A DNA stretch of 64,000 bases from Trichococcus pasteurii (lineage in GTDB: Bacteria; Bacillota; Bacilli; Lactobacillales; Aerococcaceae), in assembly GCF_900112935.1 (NCBI RefSeq), contig NZ_FONM01000010.1, positions 1-64,000 on the forward strand, read 5' to 3'. The number at the start of each line of letters is the position of its first letter. Within the stretch, counting starts at the first letter, position 1. The translations under genes were made by a program, and so were the position numbers. A model generated the notes under the pieces. That model did no database searches. It saw only the letters and a program-made list of their open reading frames with translations, and was not told the origin of the DNA. Of this stretch, positions 1 through 64,000 are shown piece by piece.

Positions 1-223
1 AAGGGAAAAAATAACAGCTCTACCAAAAATCCAATATTGCAGATGAAATAGAGTTGTTCATATCAAGATTTGGGGTGGTATGAATAATTCAGGTAGTATA
101 CGCATAATTTGCTATATAGCTTCTATAATTTGAAGAAGTGGAGATTGTTTACGAAACCCAAAGTATGTTTCTACGCGAAACGAGGTGTGGTACCGCATCG
201 TGCAGTGTGGTGTTACATACTGC
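1..223. other. Intergenic sequence with no recognised feature
   Basis: AT-rich sequence before the first hairpin array. I see no convincing coding sequence, RNA gene or terminator in it. Short open frames here run straight into the repeat array and have no family resemblance. Confidence 0.5.
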
Positions 224-717
224 GTCGGCTGCTCTGTGTTCTTCGCTATTCGTTCAGTCGACGATTTTTCTTCTTGTCGACTGTTCGGTATTCTTCACTC
301 CTCGTTCAGTCGACACATCGGGTTTTCGTCGGCCCTTCAGTAACATTCATTCTTCGTTCAATTGACATTCTTCTCTTTCAGGTTTATCCAGACTAAAAAG
401 GCAGACGCATCATCCAACGTTGGAGAGGCGGCTGCCTGGTTTTTGTGTATTTGTAGAGCATATATGTTGTTCTAGGGTGTTTTGTGCTTTCGATGGGCGT
501 TAGCCTGACATACATAGTTTATCTCGGCTGTTCGGTATCCTTCGTCCTTCGTTCAGCCGACATATCACGCGGGCGTCGGCTATTCGGTGTTCTCCGACTT
601 CCGTTCAGTCAACACATCGTGCGGGCGTCTGCTGTTCAATGTTCTTCGCTATTCGTTCAGTCAACACATCGCACGGGTGTCGGCTGTTCGGTAACATTTA
701 TTCTTCGTTCAGCCGAC
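224..717. repeat. 52-bp-period hairpin array, family E (7 units)
   Basis: Seven 39-bp units begin at 224, 276, 328, 523, 575, 627 and 679. Each starts with a version of GTCGGCTG and ends with a version of CAGCCGAC, so the ends can pair. Spacing is exactly 52 bp inside each of two blocks (3 and 4 units), separated by a 156-bp insert that holds a terminator-like hairpin. The second unit has GTCGACTG paired with CAGTCGAC, a compensatory change. The end of one unit can equally pair with the start of the next, leaving a 13-nt loop and a 29-nt hairpin. The array lies at the 3' end of the DUF1538 gene at 750-2246. Open frames across it are artefacts of the repeat. Confidence 0.85.
400..445 (+). terminator. 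Possible terminator inside the family E array
   Basis: GGCAG at 400-404 pairs with CTGCC at 432-436, around an inner palindrome TCCAACGTTGGA, and is followed by GGTTTTTG. It separates the two blocks of the array. No gene is visible upstream on the plus strand, so its role is unclear. Confidence 0.35.
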
Positions 718-749
718 ACCCTTAATCCATAGACGGTTATCCCCAGCCG

Positions 750-2246
750 TCAGCCACATCCATTGTTTCCATCGGCCCGCAGCTTGTACACAAGCCCCAA
801 CACTTGAACGGCGATGATTGGGGTCATCGCGACGAGGGCGATCATGCCGAAGCTTTCGGAGATGAGGTTGTCTTCGGCCATCGCGCTGGCGGCGCCTTGG
901 ACGAAGGAGAGGATGAAGGTCGCAGTCATCGGCCCGGATGCGACGCCGCCGGAATCGAAGGCGATGCCGATGAATATCTTGGGGACGAAAAAGGTCAGTG
1001 TCAGCGCAATGAGGTAGCCCGGCAGCAGATAGTGCCAAAGCTGGATTTGAGGGAATACAATCCGCAGCATCGCCAAGGCGACGGCCGTGCCGATGCCCAA
1101 GGACAGAACAGCTTTGACCGCATTCCTTTTGACAGCGCCGTTCGTGATGTCCTCGATTTGGTGCGTCAGGACATGGACGGCCGGTTCCGCCAAGACTGTG
1201 ACCAAACCGAGCACAAAGCTGATCACAAGCAAATATAGTTTATTATCCAAAGAGGCGACGTTGAAACCGATCGTGCGTCCGACTTCCATGAAGCCGCCTT
1301 GCGCGCCGAGGAGGAACAGGAAGAGGCCGATGTAGGTCAGCAGCAGGCCGTAGATGATCCACGAGACGTTTTTGCGGGACAGCCGGAAGGAAACGCGCTG
1401 CAGCAGCATGAAAATCAGGAAGATGGGCAACAGCGCCAGCAGCACTTCTTCGGCTATGACAGGCACTTTGTCGAGAAATGGGCCCAACACTGTTTGCGAA
1501 ACCGTTAAAGGCGTTCGGACCGGAGCCTCAGCGATTGGGGTTCCTTGCAAGGTTCCTCGAAAGCGGTCCATCACCAGAACCGACAGAATGGGACCGATCG
1601 AAACAACACCGATCAGCCCGAATCCGCAATCATTGGAAGCGAGGGTGCTCTTGCGCAGCAGCGTGACCCCCAGCGCCATCGACATGATGAAAGGCACCGT
1701 CATGGCGCCAGTCGTTGCGCCTGATGCATCGAAGGCGATGGCGAGGAATTCATCGGAGGCGGACAGCGCCAACAGGAACACGCCGGCGTAGAAACCTACG
1801 AGCAGTTTGTGGAGGGGGAAGGTTTTGACGATCCGGATCAATCCGATCGCAAGCATGACGGCGATGCCGACCGAAACGACGAGGATAATCCACCATTTCG
1901 ATACCGTTCCCGCTGTCAGCCGTTCGACTTGCCCGGCCAGAATGTGCAGGTCGGGCTCCGCGATGGAAATGATGAAGCCCAAAGCCAGTCCCGCTCCTGC
2001 CAGCAGCAGGAGGCTATCCGTCTTGGCGAAAGTCCGCCCCATCGCCCGACCGATCAGGTTGACGCTCAAATCGATGGCGTAGAGAAAAATGGATAGCCCG
2101 GCTGTTATGCAGAGAGCGCCGAACAGAAAACGGGCAAGCTGCAGGCCGGTCAGCGGCGTCAAGGTGATATGCAGCAGCAGGACGATTCCGACGACCGGAA
2201 GGACCGCTTGCAGCACTTCCCTGACTTTTGACACGAACAGCTTCAT
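750..2246 (-). CDS. DUF1538 family membrane protein
   Basis: Polytopic membrane protein of 498 residues made of two homologous halves. The first half carries AEPDLHIL and a later IAFDASGATTGAM; the second half repeats these as AEPAVHVL and IAFDSGGVASGPM. This duplicated AEPxxHxL / IAFDxxGxxxGxM pattern is the DUF1538 signature. Members are proposed cation transporters, but I cannot assign a substrate. The ATG at 2246 has AAAGGCGGTG six bases upstream, so I prefer it to the GTG at 2255, where the ribosome site would be too close. A paralogue lies at 48633-50120; that one has a P-II partner gene and this one does not. Confidence 0.85.
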   Translation of the reverse strand: MKLFVSKVREVLQAVLPVVGIVLLLHITLTPLTGLQLARFLFGALCITAGLSIFLYAIDLSVNLIGRAMGRTFAKTDSLLLLAGAGLALGFIISIAEPDLHILAGQVERLTAGTVSKWWIILVVSVGIAVMLAIGLIRIVKTFPLHKLLVGFYAGVFLLALSASDEFLAIAFDASGATTGAMTVPFIMSMALGVTLLRKSTLASNDCGFGLIGVVSIGPILSVLVMDRFRGTLQGTPIAEAPVRTPLTVSQTVLGPFLDKVPVIAEEVLLALLPIFLIFMLLQRVSFRLSRKNVSWIIYGLLLTYIGLFLFLLGAQGGFMEVGRTIGFNVASLDNKLYLLVISFVLGLVTVLAEPAVHVLTHQIEDITNGAVKRNAVKAVLSLGIGTAVALAMLRIVFPQIQLWHYLLPGYLIALTLTFFVPKIFIGIAFDSGGVASGPMTATFILSFVQGAASAMAEDNLISESFGMIALVAMTPIIAVQVLGLVYKLRADGNNGCG

Positions 2247-2318
2247 CGTAGGCACCGCCTTTCCTGGATTAGGGCTTGGAGGAATCGCACTTGTTTCTTT
2301 ATTATTGATGCTGCCGTT

Positions 2319-3122
2319 TCAATTTTTGTCTGACGTTAGTTGCCCGTCGTTTATGCAAGCAACAATATCCCGTGCAATCAGGGCGGGTTCTTCCCAATAG
2401 AGCATGTGGCCCGATCCGGGATACGCGATGAGCTTGGACCCCTTGATTGCTTCAGCCAGCGCGAGCTGGTCAGCCTTGGTGATGATGGGATCCTCTTCGC
2501 CCCAGACGATGAGCGTAGGCGCTTGGATTTTGGCGAGCTCGCCAGGAAAGGGTTCCTCAAACAGGCCGTTGCCGGTCTCCACCCATACGTGCGCGGGAGC
2601 CTTCAGGTTTTCGGCTATCATACTGGCCAAGCCTTCCGCAGGTGCCGCCCGGGAGAGGACTCTCTCCGAAAAACTTTTCACGAAACCGGGATCAATCGGA
2701 TCCTTCAGCTCCGCAAACAAGTTCGGCCGTGCTGCCAACGAGGCGGGTGAGCCCAACAGGATCAGCCCCGCCGTCCGTTCCGGATGCGTTGCGGCGAAGC
2801 TGCGGGCCGCGAAACCACCGCTCGATGCCCCGACGATAATCGCCTTCTGGATTCGCAGTGCATCCATGAACAACCGCAAATCTTCCACGAAATCACGAGT
2901 GCGGTAGCCGGTAGCTGGCCGGTCGGAATCACCGTGTCCGCGTTGGCTCAAGGCGTAAGCATGGACGCTCTCCGGAAGTTCGGCAAGCAGCGGCTCGAAG
3001 ATGCGCCAAGAATCCGCGATGCCATGCAACAAGATGATTGGTGTGCCGCTATTTGCTCCTTGTTCGGCGTAGCTCAGGTGCAAGCCGTTCGCCAGTTCGA
3101 CCTGCTTTGCGATAGGTTTCAT
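2319..3122 (-). CDS. Alpha/beta-fold hydrolase
   Basis: Protein of 267 residues with the alpha/beta-hydrolase plan: an HG oxyanion motif (LLHGIAD, residues 31-37), a nucleophile elbow G-A-S-S-G with Ser100, an acid Asp in WGEEDPI and a terminal His in GSGHMLYW. It resembles the enol-lactonase / BioH-like esterase group, but the substrate cannot be read from sequence. The start at 3122 has AAAGGAAGTG four bases upstream. A longer frame to 3197 would overlap the preceding gene and lacks a ribosome site. It is likely cotranscribed with the GH16 gene, whose stop is 67 bp upstream, and possibly with the DUF1538 gene downstream. Confidence 0.85.
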   Translation of the reverse strand: MKPIAKQVELANGLHLSYAEQGANSGTPIILLHGIADSWRIFEPLLAELPESVHAYALSQRGHGDSDRPATGYRTRDFVEDLRLFMDALRIQKAIIVGASSGGFAARSFAATHPERTAGLILLGSPASLAARPNLFAELKDPIDPGFVKSFSERVLSRAAPAEGLASMIAENLKAPAHVWVETGNGLFEEPFPGELAKIQAPTLIVWGEEDPIITKADQLALAEAIKGSKLIAYPGSGHMLYWEEPALIARDIVACINDGQLTSDKN

Positions 3123-3189
3123 CGGGCACTTCCTTTCATAAAGATTGCTTTTTAAACATGCACCAAATTGCTGGGTAGGTACTCTTTTC

Positions 3190-4389
3190 TCATTCATTCT
3201 GGCTGACGATTATTTGTATGATTGCTTTCCGGTTGCCCAGGATTGCTTCCGGCATGCCGATGATTTCGCCTTCCATTTCGAACGTTCCGGATTTGTCGAG
3301 TTTACTTAGGATGGCGGGCGTCAGCTCTTCCCATTTGACCCAGTGCTGCGTATCGGTGCCGTCGTTGTAGCGGAGTGTGACGTAGGACGGGAACCCGACG
3401 AGTTGGCCGTGTTCGATGGCGTATTGGCCGGCTGCCAGCGTGAAAGTCGCATAATCCTGAGAAGCAATTTTCAGTTTATCGACTTGTTCGAAGTCTTCCG
3501 GCACTTTTTTCCAGACTTTCATATAATCGATCTGGAACACCTTCGGGTAAGGCGCGGCTGGGTCGAAAGGCCCCACCCACCAATTCTCACGCCCTTCGTA
3601 GGCCGAGAGGATGGAGATCATCGGATAGGCGACCTCGGCCTGGAACGTGCCGATTTCTTCGTCATCGAAATAAAAGACGAAACCTTCCGGCGTCCATTCG
3701 AAAGTGTAGAGATGGAATTCATTGCTCAAGTCGGCCTCGCCGACATCATAAATGAAATGCTGCTCCCTCGCCAGCGGATCCCGGTGCGCGTAAAGCGAAG
3801 CCGTGACGACATTACCGAAATTGAGGGCATTCTCAAAGACATCCACTTCCACATCCTGTTCCGGTGTGTCCTGGATCCCGACGAGCCACCAAGCGCACAT
3901 ATTGCCGAGGCTATTCATCATTTTCGCCCGAATTTCGAAGACGCCGTAATGCGAAATGAAGCCCATGAACGGCTCGATGTCGTTGCGGACTTCCAGACCT
4001 TGCTTGAACTCGTGGAGACCGGCCCGGTTGCCGGTCATCACGCTGGATGTGCGAGCGGTTCCATCGAACTCGGGATTCCATGGCTGCGTGTCCTCATTGA
4101 TGATGAGATTCAGATTACCGTCCACCACTTCGTAGACGGCACGCGCGGACTCCATGTCCGGCGTCCAGGAAGCAAGATACTGTTCGTTCCAGATTGTGGG
4201 ATCGAGCGGACTTTCGTCGAAATTCTCGTCGAATATCAATCGATAATCGCCGTTGTATATAGGAATCGCCTCTGTTTCATCACCGTTCGCCTGCCACCCG
4301 CGCAGAAGCGCGTAATCCGACTGGTGGAGCCAGAAAAAGAGTGCTGCAAGTAACGCAACGGTGATGAGCGGTTTGATTTGTTTCTTCAT
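3190..4389 (-). CDS. Membrane-anchored GH16-type beta-glucanase with Ig-like tail
   Basis: Protein of 399 residues. Residues 8-24 form an N-terminal signal or membrane anchor with no lipobox. The central region (about 45-300) is a family 16 glycoside hydrolase beta-jelly roll with the catalytic signature E181-x-D183-x-x-E186 (EVDVFE), in which the first Glu is expected to be the nucleophile and the last the acid/base. The C-terminus (about 310-395) looks like a bacterial Ig-like domain of the Big_4 type (YNDGT... motif). It probably cuts a beta-1,3 or mixed-linkage glucan outside the membrane. Substrate type is not decided by the sequence. No sugar transporter lies next to it. Confidence 0.85.
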   Translation of the reverse strand: MKKQIKPLITVALLAALFFWLHQSDYALLRGWQANGDETEAIPIYNGDYRLIFDENFDESPLDPTIWNEQYLASWTPDMESARAVYEVVDGNLNLIINEDTQPWNPEFDGTARTSSVMTGNRAGLHEFKQGLEVRNDIEPFMGFISHYGVFEIRAKMMNSLGNMCAWWLVGIQDTPEQDVEVDVFENALNFGNVVTASLYAHRDPLAREQHFIYDVGEADLSNEFHLYTFEWTPEGFVFYFDDEEIGTFQAEVAYPMISILSAYEGRENWWVGPFDPAAPYPKVFQIDYMKVWKKVPEDFEQVDKLKIASQDYATFTLAAGQYAIEHGQLVGFPSYVTLRYNDGTDTQHWVKWEELTPAILSKLDKSGTFEMEGEIIGMPEAILGNRKAIIQIIVSQNE

Positions 4390-4466
4390 CAGGATTCATC
4401 TTCTCTCGTGGGTCTGAGGAGGATTAAAGGATTGGAGGATTGGAGGATTGAAGGTTTGAGACTGGC

Positions 4467-4624
4467 CGGAGGTGAAGGCAGTGTTTGTGGTTTTTCCTCC
4501 GGTGAGGGTTTGCTCATCGGAGGTGGTGTCTATTTTTGAAGGCTCAGCTCCGGCGAGGCAGGGTTCGTCGGAGTTGAGCCACTGTTACCTGGTTGTCCTC
4601 CGGTGAAGAGGTTTCTCGCCGGAG
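4467..4624. repeat. 51-bp-period hairpin array, family A (3 units plus remnant)
   Basis: Three hairpins with left arms CTCCGGTGA / CTCCGGCGA / CTCCGGTGA at 4497, 4548 and 4598 and right arms ending CGGAG at 4522, 4573 and 4624. Right arms are exactly 51 bp apart. A fourth CGGAG at 4467-4471 is 51 bp before the first right arm and marks a decayed unit. The first two units differ by TGA/TCA against CGA/TCG, a compensatory pair. The array fills the 270-bp gap between two minus-strand genes, on the 3' side of the lipoprotein gene. Confidence 0.85.
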
Positions 4625-4659
4625 GACAGGTTCAGCTGGTTCGGCGGCAGCAGCCTTTC

Positions 4660-5370
4660 TTATGGCAGCCATTCGTAGTCTTCGGGCAGTTCGATAAGCT
4701 CCGGTGAGGCCGTGTCGCTTATTTCGATGACATCAAGATTGAACTCATTTTCCCCGGAGGTCGAGCGGATCCGTTTCAGGACTTCGCCCTCGAAATAATA
4801 AAACATCCGGTCCCCGTTTGCGGTGTAGTATTCTTCATAGATGAGGTTCTCATCCTCCCAGCTGCCCACATACGTGCTGCCGATGTCCTTGAATGGCGGC
4901 GCTTCGATGATGCCGTCGTCTGCCGTTTCCCCGGCAGGATCCTCACTTTCGTTACGCGCAATCGTCCGGTTCAGGTGATCAACCACATAAGCCTGCCCGT
5001 CCAAGGTGAGATAGGTCGTGTCCGTGTTCTCCCCGCTTATCCGGACTGCCTGATCCGCGCCGTCAACAGCTACAGTCATCAACCGGTCCTCCAGCTGATT
5101 CCCTGTGAACTCCTGGTAATGGTACTGCGCCACATATTGTCTGCTCGCAAAAATCATGAAATACGGATCGGCCAAATGAATGCTGGCTATGCTGGTATCG
5201 GCTTCTGCAGCTGATTCGCTGTCGCTTCCTGCGGTTGACTCAATTGCTTCGCTTTGGCTACTTGCGATGACGCTGCTTGATTCATCTGATGCAGCCCCGT
5301 CCTGCCCGCAAGCGGCTGAAAATATGGCGATTGCCGTCAAAGTCCCTATTAAAGCTATTTTTCTTTTCAT
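4660..5370 (-). CDS. Lipoprotein of unknown function
   Basis: Protein of 236 residues with a lipoprotein signal peptide: positive MKRK start, hydrophobic stretch, lipobox SAAC with the lipidated Cys at 21. A Ser/Ala/Glu-rich linker (about 22-65) leads to a soluble domain of about 170 residues rich in acidic residues. I recognise no family. The domain repeats short strand-like segments such as TYLTLDGQAYVVD, which suggests a beta-rich fold similar to other small exported lipoproteins. It stands alone, with the hairpin array downstream. It should be anchored to the outer face of the membrane. Confidence 0.75.
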   Translation of the reverse strand: MKRKIALIGTLTAIAIFSAACGQDGAASDESSSVIASSQSEAIESTAGSDSESAAEADTSIASIHLADPYFMIFASRQYVAQYHYQEFTGNQLEDRLMTVAVDGADQAVRISGENTDTTYLTLDGQAYVVDHLNRTIARNESEDPAGETADDGIIEAPPFKDIGSTYVGSWEDENLIYEEYYTANGDRMFYYFEGEVLKRIRSTSGENEFNLDVIEISDTASPELIELPEDYEWLP

Positions 5371-5645
5371 TTAAAAAACCTCCTTACGCAAGGCACAAGG
5401 TTCTAACTATTGTTCTGGCTTTTGTTTCCTTGTGTCCATTATACGACGGAATGATTGTCGCCACTACGAAAAACACTCCGCATCCAAATGGTGGGCGTTC
5501 GGATGTCCGTTCCCTGTCATATCATTTGCATAACCCGCTCCAGTGGGCGCACAATACCTATAGAAGAAAAAAATTATTTTGCGGATGACCTCACCAACTA
5601 TCCTAGCCCATTTCAGTATGCCATCAAGCAAAGGTTGTGGAAAAA

Positions 5646-6419
5646 ATGATGTATGTGATTGTCTGCCTTGTTGCCCTTGGCGCATCTTTTTTGACCCTTT
5701 TCTCCGGATTCGGACTGAGCACCCTGCTGATGCCGGCATTCGCACTCTTTTTCCCGTTGGAAACAGCGATAGCCATGACGGCGGTCGTCCATCTGGCGAA
5801 TAATGTCTTCAAGCTGGCGCTTGTGGGACGGAAAGTGGATAAGGAAGTGCTGCTGAAGTTCGCCCTACCTGGCATCGCTGCGGCTTTCGTGGGCGCGTGG
5901 CTGTTGACCTATTTTTCGGAATTGCCGTCGATTGCAAGCTACGCCTTCGGCCAAAGGGACTTCCAGATTTCGGTGGTCAAGGTCGTCATCGGGCTGCTGA
6001 TGGTCGGTTTTGCGTTTCTTGAATTGCTTCCGCGCTTCGAAAAGATGGCATTCGCTAAGAACTGGTTGCCGTTGGGCGGAGCCGTCAGCGGCTTCTTCGG
6101 CGGCCTGTCCGGTCATCAGGGTGCCTTGCGCTCCGCCTTTCTTAGCAAGGCTGGCCTCGAGAAGGAAGGCTTCATCGCGACCGGCGTTGCCGCGGCCTTC
6201 TTGATCGACCTTACCCGGCTTTCCGTTTATGCGAACCATCTGGGCACCATCGGCACGGATGCCGACTGGGCGTTGGTTGCAGCTGCGATTGTTGCCGCTT
6301 TTGCGGGCGCCTTCGTCGGCTCGCGGCTTCTGGAAAAAGTGACCTTGCGGGTTGTGCAGCTTATCGTGGGCGTCATGCTTGCCTTGGTTGGTGTTTTGCT
6401 CGCTGTCGGGCTGATCTAA
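5646..6419 (+). CDS. TauE/SafE family membrane transporter
   Basis: Polytopic membrane protein of 257 residues with the two-halved TauE/SafE fold: an N-terminal ASFLTLFSGFGLSTLLMPAF segment and a second-half GAVSGFFGGLSGHQGALRSAF segment, each Gly-rich and typical of this family. The family is annotated as sulfite or organosulfur-anion exporters, but many members are uncharacterised. The ATG at 5646 is preferred to the GTG at 5637, because the AAAGG ribosome site at 5630-5634 is only two bases from the GTG. It is followed 31 bp later by the AEC transporter gene and may share its transcript. Confidence 0.85.
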   Translation: MMYVIVCLVALGASFLTLFSGFGLSTLLMPAFALFFPLETAIAMTAVVHLANNVFKLALVGRKVDKEVLLKFALPGIAAAFVGAWLLTYFSELPSIASYAFGQRDFQISVVKVVIGLLMVGFAFLELLPRFEKMAFAKNWLPLGGAVSGFFGGLSGHQGALRSAFLSKAGLEKEGFIATGVAAAFLIDLTRLSVYANHLGTIGTDADWALVAAAIVAAFAGAFVGSRLLEKVTLRVVQLIVGVMLALVGVLLAVGLI

Positions 6420-6450
6420 AAGCACTGTTGGTGAAGGGAGGATTTGTTTC

Positions 6451-7407
6451 ATGAATGACATCATAACCATCGCCTTGAAGGCCTTTCCCGTCATTGCGCT
6501 GATAACGACAGGGGTTGTTCTGGAAAAGACTGCATTCATCAGCGCCGATGCCGTCAGAGGCATGAAGAAGCTGATTTTGAATCTGGCATTGCCCTGTCTT
6601 TTGTTTCTTATTTTGTTGGATGCCGACTTGCAAACGGACTACCTATGGGGCTCCGTCGCGGTCTTTATCACTTGCCTGTTGGCTTTTTCGATGGGATTTT
6701 TGTTCAAAAAAATGTGGAAATCGCCCAATGCGTTCTTCCCGTCGATCTATTCCAGCTTCGTCACCGGCATCATCGGCTATCCGCTCTTCATCTCCACATT
6801 CGGCGCCGAGCACCTCTACAGATTGGCCATCCTCGATATCGGAAATCTGTTGTTCATCTTTATCGTGCTCGCGACTTTTTTGGATAAAGTCGGCTGCAAC
6901 CAAACCGGCAGAAAAAGGATGAGCCTGAAGGATCAGGTCAAACATATCGTCAAATCCCCTTTCCTGATCACGATTTTCTTGGGAATCCTCGCCTCTATGC
7001 TTGGCGGAAGGATGTTTTTCCACACGAATCCCGTGACCTCTGCCTTTGTGATTGCCGCCGGGATGCTCGCAGAAATCACCTTGCCGCTTATCCTGCTGGT
7101 GATTGGCTATGAGCTCCACTTCGATTTGAAACAGCTTTTGGTGCCGCTGCCGGCGGTTTTACTGAGGATCGGCATGATGCTCCTGTTCGCCTATCTGCTG
7201 AACACTTTCATCATCGACAGGCTGCTCGGATTGGACCGGCTGTTCCAGATGGCCGTCTACACGATGTTCATCTGTCCGCCCTCCTTCATCATTCCTGTCT
7301 TCATCGAAGGCGATTGCCCCGACAAGAGCTTTATCCTGAATTTCCTCTCGCTGAACGTCATCCTCTCCATCATGACGTTCATCATTCTGATGACGGTGCT
7401 GCTTTGA
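6451..7407 (+). CDS. AEC family (auxin efflux carrier-like) permease
   Basis: Integral membrane protein of 318 residues with about ten hydrophobic helices. The N-terminal half has the AEC pattern (KKLILNLALPCLLF, then FVTGIIGYPLF) and a corresponding second half. Bacterial members export or import small organic acids such as malate or malonate; the substrate here is unknown. GGGAGG lies upstream of the ATG at a normal distance. It forms a likely two-gene unit with the TauE/SafE gene. A second AEC protein is encoded at 35047-35958. Confidence 0.85.
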   Translation: MNDIITIALKAFPVIALITTGVVLEKTAFISADAVRGMKKLILNLALPCLLFLILLDADLQTDYLWGSVAVFITCLLAFSMGFLFKKMWKSPNAFFPSIYSSFVTGIIGYPLFISTFGAEHLYRLAILDIGNLLFIFIVLATFLDKVGCNQTGRKRMSLKDQVKHIVKSPFLITIFLGILASMLGGRMFFHTNPVTSAFVIAAGMLAEITLPLILLVIGYELHFDLKQLLVPLPAVLLRIGMMLLFAYLLNTFIIDRLLGLDRLFQMAVYTMFICPPSFIIPVFIEGDCPDKSFILNFLSLNVILSIMTFIILMTVLL

Positions 7408-7418
7408 CAGTTCAAGCT

Positions 7419-7562
7419 GGGGCGGGAGTTTCCCCGCCAAACAGACTTTGGCGGTTTATTTCGGGCCGCACGATGCTGATTTAGCCCGCCAAATCAATTT
7501 TGGCGGGGAACTTTGAGCCCCACACGACGTTGTCTCCCCGCCAAACGGCCTTTGGCGGGGAA
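7419..7562. repeat. 52-bp-period hairpin array, family C (3 units)
   Basis: Hairpins CCGCCAAA-5 nt-TTTGGCGG begin at 7434, 7486 and 7538, exactly 52 bp apart, each 21 nt long with 31-nt spacers. The first 90 bp (7419-7508) are nearly identical to 10585-10673, including spacer sequence (TTTATTTCGGGCCGC), so the element has been copied between loci. It lies after the AEC gene and before the tetR promoter region. Confidence 0.9.
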
Positions 7563-7689
7563 ACTACGCCCGATCTGACATCCGAGATCCACATCTCCGC
7601 ACATCCGCCACCAATCTTCGGAAACTGCTTGCTTGTTTCCGATTTACACCGTAAGATGGAACCAAAACTACAGTAAAGGAGCGGATAGA

Positions 7690-8334
7690 GTGGATTCGGT
7701 TTTTGAAATCTTTAAACACAAAATCCAGAACAACGAAAAACTGACGCCGAAGATGCAGGCCATTTTGAGCGCCAGTCTGGAGTTGTTCGCGGAAAAAGGC
7801 TATTCGAACACATCGACAAAGGACATCGCCCGCTTGGCGGATGTCGCGGAAGGCACCATCTTCAAGCATTTCGGTTCGAAGGAGAATCTGCTGTACGCCA
7901 GCATTTTGCCGATCCTCAGCAAGTCGCTCGAAGTGTTGATTCCTGCAGAACTGCAGAAAAATAAAGAGAATATGGCTGACTTATCCTTCCATAATTTTCT
8001 CCACCATGTCCTGCCCGACAGGATCGATTTCGCCGGCAACAACATTAAGATCTGGAAAATCTTTCTGACGGAATATCTGTACCAGGAAAACATGCGCGAC
8101 AATCTGCTGACGCTGATTCCGGGAGCTCTGTTCCAGGAGATCAACCAACTTCTGAATCTGTTCAAACAAAAGCAAGAGATCGTCGACTGGCCGAATGAGG
8201 AAATCATCCGCCTGATCATCAGCACGGTTGCTGGCTTTGTCGTCGCGAAATCGATGGGTCTCTCCAGCACCGCCGATGCGAATGTCGAAACCGATCACCT
8301 GATTCTTTTTCTCGAAAAAGGCCTCCAGCCGTAA
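7690..8334 (+). CDS. TetR family transcriptional regulator
   Basis: Protein of 214 residues. The N-terminal helix-turn-helix covers about residues 20-65 (ILSASLELFAEKGYSNTSTKDIARLADVAEGTIFKHF, the standard TetR pattern); the rest is a ligand-binding helical domain. The GTG start at 7690 has AAAGGAG eight bases upstream, so the longer frame from 7633 is rejected. The gene is 98 bp upstream of an ABC exporter on the same strand, and a near-perfect palindrome lies just downstream of that exporter's promoter. It very likely represses the exporter and is released by an exported compound. Confidence 0.9.
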   Translation: MDSVFEIFKHKIQNNEKLTPKMQAILSASLELFAEKGYSNTSTKDIARLADVAEGTIFKHFGSKENLLYASILPILSKSLEVLIPAELQKNKENMADLSFHNFLHHVLPDRIDFAGNNIKIWKIFLTEYLYQENMRDNLLTLIPGALFQEINQLLNLFKQKQEIVDWPNEEIIRLIISTVAGFVVAKSMGLSSTADANVETDHLILFLEKGLQP

Positions 8335-8341
8335 TCAGTCC

Positions 8342-8371
8342 TTGACAGTATCCTCTGTTAAGGACTATACT
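8342..8371 (+). promoter_or_regulatory. Promoter of the ABC exporter gene
   Basis: TTGACA at 8342-8347, an 18-bp spacer and TATACT at 8366-8371. Transcription should start near 8378, just before the palindromic operator. Confidence 0.75.
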
Positions 8372-8386
8372 GTACCCACAAGATAA

Positions 8387-8406
8387 AAGTGAGTGATTAC
8401 TCACTT
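8387..8406. promoter_or_regulatory. TetR operator candidate
   Basis: Arms AAGTGAGT and ACTCACTT are perfectly complementary around a 4-bp centre. The site begins about 9 bp after the predicted transcription start, a position that blocks transcription. The tetR gene directly upstream is the natural binder. Confidence 0.75.
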
Positions 8407-8432
8407 ATTTATTTAAGAGGAGGAACAGTTAT

Positions 8433-10484
8433 ATGGCATTTTTGGAAGTAAACAACTTAAACAAATATTATCCCATCACCGACAGCGAACGTTTCCACGC
8501 ATTGAAGGACGTCCAGTTGTCCTTCGAAAAAGGCGAATTGGTTTCGATCATCGGTGAATCAGGCAGCGGCAAGTCGACGCTGATGAATTTGTTGGGCGGC
8601 TTGGATTCGCAATTCGACGGTGAAATACTGGTGGACGGCGAGAATATCGGCCAGTTCAAGGAAAAGGAAATGGTCGCTTTCCACAAAGAGAAAATCGGCT
8701 TCATTTTCCAAAGTTTCAATCTCGTCCCTCACCTTTCCATTTTGGACAACGTCACCTTGGCGATGACTCTTTCGAACATCGACAGCAAAACCCGAAAAGC
8801 GCGCGCCAAAGAGGTGCTGGAGCAACTGGGATTGAAGGACCATTACCAAAAGAAACCGAACCAATTATCCGGCGGGCAAAAGCAACGGGTGGCGATAGCG
8901 CGGGCCCTTGTCAACGACCCGGACATCATCATCGCCGACGAACCTACCGGGGCGCTCGATTCCCAGACGTCGGATCAAGTGCTGGACATCATCCAGGACA
9001 TCGCGAAAACCGGCAAACTGGTCATCATGGTCACCCACTCGGAGCGTGTCGCTTCCCGTTCCACCCGCATCGTGACAATCGATGACGGCAAAATCATCAA
9101 TGACGAAAAACGCCCGCCGCTGCAGTTCCACGACAACGCCTTCCAAATAAAGGCAAAGCAGGAAAATAAAAACCTGAGTTTCCTCGCGGCCATCCGCATG
9201 GCCTTGTTGAACATGAAAGAGAAATTGAGCCGCAACATCCTGATCGCGTTGGGCGGAAGCATCGGCATCATGAGCATCATCCTGATGCTCGCGCTCGGCA
9301 AAGGCGTGAACGACTACTTGACCGACACGATGAACGAAAACGTCAATCCGATCATCAGTGAAGCGCGGATGACCGAGGAGACGCAATACGACGCCGCTGC
9401 AAGCGTCGAAACCGTCGCGGAAACTGCCCCTGCGCAACCAGGTGGCATGGGAGGGGGTGGCGGAATCGGCGGCACACTGATCGCCGATAATCCGGCTGCG
9501 CAGCTTTCGAAGAACATCCCGTTTGAAGAAGCGAATATTGCCGAATTGGAAGCCATTCCGAATGTCGAAAAGTTGGAATTGTCCTACGCTTCCTTCTCGA
9601 TGGGCAGCGATACGGTCGTTTATGAAGGCGAAAATTATCCGTTCATGAACTTCGGCACGACTTCGGAGTTTATGACCGACTCCAACATCTTGTACGGCGA
9701 ATTCCCGGGGCAGGATGAAGTCCTGATCACCGAGGAAATGGCAGATGGGATGGCCGGCACCCCAGAGGATATGATCGGCAAGGAAATCGAAGTCAAGCTT
9801 TCCGTCAACGGCAATCCTTTGAACGGCACCTACACGGTCAGCGGGATCTACACAGCCGGAAACGCAATCGGTCCTTCCGGCGCTTTCGACTCGGTCTTCA
9901 TGACGATGGACACGTTCTCGGACATGAACGCTGAAAACGGCTTGACCGTCGAACCGAATGTCGCGTATCTATTCGCGGATGAAACAAGCAATTCCCAAGA
10001 CATCAAAGATGCGATCAACGGATTGGGTTATGCAGGCTCTTCCACCGACACGCTGGCAAAAACCTTCACGAAATTGCTGGATATCTTCACGTATATCCTA
10101 GCCGGTGTGGCTGGCATTTCCTTGTTCGTATCGGCAATCATGATCCTGACCGTCCTCTACATCAGCGTCGTTGAGCGGACACAAGAAATCGGCGTCATCA
10201 AAGCGATCGGCGGGCGCAACAAAGATATCCGTCGCATCTTCGTCTCTGAATCTTTCCTGATTGGCCTGTTCAGCGGCCTGTTGGGTGTCGGTATCGCGGC
10301 TCTCCTTTCCACAATCGGAAACGTGGCGGTCGAGCGCATCTTCGGGACGACCATCCTGCACATGACCCCGACCTATGCCTTGTTGGGCATCCTGGCCAGC
10401 GTCATCATCAGCGTCATCGCCGGTGTCTTCCCTGCCAACAAAGCAGCGAAACTCGATCCGATCGAAGCTTTGCGTCATGACTAA
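8433..10484 (+). CDS. MacB-like ABC exporter, ATPase-permease fusion
   Basis: Protein of 683 residues. Residues 1-225 are an ABC ATPase: Walker A GESGSGKS (41-48), signature LSGGQKQR and Walker B IIIADEP. A linker leads to a transmembrane helix (about 255-285), a large extracytoplasmic domain that contains a Gly/Met-rich patch ([12 protein letters not shown]), and three C-terminal helices of the FtsX type. This is the MacB architecture, used in Gram-positives for peptide or antibiotic export or for envelope signalling. AGAGGAGG precedes the ATG by nine bases. It has its own promoter and a TetR operator. Substrate unknown. Confidence 0.9.
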
Positions 10485-10502
10485 GTTTTAGGGCAACTAA
10501 GG

Positions 10503-10547
10503 AACAGCCATCCAGCCTCGTTTTGAGGTTGGATGGCTGTTTTTTTG
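10503..10547 (+). terminator. Terminator after the ABC exporter
   Basis: A 17-bp stem (10503-10519 with 10525-10541, one G-U pair) with a 5-nt loop, followed by a run of T. It ends the tetR/exporter transcript. Confidence 0.9.
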
Positions 10548-10584
10548 GCGTAAAGGAAAAAAAATTCAGAATGTTTCCAACCAC

Positions 10585-10733
10585 GGGGCGGGGATTCCCC
10601 GCCAAACAGACTTTGGCGGTTTATTTCGGGCCGCCCGAAGTTGATTTAGCCCTCCAAATCAGTTTTGGCGGGCTATTTTGAACTGTGCACAATAGGAATA
10701 CCCCGTCGAAACCGGTTTTGACGGGGTATTCCT
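10585..10733. repeat. 52-bp-period hairpin array, family C (3 units, third diverged)
   Basis: Units start at 10599, 10651 and 10703, exactly 52 bp apart. The first two match the array at 7419-7508 almost base for base. The third has CCGTC paired with GACGG in place of CCGCC with GGCGG, a compensatory change, and its stem is extended outward by AGGAATACC / GGTATTCCT (10694-10733) into a near-continuous palindrome. It lies between convergent genes, and the long last hairpin could end the minus-strand operon although no T run follows. Confidence 0.9.
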
Positions 10734-10761
10734 TGTTATGTGGAAAGAAAAAAGCAGCCGG

Positions 10762-11910
10762 TTACGGCTGCTCCACATATATATCTTTCTTGGTCAACGT
10801 CCCGAACAGATCATAGAGGATGTCATCCGTGATCTTCACTGGATTGTTCTCGAGGTTCGGATGATGGGAAAGCTGAACCAACTCATCAATCTGGGCATCG
10901 GACAAGTCCAAATCCGTCAGATCCGTCCGCAAGCCAATCTGTTTTTTCAGCGCTGTGATGGCGTTTGCCATTTCATCTGCATCGGTGAAGCCGATTGCTT
11001 TGGCGAAGGCGGTCACGCGGCCATCCGTCTCCAGCAGGGCGTTCACTTTGGCGAAGTAATCGATCGTCAATCCGCAGGCTTCACCGTGCGGGATGCCGTA
11101 CAAGTTCGTCAGCGGATAGGACATGGCGTGCGAAGAGGTCGTCTTCGGCAGCGCGAAAGCCAGGCCGGCGATGACGGAGGCTTCGGCCATTTTCTCGCGC
11201 GCTGTGGCATCGGTCGGGTTTGCATAGGCGACCGGCAGATGCTCGAACACCAATTTGGCGGCATGGATCGCGAGCGCGTCGCAGATCGGCTGGTGGTTCA
11301 CGCTCCAGTAACCTTCGATTGCTTGGCACAGGACATCGATCCCGGAGCAGGCAGTCACGGTCGGCGGACATGTGTAGGTCAATTCCGGATCGACGACGGC
11401 GTAGGCCGGGAAGAAGTTCGGCGACAGGATCGGCGCTTTTTTCCCGGTTTCGTAGTCGGAAAGGACCGAAACGCTCGTGACTTCGCTGCCGGTTCCGGAA
11501 GTCGTCGGCACGGCGATCAAAGGCAGGAATGTTTCCGGCAAGGCTTTGCCGGTACCGTGGTAGAGCCTGATTGAATCGTCCACCGTAGCGATTGTCGCGG
11601 CGGCTTTGGCGAGGTCCATCACGCTTCCTCCACCCAGAGCGACCACGAATTTGGAGCCCTGCTCGCGCATCAGCTCGGCGCAGGCATCGACTTCGCTCAC
11701 CTCAGGGTTGGGCGAAACATCGCTGTAGACGGCGGTCAAAAGGCCGTCCGCTTCCGCCATGACTTTGTCGGCCAGGCCGGATTTGCGGAAGGAACGCGAA
11801 CAGATCAGGATGCCGTCCGTTTCCCCGAGCTCCGCGATGACCTCCTTCAAAGCGGACAGCTTGCCGTTTCCGAAGATGATTTTCACTGGTTGTTGATAAT
11901 TCCAATCCAT
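10762..11910 (-). CDS. Iron-type alcohol dehydrogenase, probable sulfoacetaldehyde reductase
   Basis: Protein of 382 residues of the group III iron-containing alcohol dehydrogenase family. An N-terminal Rossmann domain with GGGSVMDLAK (nucleotide and metal approach) is followed by an all-helical domain with metal ligands in GSGTGSEVT...ID and HAMSYPLTNLYGIPHGEA. It is the last gene of an operon with a class III aminotransferase and a taurine-type transporter. In Bifidobacterium and Bilophila, enzymes of this family reduce sulfoacetaldehyde to isethionate after taurine transamination, so that is the likely role. I start at 11910 because GAAAGGGTG is nine bases upstream; the ATG at 11919 is too close. 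Other aldehydes remain possible. Confidence 0.75.
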   Translation of the reverse strand: MDWNYQQPVKIIFGNGKLSALKEVIAELGETDGILICSRSFRKSGLADKVMAEADGLLTAVYSDVSPNPEVSEVDACAELMREQGSKFVVALGGGSVMDLAKAAATIATVDDSIRLYHGTGKALPETFLPLIAVPTTSGTGSEVTSVSVLSDYETGKKAPILSPNFFPAYAVVDPELTYTCPPTVTACSGIDVLCQAIEGYWSVNHQPICDALAIHAAKLVFEHLPVAYANPTDATAREKMAEASVIAGLAFALPKTTSSHAMSYPLTNLYGIPHGEACGLTIDYFAKVNALLETDGRVTAFAKAIGFTDADEMANAITALKKQIGLRTDLTDLDLSDAQIDELVQLSHHPNLENNPVKITDDILYDLFGTLTKKDIYVEQP

Positions 11911-12009
11911 TCCATGCACCCTTTCTGCAGTAAGTTTTTCTCTATCAAGCAGTAATCCGAAAGGCGCGCCGTCTAGGCCTGCCCTTCGAATTATTTTTTA
12001 TTTATTATA

Positions 12010-12822
12010 TCACACAGCCAGCTCGTCTTTTTGGTTGATGACGTTCAGGATCGATTCGCGCATCGTCATGTATTGCTTGGAGTAGCGGGCGCTTTCGCTG
12101 TTGGCGCCGTCCATGTCGTAGGTGAAGTCGGTGTCGAGCACCTTCACGATGCGGCCGGGCCGGCTGGACATGACGATGACTTTCGTCGCCAACGACAGGG
12201 CTTCGTCCACGTCATGGGTGATGAAGAAGACGGTGCTCTGGTTCTTCATCCAGATGCGGCGGATCAGCGCCTGCATCTTATCGCGGGTCAGGGCGTCGAG
12301 CGCGCCGAACGGTTCGTCCATCAGGATCATGCCCGGTTCGTTGACGAGCACTTTGGCCAAGGAAGCGCGTTGCTTCATCCCGCCGGAAAGTTCATAAGGT
12401 TTGCGGTTGGCGAAGTCCGTAAGTCCGACGATTTCCAGGTATTCCGCCGTGATCGCCTCACGTTCCTTTTCCGGAATGTTGCGCATGCGCAGTCCGAAAT
12501 TGACGTTCTCTTTGATCGTCAGCCACGGATAGAGCGGCGGCGACTGGAAGACAACCCCGCGCTGCCAATCCGGTCCTTCGATCGGCCTGCCGTTCATCAA
12601 GGCTTGCCCGTCAGTCGGCTGCATGAAGCCCGCGATGATGTTCAAGAGCGTGCTCTTGCCACAGCCGGATGGTCCCATTACGCAGATGAACTCACCTTCT
12701 TGGATGTCGAGATTGACTTGGGCCAAGGCCGTCACTGTCCCGATTTCGCTGTTGTAGACCAGTTCGACATCCTCCAGTTTTACCACTGTCTTTCCGTTTA
12801 TTCCGTCATAAGCTCTCTGCAT
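12010..12822 (-). CDS. Taurine/sulfonate-type ABC transporter ATP-binding protein
   Basis: Protein of 270 residues of the NitT/TauT ATPase group. Walker A is GPSGCGKST (about 50-58), the signature is LSGGMKQRASLAKVL, and Walker B is MILMDEPFGALD. The VVFQSPPLYPWLTIKENV segment is typical of SsuB/TauB. It powers uptake by the binding protein and permease encoded directly upstream. The gene follows the binding-protein gene by 11 bp. A TATAAT-like motif overlaps its stop codon on the minus strand, but I do not think it proves a separate promoter for the dehydrogenase gene. Confidence 0.88.
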   Translation of the reverse strand: MQRAYDGINGKTVVKLEDVELVYNSEIGTVTALAQVNLDIQEGEFICVMGPSGCGKSTLLNIIAGFMQPTDGQALMNGRPIEGPDWQRGVVFQSPPLYPWLTIKENVNFGLRMRNIPEKEREAITAEYLEIVGLTDFANRKPYELSGGMKQRASLAKVLVNEPGMILMDEPFGALDALTRDKMQALIRRIWMKNQSTVFFITHDVDEALSLATKVIVMSSRPGRIVKVLDTDFTYDMDGANSESARYSKQYMTMRESILNVINQKDELAV

Positions 12823-12833
12823 AGCGGCTCCCC

Positions 12834-13892
12834 CTATTCTTTGGAATCCAAGTAAGCTTGGATGTATGTCGTGTTGATGCCTTCAGCGAAAGCTTCTTCG
12901 CTCGGCAAATCGGTGATGTTGCCTTGATCCAAATAGAACTGGCCCATGTCAAGCATCGTAGCGGCCATTGCGCCGACTGCCTCGGAAGTGCCCAGGTTGG
13001 CTGCATCCAATTGTTCCGCTGCGGAAATCCAGTTCTGGCCTTCCATTTGCAGCTTAGCGGACTCTTCAGTGATGTTCAGCGATTTAGCGATGATGGAGAT
13101 GGCTTGGTCAGGGTCTTCTCGGTAAAGCGTTACGGCTTTATCGACTGAGGCGATGTACTTCTCGACGATTTCCGGATAGGCTTCACCGAATTCGCTGCGG
13201 ACGATTTCCACGTTGGCTGTCATATAACCCATTTCCGCCACGTCTCCACTGTGCAGAACGATGTTGCCGTCAGCCAGCAATTCGCTGAGGGTAGGCTCCC
13301 AAACATATGCAGCATCGATGTCGCCACGTTGCCATGCCGCAAAGATATCGGAAGGCTGCAGATCGATCAGTGTGAAATCAGTCTCTTCAAAACCGCTGGC
13401 CGTAATGGCGCGCAACAGGCTGTAGTGGGCCGTACTGGCGAAAGGAACGCCGATGTTCTTGCCTTTCAGGTCTTCCAAGGAGGTAGCGTTCAGCGCGTTT
13501 TTCGCTGCCAAAGCCTCTACCGAACCGAGTGTCTCATGGATCCAGATCATTTCGATCGGGATGCCTGAAGCGATGCCCAATACGGCCGAGCCCGAACCGG
13601 TCAAGCCGAAGTCGACGGCACCGGAAACCATGGCCTGGTTGATGGCTTTTCCACTTTCGAATTGGACGACTTCGACTGGCACACCCAGTTCATCTTCAAA
13701 ATAGCCTTCCGCTTTCGCGATGCCTTCATCATTCGGCATTTCCAGGGTCGCGATGACGACTTTCTCAGGCAGATCGCCATCAGCTGAAGCTGTGGAAGAG
13801 TCGGTCGCGCTGGACGCGCCTCCGCAAGCCGCGAACAAAAGAGCCGAGCAAGATAAGAACAGTAGTTTAGAGAACATGTGGTTTTTTTTCAT
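12834..13892 (-). CDS. Taurine/sulfonate-type ABC transporter substrate-binding lipoprotein
   Basis: Protein of 352 residues. The N-terminus is a lipoprotein signal with lipobox FAAC. The mature part is an NMT1/TauA-type periplasmic-binding fold: VVEVVQFESGKAINQAMVSGAVDFGLTGSGSAVLGIASGIPIEMI is the usual family block, followed by WEPTLSELL and the C-terminal helical region. It captures the substrate outside the cell for the permease encoded 12 bp upstream. Context with an aminotransferase and a family III dehydrogenase favours taurine over sulfonates or nitrate, because no monooxygenase or nitrate reductase is present. Confidence 0.85.
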   Translation of the reverse strand: MKKNHMFSKLLFLSCSALLFAACGGASSATDSSTASADGDLPEKVVIATLEMPNDEGIAKAEGYFEDELGVPVEVVQFESGKAINQAMVSGAVDFGLTGSGSAVLGIASGIPIEMIWIHETLGSVEALAAKNALNATSLEDLKGKNIGVPFASTAHYSLLRAITASGFEETDFTLIDLQPSDIFAAWQRGDIDAAYVWEPTLSELLADGNIVLHSGDVAEMGYMTANVEIVRSEFGEAYPEIVEKYIASVDKAVTLYREDPDQAISIIAKSLNITEESAKLQMEGQNWISAAEQLDAANLGTSEAVGAMAATMLDMGQFYLDQGNITDLPSEEAFAEGINTTYIQAYLDSKE

Positions 13893-13904
13893 AAAAGCCT
13901 CCGA

Positions 13905-14753
13905 TTATTTTCCTGCCCAAGGGACAAATTTATTTTGTATGATGACGATGATTTTATCCAAAAGAATGCCGGTGATGCCCATGATGATGATGCCGACGAA
14001 GACGATGTCGCTGCGCAGATAGTTGCTGGCATCAAGGACCAGCCAGCCGATTCCGGTCATTGCGGCAACCATTTCCGCCGAAACAAGGGTCGTATAAGCG
14101 ACGCTGAGTGCGGTGCGCAGGCTCGTCAGGATATCCGGCAAGCAAGAAGGCAGGATGACATGGAAGAACACTTGCGTCTGGCTGGCGCCGACCGTTTTCG
14201 CGCTGTTGATGAAGTCTGTGTTGACTTTCGCAACGGCAGAGACGCAGCTGACGTAGATCGGTGCGAAGGCCGCCAGGAAAAGCAAGGCGACTTTCGAAGC
14301 ATCCGCGATCCCTAGCCCCATTACCAACAGAGTGTAGTAAGCCAATGGCGGCAGCGGGCGGTAGAAGTTGATGATCGGATCCAAGGCGGCTTTGATCTTC
14401 GTGTTGTAGCCGCTGAGCAGGCCCAACGGAATCGCGGCGATGATCGCCAATCCGAAGGCACTGAGCAGGCGCCATAAGCTGGTGCCGATGTGCTGCAGCA
14501 AGGAGAAGCCTTTATAGCCGTTGAAGAGGATCTCCACGAAGGCCGTCCAAACCGCCAACGGGCTCGGCAGCAGCATCGGGCTGACCAGCCCCAGCGCGGT
14601 AACGACATACCAGAGTACCATGATCGTTGCGACGGTGCCGACGGTGATCATTTTTTCCGGCTGGATCCTCTTTCGTCTTTTCTTAACCGCGATCGCGGAC
14701 GTGCTTTGCTCGGGAATCAGTGCATCGCTTGTGAGCGTATCTGCTTTCTTCAT
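13905..14753 (-). CDS. Taurine/sulfonate-type ABC transporter permease
   Basis: Protein of 282 residues with about six transmembrane helices and the BPD_transp_1 fold. The EAA-like loop is seen in INSAKTVGASQTQVFFHVILPSCLPDILTSLR. A cytoplasmic N-terminal tail of about 45 basic residues precedes the first helix. I choose the ATG at 14753 because AAGGAGGAC lies six bases upstream; the longer frame to 14795 would overlap the P-II gene. It pairs with the ATPase and binding protein of the same operon to import a sulfonate or amine substrate. Confidence 0.87.
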   Translation of the reverse strand: MKKADTLTSDALIPEQSTSAIAVKKRRKRIQPEKMITVGTVATIMVLWYVVTALGLVSPMLLPSPLAVWTAFVEILFNGYKGFSLLQHIGTSLWRLLSAFGLAIIAAIPLGLLSGYNTKIKAALDPIINFYRPLPPLAYYTLLVMGLGIADASKVALLFLAAFAPIYVSCVSAVAKVNTDFINSAKTVGASQTQVFFHVILPSCLPDILTSLRTALSVAYTTLVSAEMVAAMTGIGWLVLDASNYLRSDIVFVGIIIMGITGILLDKIIVIIQNKFVPWAGK

Positions 14754-14791
14754 AAAATTGTCCTCCTTGGTCTCTTTTCGCCTAACCTGTT

Positions 14792-15109
14792 TCATGCGCG
14801 GCGTACCTGATATTCGCGGGCGATCGTTTGCACGAAAATTTTGCCGTCCCCCGCCTGGCCGGTGCTGTTGACCGCCAGCAGGATGCCGATCACATTTTCC
14901 ACATGCTCATCCTCCGTCACGATCGTAAACATCCGTTTCGGCATCAGCACGCTGTGTCCGACTGTTTCGCGGAAGTCTCTCCCTATCAGCGGGTTCTTGC
15001 CGCGTCCGAAGACTTTTCGGCAAGTGAAGCCCGGAAAACCGCCTGCAGCCAGTTTTTGTTTCGTTTCCGTCACCTTGTTCAGGCGAATGATCGCTGTCAC
15101 TTCCTTCAT
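14792..15109 (-). CDS. P-II family regulator, NifI2-like
   Basis: Protein of 105 residues with the P-II fold: MKEVTAIIRLNKVTETKQKL at the start, a T-loop region after VFGRGKNPL, and the conserved C-terminal TGQAGDGKIFV block. The FPGFTCRKVFGRGK and 'MPKRMFTIVTEDEHVENVIGILL' patterns fit NifI2 proteins, which bind 2-oxoglutarate and ATP and control nitrogenase in archaea and anaerobes. No nitrogenase gene is in this window. Here it sits between a NifI1-like gene and a taurine transporter gene, so it may gate uptake or transamination by nitrogen status. AAAGGTGGG precedes the ATG. Confidence 0.8.
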   Translation of the reverse strand: MKEVTAIIRLNKVTETKQKLAAGGFPGFTCRKVFGRGKNPLIGRDFRETVGHSVLMPKRMFTIVTEDEHVENVIGILLAVNSTGQAGDGKIFVQTIAREYQVRRA

Positions 15110-15136
15110 ACAATTCCCACCTTTACAGTCCTTCTA

Positions 15137-15466
15137 TTAAAGTCCTTCTGCGCCGCTACTGATTGTATAGGCACTTTCGATTGCGTGTACGAATATTCTG
15201 CCGTCGCCGTAATTCCCCAGATCGCTTGTGCGCGCCTGGGTGGTGATGACGTCGACGATTTCCTTTTCATGGGCTGCCTCGGCAACCAGGAACAGCAATT
15301 CCTTCGGCAGCTCGTCGTAGAAAACGTCGCCGATATGGATGCCAGCCTGTTTCCCACGTCCGTACACATCCATCCGTGTCACGGCGGTGTGCCCTTTTTC
15401 AGCAAGTTTCGCCAAAATCTGTTCGGTCTTCTCCGGCCTCACGATGGCCTCAATTTTCACTAGCAT
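15137..15466 (-). CDS. P-II family regulator, NifI1-like
   Basis: Protein of 109 residues. MLVKIEAIVRPEK, AVTRMDVYGRGKQAGI, YDELPKELLFLV and YGDGRIFVHAIESAYTISSG follow the NifI1 pattern closely. The T-loop Tyr that is uridylylated in GlnB is not in the usual context, as in NifI proteins. It should form a complex with the NifI2-like protein encoded 27 bp downstream and sense 2-oxoglutarate. The ATG at 15466 has AAGGAG eight bases upstream; the GTG at 15475 is too close to it. Its place between the aminotransferase and the transporter is unusual for this family. Confidence 0.82.
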   Translation of the reverse strand: MLVKIEAIVRPEKTEQILAKLAEKGHTAVTRMDVYGRGKQAGIHIGDVFYDELPKELLFLVAEAAHEKEIVDVITTQARTSDLGNYGDGRIFVHAIESAYTISSGAEGL

Positions 15467-15529
15467 GCGCTCCACTCCTTTTATCCAGTAGATTTTTTGA
15501 AATGTGGTGCGGCCGGGATCCGGCGCAGT

Positions 15530-16894
15530 TTACATATATTGCTCATCGACAAGCGTCAGCACTTCATCCAGGATTGGCATCACTTCAGCCAACTCTGCTT
15601 CGGTGATCGTAAGCGGAGGGCAGACGCTGATCGTCGTTTCGCGGCCGAAAGTCGAGAATCCTCGGTCCTTGAGTTCCTTGTAGATGGCCGGCATGATCCG
15701 ATTCGGCGTGTTGAACGGCACGAGCGGCTCGCGCGTTTCCTTGTCGAGCACCAGCTCCACTCCGCAGAAGAGTCCATAAGTTCGGACATCGCCGACGCAA
15801 GGATGCTTGGCTTTCATCTCATCCAGGTAGTCCTTCAAGATTGCGCCGATCTTTTCAACGTTGGCGGCGATGTTTTCATCTTCGTAGACTTCCAATGTCG
15901 CCAAGCCAGCCGCGCAAGCCAATGTGTGGCCGCTGTAGGTCAAGCCGCATTGGAGTTGGTTCTCGGTGAAATATTCACTGATCCATTCGGAGACGATCAC
16001 GCCACCCAACGGCACATAACCTGATGTCACCCCTTTGGCAAAAGTGATCATGTCCGGCGTAAACGCGTATTGCTGGAAAGCGAAAGCCGTTCCGGTCCGG
16101 TAGAAGCCGGCCATGACTTCATCACAGATCATCACGATGCCGTAGCTGTTGCAAAGGTTGCGCACCCCTTCCAGATAGCCTTTCGGGTAGGCGATGATGC
16201 CGTTCGCGCCGATGACCGTTTCCAAGAGGATGGCCGCCACGTTGTACGGGCCTTCGTATTGGATCTGTTCACCCAGTTTCTTAAGGTAGAAGGCCGTCAA
16301 TGCCTCTTCGGTTTCAAATGGAAGGTTGTCGCGGTAAGGCGACGGATTGGAGAATTTCACGAAGCCGTTCGCGCCGCCGATTTCAGCCGCGAACCTGCGC
16401 GAATCCCCGGAAGCATTCGATGCTGCAAGTGTAGCGCCGTGGTAGCTGTGGTAGCCGCTGAACACTTTCGTGCGCCCCGTCGCGATCCGCGCCATCTTGA
16501 TCGCATTCTCGTTCGCATCCGCTCCGGCATTCGTGAAGAACACGCGCGCCATATCCCCGCCGGCCAGCTCGACCAGTTTCTTCGCCAACAGAGACTTCAC
16601 ATCGGTCGCATAACTCGGTGCCATGAAGCACATCTTTGCAGCCTGATCCTGGATCGCCTTCACGACTTTCGGATGCTGATGGCCGATGTTCGCGTTCACC
16701 AATAAGGAGGACATATCCACTTGACGGTTGCCTTCATAGTCCCAGAAATAAATGCCTTCCGCCTTTTCGACTGCCATCGCCGCTTGGCCCTGCTTCGACC
16801 AGGCCCGCATCACGTACTGTTGATCCATCGCTATTACTTCTTCTCCGGTTAGAGTTGTTGCTGTCGTTGTATTCCATGTTGCGTTCACTGTCAT
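15530..16894 (-). CDS. Class III aminotransferase, probable taurine:2-oxoglutarate aminotransferase
   Basis: Protein of 454 residues of the class III (omega) aminotransferases. The PLP lysine is K287 in TFAKGVTSGYVPLGG, and D258 in ICDEV contacts the pyridine nitrogen. GYHSYHGAT and NAGADANENAIKMAR are the expected cofactor-binding segments. As first gene of an operon with a taurine-type transporter and an iron-type dehydrogenase, it probably moves the amino group of taurine to 2-oxoglutarate, giving glutamate and sulfoacetaldehyde. A beta-alanine or GABA aminotransferase is the main alternative. GGGAGGTAA precedes the ATG, which supports the 22-residue N-terminal extension. Confidence 0.8.
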   Translation of the reverse strand: MTVNATWNTTTATTLTGEEVIAMDQQYVMRAWSKQGQAAMAVEKAEGIYFWDYEGNRQVDMSSLLVNANIGHQHPKVVKAIQDQAAKMCFMAPSYATDVKSLLAKKLVELAGGDMARVFFTNAGADANENAIKMARIATGRTKVFSGYHSYHGATLAASNASGDSRRFAAEIGGANGFVKFSNPSPYRDNLPFETEEALTAFYLKKLGEQIQYEGPYNVAAILLETVIGANGIIAYPKGYLEGVRNLCNSYGIVMICDEVMAGFYRTGTAFAFQQYAFTPDMITFAKGVTSGYVPLGGVIVSEWISEYFTENQLQCGLTYSGHTLACAAGLATLEVYEDENIAANVEKIGAILKDYLDEMKAKHPCVGDVRTYGLFCGVELVLDKETREPLVPFNTPNRIMPAIYKELKDRGFSTFGRETTISVCPPLTITEAELAEVMPILDEVLTLVDEQYM

Positions 16895-16944
16895 GCTGTT
16901 ACCTCCCGATAAAATTTATTTTAATCAATTTCTAATATGTCCCC

Positions 16945-16973
16945 ATAATACGGGGATTCGGATTCATCGTAAA
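16945..16973 (-). promoter_or_regulatory. Promoter of the aminotransferase / P-II / transporter operon
   Basis: On the minus strand TTTACG (16968-16973), a 17-bp spacer and TATTAT (16945-16950). The -10 box lies inside an inverted repeat CCCC-7 nt-GGGG, which could bind a regulator. It is 51 bp upstream of the first start codon. Confidence 0.55.
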
Positions 16974-17351
16974 TAAAAAGCTCTAATTTGATGATAGCAT
17001 TTATGGCATTTCTGCTTTCATCAGGAAAATATTCCGCTTACAACGGGGAATATTTCTTGCTGTTTGTCAGTGATGTAAGGTTTTCCTGAAAAGAAACTGA
17101 CTTTCTCGGCTGGCTAATTGTGAGGGGTTTCAAGATTGCTATGAGTGAAATGAGGCGAAATAACTATCGATATATTTTAACGACGTTACAGAAAATGACG
17201 CCAGTTTCTAGGAATGTGCGTCAGGTTTACTGACATGTTTTGATTGCGGATGAGTTTTTTGGCGTTTATTAAGTGGAAGCATGTGAGGTATTCTGCCGTT
17301 GATAGGGTCGAGTTTGGGATAATATTCGGAAGTTTACCTAATAAATAAAAA
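16974..17351. other. Long intergenic stretch without a recognised gene
   Basis: I find no coding sequence with family resemblance here. One inverted repeat, GAAAATATTCC with GGAATATTTC around 17029-17053, could be a weak terminator or a regulator site. The stretch separates the nitrogen-related operon from the hicAB island and is AT-richer than its surroundings. Confidence 0.5.
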
Positions 17352-17387
17352 GACAAAATGTTCAAAAGAACGCAAAAAAGCGAAGAC
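17352..17387. repeat. 36-bp direct repeat, left copy
   Basis: The sequence from GACAAAATGTTC to AGCGAAGAC is identical over 36 bp to 18989-19024. In both places its end forms the 5' arm of a terminator-like hairpin (AAGCGAAGA here pairs with TCTTCGCTT at 17409-17417). The two copies bracket hicA, hicB and the Fic gene. Confidence 0.85.
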
Positions 17388-17588
17388 AGCCAGCCTCCTT
17401 CAGCTAGTTATCTTCGCTTCTTTCTATTGGGAATCAAACCCAATAATTGGATCCCATAATCATTTTCGGTTTTCAAACTTTTATCCTTCGACTCTGAAAT
17501 TATCACATCAACGAAAAAAGGTATGTACTGCGTATATTCCTTTTGACATTTCATTTTAAAGCCTATTCAACAAGAGATAGCGACCCAT

Positions 17589-17617
17589 TTGACACATACG
17601 TACTAAGTACGTACAAT
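17589..17617 (+). promoter_or_regulatory. hicAB promoter with built-in palindrome
   Basis: TTGACA at 17589-17594, a 17-bp spacer and TACAAT at 17612-17617. A perfect inverted repeat, TACGTACT-A-AGTACGTA (17597-17613), fills the spacer and touches the -10 box. Autoregulation by the HicB DNA-binding domain is expected there. Confidence 0.75.
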
Positions 17618-17641
17618 ACTATTGAAGAGGAGTTCATTAAA

Positions 17642-17815
17642 TTGAAAACCCGTGACCTTATTAAACTTTTCGAGCAAAATGGCTGGTGGTTTCTGAACCA
17701 TGGCGACAATCATGATATTTACACGAACGGAAATGTGAAAGAACAGATTGTTCGACACAGGGAAACAAATGAACGCTTGGCAAATGCTCTCATCAGAAAG
17801 CACGGACTTAAATAA
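17642..17815 (+). CDS. hicA: HicA-type mRNA interferase toxin
   Basis: Protein of 57 residues, the normal size for HicA. It reads as the double-stranded RNA-binding-like HicA fold: KTRDLIKLFEQNGWWFLNHGDNHDIYTNG, with the active His in NHDIY, then RHRETNERLANALIRKHGL. HicA cuts mRNA and is neutralised by HicB. The start is a TTG at 17642, nine bases after GAGGAG; the longer frame from 17543 would include the promoter and is wrong. It is 44 bp upstream of hicB, and the toxin-first order is the usual one for this family. Confidence 0.85.
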   Translation: MKTRDLIKLFEQNGWWFLNHGDNHDIYTNGNVKEQIVRHRETNERLANALIRKHGLK

Positions 17816-17859
17816 AACCTAAATTTTACACTTATCATGAATCAACAGGAGGACTTATC

Positions 17860-18264
17860 ATGATTGAAGACAAAGTATACATCTATCCCATCTACATAAC
17901 CGTCGATTTGGCCGAGGAATACCCTTATTTCGTCGAGATACCGGATGTGGAAGGCTACACACAAGGGAAAGATTTGGCGGAGGCTATCACGATGGCCAGG
18001 GATTATATCGGTTTTGCAGTAATCGATAAACTGGAGCAAAACGAGCCTCTGCCCTTGCCAGATCAAATCGCCTATCAACAAAAAAATACTCAGATTAAGA
18101 CGCTTGTGGATATTAATTTTAAAAAGTATAAAGCCCAGCGCGACAACAAGGTCGTGAAAAAGACACTGACGATTCCAAATTATCTGAATGAGCTCGGCAT
18201 CGAAAGAGGCATCAACTTCTCGTTGACTTTGACAGAGGCTTTAAAGGAAAAATTGGGCGTCTGA
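17860..18264 (+). CDS. hicB: HicB-type antitoxin
   Basis: Protein of 134 residues. The N-terminal part (about 5-65) is the partial RNase H-like HicB domain (YPIYITVDLAEEYPYFVEIPDVEGYTQGKDLAEAITMARDYIG). The C-terminal part (VVKKTLTIPNYLNELGIERGINFSLTLTEALKEKL) looks like a ribbon-helix-helix DNA-binding domain. The protein should bind and block HicA and repress the operon through the palindrome at 17597-17613. AGGAGG precedes the ATG at a normal distance. Confidence 0.88.
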   Translation: MIEDKVYIYPIYITVDLAEEYPYFVEIPDVEGYTQGKDLAEAITMARDYIGFAVIDKLEQNEPLPLPDQIAYQQKNTQIKTLVDINFKKYKAQRDNKVVKKTLTIPNYLNELGIERGINFSLTLTEALKEKLGV

Positions 18265-18343
18265 TGCAGCGGCATTATTGAATAAATAGTTGTATAATCA
18301 TTAGGAAGCAAGTTACTTTTCCATTTGAAATGGGGTTTTAGTT

Positions 18344-18988
18344 ATGGAATATTCAGAAGGCAAATTACCACCCAGCTATGATGTCGCGGAAAATGAGCTG
18401 CCTTACCAAATAAAATTGGCGTTATGGCAGACGGCATTCGGTCTGCAAAAAGTCGATGGCCTCAGCCCATCCGAGTACATGGTTGAGCTGGCCTACGAAA
18501 ATATAGAAGGAAAAAAAGGATACGATGCCATTTATCGCGAAATTTCGGATTACCACCTGAAAGAACATGTAGATGCAAACACAGTCGAAGCGGATATCGT
18601 TTCGCTCCGGATTGCGGAATTATTGGCCGAAGATCATTTCCTGCTCTCCCCTTCCACGCTGTTGGGAATCCACAGGCATTTGTTCACTGATGTTTTCCCG
18701 GAGGAAATTCCTGTGGGCAAGTTCCGGACGGTGAATATCACAAAGAATGAGCCTGTGCTCAATGGGGAGACGGTCGCTGTTTTCGGTATCCAATATTTGA
18801 GAAAATTAGGGCTACATATCGACTATTCGCTCTTCAGCGAACATGTTGCCTTCTTCAGGAATGCCCTCGTGCTCTACTATTATCAGGGCGAGAAACAGGA
18901 TAAACAGTACTTGAAAATGTTTTTCGAAAATCTGTTGTTGGGCAAACAGAACGTGCTGTCGGATGAAGCATTGCGCATGAAAGAATAG
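18344..18988 (+). CDS. Fic family protein with internal deletion of the catalytic motif
   Basis: Protein of 214 residues. Residues 23-71 resemble the VbhA-type antitoxin domain (LWQTAFGLQKVDGLSPSEYMVELAYENIEGKK) fused to a Fic domain. The first half of Fic is present (LLGIHRHLF, then PVGKFRTVNITKNEPVLNG at about 123-141), and so is the end (QYLRKLGLHIDYSLFSEHVAFFRNALVL and KMFFENLLLG). The segment between them, which in the family carries HPFxxGN(G/T)R, is missing at about residue 145, without a frameshift. Typical relatives would be roughly 60-70 residues longer. It cannot AMPylate as it stands. It may be a harmless remnant or act through its antitoxin part. Confidence 0.75.
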   Translation: MEYSEGKLPPSYDVAENELPYQIKLALWQTAFGLQKVDGLSPSEYMVELAYENIEGKKGYDAIYREISDYHLKEHVDANTVEADIVSLRIAELLAEDHFLLSPSTLLGIHRHLFTDVFPEEIPVGKFRTVNITKNEPVLNGETVAVFGIQYLRKLGLHIDYSLFSEHVAFFRNALVLYYYQGEKQDKQYLKMFFENLLLGKQNVLSDEALRMKE

Positions 18989-19024
18989 GACAAAATGTTC
19001 AAAAGAACGCAAAAAAGCGAAGAC
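18989..19024. repeat. 36-bp direct repeat, right copy
   Basis: Identical to 17352-17387. This copy begins at the base after the Fic stop codon and includes the 5' arm of the terminator at 19011-19061. Confidence 0.85.
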
Positions 19025-19061
19025 GATCAGCATGCGGATGCTGATGGCCTTCGCTTTTTTT
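19011..19061 (+). terminator. Terminator after the Fic gene
   Basis: AAAAGCGAAG pairs with CTTCGCTTTT, enclosing a second stem ATCAGCAT / ATGCTGAT, and a T run follows. Confidence 0.85.
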
Positions 19062-19145
19062 CGTGAAGTAAACGAATTTCCTGTGGTTATCCGGTTTCCG
19101 CGTCTCACCATTGTGCTTTGAACATTTGGATCGAATGTTCGAAGG

Positions 19146-19330
19146 TTGTCCGATAACGTCGATGAATCGGACATCCGCTGTACGTTCAGTTCGTAGCTTG
19201 TCCGATAACACCAATGAATCGGACAACCGGAGCAGGTTCAGATCGATGGTTGTCCGATAACGTCGATTAATCGGACAACCGTTGCACGTTCGGTTCGTAG
19301 CTTGTCCGATAACGCCGAAGAATCGGACAA
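19146..19330. repeat. 52-bp-period hairpin array, family B (4 units)
   Basis: Four 29-nt units TTGTCCGAT...ATCGGACAA begin at 19146, 19198, 19250 and 19302, exactly 52 bp apart. The 23-nt spacers resemble one another (CCG..G.ACGTTC.GTTCGTAGC). The repeat/spacer sizes look like CRISPR, but the spacers are not unique and no cas gene is present. The array lies between two convergent genes. Confidence 0.9.
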
Positions 19331-19346
19331 CCCAGGCTACTTTTAC

Positions 19347-19388
19347 CAAAAAAGCAAGAGCTGCTACCTCATTCCGAGGCAGCAGCTC
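19347..19388 (-). terminator. Terminator of the betaine transporter operon
   Basis: GAGCTGCTACCTC (19358-19370) pairs with GAGGCAGCAGCTC (19376-19388), with a run of A on the plus strand at 19348-19353 that reads as T on the transcribed side. Confidence 0.88.
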
Positions 19389-19410
19389 CTGCTAGTGTTC
19401 AATATTCTGT

Positions 19411-20319
19411 TTATTCGGCTACACCGGCAGTCCATTCTGCGACTAAATCCGGATTAGCTTCCACGAAGGCTTCGGCAGCGTCTTCAGCTGATTCGCCTTC
19501 ATAGATTTGGAGCATCAAAGCTTCGACATCTTCGATAGTCCATTGGAATTGATCCAATACTTGGTAAGCTTCAGGCATGTCTGTTTCGAGTCCTTCACGA
19601 ACCATCGTGTGGACCGTCTCTTCGCCGCCGAAAGTTCCGTTGGGATCATCCAGGTATTTCAGGTCATAAGCCGAGAATTTCCAGTGCGGGTTCCAAGCTG
19701 TGATGATGATATCTTCTTCATTTTCGATCGCTTGCCCGAGTGTGACGGTCATGGCGCCCGACGAGGACGTTTCGATTGACCAATCGCTCAAGTTCGGATA
19801 CTCAGCCAACGCGCGTTCAGCGGCTGCTACGATACCGGCACCTGGCTCGATTCCGGTGATGGATTTGCCGGCTTGATCGGTCAAATCTGCGATCGAGTCG
19901 ACATCCATGTACGCAGGAACGGCCAGACCGATTTTCGCGCCTTCAAGGTTTCCGCCCAGGTCGACCATCTTGTCACCGTATTCTTCCATTTGCGCGCCGT
20001 GCGTTCCTGGCAGCCAAGCGCTCAGCATGGCATCCGCTTCGCCAGTGGAAACGGCTTCCCACATGATTGCGTTGTCCAATGGGGTCAAGGTCACATCGTA
20101 ACCGAGGTCTTCCAATACTTTGGCAACGACATGGTTTGTGGCCACTGCGTCATCCCATTCGACGTAAGCCAGTTCGATTTCCTGGCCTTTGCCGACTGTA
20201 TCTTCCATGGAGGCTGTATCTTCTGTCGCACCGCAGCCAGCGGCGATGAGTGTTACACCCAAGCCCAATCCGGCGGTAAGTCCAAGGCGTTTCCAGTTAC
20301 GTTTTGTAGTTTTAAACAT
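19411..20319 (-). CDS. opuAC: Glycine betaine ABC transporter substrate-binding lipoprotein
   Basis: Protein of 302 residues with a basic start, a hydrophobic segment and lipobox AAGC. The mature part is an OpuAC-type binding domain. Tryptophan-containing segments YVEWDDAVA, SAWLPGTHG and ITAWNPHWKF supply the aromatic box that holds a quaternary amine. The acidic C-terminal region is normal. I start at 20319, after AAAAAGGAGAG; the longer frame to 20349 begins with a TTG and contains the ribosome site. It is the last gene of the operon ATPase-permease-binding protein, and takes up glycine betaine or proline betaine for osmoprotection. Confidence 0.9.
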   Translation of the reverse strand: MFKTTKRNWKRLGLTAGLGLGVTLIAAGCGATEDTASMEDTVGKGQEIELAYVEWDDAVATNHVVAKVLEDLGYDVTLTPLDNAIMWEAVSTGEADAMLSAWLPGTHGAQMEEYGDKMVDLGGNLEGAKIGLAVPAYMDVDSIADLTDQAGKSITGIEPGAGIVAAAERALAEYPNLSDWSIETSSSGAMTVTLGQAIENEEDIIITAWNPHWKFSAYDLKYLDDPNGTFGGEETVHTMVREGLETDMPEAYQVLDQFQWTIEDVEALMLQIYEGESAEDAAEAFVEANPDLVAEWTAGVAE

Positions 20320-20367
20320 ATGTATATTTCTCTCCTTTTTGTTTGGCAATTAGGAATAGTTGAGTCG

Positions 20368-21222
20368 TTATGCTGCGCTCTTTTTGCTGAATTTTTGGGT
20401 CAGACGGTCGATGATGATGGCAAGCACAACCAAAGCCAACCCGGATACGAAACCGGAACCGATTTTGGCGCGCTGCAAGGCGGAAAGTACATTACGGCCC
20501 AATCCAGGAGCACCGATCATCGAAGCGATGACGACCATCGACAAGGACAGCATAACGGTTTGGTTGATGCCGGCCATGATCGTGGATTTCGCCAACGGCA
20601 ACTCGACTTTGAACAACCGCTGTGCGCCGGTGCTGCCGAATGATTCGGCTGCTTCAACCAGTTCGGTGGAAACTTGTCTGATTCCCAGATTCGTGAAGCG
20701 GACAGTCGGCGGGATCGCGAAAATAAGTGACGCAAGCACCCCGGGAACCATCCCGATTCCGAAGAAAGCTACGGCCGGAATCAGATAAACGAAGGCTGGC
20801 ATTGTCTGCATGAAATCCAAGACCGGATTGATGATGCTGTTCGCAAGTTTGTTTTTCGCCATCAGGATACCGAAAGGCACGCCGATCAGGACGGACAGCA
20901 AGCTCGAGAACAAGACCAGCGTCAAGGTGAACATCAAGTCTTCCCATAGTCCTTGGTTATAAATGAACCAGAGACCGACGACAGAAAAGATGGACAGTCC
21001 GAATTTTTTCCCTGAGGCAAAGAATGCCAACAGAGCCACTAATGCGATCAGGATGACTGCCGGTATGGCCGTCAACGTTGAAGTCATCAGATCGATCAAA
21101 GTCTGCGAAGACGCTTTGATCGGATCGAACAGGAAACTGAACGTGTCAGCGGTCTTGTCCGTGACGTATTCAGTGAACTCGGCAACCGGCAATTCAGGAA
21201 TAAAATTTAATAGATTATCCAT
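20368..21222 (-). CDS. opuAB: Glycine betaine ABC transporter permease
   Basis: Protein of 284 residues with about seven transmembrane helices and the OpuAB/ProW permease fold. The EAA loop is seen in [32 protein letters not shown]. The N-terminal amphipathic stretch before the first helix (about 1-50) is common in OpuAB proteins. Its start overlaps the end of the ATPase gene by 8 bp, so the two are translationally coupled. It forms the membrane channel for the betaine uptake system. Confidence 0.9.
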
Positions 21223-22411
21223 TTACGGACACCTCGCTTTCTCCTGCCAAAGCGGCTATGACGGCGCCTCTGACAAGTACACCCACCAATCTGTCGTTTT
21301 CGATGACAGCGACCGGCGAGCTTGAATCATGGATGATCGGGAAAATATCGCTCAAGGTAGTATCTTTGGAGACTGTCGGGATATCTTCTCTGAGGATGCC
21401 ATCCACTCTAGTAGTGTTGGCTTTCAACGCTTTCGAAGCGTCCTCGGCAGTGATGTACCCTTTCAGTCTGCGGTGATTGTCCACCACAAGGATTGTTGAA
21501 ATCCCTTCTTGGCGCAATAATTCCAATGCGAAGAGCGGGCCATGTTTTTCGATATTCATGACGATTGGACGCTTCATGATGTGTTCGGCAGTCAATACTT
21601 TAGAACGGTCGACGTCCTCCACGAATTTTTCGACATAGCGTGTTGCCGGATTGGTCAAAATTTCCTCCGGCGTACCTATTTGGACCAATTCCCCATCTTT
21701 CAGCAGCGCAATCCGGTCTCCGATGCGCAAAGCTTCGTTCAGATCATGGGTGATGAAGATGATGGTCTTTTTGACGTTTGCCTGCAGATCCAACAGTTCA
21801 TCCTGCATCTCACGACGGATCAATGGATCCAAAGCCGAGAAGGCCTCGTCCATCAACAGGATTTCCGGGTCATTCGCCAAAGCACGGGCCAAACCGACCC
21901 TTTGCTGCATCCCGCCTGATAATTGGTTCGGATACTGATGACTGTAATCGCCAAGGCCGGAATTTTCCAAGGCCTGTTGCGCTCGTTCCTTGCGCTCGGC
22001 TTTTACGACACCTTGAACTTCCAATCCGTATTCGGTGTTCTCCAAAATCGTGCGATGCGGGAATAAGCCGAAGTTCTGGAAAACCATACTCATTTTTTCC
22101 CGACGGACTTGGCGCAATTCCTTCTTGTCCATGATTGATAAGTTCTCTCCGTCGATCAGGATGTTCCCCTTTGTCGGTTCGATCAAACGGTTGAACATCC
22201 GCACAAGTGTGGACTTCCCGCTTCCGGAAAGACCCATGATGACGAAGATTTCCCCTTCTTCTATGGAAAGACTGACGTTGTTGACCCCTACTGTCGCCCC
22301 AGTGGCGCGCAGGATGTCTTGCTTGCTCTTCTTTTGTTCAAGAAGCTCCAGAGCCTTCTCTGCTTTTTTTCCAAAAATTTTCGTTACGTTCTCTATTTTT
22401 ATTTTCGGCAA
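21215..22411 (-). CDS. opuAA: Glycine betaine ABC transporter ATPase with tandem CBS domains
   Basis: Protein of about 398 residues. The ABC domain has Walker [10 protein letters not shown], signature [15 protein letters not shown] and Walker [13 protein letters not shown]. After it, two CBS domains (from about [15 protein letters not shown] to the end) form the ionic-strength sensor known in OpuA. The first 60 residues match OpuAA ([21 protein letters not shown]). A TTG at 22411 is eight bases after GAGAGGAG and gives [11 protein letters not shown]; the ATG at 22417 is only two bases from that site. First gene of the operon. Confidence 0.88.
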
Positions 22412-22419
22412 GTGCATTG

Positions 22420-22797
22420 CTCCTCTCAAATTTTTAATGCTATATGCGTGGATTCTGTTGGTAATGGGAATGAAAGCCCGAATCCGATTGTGCGTCTCCG
22501 TAATGTACAAATATAGTGTTACATTTTCATTTATTCCGAAAATATAAATTGAAGATAATTTCGTTACATCACAAAGCTATAACCACTATTATCCAGTTAT
22601 GGCGCGGATATGCAAATCAAAAATGAATTATTTGTGAAATTCCCGTGAAAAAGTATGCGTTTACACGCGCTTCCTAAAGGTAACCGTGAAGAATCCGAAA
22701 TTTTTTAAATTAACTTCTTGGATGAATCGTTATGTTGACATATATACAACGCAACATGCGGATATCTCCGATGATTTTGCTGTGCTTAGAGCTCAAG
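22420..22797. other. Upstream region of the betaine operon
   Basis: AT-rich sequence between the betaine operon start and a hairpin array. A TATATT box at about 22511-22516 on the minus strand is a possible -10, but I see no matching -35. No gene or RNA is recognisable. Confidence 0.4.
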
Positions 22798-22928
22798 TTG
22801 TCGAATGTGTTCACGGCATTCGACAGTGCGGCAGATGATAATGTCAAAATTGTCGAATGTCATCAGCTATTCGACAATTTCGCCGTTTCCAGAGTACAGA
22901 TTGTCGAATATCGGTGGTTCATTCGACA
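22798..22928. repeat. 52-bp-period hairpin array, family D (3 units)
   Basis: Units TTGTCGAAT...ATTCGACAA begin at 22798, 22850 and 22901. The second unit is one base shorter, and both spacers are exactly 23 nt, so the architecture equals that of the family B array (29 + 23) with a different stem. Confidence 0.87.
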
Positions 22929-23028
22929 ATTCTCAAAAATACAGGAACTCGTGGCTCCCATTCAGTTGGCCGTAGTTCCGAAGAGCGCGCTGACAGGTCG
23001 TTTGGCAATCAAATGTTGCAAGAAAACC

Positions 23029-23153
23029 CGCCAAAATGACTTTGGCGGGTTTTCTTGGGTCTCGGTTGGCTGTTTTTCCCCGCCAAGCCGATTTTGACGG
23101 GGAATTTCATGTTGTCCGGTGACGTTTTTCCCCGCCAAACCGCTGTTGGCGGG
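23029..23153. repeat. 52-bp-period hairpin array, family C (3 units)
   Basis: Units start at 23029 (CCGCC...GGCGG), 23081 (CCGCC...GACGG, one mismatch) and 23133, each exactly 52 bp apart. The first and third are followed by T runs on the plus strand. It stands 100 bp after the family D array in the same gap, downstream of the sucrose hydrolase gene. Confidence 0.9.
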
Positions 23154-23182
23154 TTTTTCCGCGCCTCCGCGCCCCCAACGCA

Positions 23183-23233
23183 AAAAACGCACCACCCCTT
23201 CGCTCTGCCAAACAGAACTAAAAGGGTGGTGCA
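23183..23233 (-). terminator. Terminator after sacA
   Basis: GCACCACCCCTT (23190-23201) pairs with AAGGGTGGTGC (23223-23233); six A at 23183-23188 read as T on the minus strand. Confidence 0.82.
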
Positions 23234-23256
23234 TTCAACTGTCATTTCCCGCTTCT

Positions 23257-24747
23257 TCAGGCCAATTCCCAAAGATCTAGGCGATAATCGATAGTGCTGC
23301 CTGCCGCGAGCGACAGGCAGGTTTCTCCCGCTTCAGGGAATACGCGGGAGGTGAAGGTGCCTTCGCCGTCGTTGACGAAGATTTCGATCGAACTGGTGTC
23401 GACGAAAATTTGCAGTTTCACTGCATCCATCTGTTCGACCGCAAGCGTGCGGGTCGTTCCGAAGTCTTCGGCGAACGGGATGCCGCACTGGCTGCGGTCG
23501 ATCGTGATTTTCTTGGCGGATGGATCCAAGGTGATGCGGAAACGTTTGTCGTTGGCGGCATCTTCGCAGAGATCCAATGTCACCGGCGCGTGGTCGGCTG
23601 ACGCCAGGAATGTCACATCAAGTTGGAGTTCGTAGCAGTTTGCGCCACTGCGCTCGAAACGCTTAGCCTCAGACAACAATCCGGATTCAGACAAGGCCTG
23701 CTTTTTACGCAACGCAACCAGTTCGCGGACCGGTTGCTGGATTAATTTGCCTTCCTTGATGGCCAACTCGCGCGGCAAAGTCAGGCAGTGGGCCCAGTCT
23801 TCGCTGTCGGTCGGGTAAGCGACGTCCGGCAAGCCCATCCAGGCCGTCAGGATGCGGCGGCCGTCCGGGCTTTCGGCGGTCTGGGTGGCGTAGAAATCGA
23901 AACCGGCATCCAGTTCCTGGAAGCCTTCATGCTCCAATTTCAGCTCATCCATCCGGAAATCATCAGCGATGACATAACCGGTCTGAAAAATGTTGTGGTA
24001 ACGGTCGCCTTCCGGCTCCAGTCCTTGCGGTGAAAACAGTAACACCGTTTTGCCATCGATTTCGAACAGGTCCGGGCATTCCCACATGAAGCCAAAGTCC
24101 GGCAAGCCAGCATCAACTTCACCCATTAATTCCCATTCCAAGGCATCCTTGGAACGGTACATCAGGATTGTGCCGGTTTCGTCGGTGCGTTGGGCACCGA
24201 TGACGGCATAGTAGATGCCGTGCTGCTCCCAGACTTTTGGATCGCGGACATGGTCGGTATAGCCTTCAGGATTGCCGGCGATAGCAGGCGGCAGGAACTT
24301 CGTGAAGCTGCCGTCCGCCTCCATGCGGGCAACGATTTGGTTCGGCACCCTTTCCCATTCTTCCGTGCGGACATTGCCGGTGTACATGATGTGCAGCTGG
24401 CCGTCCTTGACGAAGCCGCTGCCGGAATAGACGCCGTGGCTGTCGTACTCCGTGTCAGGCAACAGCGCGACGCCCTCCTCTTTCCATTGCACGAGATCTG
24501 TCGAAGTCAGATGGAACCAGTGCTTCAGGCCGTGGACCGCGCCCATCGGAAACCATTGATAGAAGAGATGCCATTTGCCGTCGAAATAGGTGAAGCCGTT
24601 CGGATCGTTCAAAAGGCCTGTGTTCGGTTGGATGTGGTAGTGCTGGCGGAAGGGCGACTGCGCCACCCTTTTCGCCAATTCTTCCATATAGTCGTCGGAA
24701 TAATCCGAGAGTTTTTTATAGCGCTCCTCGCGCGTCCATTCTTTCAT
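23257..24747 (-). CDS. sacA: Sucrose-6-phosphate hydrolase (GH32)
   Basis: Protein of 496 residues, normal for the family. The five-bladed propeller starts with HIQPNTGLLNDPNGF, where D48 is the nucleophile; RDPKVW holds the transition-state Asp and WECPDLF the acid/base Glu. The C-terminal beta-sandwich begins near residue 340. It splits sucrose-6-phosphate made by the PTS enzyme encoded 78 bp upstream into glucose-6-phosphate and fructose. AAAGGAAT precedes the ATG. A fragment of a second copy survives at 28628-28840. Confidence 0.93.
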   Translation of the reverse strand: MKEWTREERYKKLSDYSDDYMEELAKRVAQSPFRQHYHIQPNTGLLNDPNGFTYFDGKWHLFYQWFPMGAVHGLKHWFHLTSTDLVQWKEEGVALLPDTEYDSHGVYSGSGFVKDGQLHIMYTGNVRTEEWERVPNQIVARMEADGSFTKFLPPAIAGNPEGYTDHVRDPKVWEQHGIYYAVIGAQRTDETGTILMYRSKDALEWELMGEVDAGLPDFGFMWECPDLFEIDGKTVLLFSPQGLEPEGDRYHNIFQTGYVIADDFRMDELKLEHEGFQELDAGFDFYATQTAESPDGRRILTAWMGLPDVAYPTDSEDWAHCLTLPRELAIKEGKLIQQPVRELVALRKKQALSESGLLSEAKRFERSGANCYELQLDVTFLASADHAPVTLDLCEDAANDKRFRITLDPSAKKITIDRSQCGIPFAEDFGTTRTLAVEQMDAVKLQIFVDTSSIEIFVNDGEGTFTSRVFPEAGETCLSLAAGSTIDYRLDLWELA

Positions 24748-24825
24748 CGTGTTATTCCTTTCCGTATCAAATTAGTCGTATGTCCAGCAGTCCAAGCCTG
24801 CCTCTCGGAAATTAGACCGATTGGG

Positions 24826-26304
24826 TCACAGTGTTTCCTTATTCAAAGTTGAAGGAACTTGTTCTTCATTTCTTTTTTTCGCTTCGTCTTTTGTCCAGTC
24901 GCGTTTGCTTAAGACGTATGTCATGGATACTGTCGTGAGTGTCGCGATCAGCATGCCCAAGACGTAGATCCACAAGTCTTCTTGTTTGATTGAGATGACG
25001 CCCGGCAGGCCGGCTGCGCCCATTGCGATCGCTTTAACCTTGAAGAAGGAGATGAACGCGCTGCTGACGCCGGAACCGATCATCGTTGCGTAGAACGGGT
25101 AGCGGTATTTCAAGTTGATACCGAACATCGCAGGCTCAGTGATCCCCAAGTAAGCGGAGATTGCGGAAGCGGAAGCCAAGCTTTTCGCTTTTTGTTCCTT
25201 GATAATGAAGAACATCGCCAATGCGGCAGCTCCTTGAGCCACGTTTGACATAGCAGCGATCGGGAAGATGAACGTACCGCCTGTTTTGGCGATATCAGCC
25301 AACAATTGCGTTTCGACAGCGATGAAGCTGTGGTGCATACCGGTAACGACCAGTGGAGCGTAGAAGAAACCGATGATGGCTCCGCCGATGGCACCTGTTG
25401 TGTCATACAACCATACAAGGCTGTTTGTCATCACGTCGCCGAGCGTGCGCGTCAGAGGTCCCACCAAAGTGAAAGTCAGGAAGCCAGTGCTGATTATAGC
25501 GAACAGCGGTGTGACCAGGTTATCCAATGATGTGTGCACGCGTTTGTGCAAGAAAGTTTCGATTTTTGCCAAGATGTAAGATGCGAATAAGATCGGCAGT
25601 ACTGTTCCTTGGTAACCGACTTTCGCGATTTCGAAGCCGAAGATATTCCAGAAAGGCACTTCGCCTGCAGCCAAAACTGATGGATAGGCGTAGGCATTGA
25701 CAAGATCCGGGTGGACCATCAACATCCCCAAAACAGCTCCCAAGTATGGATTTCCGCCGAATTTCTGCGTTGCGCTGAAACCGATCAGGACTGGAAGGAA
25801 GACATATGCCGCGTTGGAGAAAGTGTTGATCATCGCTGCAAAACCTTCGATGGCCGGATAAGCTTCAATCAGCGATTTTCCGGTAACAAACAAATCCGGT
25901 GCCGTGAATACGTTGTTCAATCCCATCATCAAACCACAAGCTACGATGGCCGGGATGATCGGTACGAAGATATCCGAAAGCAATTTGACGCCTTGTTGGA
26001 TCGGATTCAATTTTTGCGTGCCGGCTGTTTTGACTTCTTCTTTGCTCATGGCGTCGATTCCGGCCATTTTGATGAATTCTTTGTAGACTTCATTGACGAT
26101 CCCGGATCCCAGGATGATCTGGTATTGACCAGCCGTTGAGAAAGTCCCTTTTACTTCGTCGCGTTCATCCAAGCCCGCTTGATCGACTTTGCTTTCATCT
26201 TTCAAAACCAAGCGTAGTCGTGTCGCGCAGTGCGTCGCCGCCTGTACGTTGTCTTTTCCACCGATGTCCATCAACAATTCTTCTGCAATCTTTTTGTAAT
26301 CCAT
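24826..26304 (-). CDS. scrA: PTS sucrose-specific EIIBC component
   Basis: Protein of 492 residues: EIIB at the N-terminus with the phospho-acceptor C26 (HCATRLR), then the EIIC domain of about ten membrane segments with GITEPAMFGI near the C-terminus. No EIIA domain is attached, so phosphate must come from a separate EIIA-glucose-type protein. It imports and phosphorylates sucrose. It is followed by sacA and preceded by a promoter with two LacI-type operators, the standard scr arrangement. The start ATG has GAGGGAG upstream. Confidence 0.92.
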   Translation of the reverse strand: MDYKKIAEELLMDIGGKDNVQAATHCATRLRLVLKDESKVDQAGLDERDEVKGTFSTAGQYQIILGSGIVNEVYKEFIKMAGIDAMSKEEVKTAGTQKLNPIQQGVKLLSDIFVPIIPAIVACGLMMGLNNVFTAPDLFVTGKSLIEAYPAIEGFAAMINTFSNAAYVFLPVLIGFSATQKFGGNPYLGAVLGMLMVHPDLVNAYAYPSVLAAGEVPFWNIFGFEIAKVGYQGTVLPILFASYILAKIETFLHKRVHTSLDNLVTPLFAIISTGFLTFTLVGPLTRTLGDVMTNSLVWLYDTTGAIGGAIIGFFYAPLVVTGMHHSFIAVETQLLADIAKTGGTFIFPIAAMSNVAQGAAALAMFFIIKEQKAKSLASASAISAYLGITEPAMFGINLKYRYPFYATMIGSGVSSAFISFFKVKAIAMGAAGLPGVISIKQEDLWIYVLGMLIATLTTVSMTYVLSKRDWTKDEAKKRNEEQVPSTLNKETL

Positions 26305-26377
26305 TTTTTCTCCCTCTTCCCTTTAATCTGTTCTGCCTAAGAATAAGTGCAATAATAACAATACTTCGCTTCCATGC

Positions 26378-26389
26378 GGAACCGGTTCC
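26378..26389. promoter_or_regulatory. LacI-type operator, downstream site of scrA
   Basis: Perfect 12-bp palindrome GGAACCGGTTCC in the scrA leader, 54 bp from the second site at 26432-26443. The pair suits loop formation by a tetrameric LacI-family repressor. Confidence 0.75.
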
Positions 26390-26431
26390 TTTTCGGTTCA
26401 AAACGATAAGGAGCAGGTTTTCAGTGTTTGT

Positions 26432-26443
26432 GAAACCGGTTCC
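26432..26443. promoter_or_regulatory. LacI-type operator near the scrA transcription start
   Basis: GAAACCGGTTCC lies 12-23 bp downstream of the -10 box of the scrA promoter. It is the expected place for ScrR repression. Confidence 0.75.
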
Positions 26444-26454
26444 TATTAATAAGA

Positions 26455-26483
26455 AGAGTAAACCCTTTCAAAGATAAAGTCAA
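26455..26483 (-). promoter_or_regulatory. scrA promoter
   Basis: On the minus strand TTGACT (26478-26483), a 17-bp spacer and TACTCT (26455-26460). GAAAACGCTTGAC overlaps the -35 region and is only partly like a catabolite-response element. Confidence 0.75.
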
Positions 26484-26664
26484 GCGTTTTCTAAAAATTT
26501 ATTTTGTATTTTTTATAGATCGGCTGACGATGGCCTTTCCGCTCGATTCGGCCTCCGCGTAATCCGCTGAGGCTGAAGATAGTCATGTGGAAGGAAAAAG
26601 AAGGAACTTCCGACAATTACAGGGAGCAGGTTTTATTGAGTGCTGCATAAAGTCTCTTTTTTTG

Positions 26665-26777
26665 AATGTCCTTGACATTGGGTCCACATTATCAGTACCA
26701 CCCAACGATTTGTTGCTTTCTTCATTAAAGCCTGAGATGGACTTTCACCACAAAGTTATCACCCGTTCCGGGCGCAC
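26665..26777 (-). mobile_element. Fragment of the 5' end of a group II intron
   Basis: Reading the minus strand from 26777, the sequence starts GTGCGCCCGGAACGGG and continues with GGTGAAAGTCC. This is the form of the 5' end of bacterial group II introns (GUGYG start and domain I beginning). Only about 110 bp can be recognised. No reverse transcriptase gene, domain V or 3' end is present, so it is a relic. Confidence 0.5.
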
Positions 26778-26856
26778 GTTAGAAGGGGGTGTCTCAATAG
26801 GAGGCAGCCTCTTATTTGCGGTTTGGCGGGGTAGGTCTGCCCATAAACCTAGAAAA

Positions 26857-26905
26857 GGGAGTGCCTCAGAACCAGAAAAGGATTTTCTGGTTCTGAGGCA
26901 CTCCC
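26857..26905 (-). terminator. Long perfect hairpin, terminator of the second PTS gene
   Basis: A perfect 23-bp inverted repeat (26857-26879 with 26883-26905) with a 3-nt loop. TTTTC follows on the minus strand, and a pyrimidine-rich tract on the plus strand. It lies 17 bp after the stop codon of the PTS gene. Confidence 0.82.
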
Positions 26906-26921
26906 CTCTTTCTTTATTTAA

Positions 26922-28310
26922 TTAATCTAAATTAAGCTGCTCTGAAATTTTATTCGACTGTACTTTCACAGCAATGAACCCTGTCACAAATGCTCCTACA
27001 ATGACAACTAGGTACTGGATCATAGATGCGAAACTACTGGTGTAAAGCAACAGTCCAGGAATAAAGGTGATTCCCATACCTGTAGCAGATAGGCCAAAGA
27101 TATACGTAAGCAGACCACCCACAGCTCCTCCCAACATGCCGGAAACCAGTATTCTCAAACTTCTCAGATTCACACCGAAGAGAAGAGGTTCTGTAATTCC
27201 AAATAAGGTAGATGTGGAAGAAGAAATAGCGTTAGTTCTCTTTAGTTTAACATTCATTAGTAAAGCTGCACTGATTGCTGCCCCTAATTGTCCAGCCATA
27301 CTGGCTGTCATAAGTGGATTCAGCACATTTTCACCCGTATCGGCAAGTAACTGAAGCTCAATGATTGATAAAGTGTGATGAAGGCCTGTAATAACCAAGA
27401 GTTGTTGAAGTGCGCCAAAAAGGATATATCCAATACCTAAAGGTGCATTGATCAGCATGACGATAAAGTCACTGACTGCAATCTCGAATGTATGAGTGAT
27501 AGGACCTAAGATAAAGAGCATTAGAAAAATGGTTACTGTTAATGTTACAAACGGCGTTACAATCAGGTCGATGATTTGAGGAACAACTTTTCGTAGCTCT
27601 TTCTCAATTCTTGATATTAGATACCCTGCTACGATAGCGGGGATGATAGATCCTTGATAACCTACAATAGGAATATTAAGTCCTAAGAAAGAAACGTTGA
27701 TTGCTTCAGCGCTTCCACCGGCTACAGCCCAAGCATTAGGCAAATTAGGAGATACCATCATAAGGCCAACTACGATACCGATGATGGGATTTCCACCAAA
27801 TTTACGAGTGGCACTATAGGCAATAAGTACTGGTAGGAAAGCAAATGCGGTATCTGTCAGCATCTGGAACATGCTCAACATAAATGGACTAAATTCTACA
27901 CCCAGCTCCACAAGAAGTCCTCTTAAACCCATTAATAGTCCCGTTGTAACCAGTGCAGGAATTAGAGGAATTAGAATATCCGCCAAAGTTCGAACGACTC
28001 TCTGAACGGGAGTCATGTTGGAGTAAACGTCTTCTTTAAACGCTGTATCCGCTGATTCATCCATCTTTGTATATTGCTTAAATTCAGAATAGACTTCATT
28101 TACCTTTCCAGTTCCGAAAATAAACTGGTGTTGTCCTGTATTAAAGAAGTAACCTTTGCTTCCAGTGACAGCTTCCGCTTTTTCCTTGCTCACCTTGCTG
28201 TTATCTCTTAAGATAATTCGAAGTCTTGTAGCACAGTGTTCAAAATTTTTGACATTATCCTGGCCTCCCACAGCGTCAAGAATGTCTTTGATGGTTTGTT
28301 CATTTTTCAT
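26922..28310 (-). CDS. PTS EIIBC component, sucrose/glucoside family
   Basis: Protein of 462 residues. EIIB carries C26 in EHCATRLR; the EIIC domain has about ten helices and GITEPLLFGVNL near the end. It is a distant relative of scrA in the glucose-sucrose-glucoside superfamily, without an EIIA domain. The sugar cannot be decided; sucrose, trehalose or another glucoside are options. The gene is clearly AT-richer and uses more A/T-ending codons than its neighbours, a sign of recent acquisition. Its promoter is a copy of the scrA promoter with the same operator. No hydrolase gene accompanies it. Confidence 0.85.
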   Translation of the reverse strand: MKNEQTIKDILDAVGGQDNVKNFEHCATRLRIILRDNSKVSKEKAEAVTGSKGYFFNTGQHQFIFGTGKVNEVYSEFKQYTKMDESADTAFKEDVYSNMTPVQRVVRTLADILIPLIPALVTTGLLMGLRGLLVELGVEFSPFMLSMFQMLTDTAFAFLPVLIAYSATRKFGGNPIIGIVVGLMMVSPNLPNAWAVAGGSAEAINVSFLGLNIPIVGYQGSIIPAIVAGYLISRIEKELRKVVPQIIDLIVTPFVTLTVTIFLMLFILGPITHTFEIAVSDFIVMLINAPLGIGYILFGALQQLLVITGLHHTLSIIELQLLADTGENVLNPLMTASMAGQLGAAISAALLMNVKLKRTNAISSSTSTLFGITEPLLFGVNLRSLRILVSGMLGGAVGGLLTYIFGLSATGMGITFIPGLLLYTSSFASMIQYLVVIVGAFVTGFIAVKVQSNKISEQLNLD

Positions 28311-28540
28311 TAATAATTCCTCCTTTTTTTTAGATCTACCCCTAGTAACAATCCAATTTTTTTCTTGTAGCGATTCTATAGAGCCTATGGTTATGTACCT
28401 GTTCCATTTCGGGTAAAAAATGTGCTCACGTCATGAGTTTCATTAAGCTTCCATCTTCGTTGAAGGTATAAATAGTAGCTAAATAATTTCATGTTCACTT
28501 CTAAGAAACAAAAGCTCTCTGATATCAAAACACACCGAAC

Positions 28541-28592
28541 GGAACCGGTTCCTCTACAACTGAATAGTAAACCCTTTCAAAAATAATGTCAA
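28541..28592 (-). promoter_or_regulatory. Promoter and LacI-type operator of the second PTS gene
   Basis: On the minus strand TTGACA (28587-28592), a 17-bp spacer and TACTAT (28564-28569). GGAACCGGTTCC at 28541-28552 follows the start point. The block resembles 26432-26500 and 29012-29080, so it is a copy of the scrA control region. The leader from there to the start codon is over 200 bp and holds no other clear feature. Confidence 0.75.
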
Positions 28593-28627
28593 GCGTTTTC
28601 TCAAAAATTTTTTTTAGTATTTTCTGG

Positions 28628-28890
28628 ATCGGTAAATCAAAATCGCGCCAGTTTTTTCGGTGCATTGGACACCTATTGCGACGTGATAATTGCTCTGCTG
28701 CTCCTATGCTTTCGGATCGCGCACATGATCGGTGTAGCTTTCGGATTGCCAACTTTAGCAAGCGGCAGGAAGTTCCTAAAGCTCTTTTTTTCTTCCAAGC
28801 TGGCGACGCTTTTGCTCGGCACCCTATCCCATTTCCACACCGGTATCCGTCAACACTTATCCTGCAATTTTTTGGTGATCTGTTTTTTTC
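28628..28890 (-). pseudogene. Relic of a duplicated scrA-sacA operon
   Basis: In transcription order, 28890-28842 matches the first codons of scrA (around 26304-26258), then the match jumps to codons about 129-199 of sacA (24360-24150) and runs to 28628. Frameshifts and stops are present throughout. The order scrA start, then sacA middle, is what an internal deletion of a duplicated scrA-sacA pair would leave. The duplicate's upstream control region survives at 28914-29115. Confidence 0.75.
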
Positions 28891-28913
28891 TCCTTCCTTT
28901 TTTTGATCTGTTG

Positions 28914-29115
28914 TTCCTAAGAATAAGTGCAATAAAAGCTTTGTTTTACTTTATTTCGGAACCGGTTCCTTTCCGATTTAAAATGATAAGGAGCAGGTTT
29001 TTCATGTTGTTGAAACCGGTTCCTCTTGATATGAATAGTAAACCCTTTCAAAGATAAAGTCAAGCGTTTTCTAAAAATTTATTTTATTTTTTTGTGGACC
29101 GTCTTGCGATGGTCT
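28914..29115 (-). promoter_or_regulatory. Orphan copy of the scrA control region
   Basis: Closely matches 26333-26530. It keeps both operators (GGAACCGGTTCC at 28958-28969 and GAAACCGGTTCC at 29012-29023) and the promoter (TTGACT at 29058-29063, TACTAT at 29035-29040, minus strand). It now drives only the relic and, beyond it, perhaps the second PTS gene. Confidence 0.75.
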
Positions 29116-29183
29116 TTATTTGCCAAAAGCGTTAAAATGAAGGTAAAGAGCGACATGACATAGGTTTGGGAGGTTCTTTGACC

Positions 29184-30206
29184 ATGACGATAAATGAGAA
29201 AATGTCCGAAAAATTTGATGGTTTGGCGGCTTTGATCGGCCACACCCCGATGCTGGAAATTTCCTTGCTCTACAAAGGCGAACCGCGGGTCGTATACGCA
29301 AAGGCGGAATACTACAATTATTCAGGCAGCATCAAGGACCGGGTCGCCTGCCACATCCTCCGCCAGGCCTATGAAACAAGCGCGATCACTGAAGGGATGC
29401 CCATCGCTGAGGCGACCAGTGGAAACACTGGCATCGCTTTTGCTGCAATCGGCGCTTATTTGGGCAATCCTGTCACGATTTTCATGCCCGACTGGATGAG
29501 CAAGGAGCGGATTAACTTGATCGAAAGTTTCGGTGCAACGATTCGGCTCGTTTCCAAAGCGGAAGGCGGCTTCACCGGTTCGATTGCCCTCGCTGACAGG
29601 ATGGGTGAAAACGAAGGCGCCTTCCTGCCGCACCAATTCTCCAATCCTGAAAATTGTGCCGCCCACTACGCGACAACGGGAAAAGAGATTCTGGCTCAAC
29701 TGGCGGCTTTCGGCAAAAGACCGCAAGGCTTCGTCGCCGGCGTCGGCACAGGCGGAACGCTGATGGGCGTCAAAGATGTTCTGCAGGAAACCTACCCGAA
29801 CTGCCTGGCTTTCCCGCTCGATCCGGCTTCTTCCCCGACGATGGCGACTTGCGGAAAAGTCGTCAGCCCGCACCGGATTTTCGGCATTGGTGACGAGTTC
29901 GTGCCGGCTATCGTCAAACTGGATCAGCTGGACAACATCCTCCTTATCGATGATTGTGATGCCATCAATATGTCCCGCAAACTCGCGCGCGTGCTCGGAC
30001 TCGGCGTCGGCATCTCATCCGGTGCCAACTTTTTGGGCGTCCTGAAAGCGCAGGATCTGCTGGGGAACAAGGATGCAGTCGTCGCGACCGTCTTTGCCGA
30101 CGACAACAAAAAATACCTCTCCACCGATCTGATGTACGAACAAACCGTTTCTGCGGATCATTTGGCTTGCGACGTCGAGCTGATTAGTATGCGGGCTATC
30201 CGATAA
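29184..30206 (+). CDS. Cysteine synthase-like PLP enzyme
   Basis: Protein of 340 residues of the fold type II PLP family. K51 in NYSGSIKDRVA binds PLP, EATSGNTGIAFAA is the substrate loop and GVGTGGTLMG the phosphate loop. These are the CysK/CysM/CBS motifs, so O-acetylserine sulfhydrylase or cystathionine beta-synthase activity is likely. It is slightly longer than a typical CysK (about 305-310) because of a C-terminal addition. The ATG at 29184 has GGGAGG ten bases upstream; the longer frame begins inside that site. It stands alone with a strong terminator. Confidence 0.87.
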   Translation: MTINEKMSEKFDGLAALIGHTPMLEISLLYKGEPRVVYAKAEYYNYSGSIKDRVACHILRQAYETSAITEGMPIAEATSGNTGIAFAAIGAYLGNPVTIFMPDWMSKERINLIESFGATIRLVSKAEGGFTGSIALADRMGENEGAFLPHQFSNPENCAAHYATTGKEILAQLAAFGKRPQGFVAGVGTGGTLMGVKDVLQETYPNCLAFPLDPASSPTMATCGKVVSPHRIFGIGDEFVPAIVKLDQLDNILLIDDCDAINMSRKLARVLGLGVGISSGANFLGVLKAQDLLGNKDAVVATVFADDNKKYLSTDLMYEQTVSADHLACDVELISMRAIR

Positions 30207-30224
30207 ATCTTACAGAGGCATGCA

Positions 30225-30268
30225 AAAAAACTTCCAGCTATTCTGAACGATTAGCTGGAAGTTTTTTT
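30225..30268 (+). terminator. Terminator after the cysteine synthase-like gene
   Basis: AACTTCCAGCTA (30229-30240) pairs with TAGCTGGAAGTT (30252-30263), with A and T runs on both sides, so it may work in both directions. Confidence 0.9.
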
Positions 30269-30300
30269 ATTTGTAGTCGGGGGGCGGCTGGCGCCCGCTC

Positions 30301-30429
30301 CTCCGATGAACGCAGGCTTCGCCGGAGTTCAACCTGCATTTAAGTCTTGTCCTCCGAGGAGACGGTGCCCCCCGGAGTTGAAGCCCACGAGTTACCGGCG
30401 TCCTCCGGGGAGCACACCCCTCACCGGAG
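30301..30429. repeat. 51-bp-period hairpin array, family A (3 units)
   Basis: Left arms CTCCG start at 30301, 30352 and 30403 (51 bp apart); right arms CGGAG end at 30327, 30377 and 30429. It lies between convergent genes. The remaining 220 bp up to 30656 hold nothing I can identify. Confidence 0.85.
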
Positions 30430-30656
30430 CAGGGAGCTGCGAATGAAGCTGCGCAGATTCTTTCATTCATCATTCAACCACTTTCCACTCGGCCGCGACC
30501 GGATCACTGGTGACGGCAAGCCATCCCCACACCAATTCTGGTACGTACAGTTTAGGACTTTGCCACGTAATATACCGTCTTCTGCCGTCGAACCAGCAAA
30601 CTAGATCCCGAACTGTTGCTCTTTCTCGTATTTTAAGAAGTCTCCCTGTTTCCAGG

Positions 30657-31661
30657 CTATTCCAATTCCAATTCGATCTGCAGCAGGTCGCGGACGCGCG
30701 TCAGTTCGGCTTCATCCACGAAATTGTAGTAGATGTCGTTCATCATATCGCCTGTACCGCCGAGTTGCTGCTGTTCGATGTTGCCTACCGCGCCGAGGTA
30801 ATCCTGATTTTGGAGCGTGTAGAAATCGGACAGTTGGAAGCTTGTCTGCATGTTGGCTGAAAGAGTTTCTAAGACCGCCTGGTAGTTCAGCAAGGTTTCC
30901 GGTGTCGCCAATTTGCGGATGACGCCTTCAATGACCTGGCGTTGTCTGCCTTGGCGACCGGTATCGCCGGCCGGATCTTCGTAGCGCATGCGTGCGAACG
31001 CCAACGCTGCCTCGCCATCCAATTGGTTCGTGCCTTGGACGAAATCGTAGCCGTTCTGGTTGAAGGCAAGCGGGCTCTCGACAGTGATGCCGCCGACCGC
31101 ATCCACGATTTCCTGGATCCCCGCCATGTTGACCATCACGTAGAAATCGATCGGGATATCCAGCATCTGCTGCACTGTATTGATCGACATCGCGGTGCCT
31201 CCGAGTGCATAGGCGTGATTGATTTTGTCGGAAGTGCCGTACCCGATTATTTCGGTGTACGTATCGCGTGGGATACTCAACAGTGTCGTCTTTTGCGTAT
31301 GCGGATTGATGGTGACGACCACCATTGAGTCGGAACGGCCCTGTTCCGTGCGGCCCAAATCACCGGTGTCTACGCCTAGCAATAGGATTGAAACCGGCTC
31401 GCCGGCTTCCAGGAGTTCAGATGGTGTTAATGCTCGAACATCGGCTCCGCTTTCTTCATCAGCCGTTTCCGAAGCGTCGGCTTCCGTACCGGTGTTCGTT
31501 GTCCGGAAGGTCTCGACTTCGACAGGCGTATAAGCTGTGTCCATCGTGTCTTTCACATTTGCATAGATCGAGTAGACATACCCGAGGACACCGATCACCA
31601 GAATTGCCAGAATACTGATGAATATTTTCAAACCGTTCTTATTCCGTTTATTTGATTGCAT
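30657..31661 (-). CDS. LytR-CpsA-Psr (LCP) family protein
   Basis: Protein of 334 residues with a short cytoplasmic tail, one membrane helix (about 12-32) and an extracellular LCP domain. Conserved LCP segments are LLLGVDTGDLGRTEQGRSDSM, SIPRDTY, KINHAYALGG and FARMRYEDPAGDTGRQGRQ, with the Arg and Asp residues that bind polyprenyl-phosphate. LCP enzymes attach teichoic acids or capsule polymers to peptidoglycan. GAGGAGAGGG precedes the ATG at 31661; the longer frame contains it. The LRR lipoprotein gene lies upstream on the same strand, 103 bp away. Confidence 0.9.
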   Translation of the reverse strand: MQSNKRNKNGLKIFISILAILVIGVLGYVYSIYANVKDTMDTAYTPVEVETFRTTNTGTEADASETADEESGADVRALTPSELLEAGEPVSILLLGVDTGDLGRTEQGRSDSMVVVTINPHTQKTTLLSIPRDTYTEIIGYGTSDKINHAYALGGTAMSINTVQQMLDIPIDFYVMVNMAGIQEIVDAVGGITVESPLAFNQNGYDFVQGTNQLDGEAALAFARMRYEDPAGDTGRQGRQRQVIEGVIRKLATPETLLNYQAVLETLSANMQTSFQLSDFYTLQNQDYLGAVGNIEQQQLGGTGDMMNDIYYNFVDEAELTRVRDLLQIELELE

Positions 31662-31764
31662 TGTTCCCTCTCCTCTACCCAAAAAGCTCATTGTAAGATG
31701 ATTGTTGATGTTTATTGCATTTCAGCTGGATCAGTCCGGATAGTAAAGCCGATGCGTTGGCTGC

Positions 31765-33111
31765 TTATTCGTACCAACTGATATCGCAGTCCGGCAGAAC
31801 ACTCTGCAGCATTGTTTGTTGTTCAGCATTGATGTCCGCCTTGCTGATATGCAGTTTCCCCAACTTAGCCAAACTCGACAAAGGTGCGATATCACTGATT
31901 GGATTTCCCTTCAAATCGAGGTACCACAGATCCGCCAAATCCGATAATGCTGTGATATCGCTTATCTGATTTCCAGACAGATTCAAGTGCCGTATTTTGG
32001 TGAGACTGGCCAAGCTGTCGATGGTGCTGATCCTATTCTGGGCCAGGTCTAGGTAGACCAATCCCGTCATATTTGCCAAGGCAGCGACGTCGCTCACTTG
32101 CGCTCCGCTGATTTCGAGATGCGTCAGCCCGGTTATTTCCGCCAAACTGCCGATGTCCTCAATTTTTTTGGCGTTCAAATCCAAGCGCGTCAGCTTCGTC
32201 AGTCCTGCCAGTGGCGAAATGTCGCTTATTTCTGTGCCACTAAGGTCCAACGTCAGCAGATTGCCGAGACCCGCCAAGGCGCTGACATCGGCTATTTCAG
32301 TCCCACTCATGTTCAACTCCATCAACTGCGTCAAATCCGCTAAGGCTACGGTGTCACGGATGAGTGTATTGTCCAGTTCCAGGATAGTCAGCTGCGTCAA
32401 GCCCGATAGCGCCGTGAGATCTTTGACTTTGGTGTTCCCTAGGCTCAGATAGCGTAACTGGGTCAAATCTGCTACAACTCCGACATCTTCAACTTCGGTG
32501 TTACGCAGCTTCAGCGACTGCAGGCCGGTCAAGTCGGCTAACGGGCGGATATCAACGACTTGTGTGTCATTCAGATAGAGCGCCTCAAGCTTCTTCAATC
32601 CGGCTAATGCTGTGATGTCCTCCAATTGGTTGTTGTTGAGGTAAAGGGTTTTGAGTTTCGCCAAATCCGTTAAAGCTGTGAGGTCCTGGATTTGGGTGCG
32701 GCTGATGTCGAGATATTCCAGCTGCGTCAAACCGGCCAGCGCGCTGATGTCATTAATTTGCGTATCATTCAGATGCAGTATCCGCAGGTTCGTAAAATGT
32801 TCGATTCCGCTGATGCTGTTGATATCTTTATTGCCCAGATAGAGCGCATCGACCGACTCGATATCGCTCGCAGTCAGGTCGCCCTCTTCTTTGCCGATCA
32901 ATTTACGCACATAATCTTCAATCGCTTCATCCGCGAAAGTCAGCGGCCGATTTTCTTTTGCGGTTTCTGCGTCAGTTTCCGGTTTGCTGTTGGCTTGAGA
33001 CGTGCTCTCTTGGCTGCTTTTTGCTGAATCCAGGCCCGATTCCATTGTGTCGGAGCAGCTCGCCAAAAAAATCAAGCTGAATAGGGTCACCAGCATCGTT
33101 CTATTTTTCAT
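31765..33111 (-). CDS. Leucine-rich repeat lipoprotein, internalin-like
   Basis: Protein of 448 residues. Signal peptide with lipobox LASC, an acidic Ser/Gln/Glu-rich linker to about residue 60, a short cap (PLTFADEAIEDYVRKLIGKEEGDLTASDIESVDAL), then about fifteen 22-residue leucine-rich repeats of the internalin type (LxxLxxLxLxxNxIxDIxxLxx). The DNA shows the matching 66-bp periodicity. The protein is tethered to the outer membrane face and probably binds another protein or glycan. It may belong with the LCP protein encoded next to it. GGAGGAG precedes the ATG at 33111. Confidence 0.87.
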   Translation of the reverse strand: MKNRTMLVTLFSLIFLASCSDTMESGLDSAKSSQESTSQANSKPETDAETAKENRPLTFADEAIEDYVRKLIGKEEGDLTASDIESVDALYLGNKDINSISGIEHFTNLRILHLNDTQINDISALAGLTQLEYLDISRTQIQDLTALTDLAKLKTLYLNNNQLEDITALAGLKKLEALYLNDTQVVDIRPLADLTGLQSLKLRNTEVEDVGVVADLTQLRYLSLGNTKVKDLTALSGLTQLTILELDNTLIRDTVALADLTQLMELNMSGTEIADVSALAGLGNLLTLDLSGTEISDISPLAGLTKLTRLDLNAKKIEDIGSLAEITGLTHLEISGAQVSDVAALANMTGLVYLDLAQNRISTIDSLASLTKIRHLNLSGNQISDITALSDLADLWYLDLKGNPISDIAPLSSLAKLGKLHISKADINAEQQTMLQSVLPDCDISWYE

Positions 33112-33308
33112 ATAAATCACTCCTCCTAAAAGTACACTGGAGCTAACGATGGAATCCATAATGGCTGGATTCTCTCAGGAGATGGTCGTGGGAACGGGTT
33201 AATTTATATCTTGATTATAAGCCTCCTCTGCTCGGATCGCTAACTTTACGGGCTTAATACTTGTAGACACTTATTCGCAAATTGTGTGCCACAACTCTTT
33301 TCATTCAG

Positions 33309-33358
33309 AAAAATAGCCCGCGTTGAGGAGAACTTCTCTCCTCAACGCGGGCTATTTT
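33309..33358 (-). terminator. Terminator of the MFS transporter gene
   Basis: AAAATAGCCCGCGTTGAGGAGA pairs with its complement across a 4-nt loop, with T runs on both strands. It ends the MFS gene, 15 bp upstream on the minus strand. Confidence 0.9.
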
Positions 33359-33372
33359 CAATGAAGTGTCTT

Positions 33373-34611
33373 TTAAACAGTTTCCGCTGCAAGCTTGGCC
33401 ACAGTTTTTCTTTTTGCATAGACAAGGCTCAAGCCCAGTCCCAGCAGGACGACGGCAATCGCGACATAGAAAGCTTTCGTGAAGTCACCGTCGTTCGCGG
33501 CAGCCAATGACGCAGTCACTTTCGGAGCGACGAATGCGGCGCTCGAAAAGCCGATGAAGACGATGCCGTAATTGACGCCCTGATTCGCCGGACCAAACTT
33601 ATCCATGACCAATCCCGGGAAGACGCCCATCACGCCGCCGAAGCAAAGGCCCAAGGTGACGATCCCGATAGCGAAGGCCCACACTTGGTTGACGCTGACG
33701 AGCAGGATGAAGGCAAAAATGATGGCACTGTAGATGATGATGACCGCGCGGATTTGGCCGATGCGATCAGAAATCGCGCCCCAGAATACCCGGCCTGACG
33801 TGTTGCTCAAGGAATAGAGGCTGACATAAGCGGCAGCTGCCGATGCCGACAAACCGAACATCGATTGCCCGATCAATGAGGCGTTCGAAGCAATCATCAG
33901 ACCGGAAAAGGCGCCCATCGCGAACATCAGGATAAGCAGGTAGAATGCGTGACTCGCCAACATTTCCTTCCAGTTTTTGTTTGCGGTGATGGTTTTTGCT
34001 GGTGCTGGAGCCTTTTCGGAGGCCACAGCCGTTTGTGGAACTGCCTGTTTCGGTGCCGAGCGGATGAAAAGACTGAAAAAGAATCCGATCAGCGCATACG
34101 CCAAGCCCATGCGCCAGAAGGCTTGGCTGACTCCGTAGCGTTCGATCAGCGTGTTCGCGATCGGTGCCGCGATGATCGCCGCTCCGCCCATTCCCCCCGT
34201 GATCAGACCGGAAGCCAAGCCTTTTTTATCCGGGAAAAAGCGGATTGTGTTGCTGAGACAGGCGGAATAGGCAAAGTTCTGCGCAAAGCCGCCGAAGATG
34301 CCGTAGATCAGGTACAACTGAAAAATGCTCGTCGCTTGCCCGGTGAAAGCGAAGCTGATACCGAAAAGCACAACGCCGATGCGGGCGATCCATTTTGCCC
34401 AGCCACGGTCCGTAAAATAGCCGCCGAAGATCATCGGGATCGGCCCCACTGCGGAGTTGATTGCGAACGCCATCATGATATCCGGTACCGCCCATCCCCG
34501 CAATTCCGCCAAAGGTCCTGCGAAAACACTGAACGTGTAGACGATACCGGTGCACAACAAGATCCCCATCGAGCTGATCAGGACCACCCAACGATTTGTT
34601 TCTTTTTTCAT
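33373..34611 (-). CDS. MFS transporter, OFA (oxalate/formate antiporter) family
   Basis: Protein of 412 residues with twelve membrane helices. The N-terminal NRWVVLISSMGILLCTGIVYTFSVFAGPLAE and YGIFGGFAQNFAYSACLSNTIRFFPDKKGLASGLITGGMGGAA segments are characteristic of the OFA group. A cytoplasmic Ala/Pro/Lys-rich loop divides the two halves (about residues 190-215). Members exchange small carboxylates such as oxalate, formate or pyruvate; substrate unknown. The ATG at 34611 follows AAAGGGGG; the longer frame has no ribosome site. It is a single-gene unit with its own terminator. Confidence 0.87.
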   Translation of the reverse strand: MKKETNRWVVLISSMGILLCTGIVYTFSVFAGPLAELRGWAVPDIMMAFAINSAVGPIPMIFGGYFTDRGWAKWIARIGVVLFGISFAFTGQATSIFQLYLIYGIFGGFAQNFAYSACLSNTIRFFPDKKGLASGLITGGMGGAAIIAAPIANTLIERYGVSQAFWRMGLAYALIGFFFSLFIRSAPKQAVPQTAVASEKAPAPAKTITANKNWKEMLASHAFYLLILMFAMGAFSGLMIASNASLIGQSMFGLSASAAAAYVSLYSLSNTSGRVFWGAISDRIGQIRAVIIIYSAIIFAFILLVSVNQVWAFAIGIVTLGLCFGGVMGVFPGLVMDKFGPANQGVNYGIVFIGFSSAAFVAPKVTASLAAANDGDFTKAFYVAIAVVLLGLGLSLVYAKRKTVAKLAAETV

Positions 34612-34813
34612 TACTGTTCCCCCTTTTCCTAGTTGTTTTGTATTATCAGGGATAACGGTGCAAATAATTGCGCCGCTATCCCAATATTTGCTGATGCCTT
34701 TCATTTATGAAGGTTGTTCCAGTATGCCATGGAATCCGATTATAGGGTAACACTTAAATGATATATTCAGTTATAGGTTGATGTTATATGTTTGTGCTGC
34801 TGGCCAGGTTGGC

Positions 34814-34970
34814 CGGAGCTGAACGATACGTGCGGCGCCCTGCTCCGGCGAGGGGGTGCTCACCGGAGGACGACAGTAACATCTTAGGGCCAACTTCGGC
34901 GAGCGCCCCCTCATCGGAGGAAAAGAGGCATATGTTGACCGAACTCCGGCGTAACCTGCGTTCGACGGAG
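34814..34970. repeat. 51-bp-period hairpin array, family A (3 units plus remnant)
   Basis: Right arms CGGAG start at 34814, 34864, 34915 and 34966 (50, 51, 51 bp apart); left arms CTCCGGCGA, CTTCGGCGA and CTCCGGCG start at 34843, 34894 and 34944. It fills the gap downstream of the AEC transporter gene at 35047-35958. Confidence 0.85.
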
Positions 34971-34988
34971 GAAACAAATTCCGCCCAA

Positions 34989-35030
34989 CAAAAAACCACC
35001 CGCTACACAAGAACGGATGGTTTTGAATTT
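34989..35030 (-). terminator. Terminator of the second AEC transporter gene
   Basis: AAACCACCCG pairs imperfectly with CGGATGGTTT, with A run 34989-34995 reading as T on the minus strand. Confidence 0.75.
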
Positions 35031-35046
35031 TTTTCATTTGACATTT

Positions 35047-35958
35047 TTATCCCATGACCGCCAAAACGAGCGGCAGCGCGAAGATTCCGATCAGGATGGA
35101 AACGGAATTCATGAAGGCGGAGGTTTCGACGTCCCCGCCTGCTTCGTCGGTGAATCCGGTCGCCATGGATGCGATCGGCGAAAAGAACAGCATGCAGAGG
35201 ATCGTCTTCACGACCATTGATACCGGCAGGAAGAGCACGGTCAGGATGGAGAAAATCAGCGAAAAGCCGTAGCGGATGGCCAAGTATTTGAAGGCCAGCT
35301 TGAAGCGGTGCGCATCCAAGCCCAATTCCAAACCGATTCCGATCATCAGCATCGCCAGGAATGTGTTGGCGCCGCCCACCGTGGACGTAAAGGTGATGAC
35401 CTCATCCGGTAATTGCAGCCCGAGGAGGCGCATCAGCAACAGGATCAAGTATGTATCGAACAACGGCGAAAGAAACATGAGTTTGAGGAAGCCGCCTAAG
35501 GTTGTTTTTTGCTTCTCATCCGCAACAGAACGGGACCAACCATAGCCAATTCCGGCAGCTCCGAATGAATTGCCGACATCGAAAAGGGATGCGAAAATGA
35601 TCGACTGCGGGCCCATCAATCCGGCGATATATGGCATCGCAAAGGCCCCGACATTGTAGCTGCCGAGGTTGATGATTCCGAAAGCCTGCGCTATACCGCC
35701 TTTCCGTTGGTTCACCAGATAGCCGGTGATTTGCAGGATCAAGTTAGCGAGGAGGCCGATTGCGGTCAAAAACAGCAAGTTGGAGGTGATGTCGAACGTG
35801 TTGAAACTGGTGATCAGTGCGCAGGGCAACGTGATCCGCAGTACGATTTTCGAAAATTTCGGAAAATCAGCTGCGCTCACCCACCCGATCCGTTTGATGA
35901 CGTAGCCGATCACGATGATCAAAATCAATGATGCGGCTTTTGCTGCTATTTCCCCCAT
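35047..35958 (-). CDS. AEC family (auxin efflux carrier-like) permease
   Basis: Integral membrane protein of 303 residues with about ten helices. KIVLRITLPCALITSF and LGSYNVGAFAMPYI are the AEC signature regions of the first half, and FLAMLMIGIGLEL of the second. Its first half is closer to malate/malonate permease types than is the other AEC protein of this window (6451-7407). Substrate unknown. AGGGGGAACG precedes the ATG. Single gene with a terminator and a hairpin array downstream. Confidence 0.85.
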   Translation of the reverse strand: MGEIAAKAASLILIIVIGYVIKRIGWVSAADFPKFSKIVLRITLPCALITSFNTFDITSNLLFLTAIGLLANLILQITGYLVNQRKGGIAQAFGIINLGSYNVGAFAMPYIAGLMGPQSIIFASLFDVGNSFGAAGIGYGWSRSVADEKQKTTLGGFLKLMFLSPLFDTYLILLLMRLLGLQLPDEVITFTSTVGGANTFLAMLMIGIGLELGLDAHRFKLAFKYLAIRYGFSLIFSILTVLFLPVSMVVKTILCMLFFSPIASMATGFTDEAGGDVETSAFMNSVSILIGIFALPLVLAVMG

Positions 35959-36074
35959 TACGTTCCCCCTGCTCGCGTTTTTCCTTAATTATAACAAAAA
36001 AATGCCTTCGCATATGTTCTTTCTTTATTTTGTAATCGCGTTACCGATTCCTTTGCATCCTCTATCAGAGCATT

Positions 36075-36124
36075 CAAAAAAGTTCCGCCCGCACCAATAT
36101 GAATCGGGGGGACGGAACTTTTTC
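36075..36124 (-). terminator. Terminator of the carbonic anhydrase gene
   Basis: AAAAAGTTCCG(C)CC pairs with GGGACGGAACTTTTT; both strands end in a T run. Confidence 0.85.
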
Positions 36125-36157
36125 AGCCAAGGCGATCAAATCGCCAAAACAGGCTCG

Positions 36158-36976
36158 TTATTCTTCATATTTCAGAACGGAACGCTCGCCCAATGGTTGG
36201 ACCTCTCTGTTGTTGCCTTCATAGTATTCGTTGAAGGCTGCAATTTGTTCCGCGGAAACTTCCACAGGGTTCGCCATCACGTACCACTCGACATTTTCGG
36301 TCAGCGGCGGTGTCGTCAAGGAACCTAGGTAATGGTAGTAGCTTTTGTTGGCTGGAAGTAGCTCGGCAACGTTCAGGCTGAGGCCGCTCGCAACGTCTGA
36401 TTCTTCGTTTGCCTGCACATCATCCAGGATCGCCTGGAAGGCAGCGTTCTCTGTTCCTTCTTTAAAGAAGACCGCGATGACCGCCAAGCGTCCGTCCTGT
36501 GCCTTGTGGACAAAATGCAGTTCGATCGGGAAACTTTCGCCATCCACTGTATGCTCGCTCGGGGAATGCAGATGGAATTGCGCCAGTTCAAAACTGCGTC
36601 CGGCAATCGTCGCCTGCCCGCCGTCCTCGATTTCGATGCTGTGCCCGTTGTCGACCACATCGATGATCTCTTCCGCATAGTCCAACGTCAGGGAGCCATC
36701 TTCGACCATCGCTTCGGCTGCACTCGTTTCGATATTGATCGGGGATTGCATCTCGCCGGATTCGAAGTCCCACTCATCCTGGTTCTCGTAATCCAAATAC
36801 GCTTCAGTTGCTGCTTCGGTTGTTTCTTCAACTACCGCTTCGGAAGTCTGTTCCGTCGTCTCCTGCACGCTGCTGTCCGTTTCCGCCGTTTGTTCTTGGC
36901 CGCAGCCGCTCAATCCCAATAAGGCGAACGCCCCCAGAACCGCCAAATATTTTTTTAATCCTTTTGCATCATTCAT
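36158..36976 (-). CDS. Alpha-class carbonic anhydrase lipoprotein
   Basis: Protein of 272 residues with lipobox LSGC, a Glu/Thr-rich linker (about 25-60) and an alpha-carbonic anhydrase domain. QSPINIE marks its start; zinc ligands are the two His of QFHLHSPSEH and the His of ELHFVHK; LTTPPLTENVEWYVM is the conserved substrate-pocket strand. It interconverts CO2 and bicarbonate at the outer membrane face. I start at 36976, after GAGGAGGAAG. It is a single gene. Alpha-class enzymes are less common in Bacillota than beta or gamma classes. Confidence 0.92.
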   Translation of the reverse strand: MNDAKGLKKYLAVLGAFALLGLSGCGQEQTAETDSSVQETTEQTSEAVVEETTEAATEAYLDYENQDEWDFESGEMQSPINIETSAAEAMVEDGSLTLDYAEEIIDVVDNGHSIEIEDGGQATIAGRSFELAQFHLHSPSEHTVDGESFPIELHFVHKAQDGRLAVIAVFFKEGTENAAFQAILDDVQANEESDVASGLSLNVAELLPANKSYYHYLGSLTTPPLTENVEWYVMANPVEVSAEQIAAFNEYYEGNNREVQPLGERSVLKYEE

Positions 36977-37167
36977 TTTTCGATCTTCCTCCTCTAACGC
37001 AATATCCATTTATTATATAATAATCCGCAATTAAATTATCGAATCAATCGAGAAAAACAATAAATCAATAGAGAATCCCTTTCGTGCCCTATGTTCAAAA
37101 GGATATTGCGATGAGAGGACTGGCGGGGCTATCCCGTCCCATGTGCGGTTCCGGATGTCGTCAACAG

Positions 37168-38511
37168 CTAGTTGCCGAGGATTTCCGCGATGGCCTCGGC
37201 GCAGATAACGACTGCTTCATCCAGTTCGGCTTCGGTTATCGTCAGCGGCGGATTGAAATAGAGCACATTGCCGAGCGGGCGCAGGATCAAGCCTTTCTCC
37301 AAAGCCTTTTTGTAAATCTGATAGCCGATCCGCAGATCCGCGTCAAACGCGGTCTTCGCCTGCTTGTCGGTCACCAGCTCGATGGCATGGATGAGGCCGA
37401 TATGGCGGATTTCGCCCACGTTCGGGTGGTCCAGCAGCGTTTCGTTCAGACGCTTGGTCAGATGTTCGGCGCGGACGGCGGCTTTTTCAAGGATCCGCTC
37501 TTCGCGGAGCACCTTCTGGACCGCCAGCGCCGCTGAGCAGCCCAGCGGATTGCCGCTGTAGGTGTGGCTGTGCATAAAGGCCTTGCCTTCGCTGTATTCG
37601 GCGTAGAAAGCATCGTAGATTTTGTCCGTCGTGATCGTGATCGCCATCGGCAAGTAGCCGCCGGTGAGCCCTTTGGAGACGCACATGATGTCGGGGCTGA
37701 CGCCGGCATGGTCGAAGGCGAACATCTTGCCGGTCCGGCCGAAACCGGTCGCGATTTCGTCAGCGATCAGCAGGACACCGTAAAGGTCGCAGAGTGCACG
37801 CAGTTTTTTCAGATACAGCGGCGGATAGATGCGCATGCCCGCGCTGCCTTGCACCAAAGGCTCGACGATCATGGCGCAGGTTTCGTCACCGTAGTCCGCA
37901 AAGGCTTTTTCGGCATAAGCAAAACATTCGCAATTGCAGCTGTCCCGGTTTTGCTTGAACGGGCACCTGTAGCAATCCGGCGCCTCGATCTGGTTTGTGT
38001 CCATCAGCATCGGCTTGTACATTTTGGCGTACAGATCCATGCTGCCGACAGCCAGCGCCCCCAAGGTTTCGCCGTGGTACCCTTCGGTCAAGCACATGAA
38101 TTTTGTCTTCTCCTTGTGGCCGGTCTGGTATTGGTACTGGAAGCTCATCTTCAGCGCGCATTCCACAGCCGCAGATCCGTTGTCGGAAAAGTTGAACTTC
38201 GAGAGTCCGGCCGGGATGATCTCCATCAGCTGTTCGCACAAAGCGATCGCCGGTTCATGCGAAAAGTTCGCGAAAATCACATGCTCCAGCCGGCCAATCT
38301 GGTCGATGAGTGCTGCGTTGATCGTTGGATTGCAATGCCCCAGCAGGTTGCACCACCACGAGCTGACGATGTCAAGGTACGCTTTCCCTTCCTTGTCGTA
38401 AAGAAACACGCCTTCGCCCCGGTCGATGATGACCGGCTTGAGTTCCTCATAATCCTTCATCTGCGAGCAAGGGTGCCAGATGTATTTCAGGTCCTTTTCG
38501 ACTAGATCCAT
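37168..38511 (-). CDS. bioA: Adenosylmethionine-8-amino-7-oxononanoate aminotransferase
   Basis: Protein of 447 residues, a class III aminotransferase. DLKYIWHPCSQMKDYE at the start is diagnostic for BioA; K in CVSKGLTGGYLPM binds PLP, and LIADEIATGFGRTG holds the cofactor Asp. It converts KAPA to DAPA with S-adenosylmethionine (or lysine) as donor. A Cys-rich insertion (CYRCPFKQNRDSCNCECF, about 200-218) resembles the one in BioK/BioA types of Bacillota. The ATG at 38511 is 10 bp after the bioD stop. Last gene of bioYBDA; no bioF or bioW is present here. Confidence 0.92.
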   Translation of the reverse strand: MDLVEKDLKYIWHPCSQMKDYEELKPVIIDRGEGVFLYDKEGKAYLDIVSSWWCNLLGHCNPTINAALIDQIGRLEHVIFANFSHEPAIALCEQLMEIIPAGLSKFNFSDNGSAAVECALKMSFQYQYQTGHKEKTKFMCLTEGYHGETLGALAVGSMDLYAKMYKPMLMDTNQIEAPDCYRCPFKQNRDSCNCECFAYAEKAFADYGDETCAMIVEPLVQGSAGMRIYPPLYLKKLRALCDLYGVLLIADEIATGFGRTGKMFAFDHAGVSPDIMCVSKGLTGGYLPMAITITTDKIYDAFYAEYSEGKAFMHSHTYSGNPLGCSAALAVQKVLREERILEKAAVRAEHLTKRLNETLLDHPNVGEIRHIGLIHAIELVTDKQAKTAFDADLRIGYQIYKKALEKGLILRPLGNVLYFNPPLTITEAELDEAVVICAEAIAEILGN

Positions 38512-38521
38512 CCGACAGCCC

Positions 38522-39214
38522 CTATCCATACAATCCGGCCAGTGTCGCCGCATCGATGGCGATGGCCGCTTCATCCTTTTTCACACAGGCAATGACGGGC
38601 ACGCGGGTGAGAATCTCGACCATTTTCTTGTTGTCGCGCATCACCGCATCGGCCGCGTCGTAGCGGTTCAGGATGATCCCCTTCACCGGGATGCCGCGCC
38701 TTTTCATGTAGTCGACCGTGAGCACAGTCGCATTGATTGTGCCGAGGCCAGCATCAGCGACGACGAGGGCGCTCAACCCCAAAGCCGTAATCACATCCTC
38801 AAGCAAAAGCTGCGCATCGTCGTCGTAGCGGAGCGGGCAGACGATGCCGCCACTGCCTTCCATCGTGACGTAGTCGTATCGGGCCAGCGCCTGTTGATAA
38901 GCGGCCATCACGACAGCCATTTTGACGGGATTGCCCTCCAGCTGCGCGGCCAAGTGCGGCGAGACAGCCTTTTCGTAGACGTAGGAAACGAAATTTCCCG
39001 TTTCCTCTTCGGCTATTCCCGCAACATCCGCGACGTAGCCAGCATCCCCGGCGCGGAAGCCTGCCGCTGTCTTTTCGACTCCGCTGAGCGCGGCCTTGTA
39101 ATATCCGGCGGAATGACCGGCTTCGCGCAATTTTTTGACGATCAGCGCCGTGACATAAGTCTTCCCGACATCCGTCCCGGTCGCAGTGATGAACAACCCT
39201 TTCCCATCAGTCAT
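38522..39214 (-). CDS. bioD: ATP-dependent dethiobiotin synthetase
   Basis: Protein of 230 residues. P-loop GTDVGKT at 13-19, then YYKAALSG (the Lys that binds carbamate) and EGSGGIVCPL are the BioD motifs. It closes the ureido ring of dethiobiotin from DAPA, CO2 and ATP. Its start overlaps the end of bioB by 8 bp, so the two are translationally coupled. Confidence 0.93.
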   Translation of the reverse strand: MTDGKGLFITATGTDVGKTYVTALIVKKLREAGHSAGYYKAALSGVEKTAAGFRAGDAGYVADVAGIAEEETGNFVSYVYEKAVSPHLAAQLEGNPVKMAVVMAAYQQALARYDYVTMEGSGGIVCPLRYDDDAQLLLEDVITALGLSALVVADAGLGTINATVLTVDYMKRRGIPVKGIILNRYDAADAVMRDNKKMVEILTRVPVIACVKKDEAAIAIDAATLAGLYG

Positions 39215-40178
39215 CGCGCAGTACCACCTCGTAACCGAGTTCGCCCAGCATGCGCATGTCCTGTTCGATCGTGATGCCGTCCGTCGTCAGCATATCGCCG
39301 GAAATGGCCGCATTGGCGCCGGAAAGGAAGCACTGCCTGCCTTTATCCGCAAGCAGCCCCCTTCCGCCGGCCAAGCGGATATAGGCATCGGGAACCAGCA
39401 TCCGGAAAATCGCGATGATGCGAATCATCTCGGCGTCGCCGACGACTTCGTTTTCTTCGAATGGCGTGCCCGGAATGGGACTCAGCAGGTTGACCGGAAT
39501 CGAGCGGATGCCCATTTCGCGCAGATCAATGGCCATATCAATGCGGTCCTCCATCGTTTCGCCCAAGCCGATGATGCCGCCGCTGCAGACGGTCAGACCA
39601 GCCTGTTGCGCGGCGCGGATGGCAGCGATTTTGTCGTCGTAAGTATGGGTCGTGCAGACATTCGGGAAGTTCCGCCGCGAAGTTTCCAGATTGTTGTGGA
39701 CGCGCGTCAATCCGGCCTGCTTCAGTTTGGCGAATTCCGGTTCCTCCAAAAGTCCGAACGAGCCGCAGAGCGCGATGTCCGATTCCTTTTGGACTGCTTC
39801 CAGGCTTTCGCAGACCCTGTCCACTTCCTTAGGGGACAAGGCTCTGCCCGAGGTCACGATGGAATAACGCAGCACGCCGCGCTCTTCGTTGTATTTCGCC
39901 TGCTCGACGATCGTTTCCGATCCGATGAGCGAGTAAGCATCCACTTTCGTGCGGTAATAGCGGGATTGGGCGCAGAACTTGCAGTTTTCCGAGCATTTTC
40001 CGCTCTTGCCATTGATGATTGTACAGACGTCGAACACATTTCCGCAGAAATGCGCGCGCACCTCATTGGCGGCTGCGCAAAGTTCTTCGAGCGGCACTTC
40101 CGTCAAAGTCATGGCTTCCTGCTTGGTGAGGCGTCCGCCGGCGTAAAGCTTGTTTTTGATTGCTTCCATTGTCGTCAT
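39207..40178 (-). CDS. bioB: Biotin synthase
   Basis: Protein of 323 residues, a radical SAM enzyme. The 4Fe-4S cluster cysteines are C62, C66 and C69 (KCSENCKFCAQS). YSIVTSGR, GICSGGII-like VCSGGIIGLGE and the second-cluster region follow the BioB pattern. It inserts sulfur into dethiobiotin. GGAAGG precedes the ATG, 20 bp after the bioY stop. Second gene of bioYBDA. Confidence 0.93.
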   Translation of the reverse strand: MTTMEAIKNKLYAGGRLTKQEAMTLTEVPLEELCAAANEVRAHFCGNVFDVCTIINGKSGKCSENCKFCAQSRYYRTKVDAYSLIGSETIVEQAKYNEERGVLRYSIVTSGRALSPKEVDRVCESLEAVQKESDIALCGSFGLLEEPEFAKLKQAGLTRVHNNLETSRRNFPNVCTTHTYDDKIAAIRAAQQAGLTVCSGGIIGLGETMEDRIDMAIDLREMGIRSIPVNLLSPIPGTPFEENEVVGDAEMIRIIAIFRMLVPDAYIRLAGGRGLLADKGRQCFLSGANAAISGDMLTTDGITIEQDMRMLGELGYEVVLRDD

Positions 40179-40197
40179 TTTCGTAGTCCTTCCTTTC

Positions 40198-40797
40198 CTA
40201 GAGCCCTTTTCTGATGACCGGGATCAGCCGTTTGCCGAGTGATGCTCCCAGGAAGCAGAGCGCGATGTCACCGGGCACTGACAAAACGAAGCCGTACAGG
40301 AACAACGGTCCCATCGCGATCGGGGCACCGATGACGTAATTACAGATGATGTAGTAATAGATCAACCCAAACACATACACGATGCCCAGACCGGTCAGGC
40401 TGGCCAATAGCAGTCGATTGAATGATGGTTGTGCCACCTTATGCGCGATCACGCCTGTCACATAAGTGCCGACGCAAAAGCCGATCAAGTATCCGAAGCT
40501 CGGTTTCAGGATATAGCCGATGCCGCCGCCTTCAGCGAACACGGGCAAGCCGGCCAGACCCATCAGCAGATAAAGCGACACGCTCGTTGCCCCGAGCCTT
40601 CCACCCAATAACACACCGGCCAGCATCGTGAACAGGAATTGCAGCGTGAACGGCACGACCGGCACCGGCACGCGGATAAAGGCGCCGACTGCGATCAGGG
40701 CGGCGAACAAGGCGCACAGGACCATCTCCTTCGTAGTCAGTTTGCTGCTGGCTCGCTCTTCATTTTTTACGGATAAAATAGTCTCTTTTTCGCTCAT
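40198..40797 (-). CDS. bioY: Biotin transporter BioY
   Basis: Protein of 199 residues with six membrane helices. FIRVPVPVVPFTLQFLFTMLAGVLLGGRLGA and YLLMGLAGLPVFAEGGG are the BioY signature, and the family is the S component of ECF-type biotin uptake. Among several Met codons I prefer 40797, seven bases after GGAG. The presence of both import and the late synthesis genes suggests that pimelate-derived intermediates (KAPA or DAPA) are supplied from elsewhere. A probable BirA site overlaps the promoter. Confidence 0.9.
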   Translation of the reverse strand: MSEKETILSVKNEERASSKLTTKEMVLCALFAALIAVGAFIRVPVPVVPFTLQFLFTMLAGVLLGGRLGATSVSLYLLMGLAGLPVFAEGGGIGYILKPSFGYLIGFCVGTYVTGVIAHKVAQPSFNRLLLASLTGLGIVYVFGLIYYYIICNYVIGAPIAMGPLFLYGFVLSVPGDIALCFLGASLGKRLIPVIRKGL

Positions 40798-40836
40798 CAT
40801 CATTCTCCATTCGTTCTGATATTGTACTTGCATCAA

Positions 40837-40889
40837 TAATTACATAGGCGGAAAACTATGTCAACCACATAAATTCAATGGGTAACAAT
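40837..40889 (-). promoter_or_regulatory. bioY promoter with BirA-like operator
   Basis: On the minus strand TTGACA (40859-40864) and TAATTA (40837-40842), 16-bp spacer. Half-sites ATTGTTACCC (40880-40889) and GGTTGACATA (40857-40866) flank a 13-bp gap and resemble the BirA site TTGTTAACC-N14/15-GGTTAACAA with mismatches in the right half. Repression by biotinyl-BirA is likely. Confidence 0.55.
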
Positions 40890-40982
40890 GAAAAGGAATG
40901 AGAAAACGTACACCTCTTACGATTTGGGTGTTATTGGAGCGGTTGCACAGATTTGCACTTTTTCTGTTTTTAGCGTACGAAC

Positions 40983-41023
40983 CAAAAAAAGACCCGTAAG
41001 CAAAATTTGCTTACGGGCTTTTA
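40983..41023 (-). terminator. Terminator of the lacI-family gene
   Basis: GACCCGTAAGCAAA pairs with TTTGCTTACGGG(C); T run on the minus strand from 40983-40989. Confidence 0.88.
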
Positions 41024-41059
41024 ATTGTTGAAATCTGTTGCTAGTCGTATAGGCTGGGG

Positions 41060-42040
41060 CTATTCTTTTCTCATTGTCGATTCCCGGATCAACAGCTCAT
41101 TGTCCAGTGTTTGGATCTGGGCGACTTCTTTTTTCAAAATCAATTCCATCAGGATTTTCGCCGCCAATTCGCCGGATTCCATGAACGGATAATGAACCGT
41201 GGTGATGCGCGGATAGACCGCCTCGGTGATTTCGTAGCCCCCGAAGCCCGCCAAGGAAAGCTGATCCGGTATTTCGATCTGCAGTTCGTGGGCCGCGCGC
41301 ATGATCCCGATCGCGATATTGTCGGTCGCGCCGATCACGAAGGTCGCTTTTGATTGCGGCAGGATTTCCAGCGCCTTTTCGTAGGCGTCCTTCATGGCAA
41401 AGCTCGTTTTGACAAAAGTATAGTCGATGTCGTGGCCTTCGAAAGCCCGCTCGATGCCGTTGCGCCGGGTCACCCCGACCGCCTTATCGGATTCGTCGAC
41501 CCCGAAGACAAGGATGTTGTTGTGCCCGTTCGCCACCGCATAGGAGCCGACCGAATGGCCCGCCTTTTCGTCATCATGGATGATGCAGTGGAAATCGGGA
41601 TGCGATTGCCCGACGATGACGACAGGAACATCAGCATCTTCGAATGCCTTCACATGAGCCGGCGTGATGGCCGCCGCGAAGAAGACGATGCCGTCGACGC
41701 GCTGCTTCGCCAAGGTGGAGATGGCTTCAATTTCGCGCTCGCGGCTCTGATCCGCATTCGTGATCAACAATTGGTTTTTGGAAAGGCGCAGGCTGTTCTC
41801 CAAGCCCCGCAACGCTTCATTCGTCGCAAAGGAATTCAGACGCGGAATGATCGTCCCGACCATGTGCGTTCGCTTCGCTTTCAGGCTTTGGGCAAATTTA
41901 TTCGGTTTATAGTCGTTCTCGGCAACGATTTCATCCAGTTTCGCCTTTGTTTTTTCGCTGACCGCCCCGCCGTTCAGATAGCGGGAAACGGTGCTCTTCG
42001 CCACACCTGCCATTTTGGCGATGTCATTGATGGTGACCAT
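41060..42040 (-). CDS. LacI family transcriptional regulator
   Basis: Protein of 326 residues. Residues 1-50 form a LacI helix-turn-helix and hinge (TINDIAKMAGVAKSTVSRYLNGGAVSEKTKAKL), followed by a sugar-binding domain. The recognition helix segment STVSRYLN and general length fit repressors of sugar genes such as ScrR. It is the only LacI-family gene in the window, so it is a candidate binder of the five GGAACCGGTTCC-like sites 12-15 kb away, but regulators are usually closer to their targets. The start at 42040 gives the usual MVTINDIAK; ATG 42049 is too near the ribosome site. Confidence 0.85.
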   Translation of the reverse strand: MVTINDIAKMAGVAKSTVSRYLNGGAVSEKTKAKLDEIVAENDYKPNKFAQSLKAKRTHMVGTIIPRLNSFATNEALRGLENSLRLSKNQLLITNADQSREREIEAISTLAKQRVDGIVFFAAAITPAHVKAFEDADVPVVIVGQSHPDFHCIIHDDEKAGHSVGSYAVANGHNNILVFGVDESDKAVGVTRRNGIERAFEGHDIDYTFVKTSFAMKDAYEKALEILPQSKATFVIGATDNIAIGIMRAAHELQIEIPDQLSLAGFGGYEITEAVYPRITTVHYPFMESGELAAKILMELILKKEVAQIQTLDNELLIRESTMRKE

Positions 42041-42217
42041 AATTAGCATGCACCCCTTTCTTGTGTTGCATAGCGGACTTTGTTCCGTATCCGCATACAT
42101 ATTCGTTCTCTGTCTTTGATTATACAGGTGCGCGGGGTTCGCCGCAACGGACCGGGGAAGGAAATCTGCCTGTTGGGACTAGCGAACGCGCGAGTGGACG
42201 CAGTTCGCAGCGCTGTC

Positions 42218-42244
42218 CTCCGGCGACCGTCGGCTTGGCCGGAG
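42218..42244. repeat. Single family A hairpin
   Basis: CTCCGGCGA at 42218 pairs with the right arm ending CCGGAG at 42244. It has the stem of the family A arrays at 4.5, 30.3, 34.9 and 61.8 kb, but I find only one clear unit. GC-rich sequence upstream (42130-42215) may be a decayed partner. Confidence 0.6.
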
Positions 42245-42263
42245 TTCCCGTCTGCTTTCCGAT

Positions 42264-42340
42264 CGAACAAAAAAATCCGCACGCCGCCGCGGACAGCCCC
42301 AGCAAGCGCGGTTTCGGGCTGTCCTTCCGGCAGAATGCGG
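42264..42340 (-). terminator. Probable terminator of the helicase gene
   Basis: GGACAGCCC pairs with GGGCTGTCC; beyond it CCGC / GCGG stems lead to a run of seven T on the minus strand (A run 42270-42276). The two-step structure is unusual, so the exact end is uncertain. Confidence 0.5.
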
Positions 42341-42353
42341 AAAGTTTTCCAGT

Positions 42354-43679
42354 TTATTCTGTTGGCTTTTGTTCTGTTGGCTTGCGGCGCGCACCTTTGT
42401 TTTTCAGCGTCTTGGTGCGGACTTTTTTCTTTTTGATTTTCTTGGCTGGCGCTTGCGGGGACGCCTCTTCCTCTTTCAAGGCAGCTTTTTTCTGGATTTT
42501 GGCTGCTTTGGCTGCGGCCGGTTTCTGCGCATCGCGGATGGCGTCACGTGATTCGCGGCTCGGCAGTTCGTTGACGAGCTCACCGCCGTAGATGAAGAAT
42601 TCTTTTACTTCATCCGGATGCGGTGCGAAGCGTTTGATATCGCGACTGTTGCGGTCATTTACGAGTGACAGCACGACCCCTTTTTTGCCCATCCGGCCCG
42701 TACGTCCGGAGCGGTGCAAGTAGGTTTCCTTCGAAAGCGGCAGATCGTAATGGATGACGTAAGGCAGATCCTGGATGTCGATCCCGCGGGCGGAAACATC
42801 CGTCGTCAGAAGGAAAGTCGCGTTGCCTTTGCGGAATTCTTCCATAGCGCTCTTACGCTGTGCCTTGCCGTAATCGCTGTGCAGCATGCGGACATTGATG
42901 CCCTCGAACTGCAGTTTTCCCGCCAAATAATCAAGTTCTTGCGTAGAATTCACGAAAACGAGCGCCTGCATGCCTTCCAAGTTGCCCAAACGGCGCAGCA
43001 TTTCCGCACGTTTACGCGTCGGCGCCTCGATGAAGCCATGGACAGTCTGGTCCATGAATTGGCCTTCTTTGGTCGTGTCGAACCAAAGCGGCTCCGTATT
43101 GAACCATTTCTGGATATCCTTCAGGTTTTCGCTGTTCGTAGCCGAAAAGAAACCCATCTGGCGGGCACCCGGCATTTTTTTGATCAATTCGCGCAAAGCA
43201 CTCAGATGCTCTTCCTGCATCAAGTAGTCGGCTTCATCCAAGATGACCGTTTTGATGTTGTGCAGTCTGAGTTTTTTCTGGTTGGCCAATTCCAGTAATC
43301 GTCCCGGTGTTCCGACTACGATTTCCGGTTTTTCCTTCAGCTTGTCGATCTGACGGCCCACGTTCGCGCCACCGATGATCACTTGCGCGGTCAAGTCCTT
43401 CAGGGAACCCCATTCCGCCAATACGTGCCCTACTTGGTGCGCCAATTCCTGCGAAGGCACGAGCACCAACAATTGCAATTCCTTGTTGGCATCCGTTTTT
43501 TGCAGCAACGGGATAGCATAAGCCAACGTCTTGCCGGTACCGGTCGGCGATAGGCCAACAACATCCTTGCCTTCCATCAATGGCTTGAAGACATTTTCTT
43601 GGATCGGCGTCGGCAGCTGAAAACTCATCTCGTTCCAGTATTTCTCGAATGGCATTGCCATTTCTTCCATCATCATCAT
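42354..43679 (-). CDS. DEAD-box ATP-dependent RNA helicase
   Basis: Protein of 441 residues. Motif I SPTGTGKT at 44-51, Q-motif region LPTPIQ, motif II DEAD, SAT, then the second RecA domain with ARGIDIQ and HRSGRTGRMG. After about residue 375 a Lys/Ala-rich basic tail of some 65 residues (KKIKKKKVRTKTLKNKGARRK) probably binds RNA. It unwinds short duplexes in rRNA or mRNA, and relatives act in ribosome assembly or cold adaptation. GAGGAAAT precedes the first ATG. Confidence 0.92.
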   Translation of the reverse strand: MMMMEEMAMPFEKYWNEMSFQLPTPIQENVFKPLMEGKDVVGLSPTGTGKTLAYAIPLLQKTDANKELQLLVLVPSQELAHQVGHVLAEWGSLKDLTAQVIIGGANVGRQIDKLKEKPEIVVGTPGRLLELANQKKLRLHNIKTVILDEADYLMQEEHLSALRELIKKMPGARQMGFFSATNSENLKDIQKWFNTEPLWFDTTKEGQFMDQTVHGFIEAPTRKRAEMLRRLGNLEGMQALVFVNSTQELDYLAGKLQFEGINVRMLHSDYGKAQRKSAMEEFRKGNATFLLTTDVSARGIDIQDLPYVIHYDLPLSKETYLHRSGRTGRMGKKGVVLSLVNDRNSRDIKRFAPHPDEVKEFFIYGGELVNELPSRESRDAIRDAQKPAAAKAAKIQKKAALKEEEASPQAPAKKIKKKKVRTKTLKNKGARRKPTEQKPTE

Positions 43680-43754
43680 TTATTTCCTCATTTCTTATAA
43701 TGCAGCCTGTTTTTAGGCTGCGGTGCATACCTCGCGCGGAAGCATCCGTCCGAC

Positions 43755-44762
43755 CTATGCCTCATCTAAATCCGCTGGGTAAACGATGCCTGCTTTTTTA
43801 CGCAGAGCTTCCATTGTCCGGTTGACGTCTCGGCTGATCTGCGTCCAACGTTCATAGTCTTCTATAGTATCAGGATTTTCCGGATCATTCAAGACGCGCG
43901 CGAATGCACGGACCTCATCATCCATAAAATGTCCGGATGCTTTTTCGGCCAATTGGTACCGTTCGTTGGTCTCGCCGTCCACCAGTTCCACCGATTGGAT
44001 CAAATTGACCCCATCGAGAATCAGTGTTTTTTTGGCACTGTATATTTCTGAATCGGCGAAGGAATTGTAAATTTTTGACGTGTGCAGGCTGGCTGTGAAA
44101 TACGGATATTTCAGCAGCATCGTGCCGGCTCCGTCAACGCCCGTCTGGATTTTCTTGGCGGCATAATCGACTTCCTCTGGCACACCGAACCATGCGATGG
44201 CAGCATACAGCAAGTACACGCCCAAATCGGAGAGTGCCCCACCGGAAAAATTCAGTGAGAAGATGTTCGGTTCCTCGCCGGCCAAAACCTGGTCGTAGCG
44301 GGAGGAATATTTGGCATAAGTGAAGCTGGCGCCGTCGATTTCGCCCAATTTGGCGATTTCATTCTTGACCAGCGCGAAGTTCGGTTCATGCAAGTGGCGG
44401 GCGGCTTCAAACAGGAAAACATTGTTGGCTTTCGCTGCGGAGAAGGCTGCCTCCCATTCCTTCGTGTTCGAGAAGATCGGCTTCTCCACGATGAGATGCT
44501 TGCCGTTTGCGATGGCCGACATGGCTTGTTCAAAATGGAGGCTGTTCGGCGATGCGATATAGATGGCATCCACTTCCTCCAAGGCTGTGAATTTGTCCAA
44601 TTCCGTGACGAACAGGTCCGCACCGTAGCCTTCCCCGAAACTTTGGGCGTTGAACTGGGTGCGGCTGTATACCGCTTTTATTTCGAATTGTCCGGATGCT
44701 TTTGCTGCTGTGGCGAATTCATGCGCGATGCTGCTCGTTCCGATGATGCCTAATCTGATCAT
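43755..44762 (-). CDS. Gfo/Idh/MocA family oxidoreductase
   Basis: Protein of 335 residues. The N-terminal Rossmann fold starts with LGIIGTSSIA and ends with the catalytic EKP motif (VEKPIFSN); the C-terminal alpha/beta domain holds the substrate. The family oxidises or reduces sugars and cyclitols with NAD(P). The substrate is unknown and there is no transporter next to it. GAGGGGAT precedes the ATG. It may share a transcript with the helicase gene 75 bp downstream, since I see no terminator between them. Confidence 0.87.
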   Translation of the reverse strand: MIRLGIIGTSSIAHEFATAAKASGQFEIKAVYSRTQFNAQSFGEGYGADLFVTELDKFTALEEVDAIYIASPNSLHFEQAMSAIANGKHLIVEKPIFSNTKEWEAAFSAAKANNVFLFEAARHLHEPNFALVKNEIAKLGEIDGASFTYAKYSSRYDQVLAGEEPNIFSLNFSGGALSDLGVYLLYAAIAWFGVPEEVDYAAKKIQTGVDGAGTMLLKYPYFTASLHTSKIYNSFADSEIYSAKKTLILDGVNLIQSVELVDGETNERYQLAEKASGHFMDDEVRAFARVLNDPENPDTIEDYERWTQISRDVNRTMEALRKKAGIVYPADLDEA

Positions 44763-44875
44763 GGCTTTATCCCCTCACTCGTTGTTTTCTTTTGAACATT
44801 CTATCCCTATTCTACACTAATCGGGGTCGGATTGCTTAGCGATACCACCTTTTTAGGGCACAAACCGCATCAGAA

Positions 44876-44908
44876 AAGAAAAAAGCATCCCGATGCAGCT
44901 GGGATGCT
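44876..44908 (-). terminator. Terminator of the DNA glycosylase gene
   Basis: AGCATCCC pairs with GGGATGCT; six A at 44880-44885 form the T run of the minus strand. Confidence 0.87.
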
Positions 44909-44918
44909 CTCCTCATAT

Positions 44919-45620
44919 TTATAGCAGTTGCTTTTCCGCCCGTTTCAGCTCTTGGCGCTGCTTCAGTCGTTTCTTCTTTTCGGCTTCCGACAGCGGCGCG
45001 TAGTCCTTCAGATCCGGTAGGACGCCGACGGACACTTCCCACAGATAGAGGCTCGCGATCGAACCGTACGGCGCGTAACGCCGTTTGTATTTTTGGAACA
45101 ATGGCTTCGTGATTTTGCGGTGATGGTACACCATCCGCAGTCCGCGATGAATGGCGAGGTCATCCCAGCTCAGCACATCCTGACGCCCCATCGAAAAGAT
45201 CAGCAGCATCTCGGCTGTCCATTTGCCGATGCCGCGCAGTTGCGACAGTTCGGCGATGACTTCTTCATCGTTCATGTCCTTCAGCGCCTCCAGATTGCAT
45301 TCGCCGGAAAGGACTTTTTCAGCTGCTTCACGGATATAGGTCGCTTTGCGGGTCGACAAACCGCACTGCTGGATTTCTTCGACGCTCACTCGGCAAAGAT
45401 TCTCCGGTGTGATTGCCCCGAAAGCGGCAAGCATCCTTTTCCAGACGGTTTCCTGGGCCTTCATCGAAATCTGCTGGCCGACGATATTGTTGATGAGCGC
45501 CGAAAAGAGATCCGCATCGATCGGCCTTTCGATCGGCCCGATCCGGTCGATGATATCCGCCAAGATCGGATCTTTGGCCTTCAGATAGCGGATTGCTTCT
45601 TCGTCATAATAAAAATTCAT
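44919..45620 (-). CDS. DNA-3-methyladenine glycosylase (HhH-GPD family)
   Basis: Protein of 233 residues, AlkA-like without the N-terminal domain. LINNIVGQQISMKAQ is a family block; the helix-hairpin-helix is LRGIGKWTAEMLL; the following WDDLAIHRGL carries the catalytic Asp. A Lys/Arg-rich tail ends the protein. It removes alkylated bases such as 3-methyladenine. The ATG at 45620 has AAGGGTGG upstream and is preferred to the GTG at 45629. An Ogt-type alkyl transferase is encoded at 59.8 kb, but the genes are not linked. Confidence 0.88.
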   Translation of the reverse strand: MNFYYDEEAIRYLKAKDPILADIIDRIGPIERPIDADLFSALINNIVGQQISMKAQETVWKRMLAAFGAITPENLCRVSVEEIQQCGLSTRKATYIREAAEKVLSGECNLEALKDMNDEEVIAELSQLRGIGKWTAEMLLIFSMGRQDVLSWDDLAIHRGLRMVYHHRKITKPLFQKYKRRYAPYGSIASLYLWEVSVGVLPDLKDYAPLSEAEKKKRLKQRQELKRAEKQLL

Positions 45621-45692
45621 ATAATCCACCCTTGTTCTGCATATTTACAGCCATTATATCATTTTCCAGGCAGCCACACAGTAACACTACCT

Positions 45693-46409
45693 CTAGTTCT
45701 CAGTAACGACCCGCGAGAGATATAACGCATATCCCACAGATATGAACACCATCACGAGGCTGCTGACGAGCTGGACGGATCCATTTCCTTCCACTGCAAA
45801 GAGGCTCGTTGCGTTGATGAATGCGTGCGCAATAATGCCCGGCCACAAGCTTTTTGTCTTTATGAACAGTACCGTAAAAAGGAAACCGATTGCGCTCGCG
45901 TAACCGATCTGCAGCAACGTCGGAAGAAAATCCGCCCCGTTCAGCAGGTTTACGATATGGCCCATCCCAAATGTGACGCTGGAGATGAGCGTTGCCGAGC
46001 GGATGCTTTTCCTGGATAAGGCTTTAAACAGAAAGCCCCTGAAGATGACTTCCTCAAGGAATCCGATGAACAGCATACTGGCAATGAATAAGGCCGTTTC
46101 AAGGAAAGAATGTTCAAAGACGGCGCCGTTCCAAAAATTGGCTGTCGACAGGACCAGCAGCGGCAAAAAATACAGATACTTACGGAAATCGATAGATGTG
46201 ATCCGCCGTAGCCCGTAGTACTGTTGCAGCTTGTTCTTCCGGATCCATCCGTAAAGAAAGAAACTCAACACTAGCGCCACAGGTAACGTGATCACTTTCA
46301 GGATCCCGATCTCTTCGGACAGCCCATCGGCGGCGCTGATGCTTAAGACATAGACGGCAATCCAGATCAGAGCAAAAAACAATTCATTTTTCTTGTAGAA
46401 ATTTTGCAT
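45693..46409 (-). CDS. CPBP family intramembrane metalloprotease
   Basis: Membrane protein of 238 residues with about seven helices. The CPBP (Abi) motifs are EEVIFRG (EExxxR), FGMGH and HAFIN. Members process prenylated or other membrane proteins, and in lactic bacteria some give bacteriocin immunity. No bacteriocin gene is visible nearby. AAAGGACG precedes the ATG. It stands alone between convergent-free neighbours on the same strand. Confidence 0.87.
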   Translation of the reverse strand: MQNFYKKNELFFALIWIAVYVLSISAADGLSEEIGILKVITLPVALVLSFFLYGWIRKNKLQQYYGLRRITSIDFRKYLYFLPLLVLSTANFWNGAVFEHSFLETALFIASMLFIGFLEEVIFRGFLFKALSRKSIRSATLISSVTFGMGHIVNLLNGADFLPTLLQIGYASAIGFLFTVLFIKTKSLWPGIIAHAFINATSLFAVEGNGSVQLVSSLVMVFISVGYALYLSRVVTEN

Positions 46410-46443
46410 TCAGCACGTCCTTTTTTTAAACAATGTTCACATC

Positions 46444-46482
46444 CAAAAAAAAGCTGGAGACCCGGAAGCCCCCAGCTTTAAT
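46444..46482 (-). terminator. Terminator of the aldo/keto reductase gene
   Basis: AAAGCTGG pairs with CCAGCTTT around a 15-nt loop, with an A run at 46445-46452 read as T on the minus strand. Confidence 0.87.
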
Positions 46483-46492
46483 TTGATTGGCA

Positions 46493-47371
46493 TCACTTGA
46501 TGTTATGGGTGTCGACCCCGATTCTCTTGCCGAGGTTGTGGTCTTGGTGCCCCTTCACGAAGTTGCTGTCTTTCTTGATGCGGGTGATTCTCTCCAATTC
46601 CTCATCCGTCAAGGTGAAGTCGAACAGATCAAGATTATCTTTCATGCGGTCGGCATCCTTCGTTTTCGGAATCGGAATGATGTCGCGCTGCACGGCCCAT
46701 TTCAATACGATCTGAGCCGGCGTTTTGTTGTATTTTTCAGCGATTTTCATGACTTTTCCGTCATCCAATACTCTGCCCTTAGCCAATGGACTGTAAGCCA
46801 TCGTCATGATGTTGTTGTCGTAGCCGAAATCGTCCACTTCCTCCATGAGATTGAACGGATTGATCTCCAATTGGTTCACGACTGGTTTGATGCGGGAATT
46901 CTCCAACAAGTCCTTCAGGTCTCCGCGCATGAAGTTGGAGACACCGATGCTGCGGACGATTCCGGAATCCTTGGCTTCCTCAAGGGCTTTCCAAGTTGCT
47001 GCTGTCACGCCTTCGTCAGGGTTTGGGAAGTGGATCAGGAACAGGTCGATGTATTTTAGTCCGAGACGATCGTAGCTGGCACGGATAGCATCTGATGCTT
47101 TTTCATATCCCATATCGTCTTTACCGAGTTTGGTCACGACAAAAATATCATCTCTGGAAATTCCTGCGTTGATGGCTTTATGGATACCGCGGCCTACGCC
47201 GACTTCATTTTCGTACATGCTGCCTGTATCAATCAGGCGGAATCCGCGCATGATGGCCATGAAGACTAACTCCTCAGCTTCATCATTACTCACGCCCCAT
47301 GTGCCGTATCCAATACCGGGGATTGTAAAACCGTCATTCAAAGGCATTCTATCCATTGCGCTCTTTACCAT
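46493..47371 (-). CDS. Aldo/keto reductase
   Basis: Protein of 292 residues, a TIM-barrel reductase. The catalytic tetrad is D48, Y53, K81 and H114 (IDTGSMYENE, VTKLG, LIHFP). IPKTKDADRMKDNLDLFDF near the end is the NADPH-binding segment. It reduces small aldehydes or ketones; the physiological substrate is unknown. AAGGAG lies 13 bases before the first ATG, which is long; the Met at residue 6 is an alternative start. Confidence 0.88.
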   Translation of the reverse strand: MVKSAMDRMPLNDGFTIPGIGYGTWGVSNDEAEELVFMAIMRGFRLIDTGSMYENEVGVGRGIHKAINAGISRDDIFVVTKLGKDDMGYEKASDAIRASYDRLGLKYIDLFLIHFPNPDEGVTAATWKALEEAKDSGIVRSIGVSNFMRGDLKDLLENSRIKPVVNQLEINPFNLMEEVDDFGYDNNIMTMAYSPLAKGRVLDDGKVMKIAEKYNKTPAQIVLKWAVQRDIIPIPKTKDADRMKDNLDLFDFTLTDEELERITRIKKDSNFVKGHQDHNLGKRIGVDTHNIK

Positions 47372-47511
47372 GATAATCCACGCTCCTTCTACTTATTACC
47401 TTAAGTGTAACGCAATTCCGTCAGAAATACAAAAATTATTAATGCGCTTTCATAACAAACCTGAGGGAAAAATTTTCCCTCTCCACTTTCAGAAAATCAA
47501 AACGGGTGCGT

Positions 47512-48390
47512 CTACAAGATTTCTGAAAGGGAGCCGTTCGTCAGAGTCACGACAATCAACTCCGGACGGTTGTTGATGCGGAACGGGAAAGAGGATCCGC
47601 CGAGACCGCGGCTGACGACCAGTTTCTTTTCCGGGTCCGTGGGCAACAAATATACCCCATCAGTATGCTGCGGCATCCTTCCTTGTCCCGGTGCATATAG
47701 TCCGCCCAGTCTAGGGATGCGGATCTGGCCGCCGTGCGCATGGCCGGCAAACGTGATGTCAGCTGATTTTTCCGGATCGATATGGTACTTCAGGAAATAT
47801 TCAGGTCGATGTGCCAGCAGAAGGCGCGTTTGGCCTTGCCAATCTTTTCTCAGCCGGATCTTCTTCAGGAAGTCTTTCGTGATTTTTTGGATGGCCGAGC
47901 TTTTGTCGCTCAATCCCATGATCACGACAGGCTTTCGTCCCTTTGCAAGGACACTGATCGCTTCATCGTCCAGATAGCGGATCCCTGTTTTCTTGTACAG
48001 ATCCAACGCAATCTGGAACATCGGCGAATGACGGTCATGGTTGCCGTTGATGGCATAGGTCGGCGCGATCGCCGCCAATTTCCGGAACAGTTTTTCCACA
48101 ACCGATGGGTCAAAGGTATCATTGCCTTGGATCTGGTCGCCAGTCAGGAAAATGAAGTCCGGATCCGCTTCTTTGGTCATGCTGACCAGCTTGTTCAGAT
48201 CGATTTTCTCTTTCGGCAGATGGAGATCGGAAATCTGAACGATCTTCAGCCCTTCGTTTTCCGGCGCAAGGTTCTTTACCGGAATCGTGTACTCGGTCTT
48301 CTGGATCCACGTGTTTTGGAGATGAAGATAGGCCGCCGCGCCAGCCAAAACGGCAGTCTTCAGCAGGCTTTTGTTTTTTATGTTCATCAT
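47512..48390 (-). CDS. Membrane-anchored metallophosphoesterase
   Basis: Protein of 292 residues. A short N-terminal hydrophobic segment (about 8-24) precedes a calcineurin-like phosphoesterase domain with QISDLHLP, TGDQIQG, GNHDRH and AGHAHGGQIRIP metal-binding motifs. It resembles YkuE-type proteins, which act on phospholipids or nucleotides at the membrane. The start at 48390 is set by AAGAAGG six bases upstream. It is divergent from the DUF1538 gene at 48633. Confidence 0.88.
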   Translation of the reverse strand: MMNIKNKSLLKTAVLAGAAAYLHLQNTWIQKTEYTIPVKNLAPENEGLKIVQISDLHLPKEKIDLNKLVSMTKEADPDFIFLTGDQIQGNDTFDPSVVEKLFRKLAAIAPTYAINGNHDRHSPMFQIALDLYKKTGIRYLDDEAISVLAKGRKPVVIMGLSDKSSAIQKITKDFLKKIRLRKDWQGQTRLLLAHRPEYFLKYHIDPEKSADITFAGHAHGGQIRIPRLGGLYAPGQGRMPQHTDGVYLLPTDPEKKLVVSRGLGGSSFPFRINNRPELIVVTLTNGSLSEIL

Positions 48391-48632
48391 AATCATCCTT
48401 CTTGAAACCCTATTGTTTCCTTTATTCTAATGCTTTGGGGCGCTTCCGTCAAAATAAAACGACTGGCTCTTGCGGCCGGCGGAGCCAGCAGAATTTTCTG
48501 GAAGAATAACTATATTGCCTGATCCGCTACAAAATAGTCCGTTTCACTTCCTATTTAATAGTTGGCATGTTATGTTTTATGTATGGATATTACTCTTCAA
48601 CATTATAACATCAATATGAAAGGATTGAATCT

Positions 48633-50120
48633 ATGCGTATATTTACAGAAAAATTAAGGGAAGTCATGCAGTCGGTGATGCCGATCACGCTGCTGGTCGT
48701 CCTGCTCCACTTTACTTTGACTCCGCTCGAGACGATTGACCTGCAGCGGTTCCTGTTCGGGGCGCTGCTCATCATCATCGGCTTATCCATCTTCCTTTTC
48801 GGAGTGGACATCGGCATCACGCCGATCGGGAAATTCCTCGGGAAAGGCTTGGCCCGCAGCGGCAGCATGAAATACGTGCTTGGAATGGGGCTTGTACTCG
48901 GTTTCTTCATCTCGATTGCGGAGCCGGATCTGCATATTTTGGCGGCGCAGGTTTCCGAGGTCACGAACGGCATGTATCCGAAGAATATGCTCCTGCTTGT
49001 CGTTTCCGTCGGCATCGCCGTGATGCTGACGATTGGATTGTTCCGGATCGTTTACCGCTATCCGCTGAACAAGACGTTCACGTTCCTCTACCTTGCCATC
49101 TTCGGCTTGGCTTACTTCAGCACGAACGACCTGTTCGCCATCGCTTTTGATGCATCGGGATCGACTACCGGCGCTTTGACCGTGCCCTTCATGTTGGCGC
49201 TGGCTGTCGGGGTCGCCTCCCTGAACCGGCGGACGCAATCAGCGGAAGAGGACAGCTTCGGCTTGGTGGGGATCGCCTCAGCCGGCGCCATTCTGGCCGT
49301 ATTAATCCTGGGTTTATTCGTCCGTTCCGACGAACCGCTCTCGGGATCGATGCCTACAAGCTCAGCTACGGTGACCCACTGGCTTGCGCCATTCCTGCAC
49401 GAACTGCCGAAAATCGCGGGCGAAATCCTGTTGGCCGTTTCGCCTATATTGATCATATTCGTGCTCAATCATGTTTTTTTCGCTGATGAGAAGCTTTCGA
49501 AACGCGCATTCCGCCGAATTTTCTTGGGGATGGCTTATCTGTTCGTCGGACTGGTCCTTTTCCTGACCGGCGTGAATGCCGGTTTCATGGAAGTCGGGCG
49601 CAAGCTCGGCATGCTGATCGCTGGGATGGACAGTTCCATTCCGGTCCTGATCGTCGGTTTTGTGCTGGGGGTATTGGTCATTTTGGCGGAACCTGCGGTA
49701 TATGTATTGACGCATCAAATAGAAGATGTTACAACAGGGTATGTAAAGCGCGGTATTGTACTGGGATTCCTGTCCATCGGAGTCGGGCTCGCCGTCCTCT
49801 TGTCGGTCGTGCGTGTGCTCATCCCTTGGCTGCAACTGTGGCACTATCTTGTCCCCGGCTATCTGATCATCCTCGCCCTCTCCTACAAAGTCCCGAAGTT
49901 GTTCGTCGGGATAGCCTTTGATGCGGGCGGCGTCGCTTCCGGGCCGATGACGGCCACTTTCATCCTGGCGTTCATCCAAGGTGTCGCGGAAATCACGCCG
50001 GATGCCAACGTGCTCTTGGAAGGCTTCGGGATGATCGCAATGGTGGCGATGATGCCGATCATCTCGCTGCAATTGCTAGGCGCCATCTACCAGCGCAATA
50101 GTGTAAAGGAGGGTCTTTAA
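48633..50120 (+). CDS. DUF1538 family membrane protein with P-II partner
   Basis: Membrane protein of 495 residues, a paralogue of the product of 750-2246. It has the same two-fold repeat: AEPDLHIL with IAFDASGSTTGAL in the first half, AEPAVYVL with IAFDAGGVASGPM in the second. About 14 membrane segments. Its stop codon TAA is directly followed by the ATG of a tandem P-II gene (TAAATG), so both are made together. P-II proteins commonly gate membrane transporters, which supports a transport role for DUF1538. Ion or solute unknown. Confidence 0.85.
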   Translation: MRIFTEKLREVMQSVMPITLLVVLLHFTLTPLETIDLQRFLFGALLIIIGLSIFLFGVDIGITPIGKFLGKGLARSGSMKYVLGMGLVLGFFISIAEPDLHILAAQVSEVTNGMYPKNMLLLVVSVGIAVMLTIGLFRIVYRYPLNKTFTFLYLAIFGLAYFSTNDLFAIAFDASGSTTGALTVPFMLALAVGVASLNRRTQSAEEDSFGLVGIASAGAILAVLILGLFVRSDEPLSGSMPTSSATVTHWLAPFLHELPKIAGEILLAVSPILIIFVLNHVFFADEKLSKRAFRRIFLGMAYLFVGLVLFLTGVNAGFMEVGRKLGMLIAGMDSSIPVLIVGFVLGVLVILAEPAVYVLTHQIEDVTTGYVKRGIVLGFLSIGVGLAVLLSVVRVLIPWLQLWHYLVPGYLIILALSYKVPKLFVGIAFDAGGVASGPMTATFILAFIQGVAEITPDANVLLEGFGMIAMVAMMPIISLQLLGAIYQRNSVKEGL

Positions 50121-50786
50121 ATGACCAAACAAGTTGAAAACACAAAATTCTACGACGTCATTTTTGTCGTCGTCAACATCGGCAAAGCCAGCCGGGTGCT
50201 TGAGGAAGCGAAGAAATGCGGCATCACCGGAGGAACCATCATGCATGGTTCCGGCACGGTTTCCAGCACTTTATTGCGCACAATCGGTTTTCATGAAGTA
50301 AAAAAAGAGATCCTCTTTATGGTCTGCGCTCGTGAAAAAACGCAGCCTGCCATCGAACACATCAGCTCACTCTTCCATTTCGAGTTGCCGAATCGCGGCA
50401 TCCTCTTCACGAGTCCGGTTTCGCATCTGCTGGGCACTCACGGCGAACGCCTGCACATGGATGAACAGGAAGCCCATCTGCTGGCCGATCACGAAGTTTT
50501 CTTCACGCTCGTCGCCGCAGGATTGGGAGACGAAGTCGTCGAAGCTGCAGCAGCGGCAGGCGCACGCGGCGGCACCCTCTTCCACGGTACCGGAGCCTTC
50601 GCAGAAAAATGCCGAAAAGTGTTCGGGATCGAAGTGGATGCCGGCAAAGACATCATCATGAACCTCGTCACCTCCGCTGTCGCTCCGGCGGTGGAAACCG
50701 CCATCGTCGAGCAGATGCAACTGGATGTGCCGGGTAATGGCATCCTGTTCAGTTTCGATGCCGAAAATGTGCGCGGGGTGCGTTAA
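50121..50786 (+). CDS. Tandem P-II-like domain protein
   Basis: Protein of 221 residues with two GlnB-like domains, about 8-100 and 118-221. Each has the P-II strand order and a GG-T-x-x-HG turn (GITGGTIMHGSGT, then GARGGTLFHGTGA), in place of the long uridylylated T-loop. The second domain ends with LDVPGNGILFSFD, similar to the PII GDGKIFV position. It most likely controls the DUF1538 membrane protein encoded immediately upstream, in response to a nucleotide or metabolite. AAAGGAGGG precedes the ATG inside the end of the upstream gene. Confidence 0.82.
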   Translation: MTKQVENTKFYDVIFVVVNIGKASRVLEEAKKCGITGGTIMHGSGTVSSTLLRTIGFHEVKKEILFMVCAREKTQPAIEHISSLFHFELPNRGILFTSPVSHLLGTHGERLHMDEQEAHLLADHEVFFTLVAAGLGDEVVEAAAAAGARGGTLFHGTGAFAEKCRKVFGIEVDAGKDIIMNLVTSAVAPAVETAIVEQMQLDVPGNGILFSFDAENVRGVR

Positions 50787-50817
50787 GAAAAACACGATTT
50801 GATAGACAAACTTAATG

Positions 50818-50858
50818 GACCCGGATTGGTGTTTGATGCCGATCCGGGTTTTTGTTTT
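50818..50858 (+). terminator. Terminator after the DUF1538/P-II genes
   Basis: ACCCGGAT (50819-50826) pairs with ATCCGGGT (50842-50849), followed by TTTTGTTTT. Confidence 0.85.
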
Positions 50859-50884
50859 GCATGCGGTGCTGGATCATATTCTGG

Positions 50885-50965
50885 TTGTCCGATTCTTCGC
50901 GGTTATCAGACAACACCGCTATATAGCTTGTTCCGCTTGTCCGATTCTTCCCGGTAATCGGACAA
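50885..50965. repeat. 52-bp-period hairpin pair, family B (2 units)
   Basis: 29-nt units TTGTCCGAT...ATCAGACAA and TTGTCCGAT...ATCGGACAA begin at 50885 and 50937, exactly 52 bp apart, with a 23-nt spacer. They share the stem of the array at 19146-19330. Confidence 0.85.
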
Positions 50966-51130
50966 TCCTAAACATTTTTTGTTTTCAGTAACTTTCGTTG
51001 CATATTGCGAAGGCTGTTCCCCACTTCACAATCTGTTTTGCGAACTGTACCAACATCCCAAGCGAATGTTCGGAACCACATAACAAGACATGTTCATTTT
51101 GTTCAATCTTTCCGATGAAAATGATTTATA

Positions 51131-51198
51131 ACAGTTTTTAAAACTGTATTATTTTTATAGATAAAACGGTTGCTTTCATCCCTGATACGTGCTATCTT
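51131..51198 (+). promoter_or_regulatory. Promoter and palindrome upstream of the amino-acid transporter
   Basis: Promoter TTGCTT (51170-51175), 17-bp spacer, TATCTT (51193-51198). A perfect palindrome ACAGTTTT-T-AAAACTGT at 51131-51147 lies upstream of it and may bind a regulator. Confidence 0.55.
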
Positions 51199-51239
51199 AT
51201 GTCTAGTTCTTATTCGAGGAAAAAGGAGAGGTTTCACGG

Positions 51240-52130
51240 ATGGTAAAGAAAAAGAGAGTTTTATTTGGCGGTTTGACAGCATTACTAGGTTTGACTTTGG
51301 CGGCCTGCGGGAGCGGCGAAACTGCCGACAGCAGCGCTACTGATACAGCAGTATTAACTGATTCAGAAACAGCATGGGACAAGATCGAGGAAGCCGGGGT
51401 TTTGAAGGCAGCCACTTCCGGAACGCTTTACCCTAATTCTTATCACGACAAAGAAACCGACGAATTGACCGGTTACGAGGTGGAAATCCTCCGTGAAATC
51501 GCTGAGCGCATCGGCGTGGAAGTGGAATTCACAGAAATGGGCGTGGACGGTATGCTTACTTCCGTCAACAGCGGCGCAGTGGATGTTGCAGCATTCGGGA
51601 TCGACCGCAATGGCGAAAATGCCGACAAATACAATTACACAACTCCATACAAATATTCATTCGGTGCCATGGTTGTCCGTGAATCCGATAATTCCGGCAT
51701 CGAAACGCTGGAAGATTTGAAAGGCAAAATCGCTGCCGGTGCGGCAACGACGACTTACATGAAAGTCGCGCGTTACTTCGGCGCGGAAGAAAAAATCTAC
51801 GACAACGCGACAAACGATATGTACCTTTCGGACGTTGCGAACGGACGGACCGACGTTATCCTGAACGACTACTACGCACAAAAACTGGCGACTGCCGCTT
51901 TGCCGGATATCCCGGTAAAAGTGCATGACATTTTCTACAACCCATCCGAAACTAATTTCTCCATCAAAAAAGGCAACGACGAATTGACCGAAAAATTCAA
52001 CGAAGCATTGGACGAAATGCGTGCTGACGGCACTTTGGCGGAATTGTCGAAACAGTTCTACGACGGCGCGGACGTAACCGTACAGATCGAATATGATTTC
52101 CCTGTGATTGATGTAAGCGACGTAGAATAG
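51240..52130 (+). CDS. Amino-acid ABC transporter substrate-binding lipoprotein
   Basis: Protein of 296 residues with lipobox LAAC and an SBP_bac_3 domain: GVLKAATSGTLYPNSYHDKETDELTGYEVEILREIAERIG, then GVDGMLTSVNSGAVDVAAFGI, both standard for polar amino-acid binding proteins. It probably binds glutamine, cystine or a similar amino acid. It is followed 41 bp later by a permease gene. A ribosome site GGAGAGG precedes the ATG. Confidence 0.88.
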   Translation: MVKKKRVLFGGLTALLGLTLAACGSGETADSSATDTAVLTDSETAWDKIEEAGVLKAATSGTLYPNSYHDKETDELTGYEVEILREIAERIGVEVEFTEMGVDGMLTSVNSGAVDVAAFGIDRNGENADKYNYTTPYKYSFGAMVVRESDNSGIETLEDLKGKIAAGAATTTYMKVARYFGAEEKIYDNATNDMYLSDVANGRTDVILNDYYAQKLATAALPDIPVKVHDIFYNPSETNFSIKKGNDELTEKFNEALDEMRADGTLAELSKQFYDGADVTVQIEYDFPVIDVSDVE

Positions 52131-52171
52131 AAACATGAAGTAAATACGTAGAACAGAAAGGTGGGCAAGAC

Positions 52172-52852
52172 ATGTCAGGCATCCAATGGCAGTATATCTT
52201 CAATCCGGAGTTGGCTCTAGAAAGCCTTCCGTACGTCCTGAAAGGGATGGGCTATACACTTGGAATCGCGTTGACCAGCATGGTGAATGGCACGCTGCTT
52301 GGCTTTGTTCTTGCGATGCTGCAGTTGGCCAAGTTGAAACCACTACGCTGGCTAGCGCGGCTCTACATCTCCTTCATGAGGGGAACCCCTACTTTGGTCA
52401 TTTTGTTCCTACTTTACTTCGGCTTTCCGTTCATCGGCATCCAATTCACTGCAGTTACGGCGGCCATCATCGGCTTCAGCATGAGTTCAGCCGCCTACAG
52501 CGCGGAAATCATCCGCTCATCATTGAATTCCGTCAATCACGGTCAATGGGAAGCGGCTTATGCGCTGGGGCTGAAGTGGTCGTTCATCATGCGGAAAGTG
52601 ATCGTGCCGCAAGCGCTGCGGATCGCCATCCCGCCGATGAGCAATGTGCTTTTGGACCTGATCAAAGGCTCGTCTTTGGCGGCGATGATTACCGTTCCGG
52701 AAATGTTCCAGAACGCCAAGATTGTCGGCGGCCGCGAGTTCGATTATATGACCATGTACATCCTGGTCGCGCTCATCTACTGGGCGGTCTGCAGCGTCTT
52801 CGCTGCTTTCCAGACACGTATCGAGAAGAAATTATCTATGTATGTGGAATGA
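52172..52852 (+). CDS. Amino-acid ABC transporter permease
   Basis: Protein of 226 residues with about five helices, HisM/GlnP type. The family block YISFMRGTPTLVILFLLYFG is followed by the EAA loop GQWEAAYALGLKWSFIMRKVIVPQALRIAIPPMSN. It should form the channel with itself or a paralogue. No ATPase gene follows: a strong terminator begins two bases after the stop codon. The system must borrow an ATPase encoded elsewhere. Confidence 0.9.
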   Translation: MSGIQWQYIFNPELALESLPYVLKGMGYTLGIALTSMVNGTLLGFVLAMLQLAKLKPLRWLARLYISFMRGTPTLVILFLLYFGFPFIGIQFTAVTAAIIGFSMSSAAYSAEIIRSSLNSVNHGQWEAAYALGLKWSFIMRKVIVPQALRIAIPPMSNVLLDLIKGSSLAAMITVPEMFQNAKIVGGREFDYMTMYILVALIYWAVCSVFAAFQTRIEKKLSMYVE

Positions 52853-52853
52853 C

Positions 52854-52895
52854 AAAAGAGGCAACCTCATTTTTTTTGAGGTTGCCTCTTTTTCA
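52854..52895 (+). terminator. Terminator after the amino-acid permease
   Basis: AAAAGAGGCAACCTCA pairs with TGAGGTTGCCTCTTTT across a T-rich loop. Confidence 0.92.
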
Positions 52896-52899
52896 GTTT

Positions 52900-52943
52900 A
52901 ATACGCAAAAAGCAGGCTGTTACGGGCCTGCTTTTTGCGTATT
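52900..52943 (-). terminator. Terminator of acnA
   Basis: AATACGCAAAAAGCAGGC (52900-52917) pairs perfectly with 52926-52943; a T run lies within the stem on both strands. It faces the aconitase gene on the minus strand. Confidence 0.82.
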
Positions 52944-53011
52944 CTGGAAGCCGGAGTCGGGGCCGGCTCCTTCTATTTATCGATTACTCGGAATAGCATG
53001 TTAAGAAAAGC

Positions 53012-55705
53012 TTATTTGATCTTGTTTCTGAGCACCATCGGCAAAATCCCTTTGTTGCGGTAGTAGTCGATTTCGATTTCAGAATCCAGCCTTGCGATTG
53101 CTTGGAATGTTTTTTCCGTTCCATCCGCAGCTTGCGCTGTCACAGTGATCACTTCATTCGGTTTTACCTCATCCGTGATTGCGATCGCGTACTCTTCCAA
53201 GCCGGTCAATCCCAGCGTGTCCGCATCTTCGCCTTTCAGAAATTCCAGTGGAAGCGCACCCACCATGATCAGGTTGGAGCGGTGGATCCGTTCGAAACTT
53301 TTCGCGATGACCGCATCGACGCCCAACAGTCTGGCGCCTTTTGCCGCCCAGTCACGGGAAGATCCCATCCCATAGTCGTCGCCGGCCAGGATGACCAATC
53401 CCGTGCCATCTTCTTTATATTTCACGCTGGCATCGAAAATCGGCATGATTTCATTGGTCGGGATGTATTTGGTGAATCCACCCTCCAGTCCGTCAGCCAA
53501 AGCATTTCTCAGGCGGATATTCGAGAAGGTACCGCGCACCATCACTTCATGGTGTCCTCTTCGGCTTCCGTATGAGTTGAAATCTTTCGGTTTCACGCCA
53601 TGCTCCATCAGATATTTTCCGGCAGGAGACTTCATTGCGATCGCCCCGACAGGTGAAATATGGTCGGTTGTGATCGAATCCTGGAATCTCCCTAAAACGC
53701 GCAATCCTTTCAGGGTCGTAATCGGCTCTGTTTCCAATTGGAAGTTTTCGAAGTATGGCGGATTTGCGATATAGGTCGAATCGGCATCCCAATCGTAGAC
53801 TGGTTTATCTGCAGATTCAATTTTGTTCCACAAGTCGTTTGAATCGAATACAGAACGATATTCTTCTTTGAACATATCCGCCAGAACCGATTCATTCACA
53901 ACTTTTTGGACTTCTTCGTTGCTCGGTAAAATGTCCTTGAAATAGACAGGCTGGCCTTCTTTGTCTGTACCGATCGGGTCAGTGGCCAGATTCACTTTGA
54001 CATTTCCTGCTAAAGCATAGGCGATGACCAAGTGCGGCGCTGCCAGGTAGCCAGCTTTCACTTCCGCATGGATGCGTCCTTCGAAGTTGCGGTTACCGCT
54101 CAATACAGCCGAAAGCAGGATGTTGCCCTCTTTGGCCGCTTCGCTGACTTCCGGTCTCAGCGGTCCGGAGTTGCCCACACAAGTCATGCAGCCGTAGCCG
54201 ATGATATTGAAGCCCAACGCTTCCAGATAAGGCAATAAGCCCGATTTTTCATAATAGCGCGCCGTCACTTTCGATCCCGGCGACATGGATGTTTTGACGT
54301 AGCGTTTGACTGACAGGCCTTTTTCAACCGCATTTTTTGCCAACAAAGCCGCGCTGAGCATCAGGTACGGGTTGCTAGTATTCGTACAGCTTGTGATGGC
54401 TGCGATCGATACGGCTCCGTTTTCCATTTCTTCTTGATAGCCGTCTTCATAAGTGATGGTAACTTTATGGTCGATATCGGCTGCATCCAACCCGTAGCCT
54501 TGATTTCCCATCGGCGCGGCGTATGCCTCTTTGAATTTCTGGCTGACATCGGACAGTTTCACTAAGTCCTGCGGTCTTTTCGGACCGGCCAAGCTTGGTT
54601 CCACTGTTGAAAGGTCGATTTCGATCAGTTCGGAGTACTCTGGTTCGATTGCATCATTGTAGTAAAGGTTGTTCGCTTTGACGTAGGCTTCGATCCTGTC
54701 GACTTTCGCATCTTCCCTACCAGTGAAGCGCAGATAGCCCAATGTTTCGTCATCAACCGGGAAGAAGCCGCAGGTCGCACCGTATTCCGGCGCCATGTTG
54801 GCAATGACAGATCTGTCGGCGATCGTCAGGTTTTTCAGGCCGTCGCCGAAATATTCGACGAATTTCCCGACTACTTTTTGCTCACGCAACACTTGGGTCA
54901 TTTTTAAAGCCAAGTCAGTTGCCGTTGCCCCATTTTGCAGTTTGCCTGTGAAGCGTACGCCAACGACATCCGGCATCTGCAGGTAGCACGGTTGACCCAA
55001 CATGCCTGCCTCCGCTTCGATACCGCCGACGCCCCAACCAAGGACACCCAAAGCGTTGATCATGGTCGTGTGTGAATCGGTTCCTACCAAAGTATCCGGG
55101 TAGAGGATGGTTTCCCCATCGGTTTCGGCTTCCTTGACGACATCCGCCAGGTATTCCAAGTTCACCTGATGGACGATTCCTGTTGCTGGCGGCACGACAC
55201 TGAAGGAATCAAATGATTTTTCCGCCCAGCTGAAGAATTCGTAACGCTCGCGGTTCCGATCGAATTCAATTTCCGCATTCATTCTGAAGGCATCATTGAA
55301 TCCGGAGTAGTCGACTTGAACAGAATGGTCAATGACCAAATCCACCGGTATGTCCGGATTGATGATTGCCGAATCTTTGCCCAATTTATCGGTCACATAA
55401 CGCAGGGCCGCCAAATCCACAATCGCCGCTCCGCCTGTCAAATCCTGCAGAATGACACGGGATGGTTTGAAGGGGATCTCAGTTTTCACTTCGTTTACAG
55501 GTTTCCAGTTGGCTAAGGACAGGACGTGTTGTTCAGTGATGACTTTGCCGTCCTCTTGTCGCAACAAGTTTTCCAGCAAGACACGGATGGAATATGGCAA
55601 TTTGGCGATCGCCACTTGTCCATTTTCCAGTGATTTCAGATCGTAGTACTTATACTCCTTCCCATTTGTATTGATGGTTTTGATTGATTTCTGCTTGCTG
55701 TTCAT
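53012..55705 (-). CDS. acnA: Aconitate hydratase (AcnA/IRP type)
   Basis: Protein of 897 residues, full length for AcnA. Cluster cysteines are in SCTNTSNP and [12 protein letters not shown]; the [22 protein letters not shown] block of the C-terminal swivelling domain is intact. It interconverts citrate, cis-aconitate and isocitrate. I start at 55705, after GGAGAGGT; the longer frame begins with a TTG inside it. No citrate synthase or isocitrate dehydrogenase is nearby. It is divergent from a lysR gene whose predicted site sits 65 bp before the acnA start point, so it is probably induced together with prpF and the transporter. Confidence 0.93.
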
Positions 55706-55752
55706 AGTATAGTACCTCTCCAATTTTTAATTTCTTGTATTTACTTAACGTG

Positions 55753-55821
55753 ATTGTATCCCTATAATAAACATAAATGAAATATATATTTTTTATGTAT
55801 ATCATAACCAAAACTTATGAT
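55753..55821 (-). promoter_or_regulatory. acnA promoter and LysR site
   Basis: On the minus strand TTCATT (55776-55781), 17-bp spacer, TACAAT (55753-55758). The LysR site is ATCATA-N9-TATGAT at 55801-55821, centred about 65 bp upstream of the predicted start point, the usual place for LysR-type activators. It fits T-N11-A. The same arms occur at 59467-59487. The site is 15 bp from the lysR start codon, so it can also serve autoregulation. Confidence 0.72.
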
Positions 55822-55835
55822 AAGGGGATGATTCT

Positions 55836-56744
55836 ATGGAAATGAAAGATATCGAATACGTGAAGGCGATTAACGACTGCGGCAGTTTGACAAGGGCAGC
55901 TGAGTCTCTTTACATCTCACAGCCCTCATTGAGCATGTACATCAAAAACATGCAGGCCCGCTTGGGATTTCCAGTCTTCAATCAAATCGGAAAGAAATAC
56001 GAACTGACTTTCCTTGGTGAACGTTTTTTGGCTGCCGGAATCGAGATTCTGCGCATGCGCGAAAACTTTTACGATGAAGCTGCCCATATATTGGACAACA
56101 AAATCGGCCGTCTGCGCGTTTCCATTCCATTCATGCGCGGCTCCTATCTGGCTCCGGATATCTTGCCGAAGTTCAATGAAATCTACCCAAATATCGAAGT
56201 CGAATTGCTCGAAGAATCTTCCAAAGTTGTCGAAGAAAAAATAAACAACGGCGAAGCGGATATCGCAATCATGAATATGCCGCATCACGCGTTGAATTTG
56301 GACTTTGAAATCATCAAATCGGAAGAGATCCTGTTGGCTGTGCCCTCAGGACATCCTTGCATCAATCAAGGGAAGCCTAATCCGAAGAGCAGCTACCCTT
56401 CCATTGATCTGCATTTGTTCAAAAAGGATCGGTTCATTCTGCATTTCCCCGATCAGCGCACCGGCCAGATCGCCGAAGCGATTTTTGCGGAACACCATTT
56501 CGTCCCCAATAAAGTGACGCATACGCGGAATATCGAGACAGCAGTCAACCTGACGATGACGGGATATGGCATCTCTTTTTTGAATGAGACCCATATCCGT
56601 CACTTGAAATTCGGCAATGCCCCGCGCTTTTTCTCTTTCGAGGGTAAGCCACATTATGCCGATATGATTGTGGCTTACCGAAAAGGGCGAAAACTGCCTC
56701 CTTACATCAGAACGTTGATTGATCTTTGCCGGGAAGTCGTTTGA
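55836..56744 (+). CDS. LysR family transcriptional regulator
   Basis: Protein of 302 residues. Winged helix-turn-helix at 1-60 (MKDIEYVKAINDCGSLTRAAESLYISQPSLSMYIKNMQARLG), then a two-lobed effector-binding domain. It lies between acnA (divergent) and the transporter/prpF operon (convergent), and matching palindromes stand upstream of both. It should activate them in the presence of a tricarboxylic acid such as citrate or aconitate. ATAAGGGGATG precedes the ATG. Confidence 0.9.
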   Translation: MEMKDIEYVKAINDCGSLTRAAESLYISQPSLSMYIKNMQARLGFPVFNQIGKKYELTFLGERFLAAGIEILRMRENFYDEAAHILDNKIGRLRVSIPFMRGSYLAPDILPKFNEIYPNIEVELLEESSKVVEEKINNGEADIAIMNMPHHALNLDFEIIKSEEILLAVPSGHPCINQGKPNPKSSYPSIDLHLFKKDRFILHFPDQRTGQIAEAIFAEHHFVPNKVTHTRNIETAVNLTMTGYGISFLNETHIRHLKFGNAPRFFSFEGKPHYADMIVAYRKGRKLPPYIRTLIDLCREVV

Positions 56745-56747
56745 TGA

Positions 56748-58124
56748 TTAATTAAACAAGAAAGGCAACGGAATCGCACCGATCAGAATGGCGATGACTG
56801 TTTGGATCACAAAGCTTGGAAGACCCCATTTCAGGTATTCTTTTGAGTAATCGCCAAAGCTGACTTCTGTTCTGTCAACCAAAACATAAAGGAAGGCCAC
56901 TAATGGACTTGCAAAACGGATGGCTTGACCCATCATGGAAGCGACACCGATTTCAGTCGGTGTTGCACCGTATTGATAAGCGATTGGTGCCAATACCGGC
57001 AGGATACCGAAGTAGAAAGCGTCATTTGGCAAGAAGAACAAACCAGGTAAAGAAATCAAAGCCAGGAAGAAAGGAATGTAGGCACCCATAGTTTCTGGAA
57101 TCATGCCAGCCATTTGTTGTGCGATGGCTTCACTCATGCCGCTGCCGTTCAGAACACCCATGATGATACCTGCTCCATAAACCAAACTTACTGGACCTAA
57201 TGCTTCTCCACCATTTGCGATCAGACGGGAAGACTGCAGATTCAACTGTCTGTAGTTGACCAGCAACGCGATGGCTGTACCAAGCACGAAGAGGATACCG
57301 CCATTGATGATGTCCATGATCAACATTGTCATGATTGCCGCTGTAAGAATAAAGTTGAACCAAATCAATTTAGGGCGTTTCAAATACGCATCTTTTTCGT
57401 TGATTTCTTTAATGATGTGTTCCAAGTCACTGTCATGGATGATGCCGCTGCCTTGAACGTAGCCCAGACGAGCACGCTCTTTTTTACCGTAGTAGTAGCA
57501 CATATACAATGCCAGGATTGTTGCGCCGATCATACCCGGAATAACGGGTACGAAGAATTCCTTCGGTGTCAAGTTCAGCACCGGCATGGCACGCGCCATC
57601 GGGCCACTCCAAGGGACTAAGTTCATTACCGAGTTACAGAAACCGATGATTACCGCCAAGTAGAGCTGGTTCATCCTCATTTTCTTGAAAAGCGTCAGAA
57701 CTGCTGTTGTTACGATCAAAACAGTCGTTGTCCCGTCACCATCCAGTGACACGATTAATGAGATAACACCAGTTGCGACACAAATCTTCATTGGATCGCC
57801 TTTTGCCCATTTGATCATCTTCGTAGCCAAGGGATCGAATAGACCGACGTCCAACATAACCGAGAAGTAAAGAATGGCGAACAGCAATAATGTAATCGTT
57901 GGGGCCACACCTTTACTGATAAGTGTCTTGTTCTCATCCAGCGAGTAATACAAACCTCCAAAAATCCAATCAAATACTTCCAAAAGTGGTGTTCCACTTA
58001 TAAATGCTGCAGCTAAACCAAAAACGACGGGAACTAAAATTAATGCTGCAAAAGGTGACATTTTCTTGGTTAATAACAAAACCATGAAGGTAATAATCAT
58101 TCCATAGCCTAACAACGCTAACAT
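56748..58124 (-). CDS. CitMHS family tricarboxylate transporter
   Basis: Membrane protein of 458 residues with about twelve helices. VISLIVSLDGDGTTTVLIVTTAV and LVPWSGPMARAMPVL belong to the CitMHS family, which imports citrate, often as a metal complex; FLPNDAFYFGILPVLAP is another family block. Given the prpF gene 29 bp upstream, trans-aconitate or a related tricarboxylate is a good candidate. It is transcribed after prpF. Confidence 0.88.
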   Translation of the reverse strand: MLALLGYGMIITFMVLLLTKKMSPFAALILVPVVFGLAAAFISGTPLLEVFDWIFGGLYYSLDENKTLISKGVAPTITLLLFAILYFSVMLDVGLFDPLATKMIKWAKGDPMKICVATGVISLIVSLDGDGTTTVLIVTTAVLTLFKKMRMNQLYLAVIIGFCNSVMNLVPWSGPMARAMPVLNLTPKEFFVPVIPGMIGATILALYMCYYYGKKERARLGYVQGSGIIHDSDLEHIIKEINEKDAYLKRPKLIWFNFILTAAIMTMLIMDIINGGILFVLGTAIALLVNYRQLNLQSSRLIANGGEALGPVSLVYGAGIIMGVLNGSGMSEAIAQQMAGMIPETMGAYIPFFLALISLPGLFFLPNDAFYFGILPVLAPIAYQYGATPTEIGVASMMGQAIRFASPLVAFLYVLVDRTEVSFGDYSKEYLKWGLPSFVIQTVIAILIGAIPLPFLFN

Positions 58125-58153
58125 TTCAACACTTCCTATTCTTTGTGTTATTT

Positions 58154-59290
58154 CTATCCTTTGTAGTAGACTTTACCGACCATGATTTTTCGCGCGGTCC
58201 TGTGACTCGATACGGAGTCTATTTTTATCGTCCCATTTTCATTTTTGTACTTCATGGCAACCGAAATGATGCCGTCGCTGTGCCCAAGCACAAGCTCATT
58301 CTTCACATTTTCATTCCCCAGCACTTCATTCGGGATGGTGCCCGGAATCGCGCAGGCGGCGGCTGTACACAACGCCCCTGTCAAAGCGATGGTTTTGTGG
58401 GCTTTTTGCATGCTCATCATCCGGATGGAAAGGTCATATTCGGAAGCGTTTATTTCTTTTCCGCTATCCGTAATGAAATCCTGTGTTGATGATATGATCG
58501 TCATTTTGGGTACTCCTGGCGTCACCGTAGCGGCTGCTTCCCAATTTTCGGCCAAGCCCATTTTGACTGCTGCTTCTCCCCTGATTTTTTCCAACAGCAC
58601 CAGATTGGCCGGGTCTGCGTCAATCATGGCCGCCGTCTCTGTTCCTGCAAAACCGATAGCTTCTGCTTTGACATACACCAGCGGGTTTGCTGCATCGACA
58701 ATCGATACTTCGACTTCTCCGTAATCAGCAATTTTCAGCACGTCTTTGGTTTGCCCTGTCGGCAACAGTTTGCCGGTGAAGGAACCTTCCGGATTCAAAA
58801 ACTCCAATTCGATCTTCGAGCCAGTTCCTGGAACACCTGAAATACTGAAGTCGCCTTCATAAGTGATTTCTCCGTTCGGCGTGGGGATATGCTCGTGAAT
58901 GATTTTCTTTGTGTTTGTATTATATACTCTTACAGTCGTGATTGGGGAGGTAATATCCACCAGATTATTTTCAAGTGCGAAGACTCCTACTGCAGATGAA
59001 ATGTTCCCGCAGTTCCCTGCATAGGAGACAAAAGGTTTATCGATTTGAACTTGCGCAAATGTATAATTGACATCCCAATCTTCGGTTGTTTCTTTTGAAA
59101 TTATGGCGACTTTACTGGTTGTGGAGACTGCCCCACCCAAACCATCAATTTGGCGTTGATCAGGGCTGCCCATGATTTTTAATAGGATCTGATCACGTTC
59201 CTCTTTGTTTTCCGGTAAATCTTCTTCCATTACGAATGCACCTTTGCTTGTGCCACCGCGAAAGATGCTGCATTGTAGCTCTCTTAACAT
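58154..59290 (-). CDS. prpF: PrpF family aconitate isomerase
   Basis: Protein of 378 residues. CSIFRGGTSKGAFVMEEDLP at the start and DGLGGAVSTTSKVAIIS, NCGNISSAVGVFAL are PrpF signatures (diaminopimelate epimerase-like fold). PrpF isomerises trans-aconitate and 2-methyl-trans-aconitate to the cis form. With a tricarboxylate transporter and an aconitase under the same predicted LysR control, it would let the cell use trans-aconitate. No 2-methylcitrate synthase gene is nearby, which speaks against a propionate role. First gene of its operon. Confidence 0.88.
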   Translation of the reverse strand: MLRELQCSIFRGGTSKGAFVMEEDLPENKEERDQILLKIMGSPDQRQIDGLGGAVSTTSKVAIISKETTEDWDVNYTFAQVQIDKPFVSYAGNCGNISSAVGVFALENNLVDITSPITTVRVYNTNTKKIIHEHIPTPNGEITYEGDFSISGVPGTGSKIELEFLNPEGSFTGKLLPTGQTKDVLKIADYGEVEVSIVDAANPLVYVKAEAIGFAGTETAAMIDADPANLVLLEKIRGEAAVKMGLAENWEAAATVTPGVPKMTIISSTQDFITDSGKEINASEYDLSIRMMSMQKAHKTIALTGALCTAAACAIPGTIPNEVLGNENVKNELVLGHSDGIISVAMKYKNENGTIKIDSVSSHRTARKIMVGKVYYKG

Positions 59291-59418
59291 ATCGTCCCTC
59301 CAAATGTTTGCGTTTTCATATATCCATGGATTTGTATTTATCCAGTTGAATCCTTATAGTAACAAGTTCCTATAGACTGCAGTTCTATTGATTGCTCATT
59401 ACTCAACTTGATATCTGA

Positions 59419-59487
59419 AGTATAGTTTCTGGCTAGCCAAATATCCAATCAATCATTTTTATCCGAATCATAGGTTTAACTTATGAT
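59419..59487 (-). promoter_or_regulatory. prpF promoter and LysR site
   Basis: On the minus strand TTGGAT (59443-59448), 18-bp spacer, TATACT (59419-59424). ATCATA-N9-TATGAT at 59467-59487 is centred about 65 bp upstream of the predicted start point and has the same arms and spacing as 55801-55821. Confidence 0.75.
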
Positions 59488-59588
59488 GATAACGGATACA
59501 ATTAACGATATTGGATATTTGTTTTTTTTCGCGCTTAACCGCCAACATTCTTTAGCTCCATTTAGACATCATATGCATTTCCACAAAG

Positions 59589-59626
59589 AAAAAAGAGCCG
59601 GGAACAATAGGTTCCTGGCTCTTTTC
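59589..59626 (-). terminator. Terminator of ogt
   Basis: AAAAGAGCC(G)GGAAC pairs with GTTCC(T)GGCTCTTTT; the sequence between 59626 and the ogt stop holds nothing else I can identify. Confidence 0.85.
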
Positions 59627-59777
59627 TGAATTTTCAGATTAGTTTCTGCTGGATTTCATTTCAATTTATTACTATATGGCGACGTTTTCCCTTTACCTTT
59701 ACGACAGCATGGATGCCCATTTATCATCCTCTTATTGAGAATATTCATCATAATTGAGAATCCCTTCTCCCAATGAT

Positions 59778-60311
59778 TCAGATATCCGCTTTGATCAAAC
59801 CTTTCTCGATTGCAACCTTTGTCTCATGATTCAGCAAATATTCCTTCAGATGCAACCCGCCGGCATAGCCAACCAGTTTGCCGTTCGTGCCGATGACGCG
59901 GTGGCAAGGGGTGATGATCGAGATTGGGTTGCGGTTGTTTGCCATGCCGATTGCGCGGACGCCTTTCGGATTTTCGACAGCGATGGCTATTTCCTTGTAG
60001 CTACGCGTCTCGCCGTAAGGAATTTGGCGCAAAGCTTCCCACACTTTCAATTGGAAAGGCGTACCGGCTGCATCCAAAGGCAGCTCGAATTCCTGACGCT
60101 CACCATTGAAATATTGCTGCAATTGGCGTTCCCCTTCAAGCAACAAAGGTGTGTCCGCCTCCAACATTTCTCCAGCCGCGATTTCCTTTTCGATCCGCGG
60201 ATCCAATTCCATTGCAACATGCTCCAGAAACGTGATGCCCTTGCCGTTTTCGGCCAGCAAGTACTTCCCGAGCGGCGTTTGGATATATTTATATGCTTTC
60301 ATACTGTTCAT
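59778..60311 (-). CDS. ogt: Methylated-DNA--protein-cysteine methyltransferase
   Basis: Protein of 177 residues. The acceptor cysteine is C136 in ITPCHRVIG, preceded by GETRSYKEIAIAV and MANNRNPI, and followed by the GYAGGLHLKEYLL block. It removes alkyl groups from O6-alkylguanine. AAAAAAAGGA lies just upstream of the Met at 60311; the Met at 60302 is an alternative. It is divergent from the PatB-like gene. Confidence 0.9.
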   Translation of the reverse strand: MNSMKAYKYIQTPLGKYLLAENGKGITFLEHVAMELDPRIEKEIAAGEMLEADTPLLLEGERQLQQYFNGERQEFELPLDAAGTPFQLKVWEALRQIPYGETRSYKEIAIAVENPKGVRAIGMANNRNPISIITPCHRVIGTNGKLVGYAGGLHLKEYLLNHETKVAIEKGLIKADI

Positions 60312-60468
60312 CAGTCCTTTTTTTGTAATCACAAAATCTCTCTGCTCCATTATACACAGCGGTGGCGGCAACAGGAAGCATTCTCCATTTGTCATTCCCT
60401 CGCCAGGCCCTTATACTGGTGTTGTATACACACATCATTTCATCATCTACAGAAAAGAGTGGATTGTA

Positions 60469-61638
60469 TTGCGTACATTTGATAACCCATTGAACAGGCG
60501 CGGGAACGGATCAAAAAAATGGGACAAGGATTATATCCAGCGGCGTTTCAGAACAGCGCGCGAGGACGTCTATCCCCTTTTCATCGCCGATATGGATTTC
60601 CGTCAGGACGCGGCGGTGCTGCAGGCTTTCCATGCGTTCGTCGAGACCGGGGACTTCGGTTATTTCGATGTGCCGGACAGCTTCTACGACACGATCCAAG
60701 CCTGGTACCGGGACAAGCTGAAGACACCGATCGAAAAGGAATGGCTCGTTCCGGCGAACGGGACCATCGCTTCCATGCATTTCGCGGCCGACCTTGTCAG
60801 CAAAGGCCAGCCGATCATGATGCTGACGCCGGTCTACGGCGTCTTTAAGGATATCGCGACGAATTTCGGCGGGATGGTGACCGTTCCGCTGCTGGAGGCG
60901 GATGACGCCTACCGGATCGACACCAAGCGGATGGAACAGGAAATCGTGTCTCAATCTGTCGGGACACTGCTTTTCTGCAATCCGCATAATCCTTCCGGCC
61001 GGATCTGGTCCTATGAAGAGTTGCAGGAAGTCGTCCGAATCTGCAAAGAGCACGGCGTCATAATCCTTTCCGATGAAATCCATGGCGAACTGAACCTCAC
61101 GGAGAAACCGTTCATTTCGCTGATTTCGTTCATGGATGAATACGAAGACATCATCGTGGCCAGTTCGCCGAACAAAACCTTCAACTTGTCGGGATTGACG
61201 GCCTCCTACGTGATCATCCGGAATCCCGAGTTGCGGCAAGCCTACCAGCACGAATTGGCCCGCTTCCACATAACCATCAATCGCGCCGGCATGGCCTTCA
61301 TTTCTGCAGCCTATGAACATGGGGGCGATTGGCATAACGATTTGATTGCCTACTTGAAGGGAAATATGGCTCTGATGGAAGAACAGTTGGCCGGTTTGGA
61401 CCTGGAATGGATGCAGCCAGATTCAGGCTTTCTGGTCTGGATCCGTTTGAACAAAGTCACAGATGTCGACCGGTTCGTCCTGGAATTGGCGCAGCAAACG
61501 GGTGTCCTTGTGGAGACCGGAAGCCGCTTCGTGGCGGATTATGGGAACCATATCCGTTTGAATTGCGCCACCAGCCGCGGATTCCTCGGGGAGGCTCTCG
61601 ATAAGTTCCGGGATTTCTATCAGCACTACACAAACTGA
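60469..61638 (+). CDS. MalY/PatB family aminotransferase (putative cystathionine beta-lyase)
   Basis: Protein of 389 residues, fold type I PLP enzyme. YPLFIADMDF at the start, LFCNPHNPSGRIW, LSDEIHGEL and SSPNKTFNLSG (PLP lysine) are the MalY/PatB pattern. Such enzymes split cystathionine or cystine to a thiol or sulfide, pyruvate and ammonia. The start is probably the TTG at 60469, after a weak GAGTGG site; upstream codons run into the divergent ogt gene. Length then matches the family. Confidence 0.87.
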   Translation: MRTFDNPLNRRGNGSKKWDKDYIQRRFRTAREDVYPLFIADMDFRQDAAVLQAFHAFVETGDFGYFDVPDSFYDTIQAWYRDKLKTPIEKEWLVPANGTIASMHFAADLVSKGQPIMMLTPVYGVFKDIATNFGGMVTVPLLEADDAYRIDTKRMEQEIVSQSVGTLLFCNPHNPSGRIWSYEELQEVVRICKEHGVIILSDEIHGELNLTEKPFISLISFMDEYEDIIVASSPNKTFNLSGLTASYVIIRNPELRQAYQHELARFHITINRAGMAFISAAYEHGGDWHNDLIAYLKGNMALMEEQLAGLDLEWMQPDSGFLVWIRLNKVTDVDRFVLELAQQTGVLVETGSRFVADYGNHIRLNCATSRGFLGEALDKFRDFYQHYTN

Positions 61639-61646
61639 ATGTTTTG

Positions 61647-61699
61647 ACGCACGCAAGCGCGCGGGGAAATCTCCCTGGAACGCTTGCGTGCGTTTCTTT
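61647..61699 (+). terminator. Terminator after the PatB-like gene
   Basis: ACGCACGCAAGCG (61647-61659) pairs perfectly with 61681-61693, then TTCTTTATTTT. Confidence 0.87.
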
Positions 61700-61748
61700 A
61701 TTTTCGGATCAACCGCTGTCTTCCGGGGATCGGCTGATTTGTCTTTTC

Positions 61749-61911
61749 CTCTGGTGAGCGCAGGCTTCACCGGAGTTCGCCCCGCATTCCGAGCGCTCTC
61801 CTCCGGGGAGACGGGCTTCCCCGGAGGTGGGGACAATTTTTTGAGTGCTCCTCCGGGCAGCGGCCCCTAGTCGGAGCTGAAGCCCCTCCCGGACGCCGTC
61901 CTCCGACGAGC
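61749..61911. repeat. 51-bp-period hairpin array, family A (3 units plus remnant)
   Basis: Left arms CTCTGG, CTCCGGGG, CTCCGGGC and CTCCGACG start at 61749, 61801, 61851 and 61901. Right arms CGGAG start at 61771, 61822 and 61872; the fourth right arm is lost. It lies between the PatB-like gene and marR. Confidence 0.83.
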
Positions 61912-62049
61912 GAAGCACGCCGCAAACATTTCTTATGAAATTATTTCAAGCATCTTCATGATTTCTTCACACGCGCGCTCTATAGTAGGTTCACAACATT
62001 CCTGTTTGGTATGAATCTTTACGATTTACTTAAGAGTAAGTTGAACCGC

Positions 62050-62098
62050 TTGCACGAATAATGTTTTTGAACTAGAATAGTTTTACATCACAACTATT
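62050..62098 (+). promoter_or_regulatory. marR-ftsH promoter with palindromic operator
   Basis: TTGCAC (62050-62055), 17-bp spacer, TAGAAT (62073-62078). An inverted repeat AATAGTT-N9-AACTATT (62076-62098) overlaps the end of the -10 box and the start point, fitting repression by the MarR protein encoded next. Confidence 0.68.
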
Positions 62099-62123
62099 AT
62101 CCGGCAAAGGAGCGGATTTCAAA

Positions 62124-62579
62124 ATGAAAATTGATTTTTTAAAAAAAGAGATCTGGGATCTGATGCGGACCATCCAAGTTTCCAAGGATACCGTGACGTG
62201 CCCGGTCGCTAAAGACTATTGCATCACCCCGCTGCAATTGCGGATTTTGATGGAAATCAAGCTGAGCGAAGATCTGTCACTCAACCGTTTGGCGAAAGTG
62301 ATGGATATGAACAACGGCAACGTCTCCACCATCTGCAAAAAACTGGAACAGCAAGGTTATCTCACGCGGGAGCGGCGCGCGGACGACGAGCGTTTCATCA
62401 CGCTGAAACTCACTCCGAATGGCCAAGCGATCCTTCAGAAAATGGAGCAGGATATCGAAAGCAAATACTGCTCGCTGATGGAAGGCGTATCCGAAGAGCG
62501 GCTTGAAAAAATTTCTGCCGGCATCAAGGAACTGCAGCTTCTGATAGAGGAAATGAACGAACAACAACGAGAGGATTGA
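62124..62579 (+). CDS. MarR family transcriptional regulator
   Basis: Protein of 151 residues with the MarR winged helix fold: LSLNRLAKVMDMNNGNVSTICKKLEQQGYLTRERRADDERFITLKLTPNG is the recognition helix and wing. Cysteines at about 26, 32 and 70 might sense redox state, but that is a guess. It probably represses its own promoter through the palindrome at 62076-62098. AAAGGAG precedes the ATG. The ftsH-like gene starts 10 bp after its stop codon, so both are one operon. Confidence 0.88.
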   Translation: MKIDFLKKEIWDLMRTIQVSKDTVTCPVAKDYCITPLQLRILMEIKLSEDLSLNRLAKVMDMNNGNVSTICKKLEQQGYLTRERRADDERFITLKLTPNGQAILQKMEQDIESKYCSLMEGVSEERLEKISAGIKELQLLIEEMNEQQRED

Positions 62580-62589
62580 ACAAACATAA

Positions 62590-64000
62590 ATGGCAGATGA
62601 TAAAAATAAAAACAATCGAAAATGGAATCTGAATTTGAATAACGAAAACCCCGATAAACGCAGAACGACAGCCTATTACTTGTTGATGGCATTGAGCGTC
62701 CTGATGTTTTTGAACTATTTCGTGTTGCCTAGCTACATGAACCGAAGCGTGGAGGAAGTGACCTACAGCACGTTCCTGAACCAGGTATCGGCGGGTGACG
62801 TATCCGAGGTCAAACTGGAGGATACCCAAATCACCTTCGTAGCGACTGATGACGCGGGCGACAAACAAGTCTACATGACCGGCCTGATCGATGATCCGAC
62901 ACTCGTCACCCGCTTGGAAGAAGCCGATGTGACCTTCAGCAAGGACATCCCGACTGAAGCCTCCCCGATCCTTTCCATCTTGGTTTCTTGGGTCTTACCG
63001 CTCCTGCTGTTCTGGGGATTGGGTAGCCTATTAGGCAAACAGATGGCGAAACGGATGGGCGGCGGAGCCAGTGGCGCCTTGTCATTCGGCAAGTCGAACG
63101 CCAAAGTCTACGTGAAGGCAGGCGATTCGAAAACATTCAAGGATGTCGCCGGACAGGACGAAGCCAAAGAAGCACTCAGCGAAGTCGTCGATTACCTGCA
63201 TCAACCGAAAAAATACCAGGATATCGGTGCCAAGAATCCGAAAGGCATCCTGCTTGTCGGACCTCCAGGAACTGGTAAAACCCTTTTGGCCCGCGCTGTC
63301 GCAGGCGAAGCCGATGTGCCGTTCTTCAGCATATCCGGTTCCGAATTCGTCGAAATGTTCGTCGGACGCGGCGCCGCCAAAGTCCGCGACCTCTTCAAGG
63401 AAGCCAACGAAAAAGCCCCATGTATCGTCTTCATCGACGAGATCGACACGATCGGTAAGAAACGCGATAACGGCGGCTACGGCGGGGGTAACGATGAGCG
63501 TGAGCAGACCTTGAACCAACTGCTGGCGGAAATGGACGGTTTCGAAGCCAATAAAGGCATCATCCTCCTGGCCGCCACCAACCGGCCGGAATCGCTTGAC
63601 GCTGCCCTACTGCGCCCGGGTCGTTTTGACCGTCGCGTACCGGTCGAACTGCCGGACTTGGCAGGACGCGAAGCCATCCTGAAAGTGCATGCAACGAACT
63701 ACAAGATGGATCCTTCCATCAACTACAATACGATTGCCCGCGCCACATCCGGTGCTTCCGGTGCCGAATTGGCGAACATCATCAACGAGGGTGGCCTGCG
63801 AGCAGTCCGTGAAGGCCGCAACGCCGTCACCCAAAGTGATTTGGAAGAGTCGGTGGAAACCGTCATCGCCGGTTACCAACGCAAGAACGCGGTCATTTCA
63901 CCGAAAGAAAAGGAAATCGTATCTTACCATGAAATCGGTCATGCGCTGGTCGCAGCCAAACAGACGGAATCCGCGCCGGTCCACAAGATCACCATCATTC
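62590..64000 (+). CDS. FtsH-type ATP-dependent zinc metalloprotease (5' part)
   Basis: The first 470 residues are in the window and the gene runs off its end. An N-terminal helix (about 27-47), an extracytoplasmic domain, a second helix (about 125-145), then the AAA+ ATPase: Walker A GPPGTGKT (about 224-231), Walker B VFIDEID, the second region of homology [21 protein letters not shown], and the zinc site HEIGH near residue 447. FtsH degrades damaged or regulatory membrane proteins. Coupling to a MarR gene is not the usual tilS-hpt-ftsH setting, so this may be a second, inducible FtsH. The ribosome site is weak. Confidence 0.9.

Follow-up and report, generated by a model that had tools for sequence, protein, structure and literature searches.

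In a window of 64,000 nucleotides from Trichococcus pasteurii (the whole stretch of DNA that was analysed), a gene for a DUF1538 membrane protein is followed directly by a gene for a protein with two P-II domains. The pair likely represents a module made up of a fused UmpAB-type cation/H+ antiporter and a dedicated P-II-type regulatory subunit, encoded by two genes here and by three or four elsewhere (Table 1). P-II control of transporters is already known; a DUF1538 antiporter as the partner would be a variant of it. Should the partner gate the antiporter, signalling through P-II would reach monovalent cation and pH homeostasis directly, by way of a divergent ligand site. The presence of the pairing in nearly every related bacterium examined suggests an overlooked switch for salt and pH balance.

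Table 1. Coordinates of the two-gene unit and of the paralogous gene in the window
Feature	Position	Strand	Basis
UmpAB-like protein, predicted antiporter, 495 aa	48633..50120	+	PF07556 424.8 bits, two stretches
First DUF1538 domain, UmpA-like	48684..49319	+	PF07556 221.3 bits
Candidate P-II docking site, residues 196-212 (...SAEEDSFGLV...)	49218..49268	+	Partner-specific conservation, changed in seven partnerless proteins
Second DUF1538 domain, UmpB-like	49446..50084	+	PF07556 216 bits
AAGGAGG ribosome-binding motif for the P-II gene, within the last codons of the antiporter gene	50106..50112	+	Sequence
Double P-II-fold protein, 221 aa	50121..50786	+	PF00543 38.0 bits, cut-off 25
N-terminal P-II domain, limits approximate	50145..50432	+	Family HMM; Pfam stretch 14-102
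C-terminal P-II domain, limits approximate	50484..50777	+	Best-matched part of the model
Terminator-like hairpin at the end of the two-gene unit	50817..50851	+	16-pair stem, then T-rich tail
Paralogous DUF1538 x2 protein, no P-II partner	750..2255	-	PF07556 421.5 bits

The DUF1538 Protein

The product of the first gene can be assigned firmly, on profile scores, to the DUF1538 family, as it clears the curated cut-off of PF07556 (22.6 bits) with two copies of the domain. The UmpA half comes first and is fused to the UmpB half. The equivalog models for UmpA and UmpB (NF041627 and NF041628) each span one half of the protein and score 164.6 and 116.9 bits, below their cut-offs of 490 and 500. Since these scores fall so far under the cut-offs, the substrate, presumably a cation, may differ from that of UmpAB.

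DUF1538 is no longer wholly uncharacterised. UmpAB of Halomonas zhaodongensis, a DUF1538 protein pair, is reported to act as a Na+(Li+,K+)/H+ antiporter in E. coli KNabc and to be active as an UmpA-UmpB heterodimer (PMC5484666). UmpAB and the window's protein belong to the same family with two homologous halves, which are split or fused among the Bacillota loci. The window's protein differs from what is described of Halomonas UmpAB in that its halves are fused, its scores lie below the equivalog cut-offs and a P-II gene comes after it (PMC5484666). DUF1538 also figures in a published list of pH-adaptation features (PMC13255231).

Among 66 DUF1538 proteins the acidic residues E353 and D430 are invariant and E97 and D173 are at least 90% conserved; the four occupy like places in both halves, within AEP and FDxxG motifs. 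The structure model of the 495-residue protein has 20 helices (pLDDT 88, pTM 0.88). Searches of this model against the PDB returned nothing convincing, either with Foldseek (best E 0.018, TM no higher than 0.21 among the best 50 matches) or with VIA-align (best Z 5.5), and the DUF1538 profile had zero PDB matches at E <= 1. No mechanism can be read from the fold because no PDB match is convincing, and a new fold is not implied.

The Double P-II Protein

The translational junction described in the earlier note is as stated: the TAA stop of the antiporter gene (50118-50120) abuts the ATG start of its partner (50121-50123), giving TAAATG. The note's two P-II-like domains are likewise borne out, with both halves of the 221-residue protein matching a P-II profile made from family members. 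PF00543 was matched singly, at E <= 0.001, by 73 of the 74 aligned family members. Searched against the PDB, the family profile retrieves P-II structures, with a best E of 1.1e-9 for positions 8-105 in the N-terminal domain; phmmer with the 221-residue protein alone gave nothing significant in the PDB (best E 0.26, to unrelated proteins). The structure model (pLDDT 83, pTM 0.79) has P-II proteins as its top three PDB chains, the best being 1hwu chain C, with Z 9.3 and an rmsd of 2.0 A across 83 residues (model residues 124-221); the structures of SbtB and PotN also match. The Z score alone is not decisive for a P-II fold because two structures that are not P-II score close to it: 8ukm, which is a designed cage, at Z 8.9, and OqxB at Z 8.2. 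The possibility that the protein is not a P-II fold, on which the earlier note had made its reading depend, is nevertheless rejected, as both the family profile and the model match P-II structures.

An identical (100%) copy of the 221-residue protein is encoded on a contig with the label Sedimentibacter sp. SX930, and four Trichococcus genomes have copies with 90-94% identity. The hairpin that follows its gene is a pattern match of a kind seen 6 times against 3.9 expected, and its stem is the longest by far. Rfam at gathering thresholds gave no match in the window.

The Pairing in Bacillota

The earlier note called for a survey of the neighbours of DUF1538 for P-II domains, and the survey came out strongly positive. 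DUF1538 occurs in 139 of 398 Bacillota genomes and in none of the 14 named control genomes. A P-II gene of the family stands beside DUF1538 on the same strand at 120 of 124 loci, and a contig end truncates three of the four exceptions. In a first set of 95 loci (30 plus 65 drawn from DUF1538 genomes), 92 have the P-II gene on the same strand and downstream; L018 and L097 end at a contig edge, and L069 is truly without P-II within 3.3 kb downstream. In a second set P-II is present at 28 of 29 loci, the miss (L158) being cut by a contig end. For the 16 DUF1538 genomes from which no locus was examined, adjacent same-strand coordinates are seen in 14, and G291 is not judgeable from its list. In 89 of 106 pairs (spacing -60 to +400 bp) the P-II domain begins no farther than 50 bp past the stop of DUF1538. 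Architectures vary: UmpA and UmpB may be fused or split, and their P-II may be single, double or encoded by two tandem genes. At two loci from a separate set of close relatives (L127 and L137) the P-II genes lie upstream. When neighbouring genes from 73 loci were clustered by blastp, DUF1538 was found in 71, P-II in 60 and the next family in 9.

At the genome level, 137 genomes have both genes, two have DUF1538 only (G056 and G304), two have P-II only (G049, a partial match, and G367) and 257 have neither. The P-II family is thus present in 137 of 139 genomes with DUF1538 and in 2 of 259 without it, counts that carry a circularity, as the profile that defines the subfamily was built from DUF1538 neighbours. 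Fifty-nine DUF1538-free genomes give only weak matches, presumed to be ordinary P-II proteins. In G056 the DUF1538 gene is broken by stops and there is no P-II of the family, and the G304 assembly has no match to the family profile. In G218 the P-II gene is unlinked, on a contig apart from the DUF1538 gene; in G313 it is perhaps unlinked, the DUF1538 gene found there being cut by a contig end.

Outside Bacillota, plasmids of Methylocystis and Chelativorans (Alphaproteobacteria) carry umpA-umpB-P-II with overlapping or near-abutting genes, and annotated plasmid records show the DUF1538 and P-II neighbours side by side. Viral contigs yielded 83 pattern matches, none of which was confirmed.

Two further arrangements were seen. 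In G367, which has no DUF1538, a single P-II of the subfamily adjoins a CitMHS/ArsB-type permease (L186 1372-3303). Triple-domain P-II open frames of 335-379 residues lie beside DUF1538 in close relatives from the window organism's own family (L135, L136 and L139); Pfam reports no family at E 0.01 for L135.

Fusion and Co-diversification

In two genomes (G389 and G328) the antiporter carries an extra P-II domain at its own C-terminal end (loci L157 670-2550 and L167 307-2205), and a separate double P-II gene lies upstream of each fusion. The fused domains match the family model at E 1e-15 to 1e-16 and go unreported by the Pfam P-II model at E 0.01.

The two partners have also diversified together. 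Across 53 pairs, UmpAB distances and P-II distances are correlated (Mantel r 0.85, with 0 of 2000 permutations as high), a value that includes shared ancestry, and the nearest P-II belongs to one of the three nearest UmpABs in 36 of the 53. G167 has two modules, and there each P-II clusters with relatives of its own module; in G076, which has two tandem modules, the P-IIs are closer to each other than any other pairing.

The T-loop, the B-loop and the Ligand Site

The family HMM found 274 unique near-full domains, or 272 without two ordinary P-IIs (L188 and L191, genome G367). The GGTxxHG motif noted earlier does occur twice in the 221-residue protein, as GGTIMHG and GGTLFHG. Its interpretation as a replacement for the T-loop is rejected by the alignment, in which it falls on the strand that precedes the canonical P-II T-loop (GMTVVNVFG), with a shortened T-loop coming after. 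The span between the equivalents of Gly35 and Lys58 (E. coli P-II numbering, as for Lys90 below) is 17-18 residues in 258 of 274 domains, short of the full-length T-loop of canonical GlnB/GlnK. Two P-IIs of the window's genome that lie within long open frames have a span of 23, about 5 longer than the family. The window's two tandem P-IIs have spans of 19 and 14, the latter coming from a badly aligned row.

The B-loop is altered as well. GDG[KR] occurs in three of the 274 matched domains, two of which are the ordinary P-IIs of G367, which leaves one of 272 family domains, the fused one at L167. The two domains of the 221-residue protein carry neither GDG[KR] nor the canonical GlnB/GlnK B-loop TGxxGDGK. 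As these alignments demonstrate, the canonical nucleotide-binding B-loop has been lost in the family. Other positions are kept: across the 274 domains the equivalents of Gly35, Lys58 and the B-loop Gly are retained in 97%, 92% and 95%, and the Lys90 equivalent is replaced by Ile in 85%. Among 172 representatives at 70% identity the corresponding counts are 164, 150 and 159, and 136 for Ile in place of Lys90. Given the short T-loop and the changed B-loop, these proteins probably differ from GlnB/GlnK, with their ATP/ADP/2-oxoglutarate mode, in the ligand or in how it is bound.

The Paralogue without a Partner

The window holds a second DUF1538 gene, and the earlier note was right that it lacks a P-II partner. 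None is found beside it in the window, where 749 bases remain downstream to the contig end, nor within about 5 kb on either side in nine of nine further genomes of the genus (at L200, 2.9 kb on one side, to the contig end). Such genes are a rare exception among DUF1538 loci. P-II is present at 18 of 24 loci in close relatives, and the six without it are all paralogue-type loci from the genus of the window.

In a tree from a quick search, seven partnerless proteins form one clade (SH-aLRT 100, branch 1.1) among partnered proteins, with a weak enclosing fork (82). We read this as loss of the partner by the Trichococcus paralogue clade. The clade retains the invariant residues. In a comparison that excludes L018 and L069, 166 positions reach 75% conservation or more across 57 partnered proteins, and 16 of them are lost in all seven partnerless proteins, four lying at residues 205-212. 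This loop is a candidate docking site for P-II, and a suggestive one only, because the partnerless proteins are a single clade and so represent one event. The paralogue offers a natural comparison within one genome.

Models for Control of the Antiporter

GlnK gates AmtB from the cytoplasm, and the GlnK-AmtB pair works in both directions. By analogy, the P-II protein probably gates the cation/H+ antiporter. It would bind the antiporter from the cytoplasm and open or block it depending on a bound small ligand, in the manner of GlnK and AmtB. It is likely to serve Na+/K+/pH balance and not nitrogen assimilation. For the gated transporter family proposed in the earlier note, a dedicated P-II partner is strongly supported by 120 of 124 loci, always on the same strand, by two fusions and by co-diversification; the binding of P-II to the antiporter, its ligand and the gating itself are what we infer from these. 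Counting against this reading are the partnerless clade, the unlinked P-II in G218 and perhaps in G313, the G304 assembly with no match to the family profile, the mutual closeness of the P-IIs from the tandem modules of G076 and the low scores with the equivalog models. Transport by Halomonas UmpAB does not depend on a cognate P-II, since umpA and umpB alone are reported to give activity in E. coli (PMC5484666). Our control list records that E. coli has an ordinary P-II of its own.

A wider proposal, tentative and on balance doubtful, is that these proteins constitute an undescribed, large class of ion antiporters, each with a near-obligate regulator of P-II type, encoded separately or in tandem, as a double or triple protein, or fused. 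Having lost the loops for ATP and 2-oxoglutarate, this regulator would respond to some other signal, for example c-di-AMP or a cation. The P-II protein would then sense salt and pH status and not nitrogen.

The P-II protein could instead be a constitutive structural subunit or assembly factor with no ligand switch, its degenerate B-loop reflecting lost nucleotide binding. This is unlikely: the near-absence of GDG[KR] (1 of 272 family domains), the P-II domains fused to the membrane protein in two genomes and the near-obligate co-occurrence would all suit such a subunit, but the conserved equivalents of Gly35, Lys58 and the B-loop Gly look as if a pocket has been preserved, DUF1538 proteins survive without a partner, and the Halomonas umpA and umpB genes are described as working alone in E. 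coli (PMC5484666). It is quite improbable that the transporter is the sensor and P-II a messenger that reports the state of the antiporter or membrane to another target such as an enzyme or transcription factor, since no linked target is visible and other neighbour families reach at most 9 of 73 loci, even though GlnK-AmtB acts both ways and the P-II gene stands apart in G218. Adjacency by chance was rejected by the neighbour survey, and adjacency without functional coupling, as in a hitch-hiking operon, is highly improbable because the only exceptions that would favour it (G218, G313, G304 and the Trichococcus paralogue) stand against 120 of 124 loci, the fusions, P-II as the only widely recurrent neighbour and two loci in another phylum.

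c-di-AMP Riboswitches and the Ion-Homeostasis Context

For the favoured reading, a P-II-gated antiporter, c-di-AMP riboswitches lend thin support to a context of ion homeostasis. In two genomes (G101 and G184) they lie directly upstream of the umpAB-P-II operon (L151 2991-3138 and L054 5071-5198), with about 51 and 20 bases separating them from the first called start codon. By a rough estimate, 0.006-0.11 such upstream cases in all would be expected by chance, depending on the assumed genome size and transcription units. RF00379 has 145 matches listed in the 139 DUF1538 genomes, two of them below the cut-off. As a general rule c-di-AMP control is unsupported, with two of about 145 riboswitches directly upstream of the module. 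The same context is suggested by the lone P-II that adjoins a CitMHS/ArsB-type permease in G367 and by the place of DUF1538 in a list of pH-adaptation features (PMC13255231). In G037 an RF00379 match lies at or just after the P-II genes, followed by a gene with a glutamine amidotransferase domain; a sub-threshold match lies in the same place in G250, of the same genus.

Relation to Known P-II Systems

The P-II fold is shared with SbtB, PotN and PstA, which have other partners and ligands. To our knowledge, no SbtB-, PotN- or PstA-like regulator is known as a double-domain protein tied to DUF1538. PstA is described as a c-di-AMP receptor (PMC4316997). The GlnK-AmtB system is alike in that a P-II gene adjoins that of a membrane transporter, and the logic of cytoplasmic gating is borrowed from it (PMC3831643). 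The DUF1538 unit differs from GlnK-AmtB in having a different transporter, a double P-II, a short T-loop and no GDGK B-loop. PII-NG, a P-II relative from a proteobacterial clade, is reported to be encoded in an operon with the CzcABC proton-cation antiporter (PMC7726332). A metal efflux pump is the neighbour there; DUF1538 is the recurrent neighbour here, other families, some of them named, reaching 9 of 73 loci at most.

The DUF1538/P-II pairing was not found described in the open-access literature, and no open-access paper was found that has "P-II family nitrogen regulator" together with DUF1538 or UmpA. The partner that accompanies DUF1538 in 137 of 139 genomes goes unmentioned, as P-II or PII, in the main text of the one functional study of DUF1538 found (PMC5484666). 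Neither term occurs in PMC12093952, nor does P-II in PMC13255231.

The window contains a second P-II/transporter unit on the minus strand (12010-16894). Its tandem P-II genes (14798-15109 and 15155-15457) lie between a gene for a class-III aminotransferase and those of an ABC transporter (permease, NMT1/OpuAC-type binding protein and ATPase). Three more P-II matches lie in open frames of 560-605 residues on other contigs (C26, C46 and C35 of G000; L110-L112), and these frames may be transporter-P-II fusions such as Amt-P-II.
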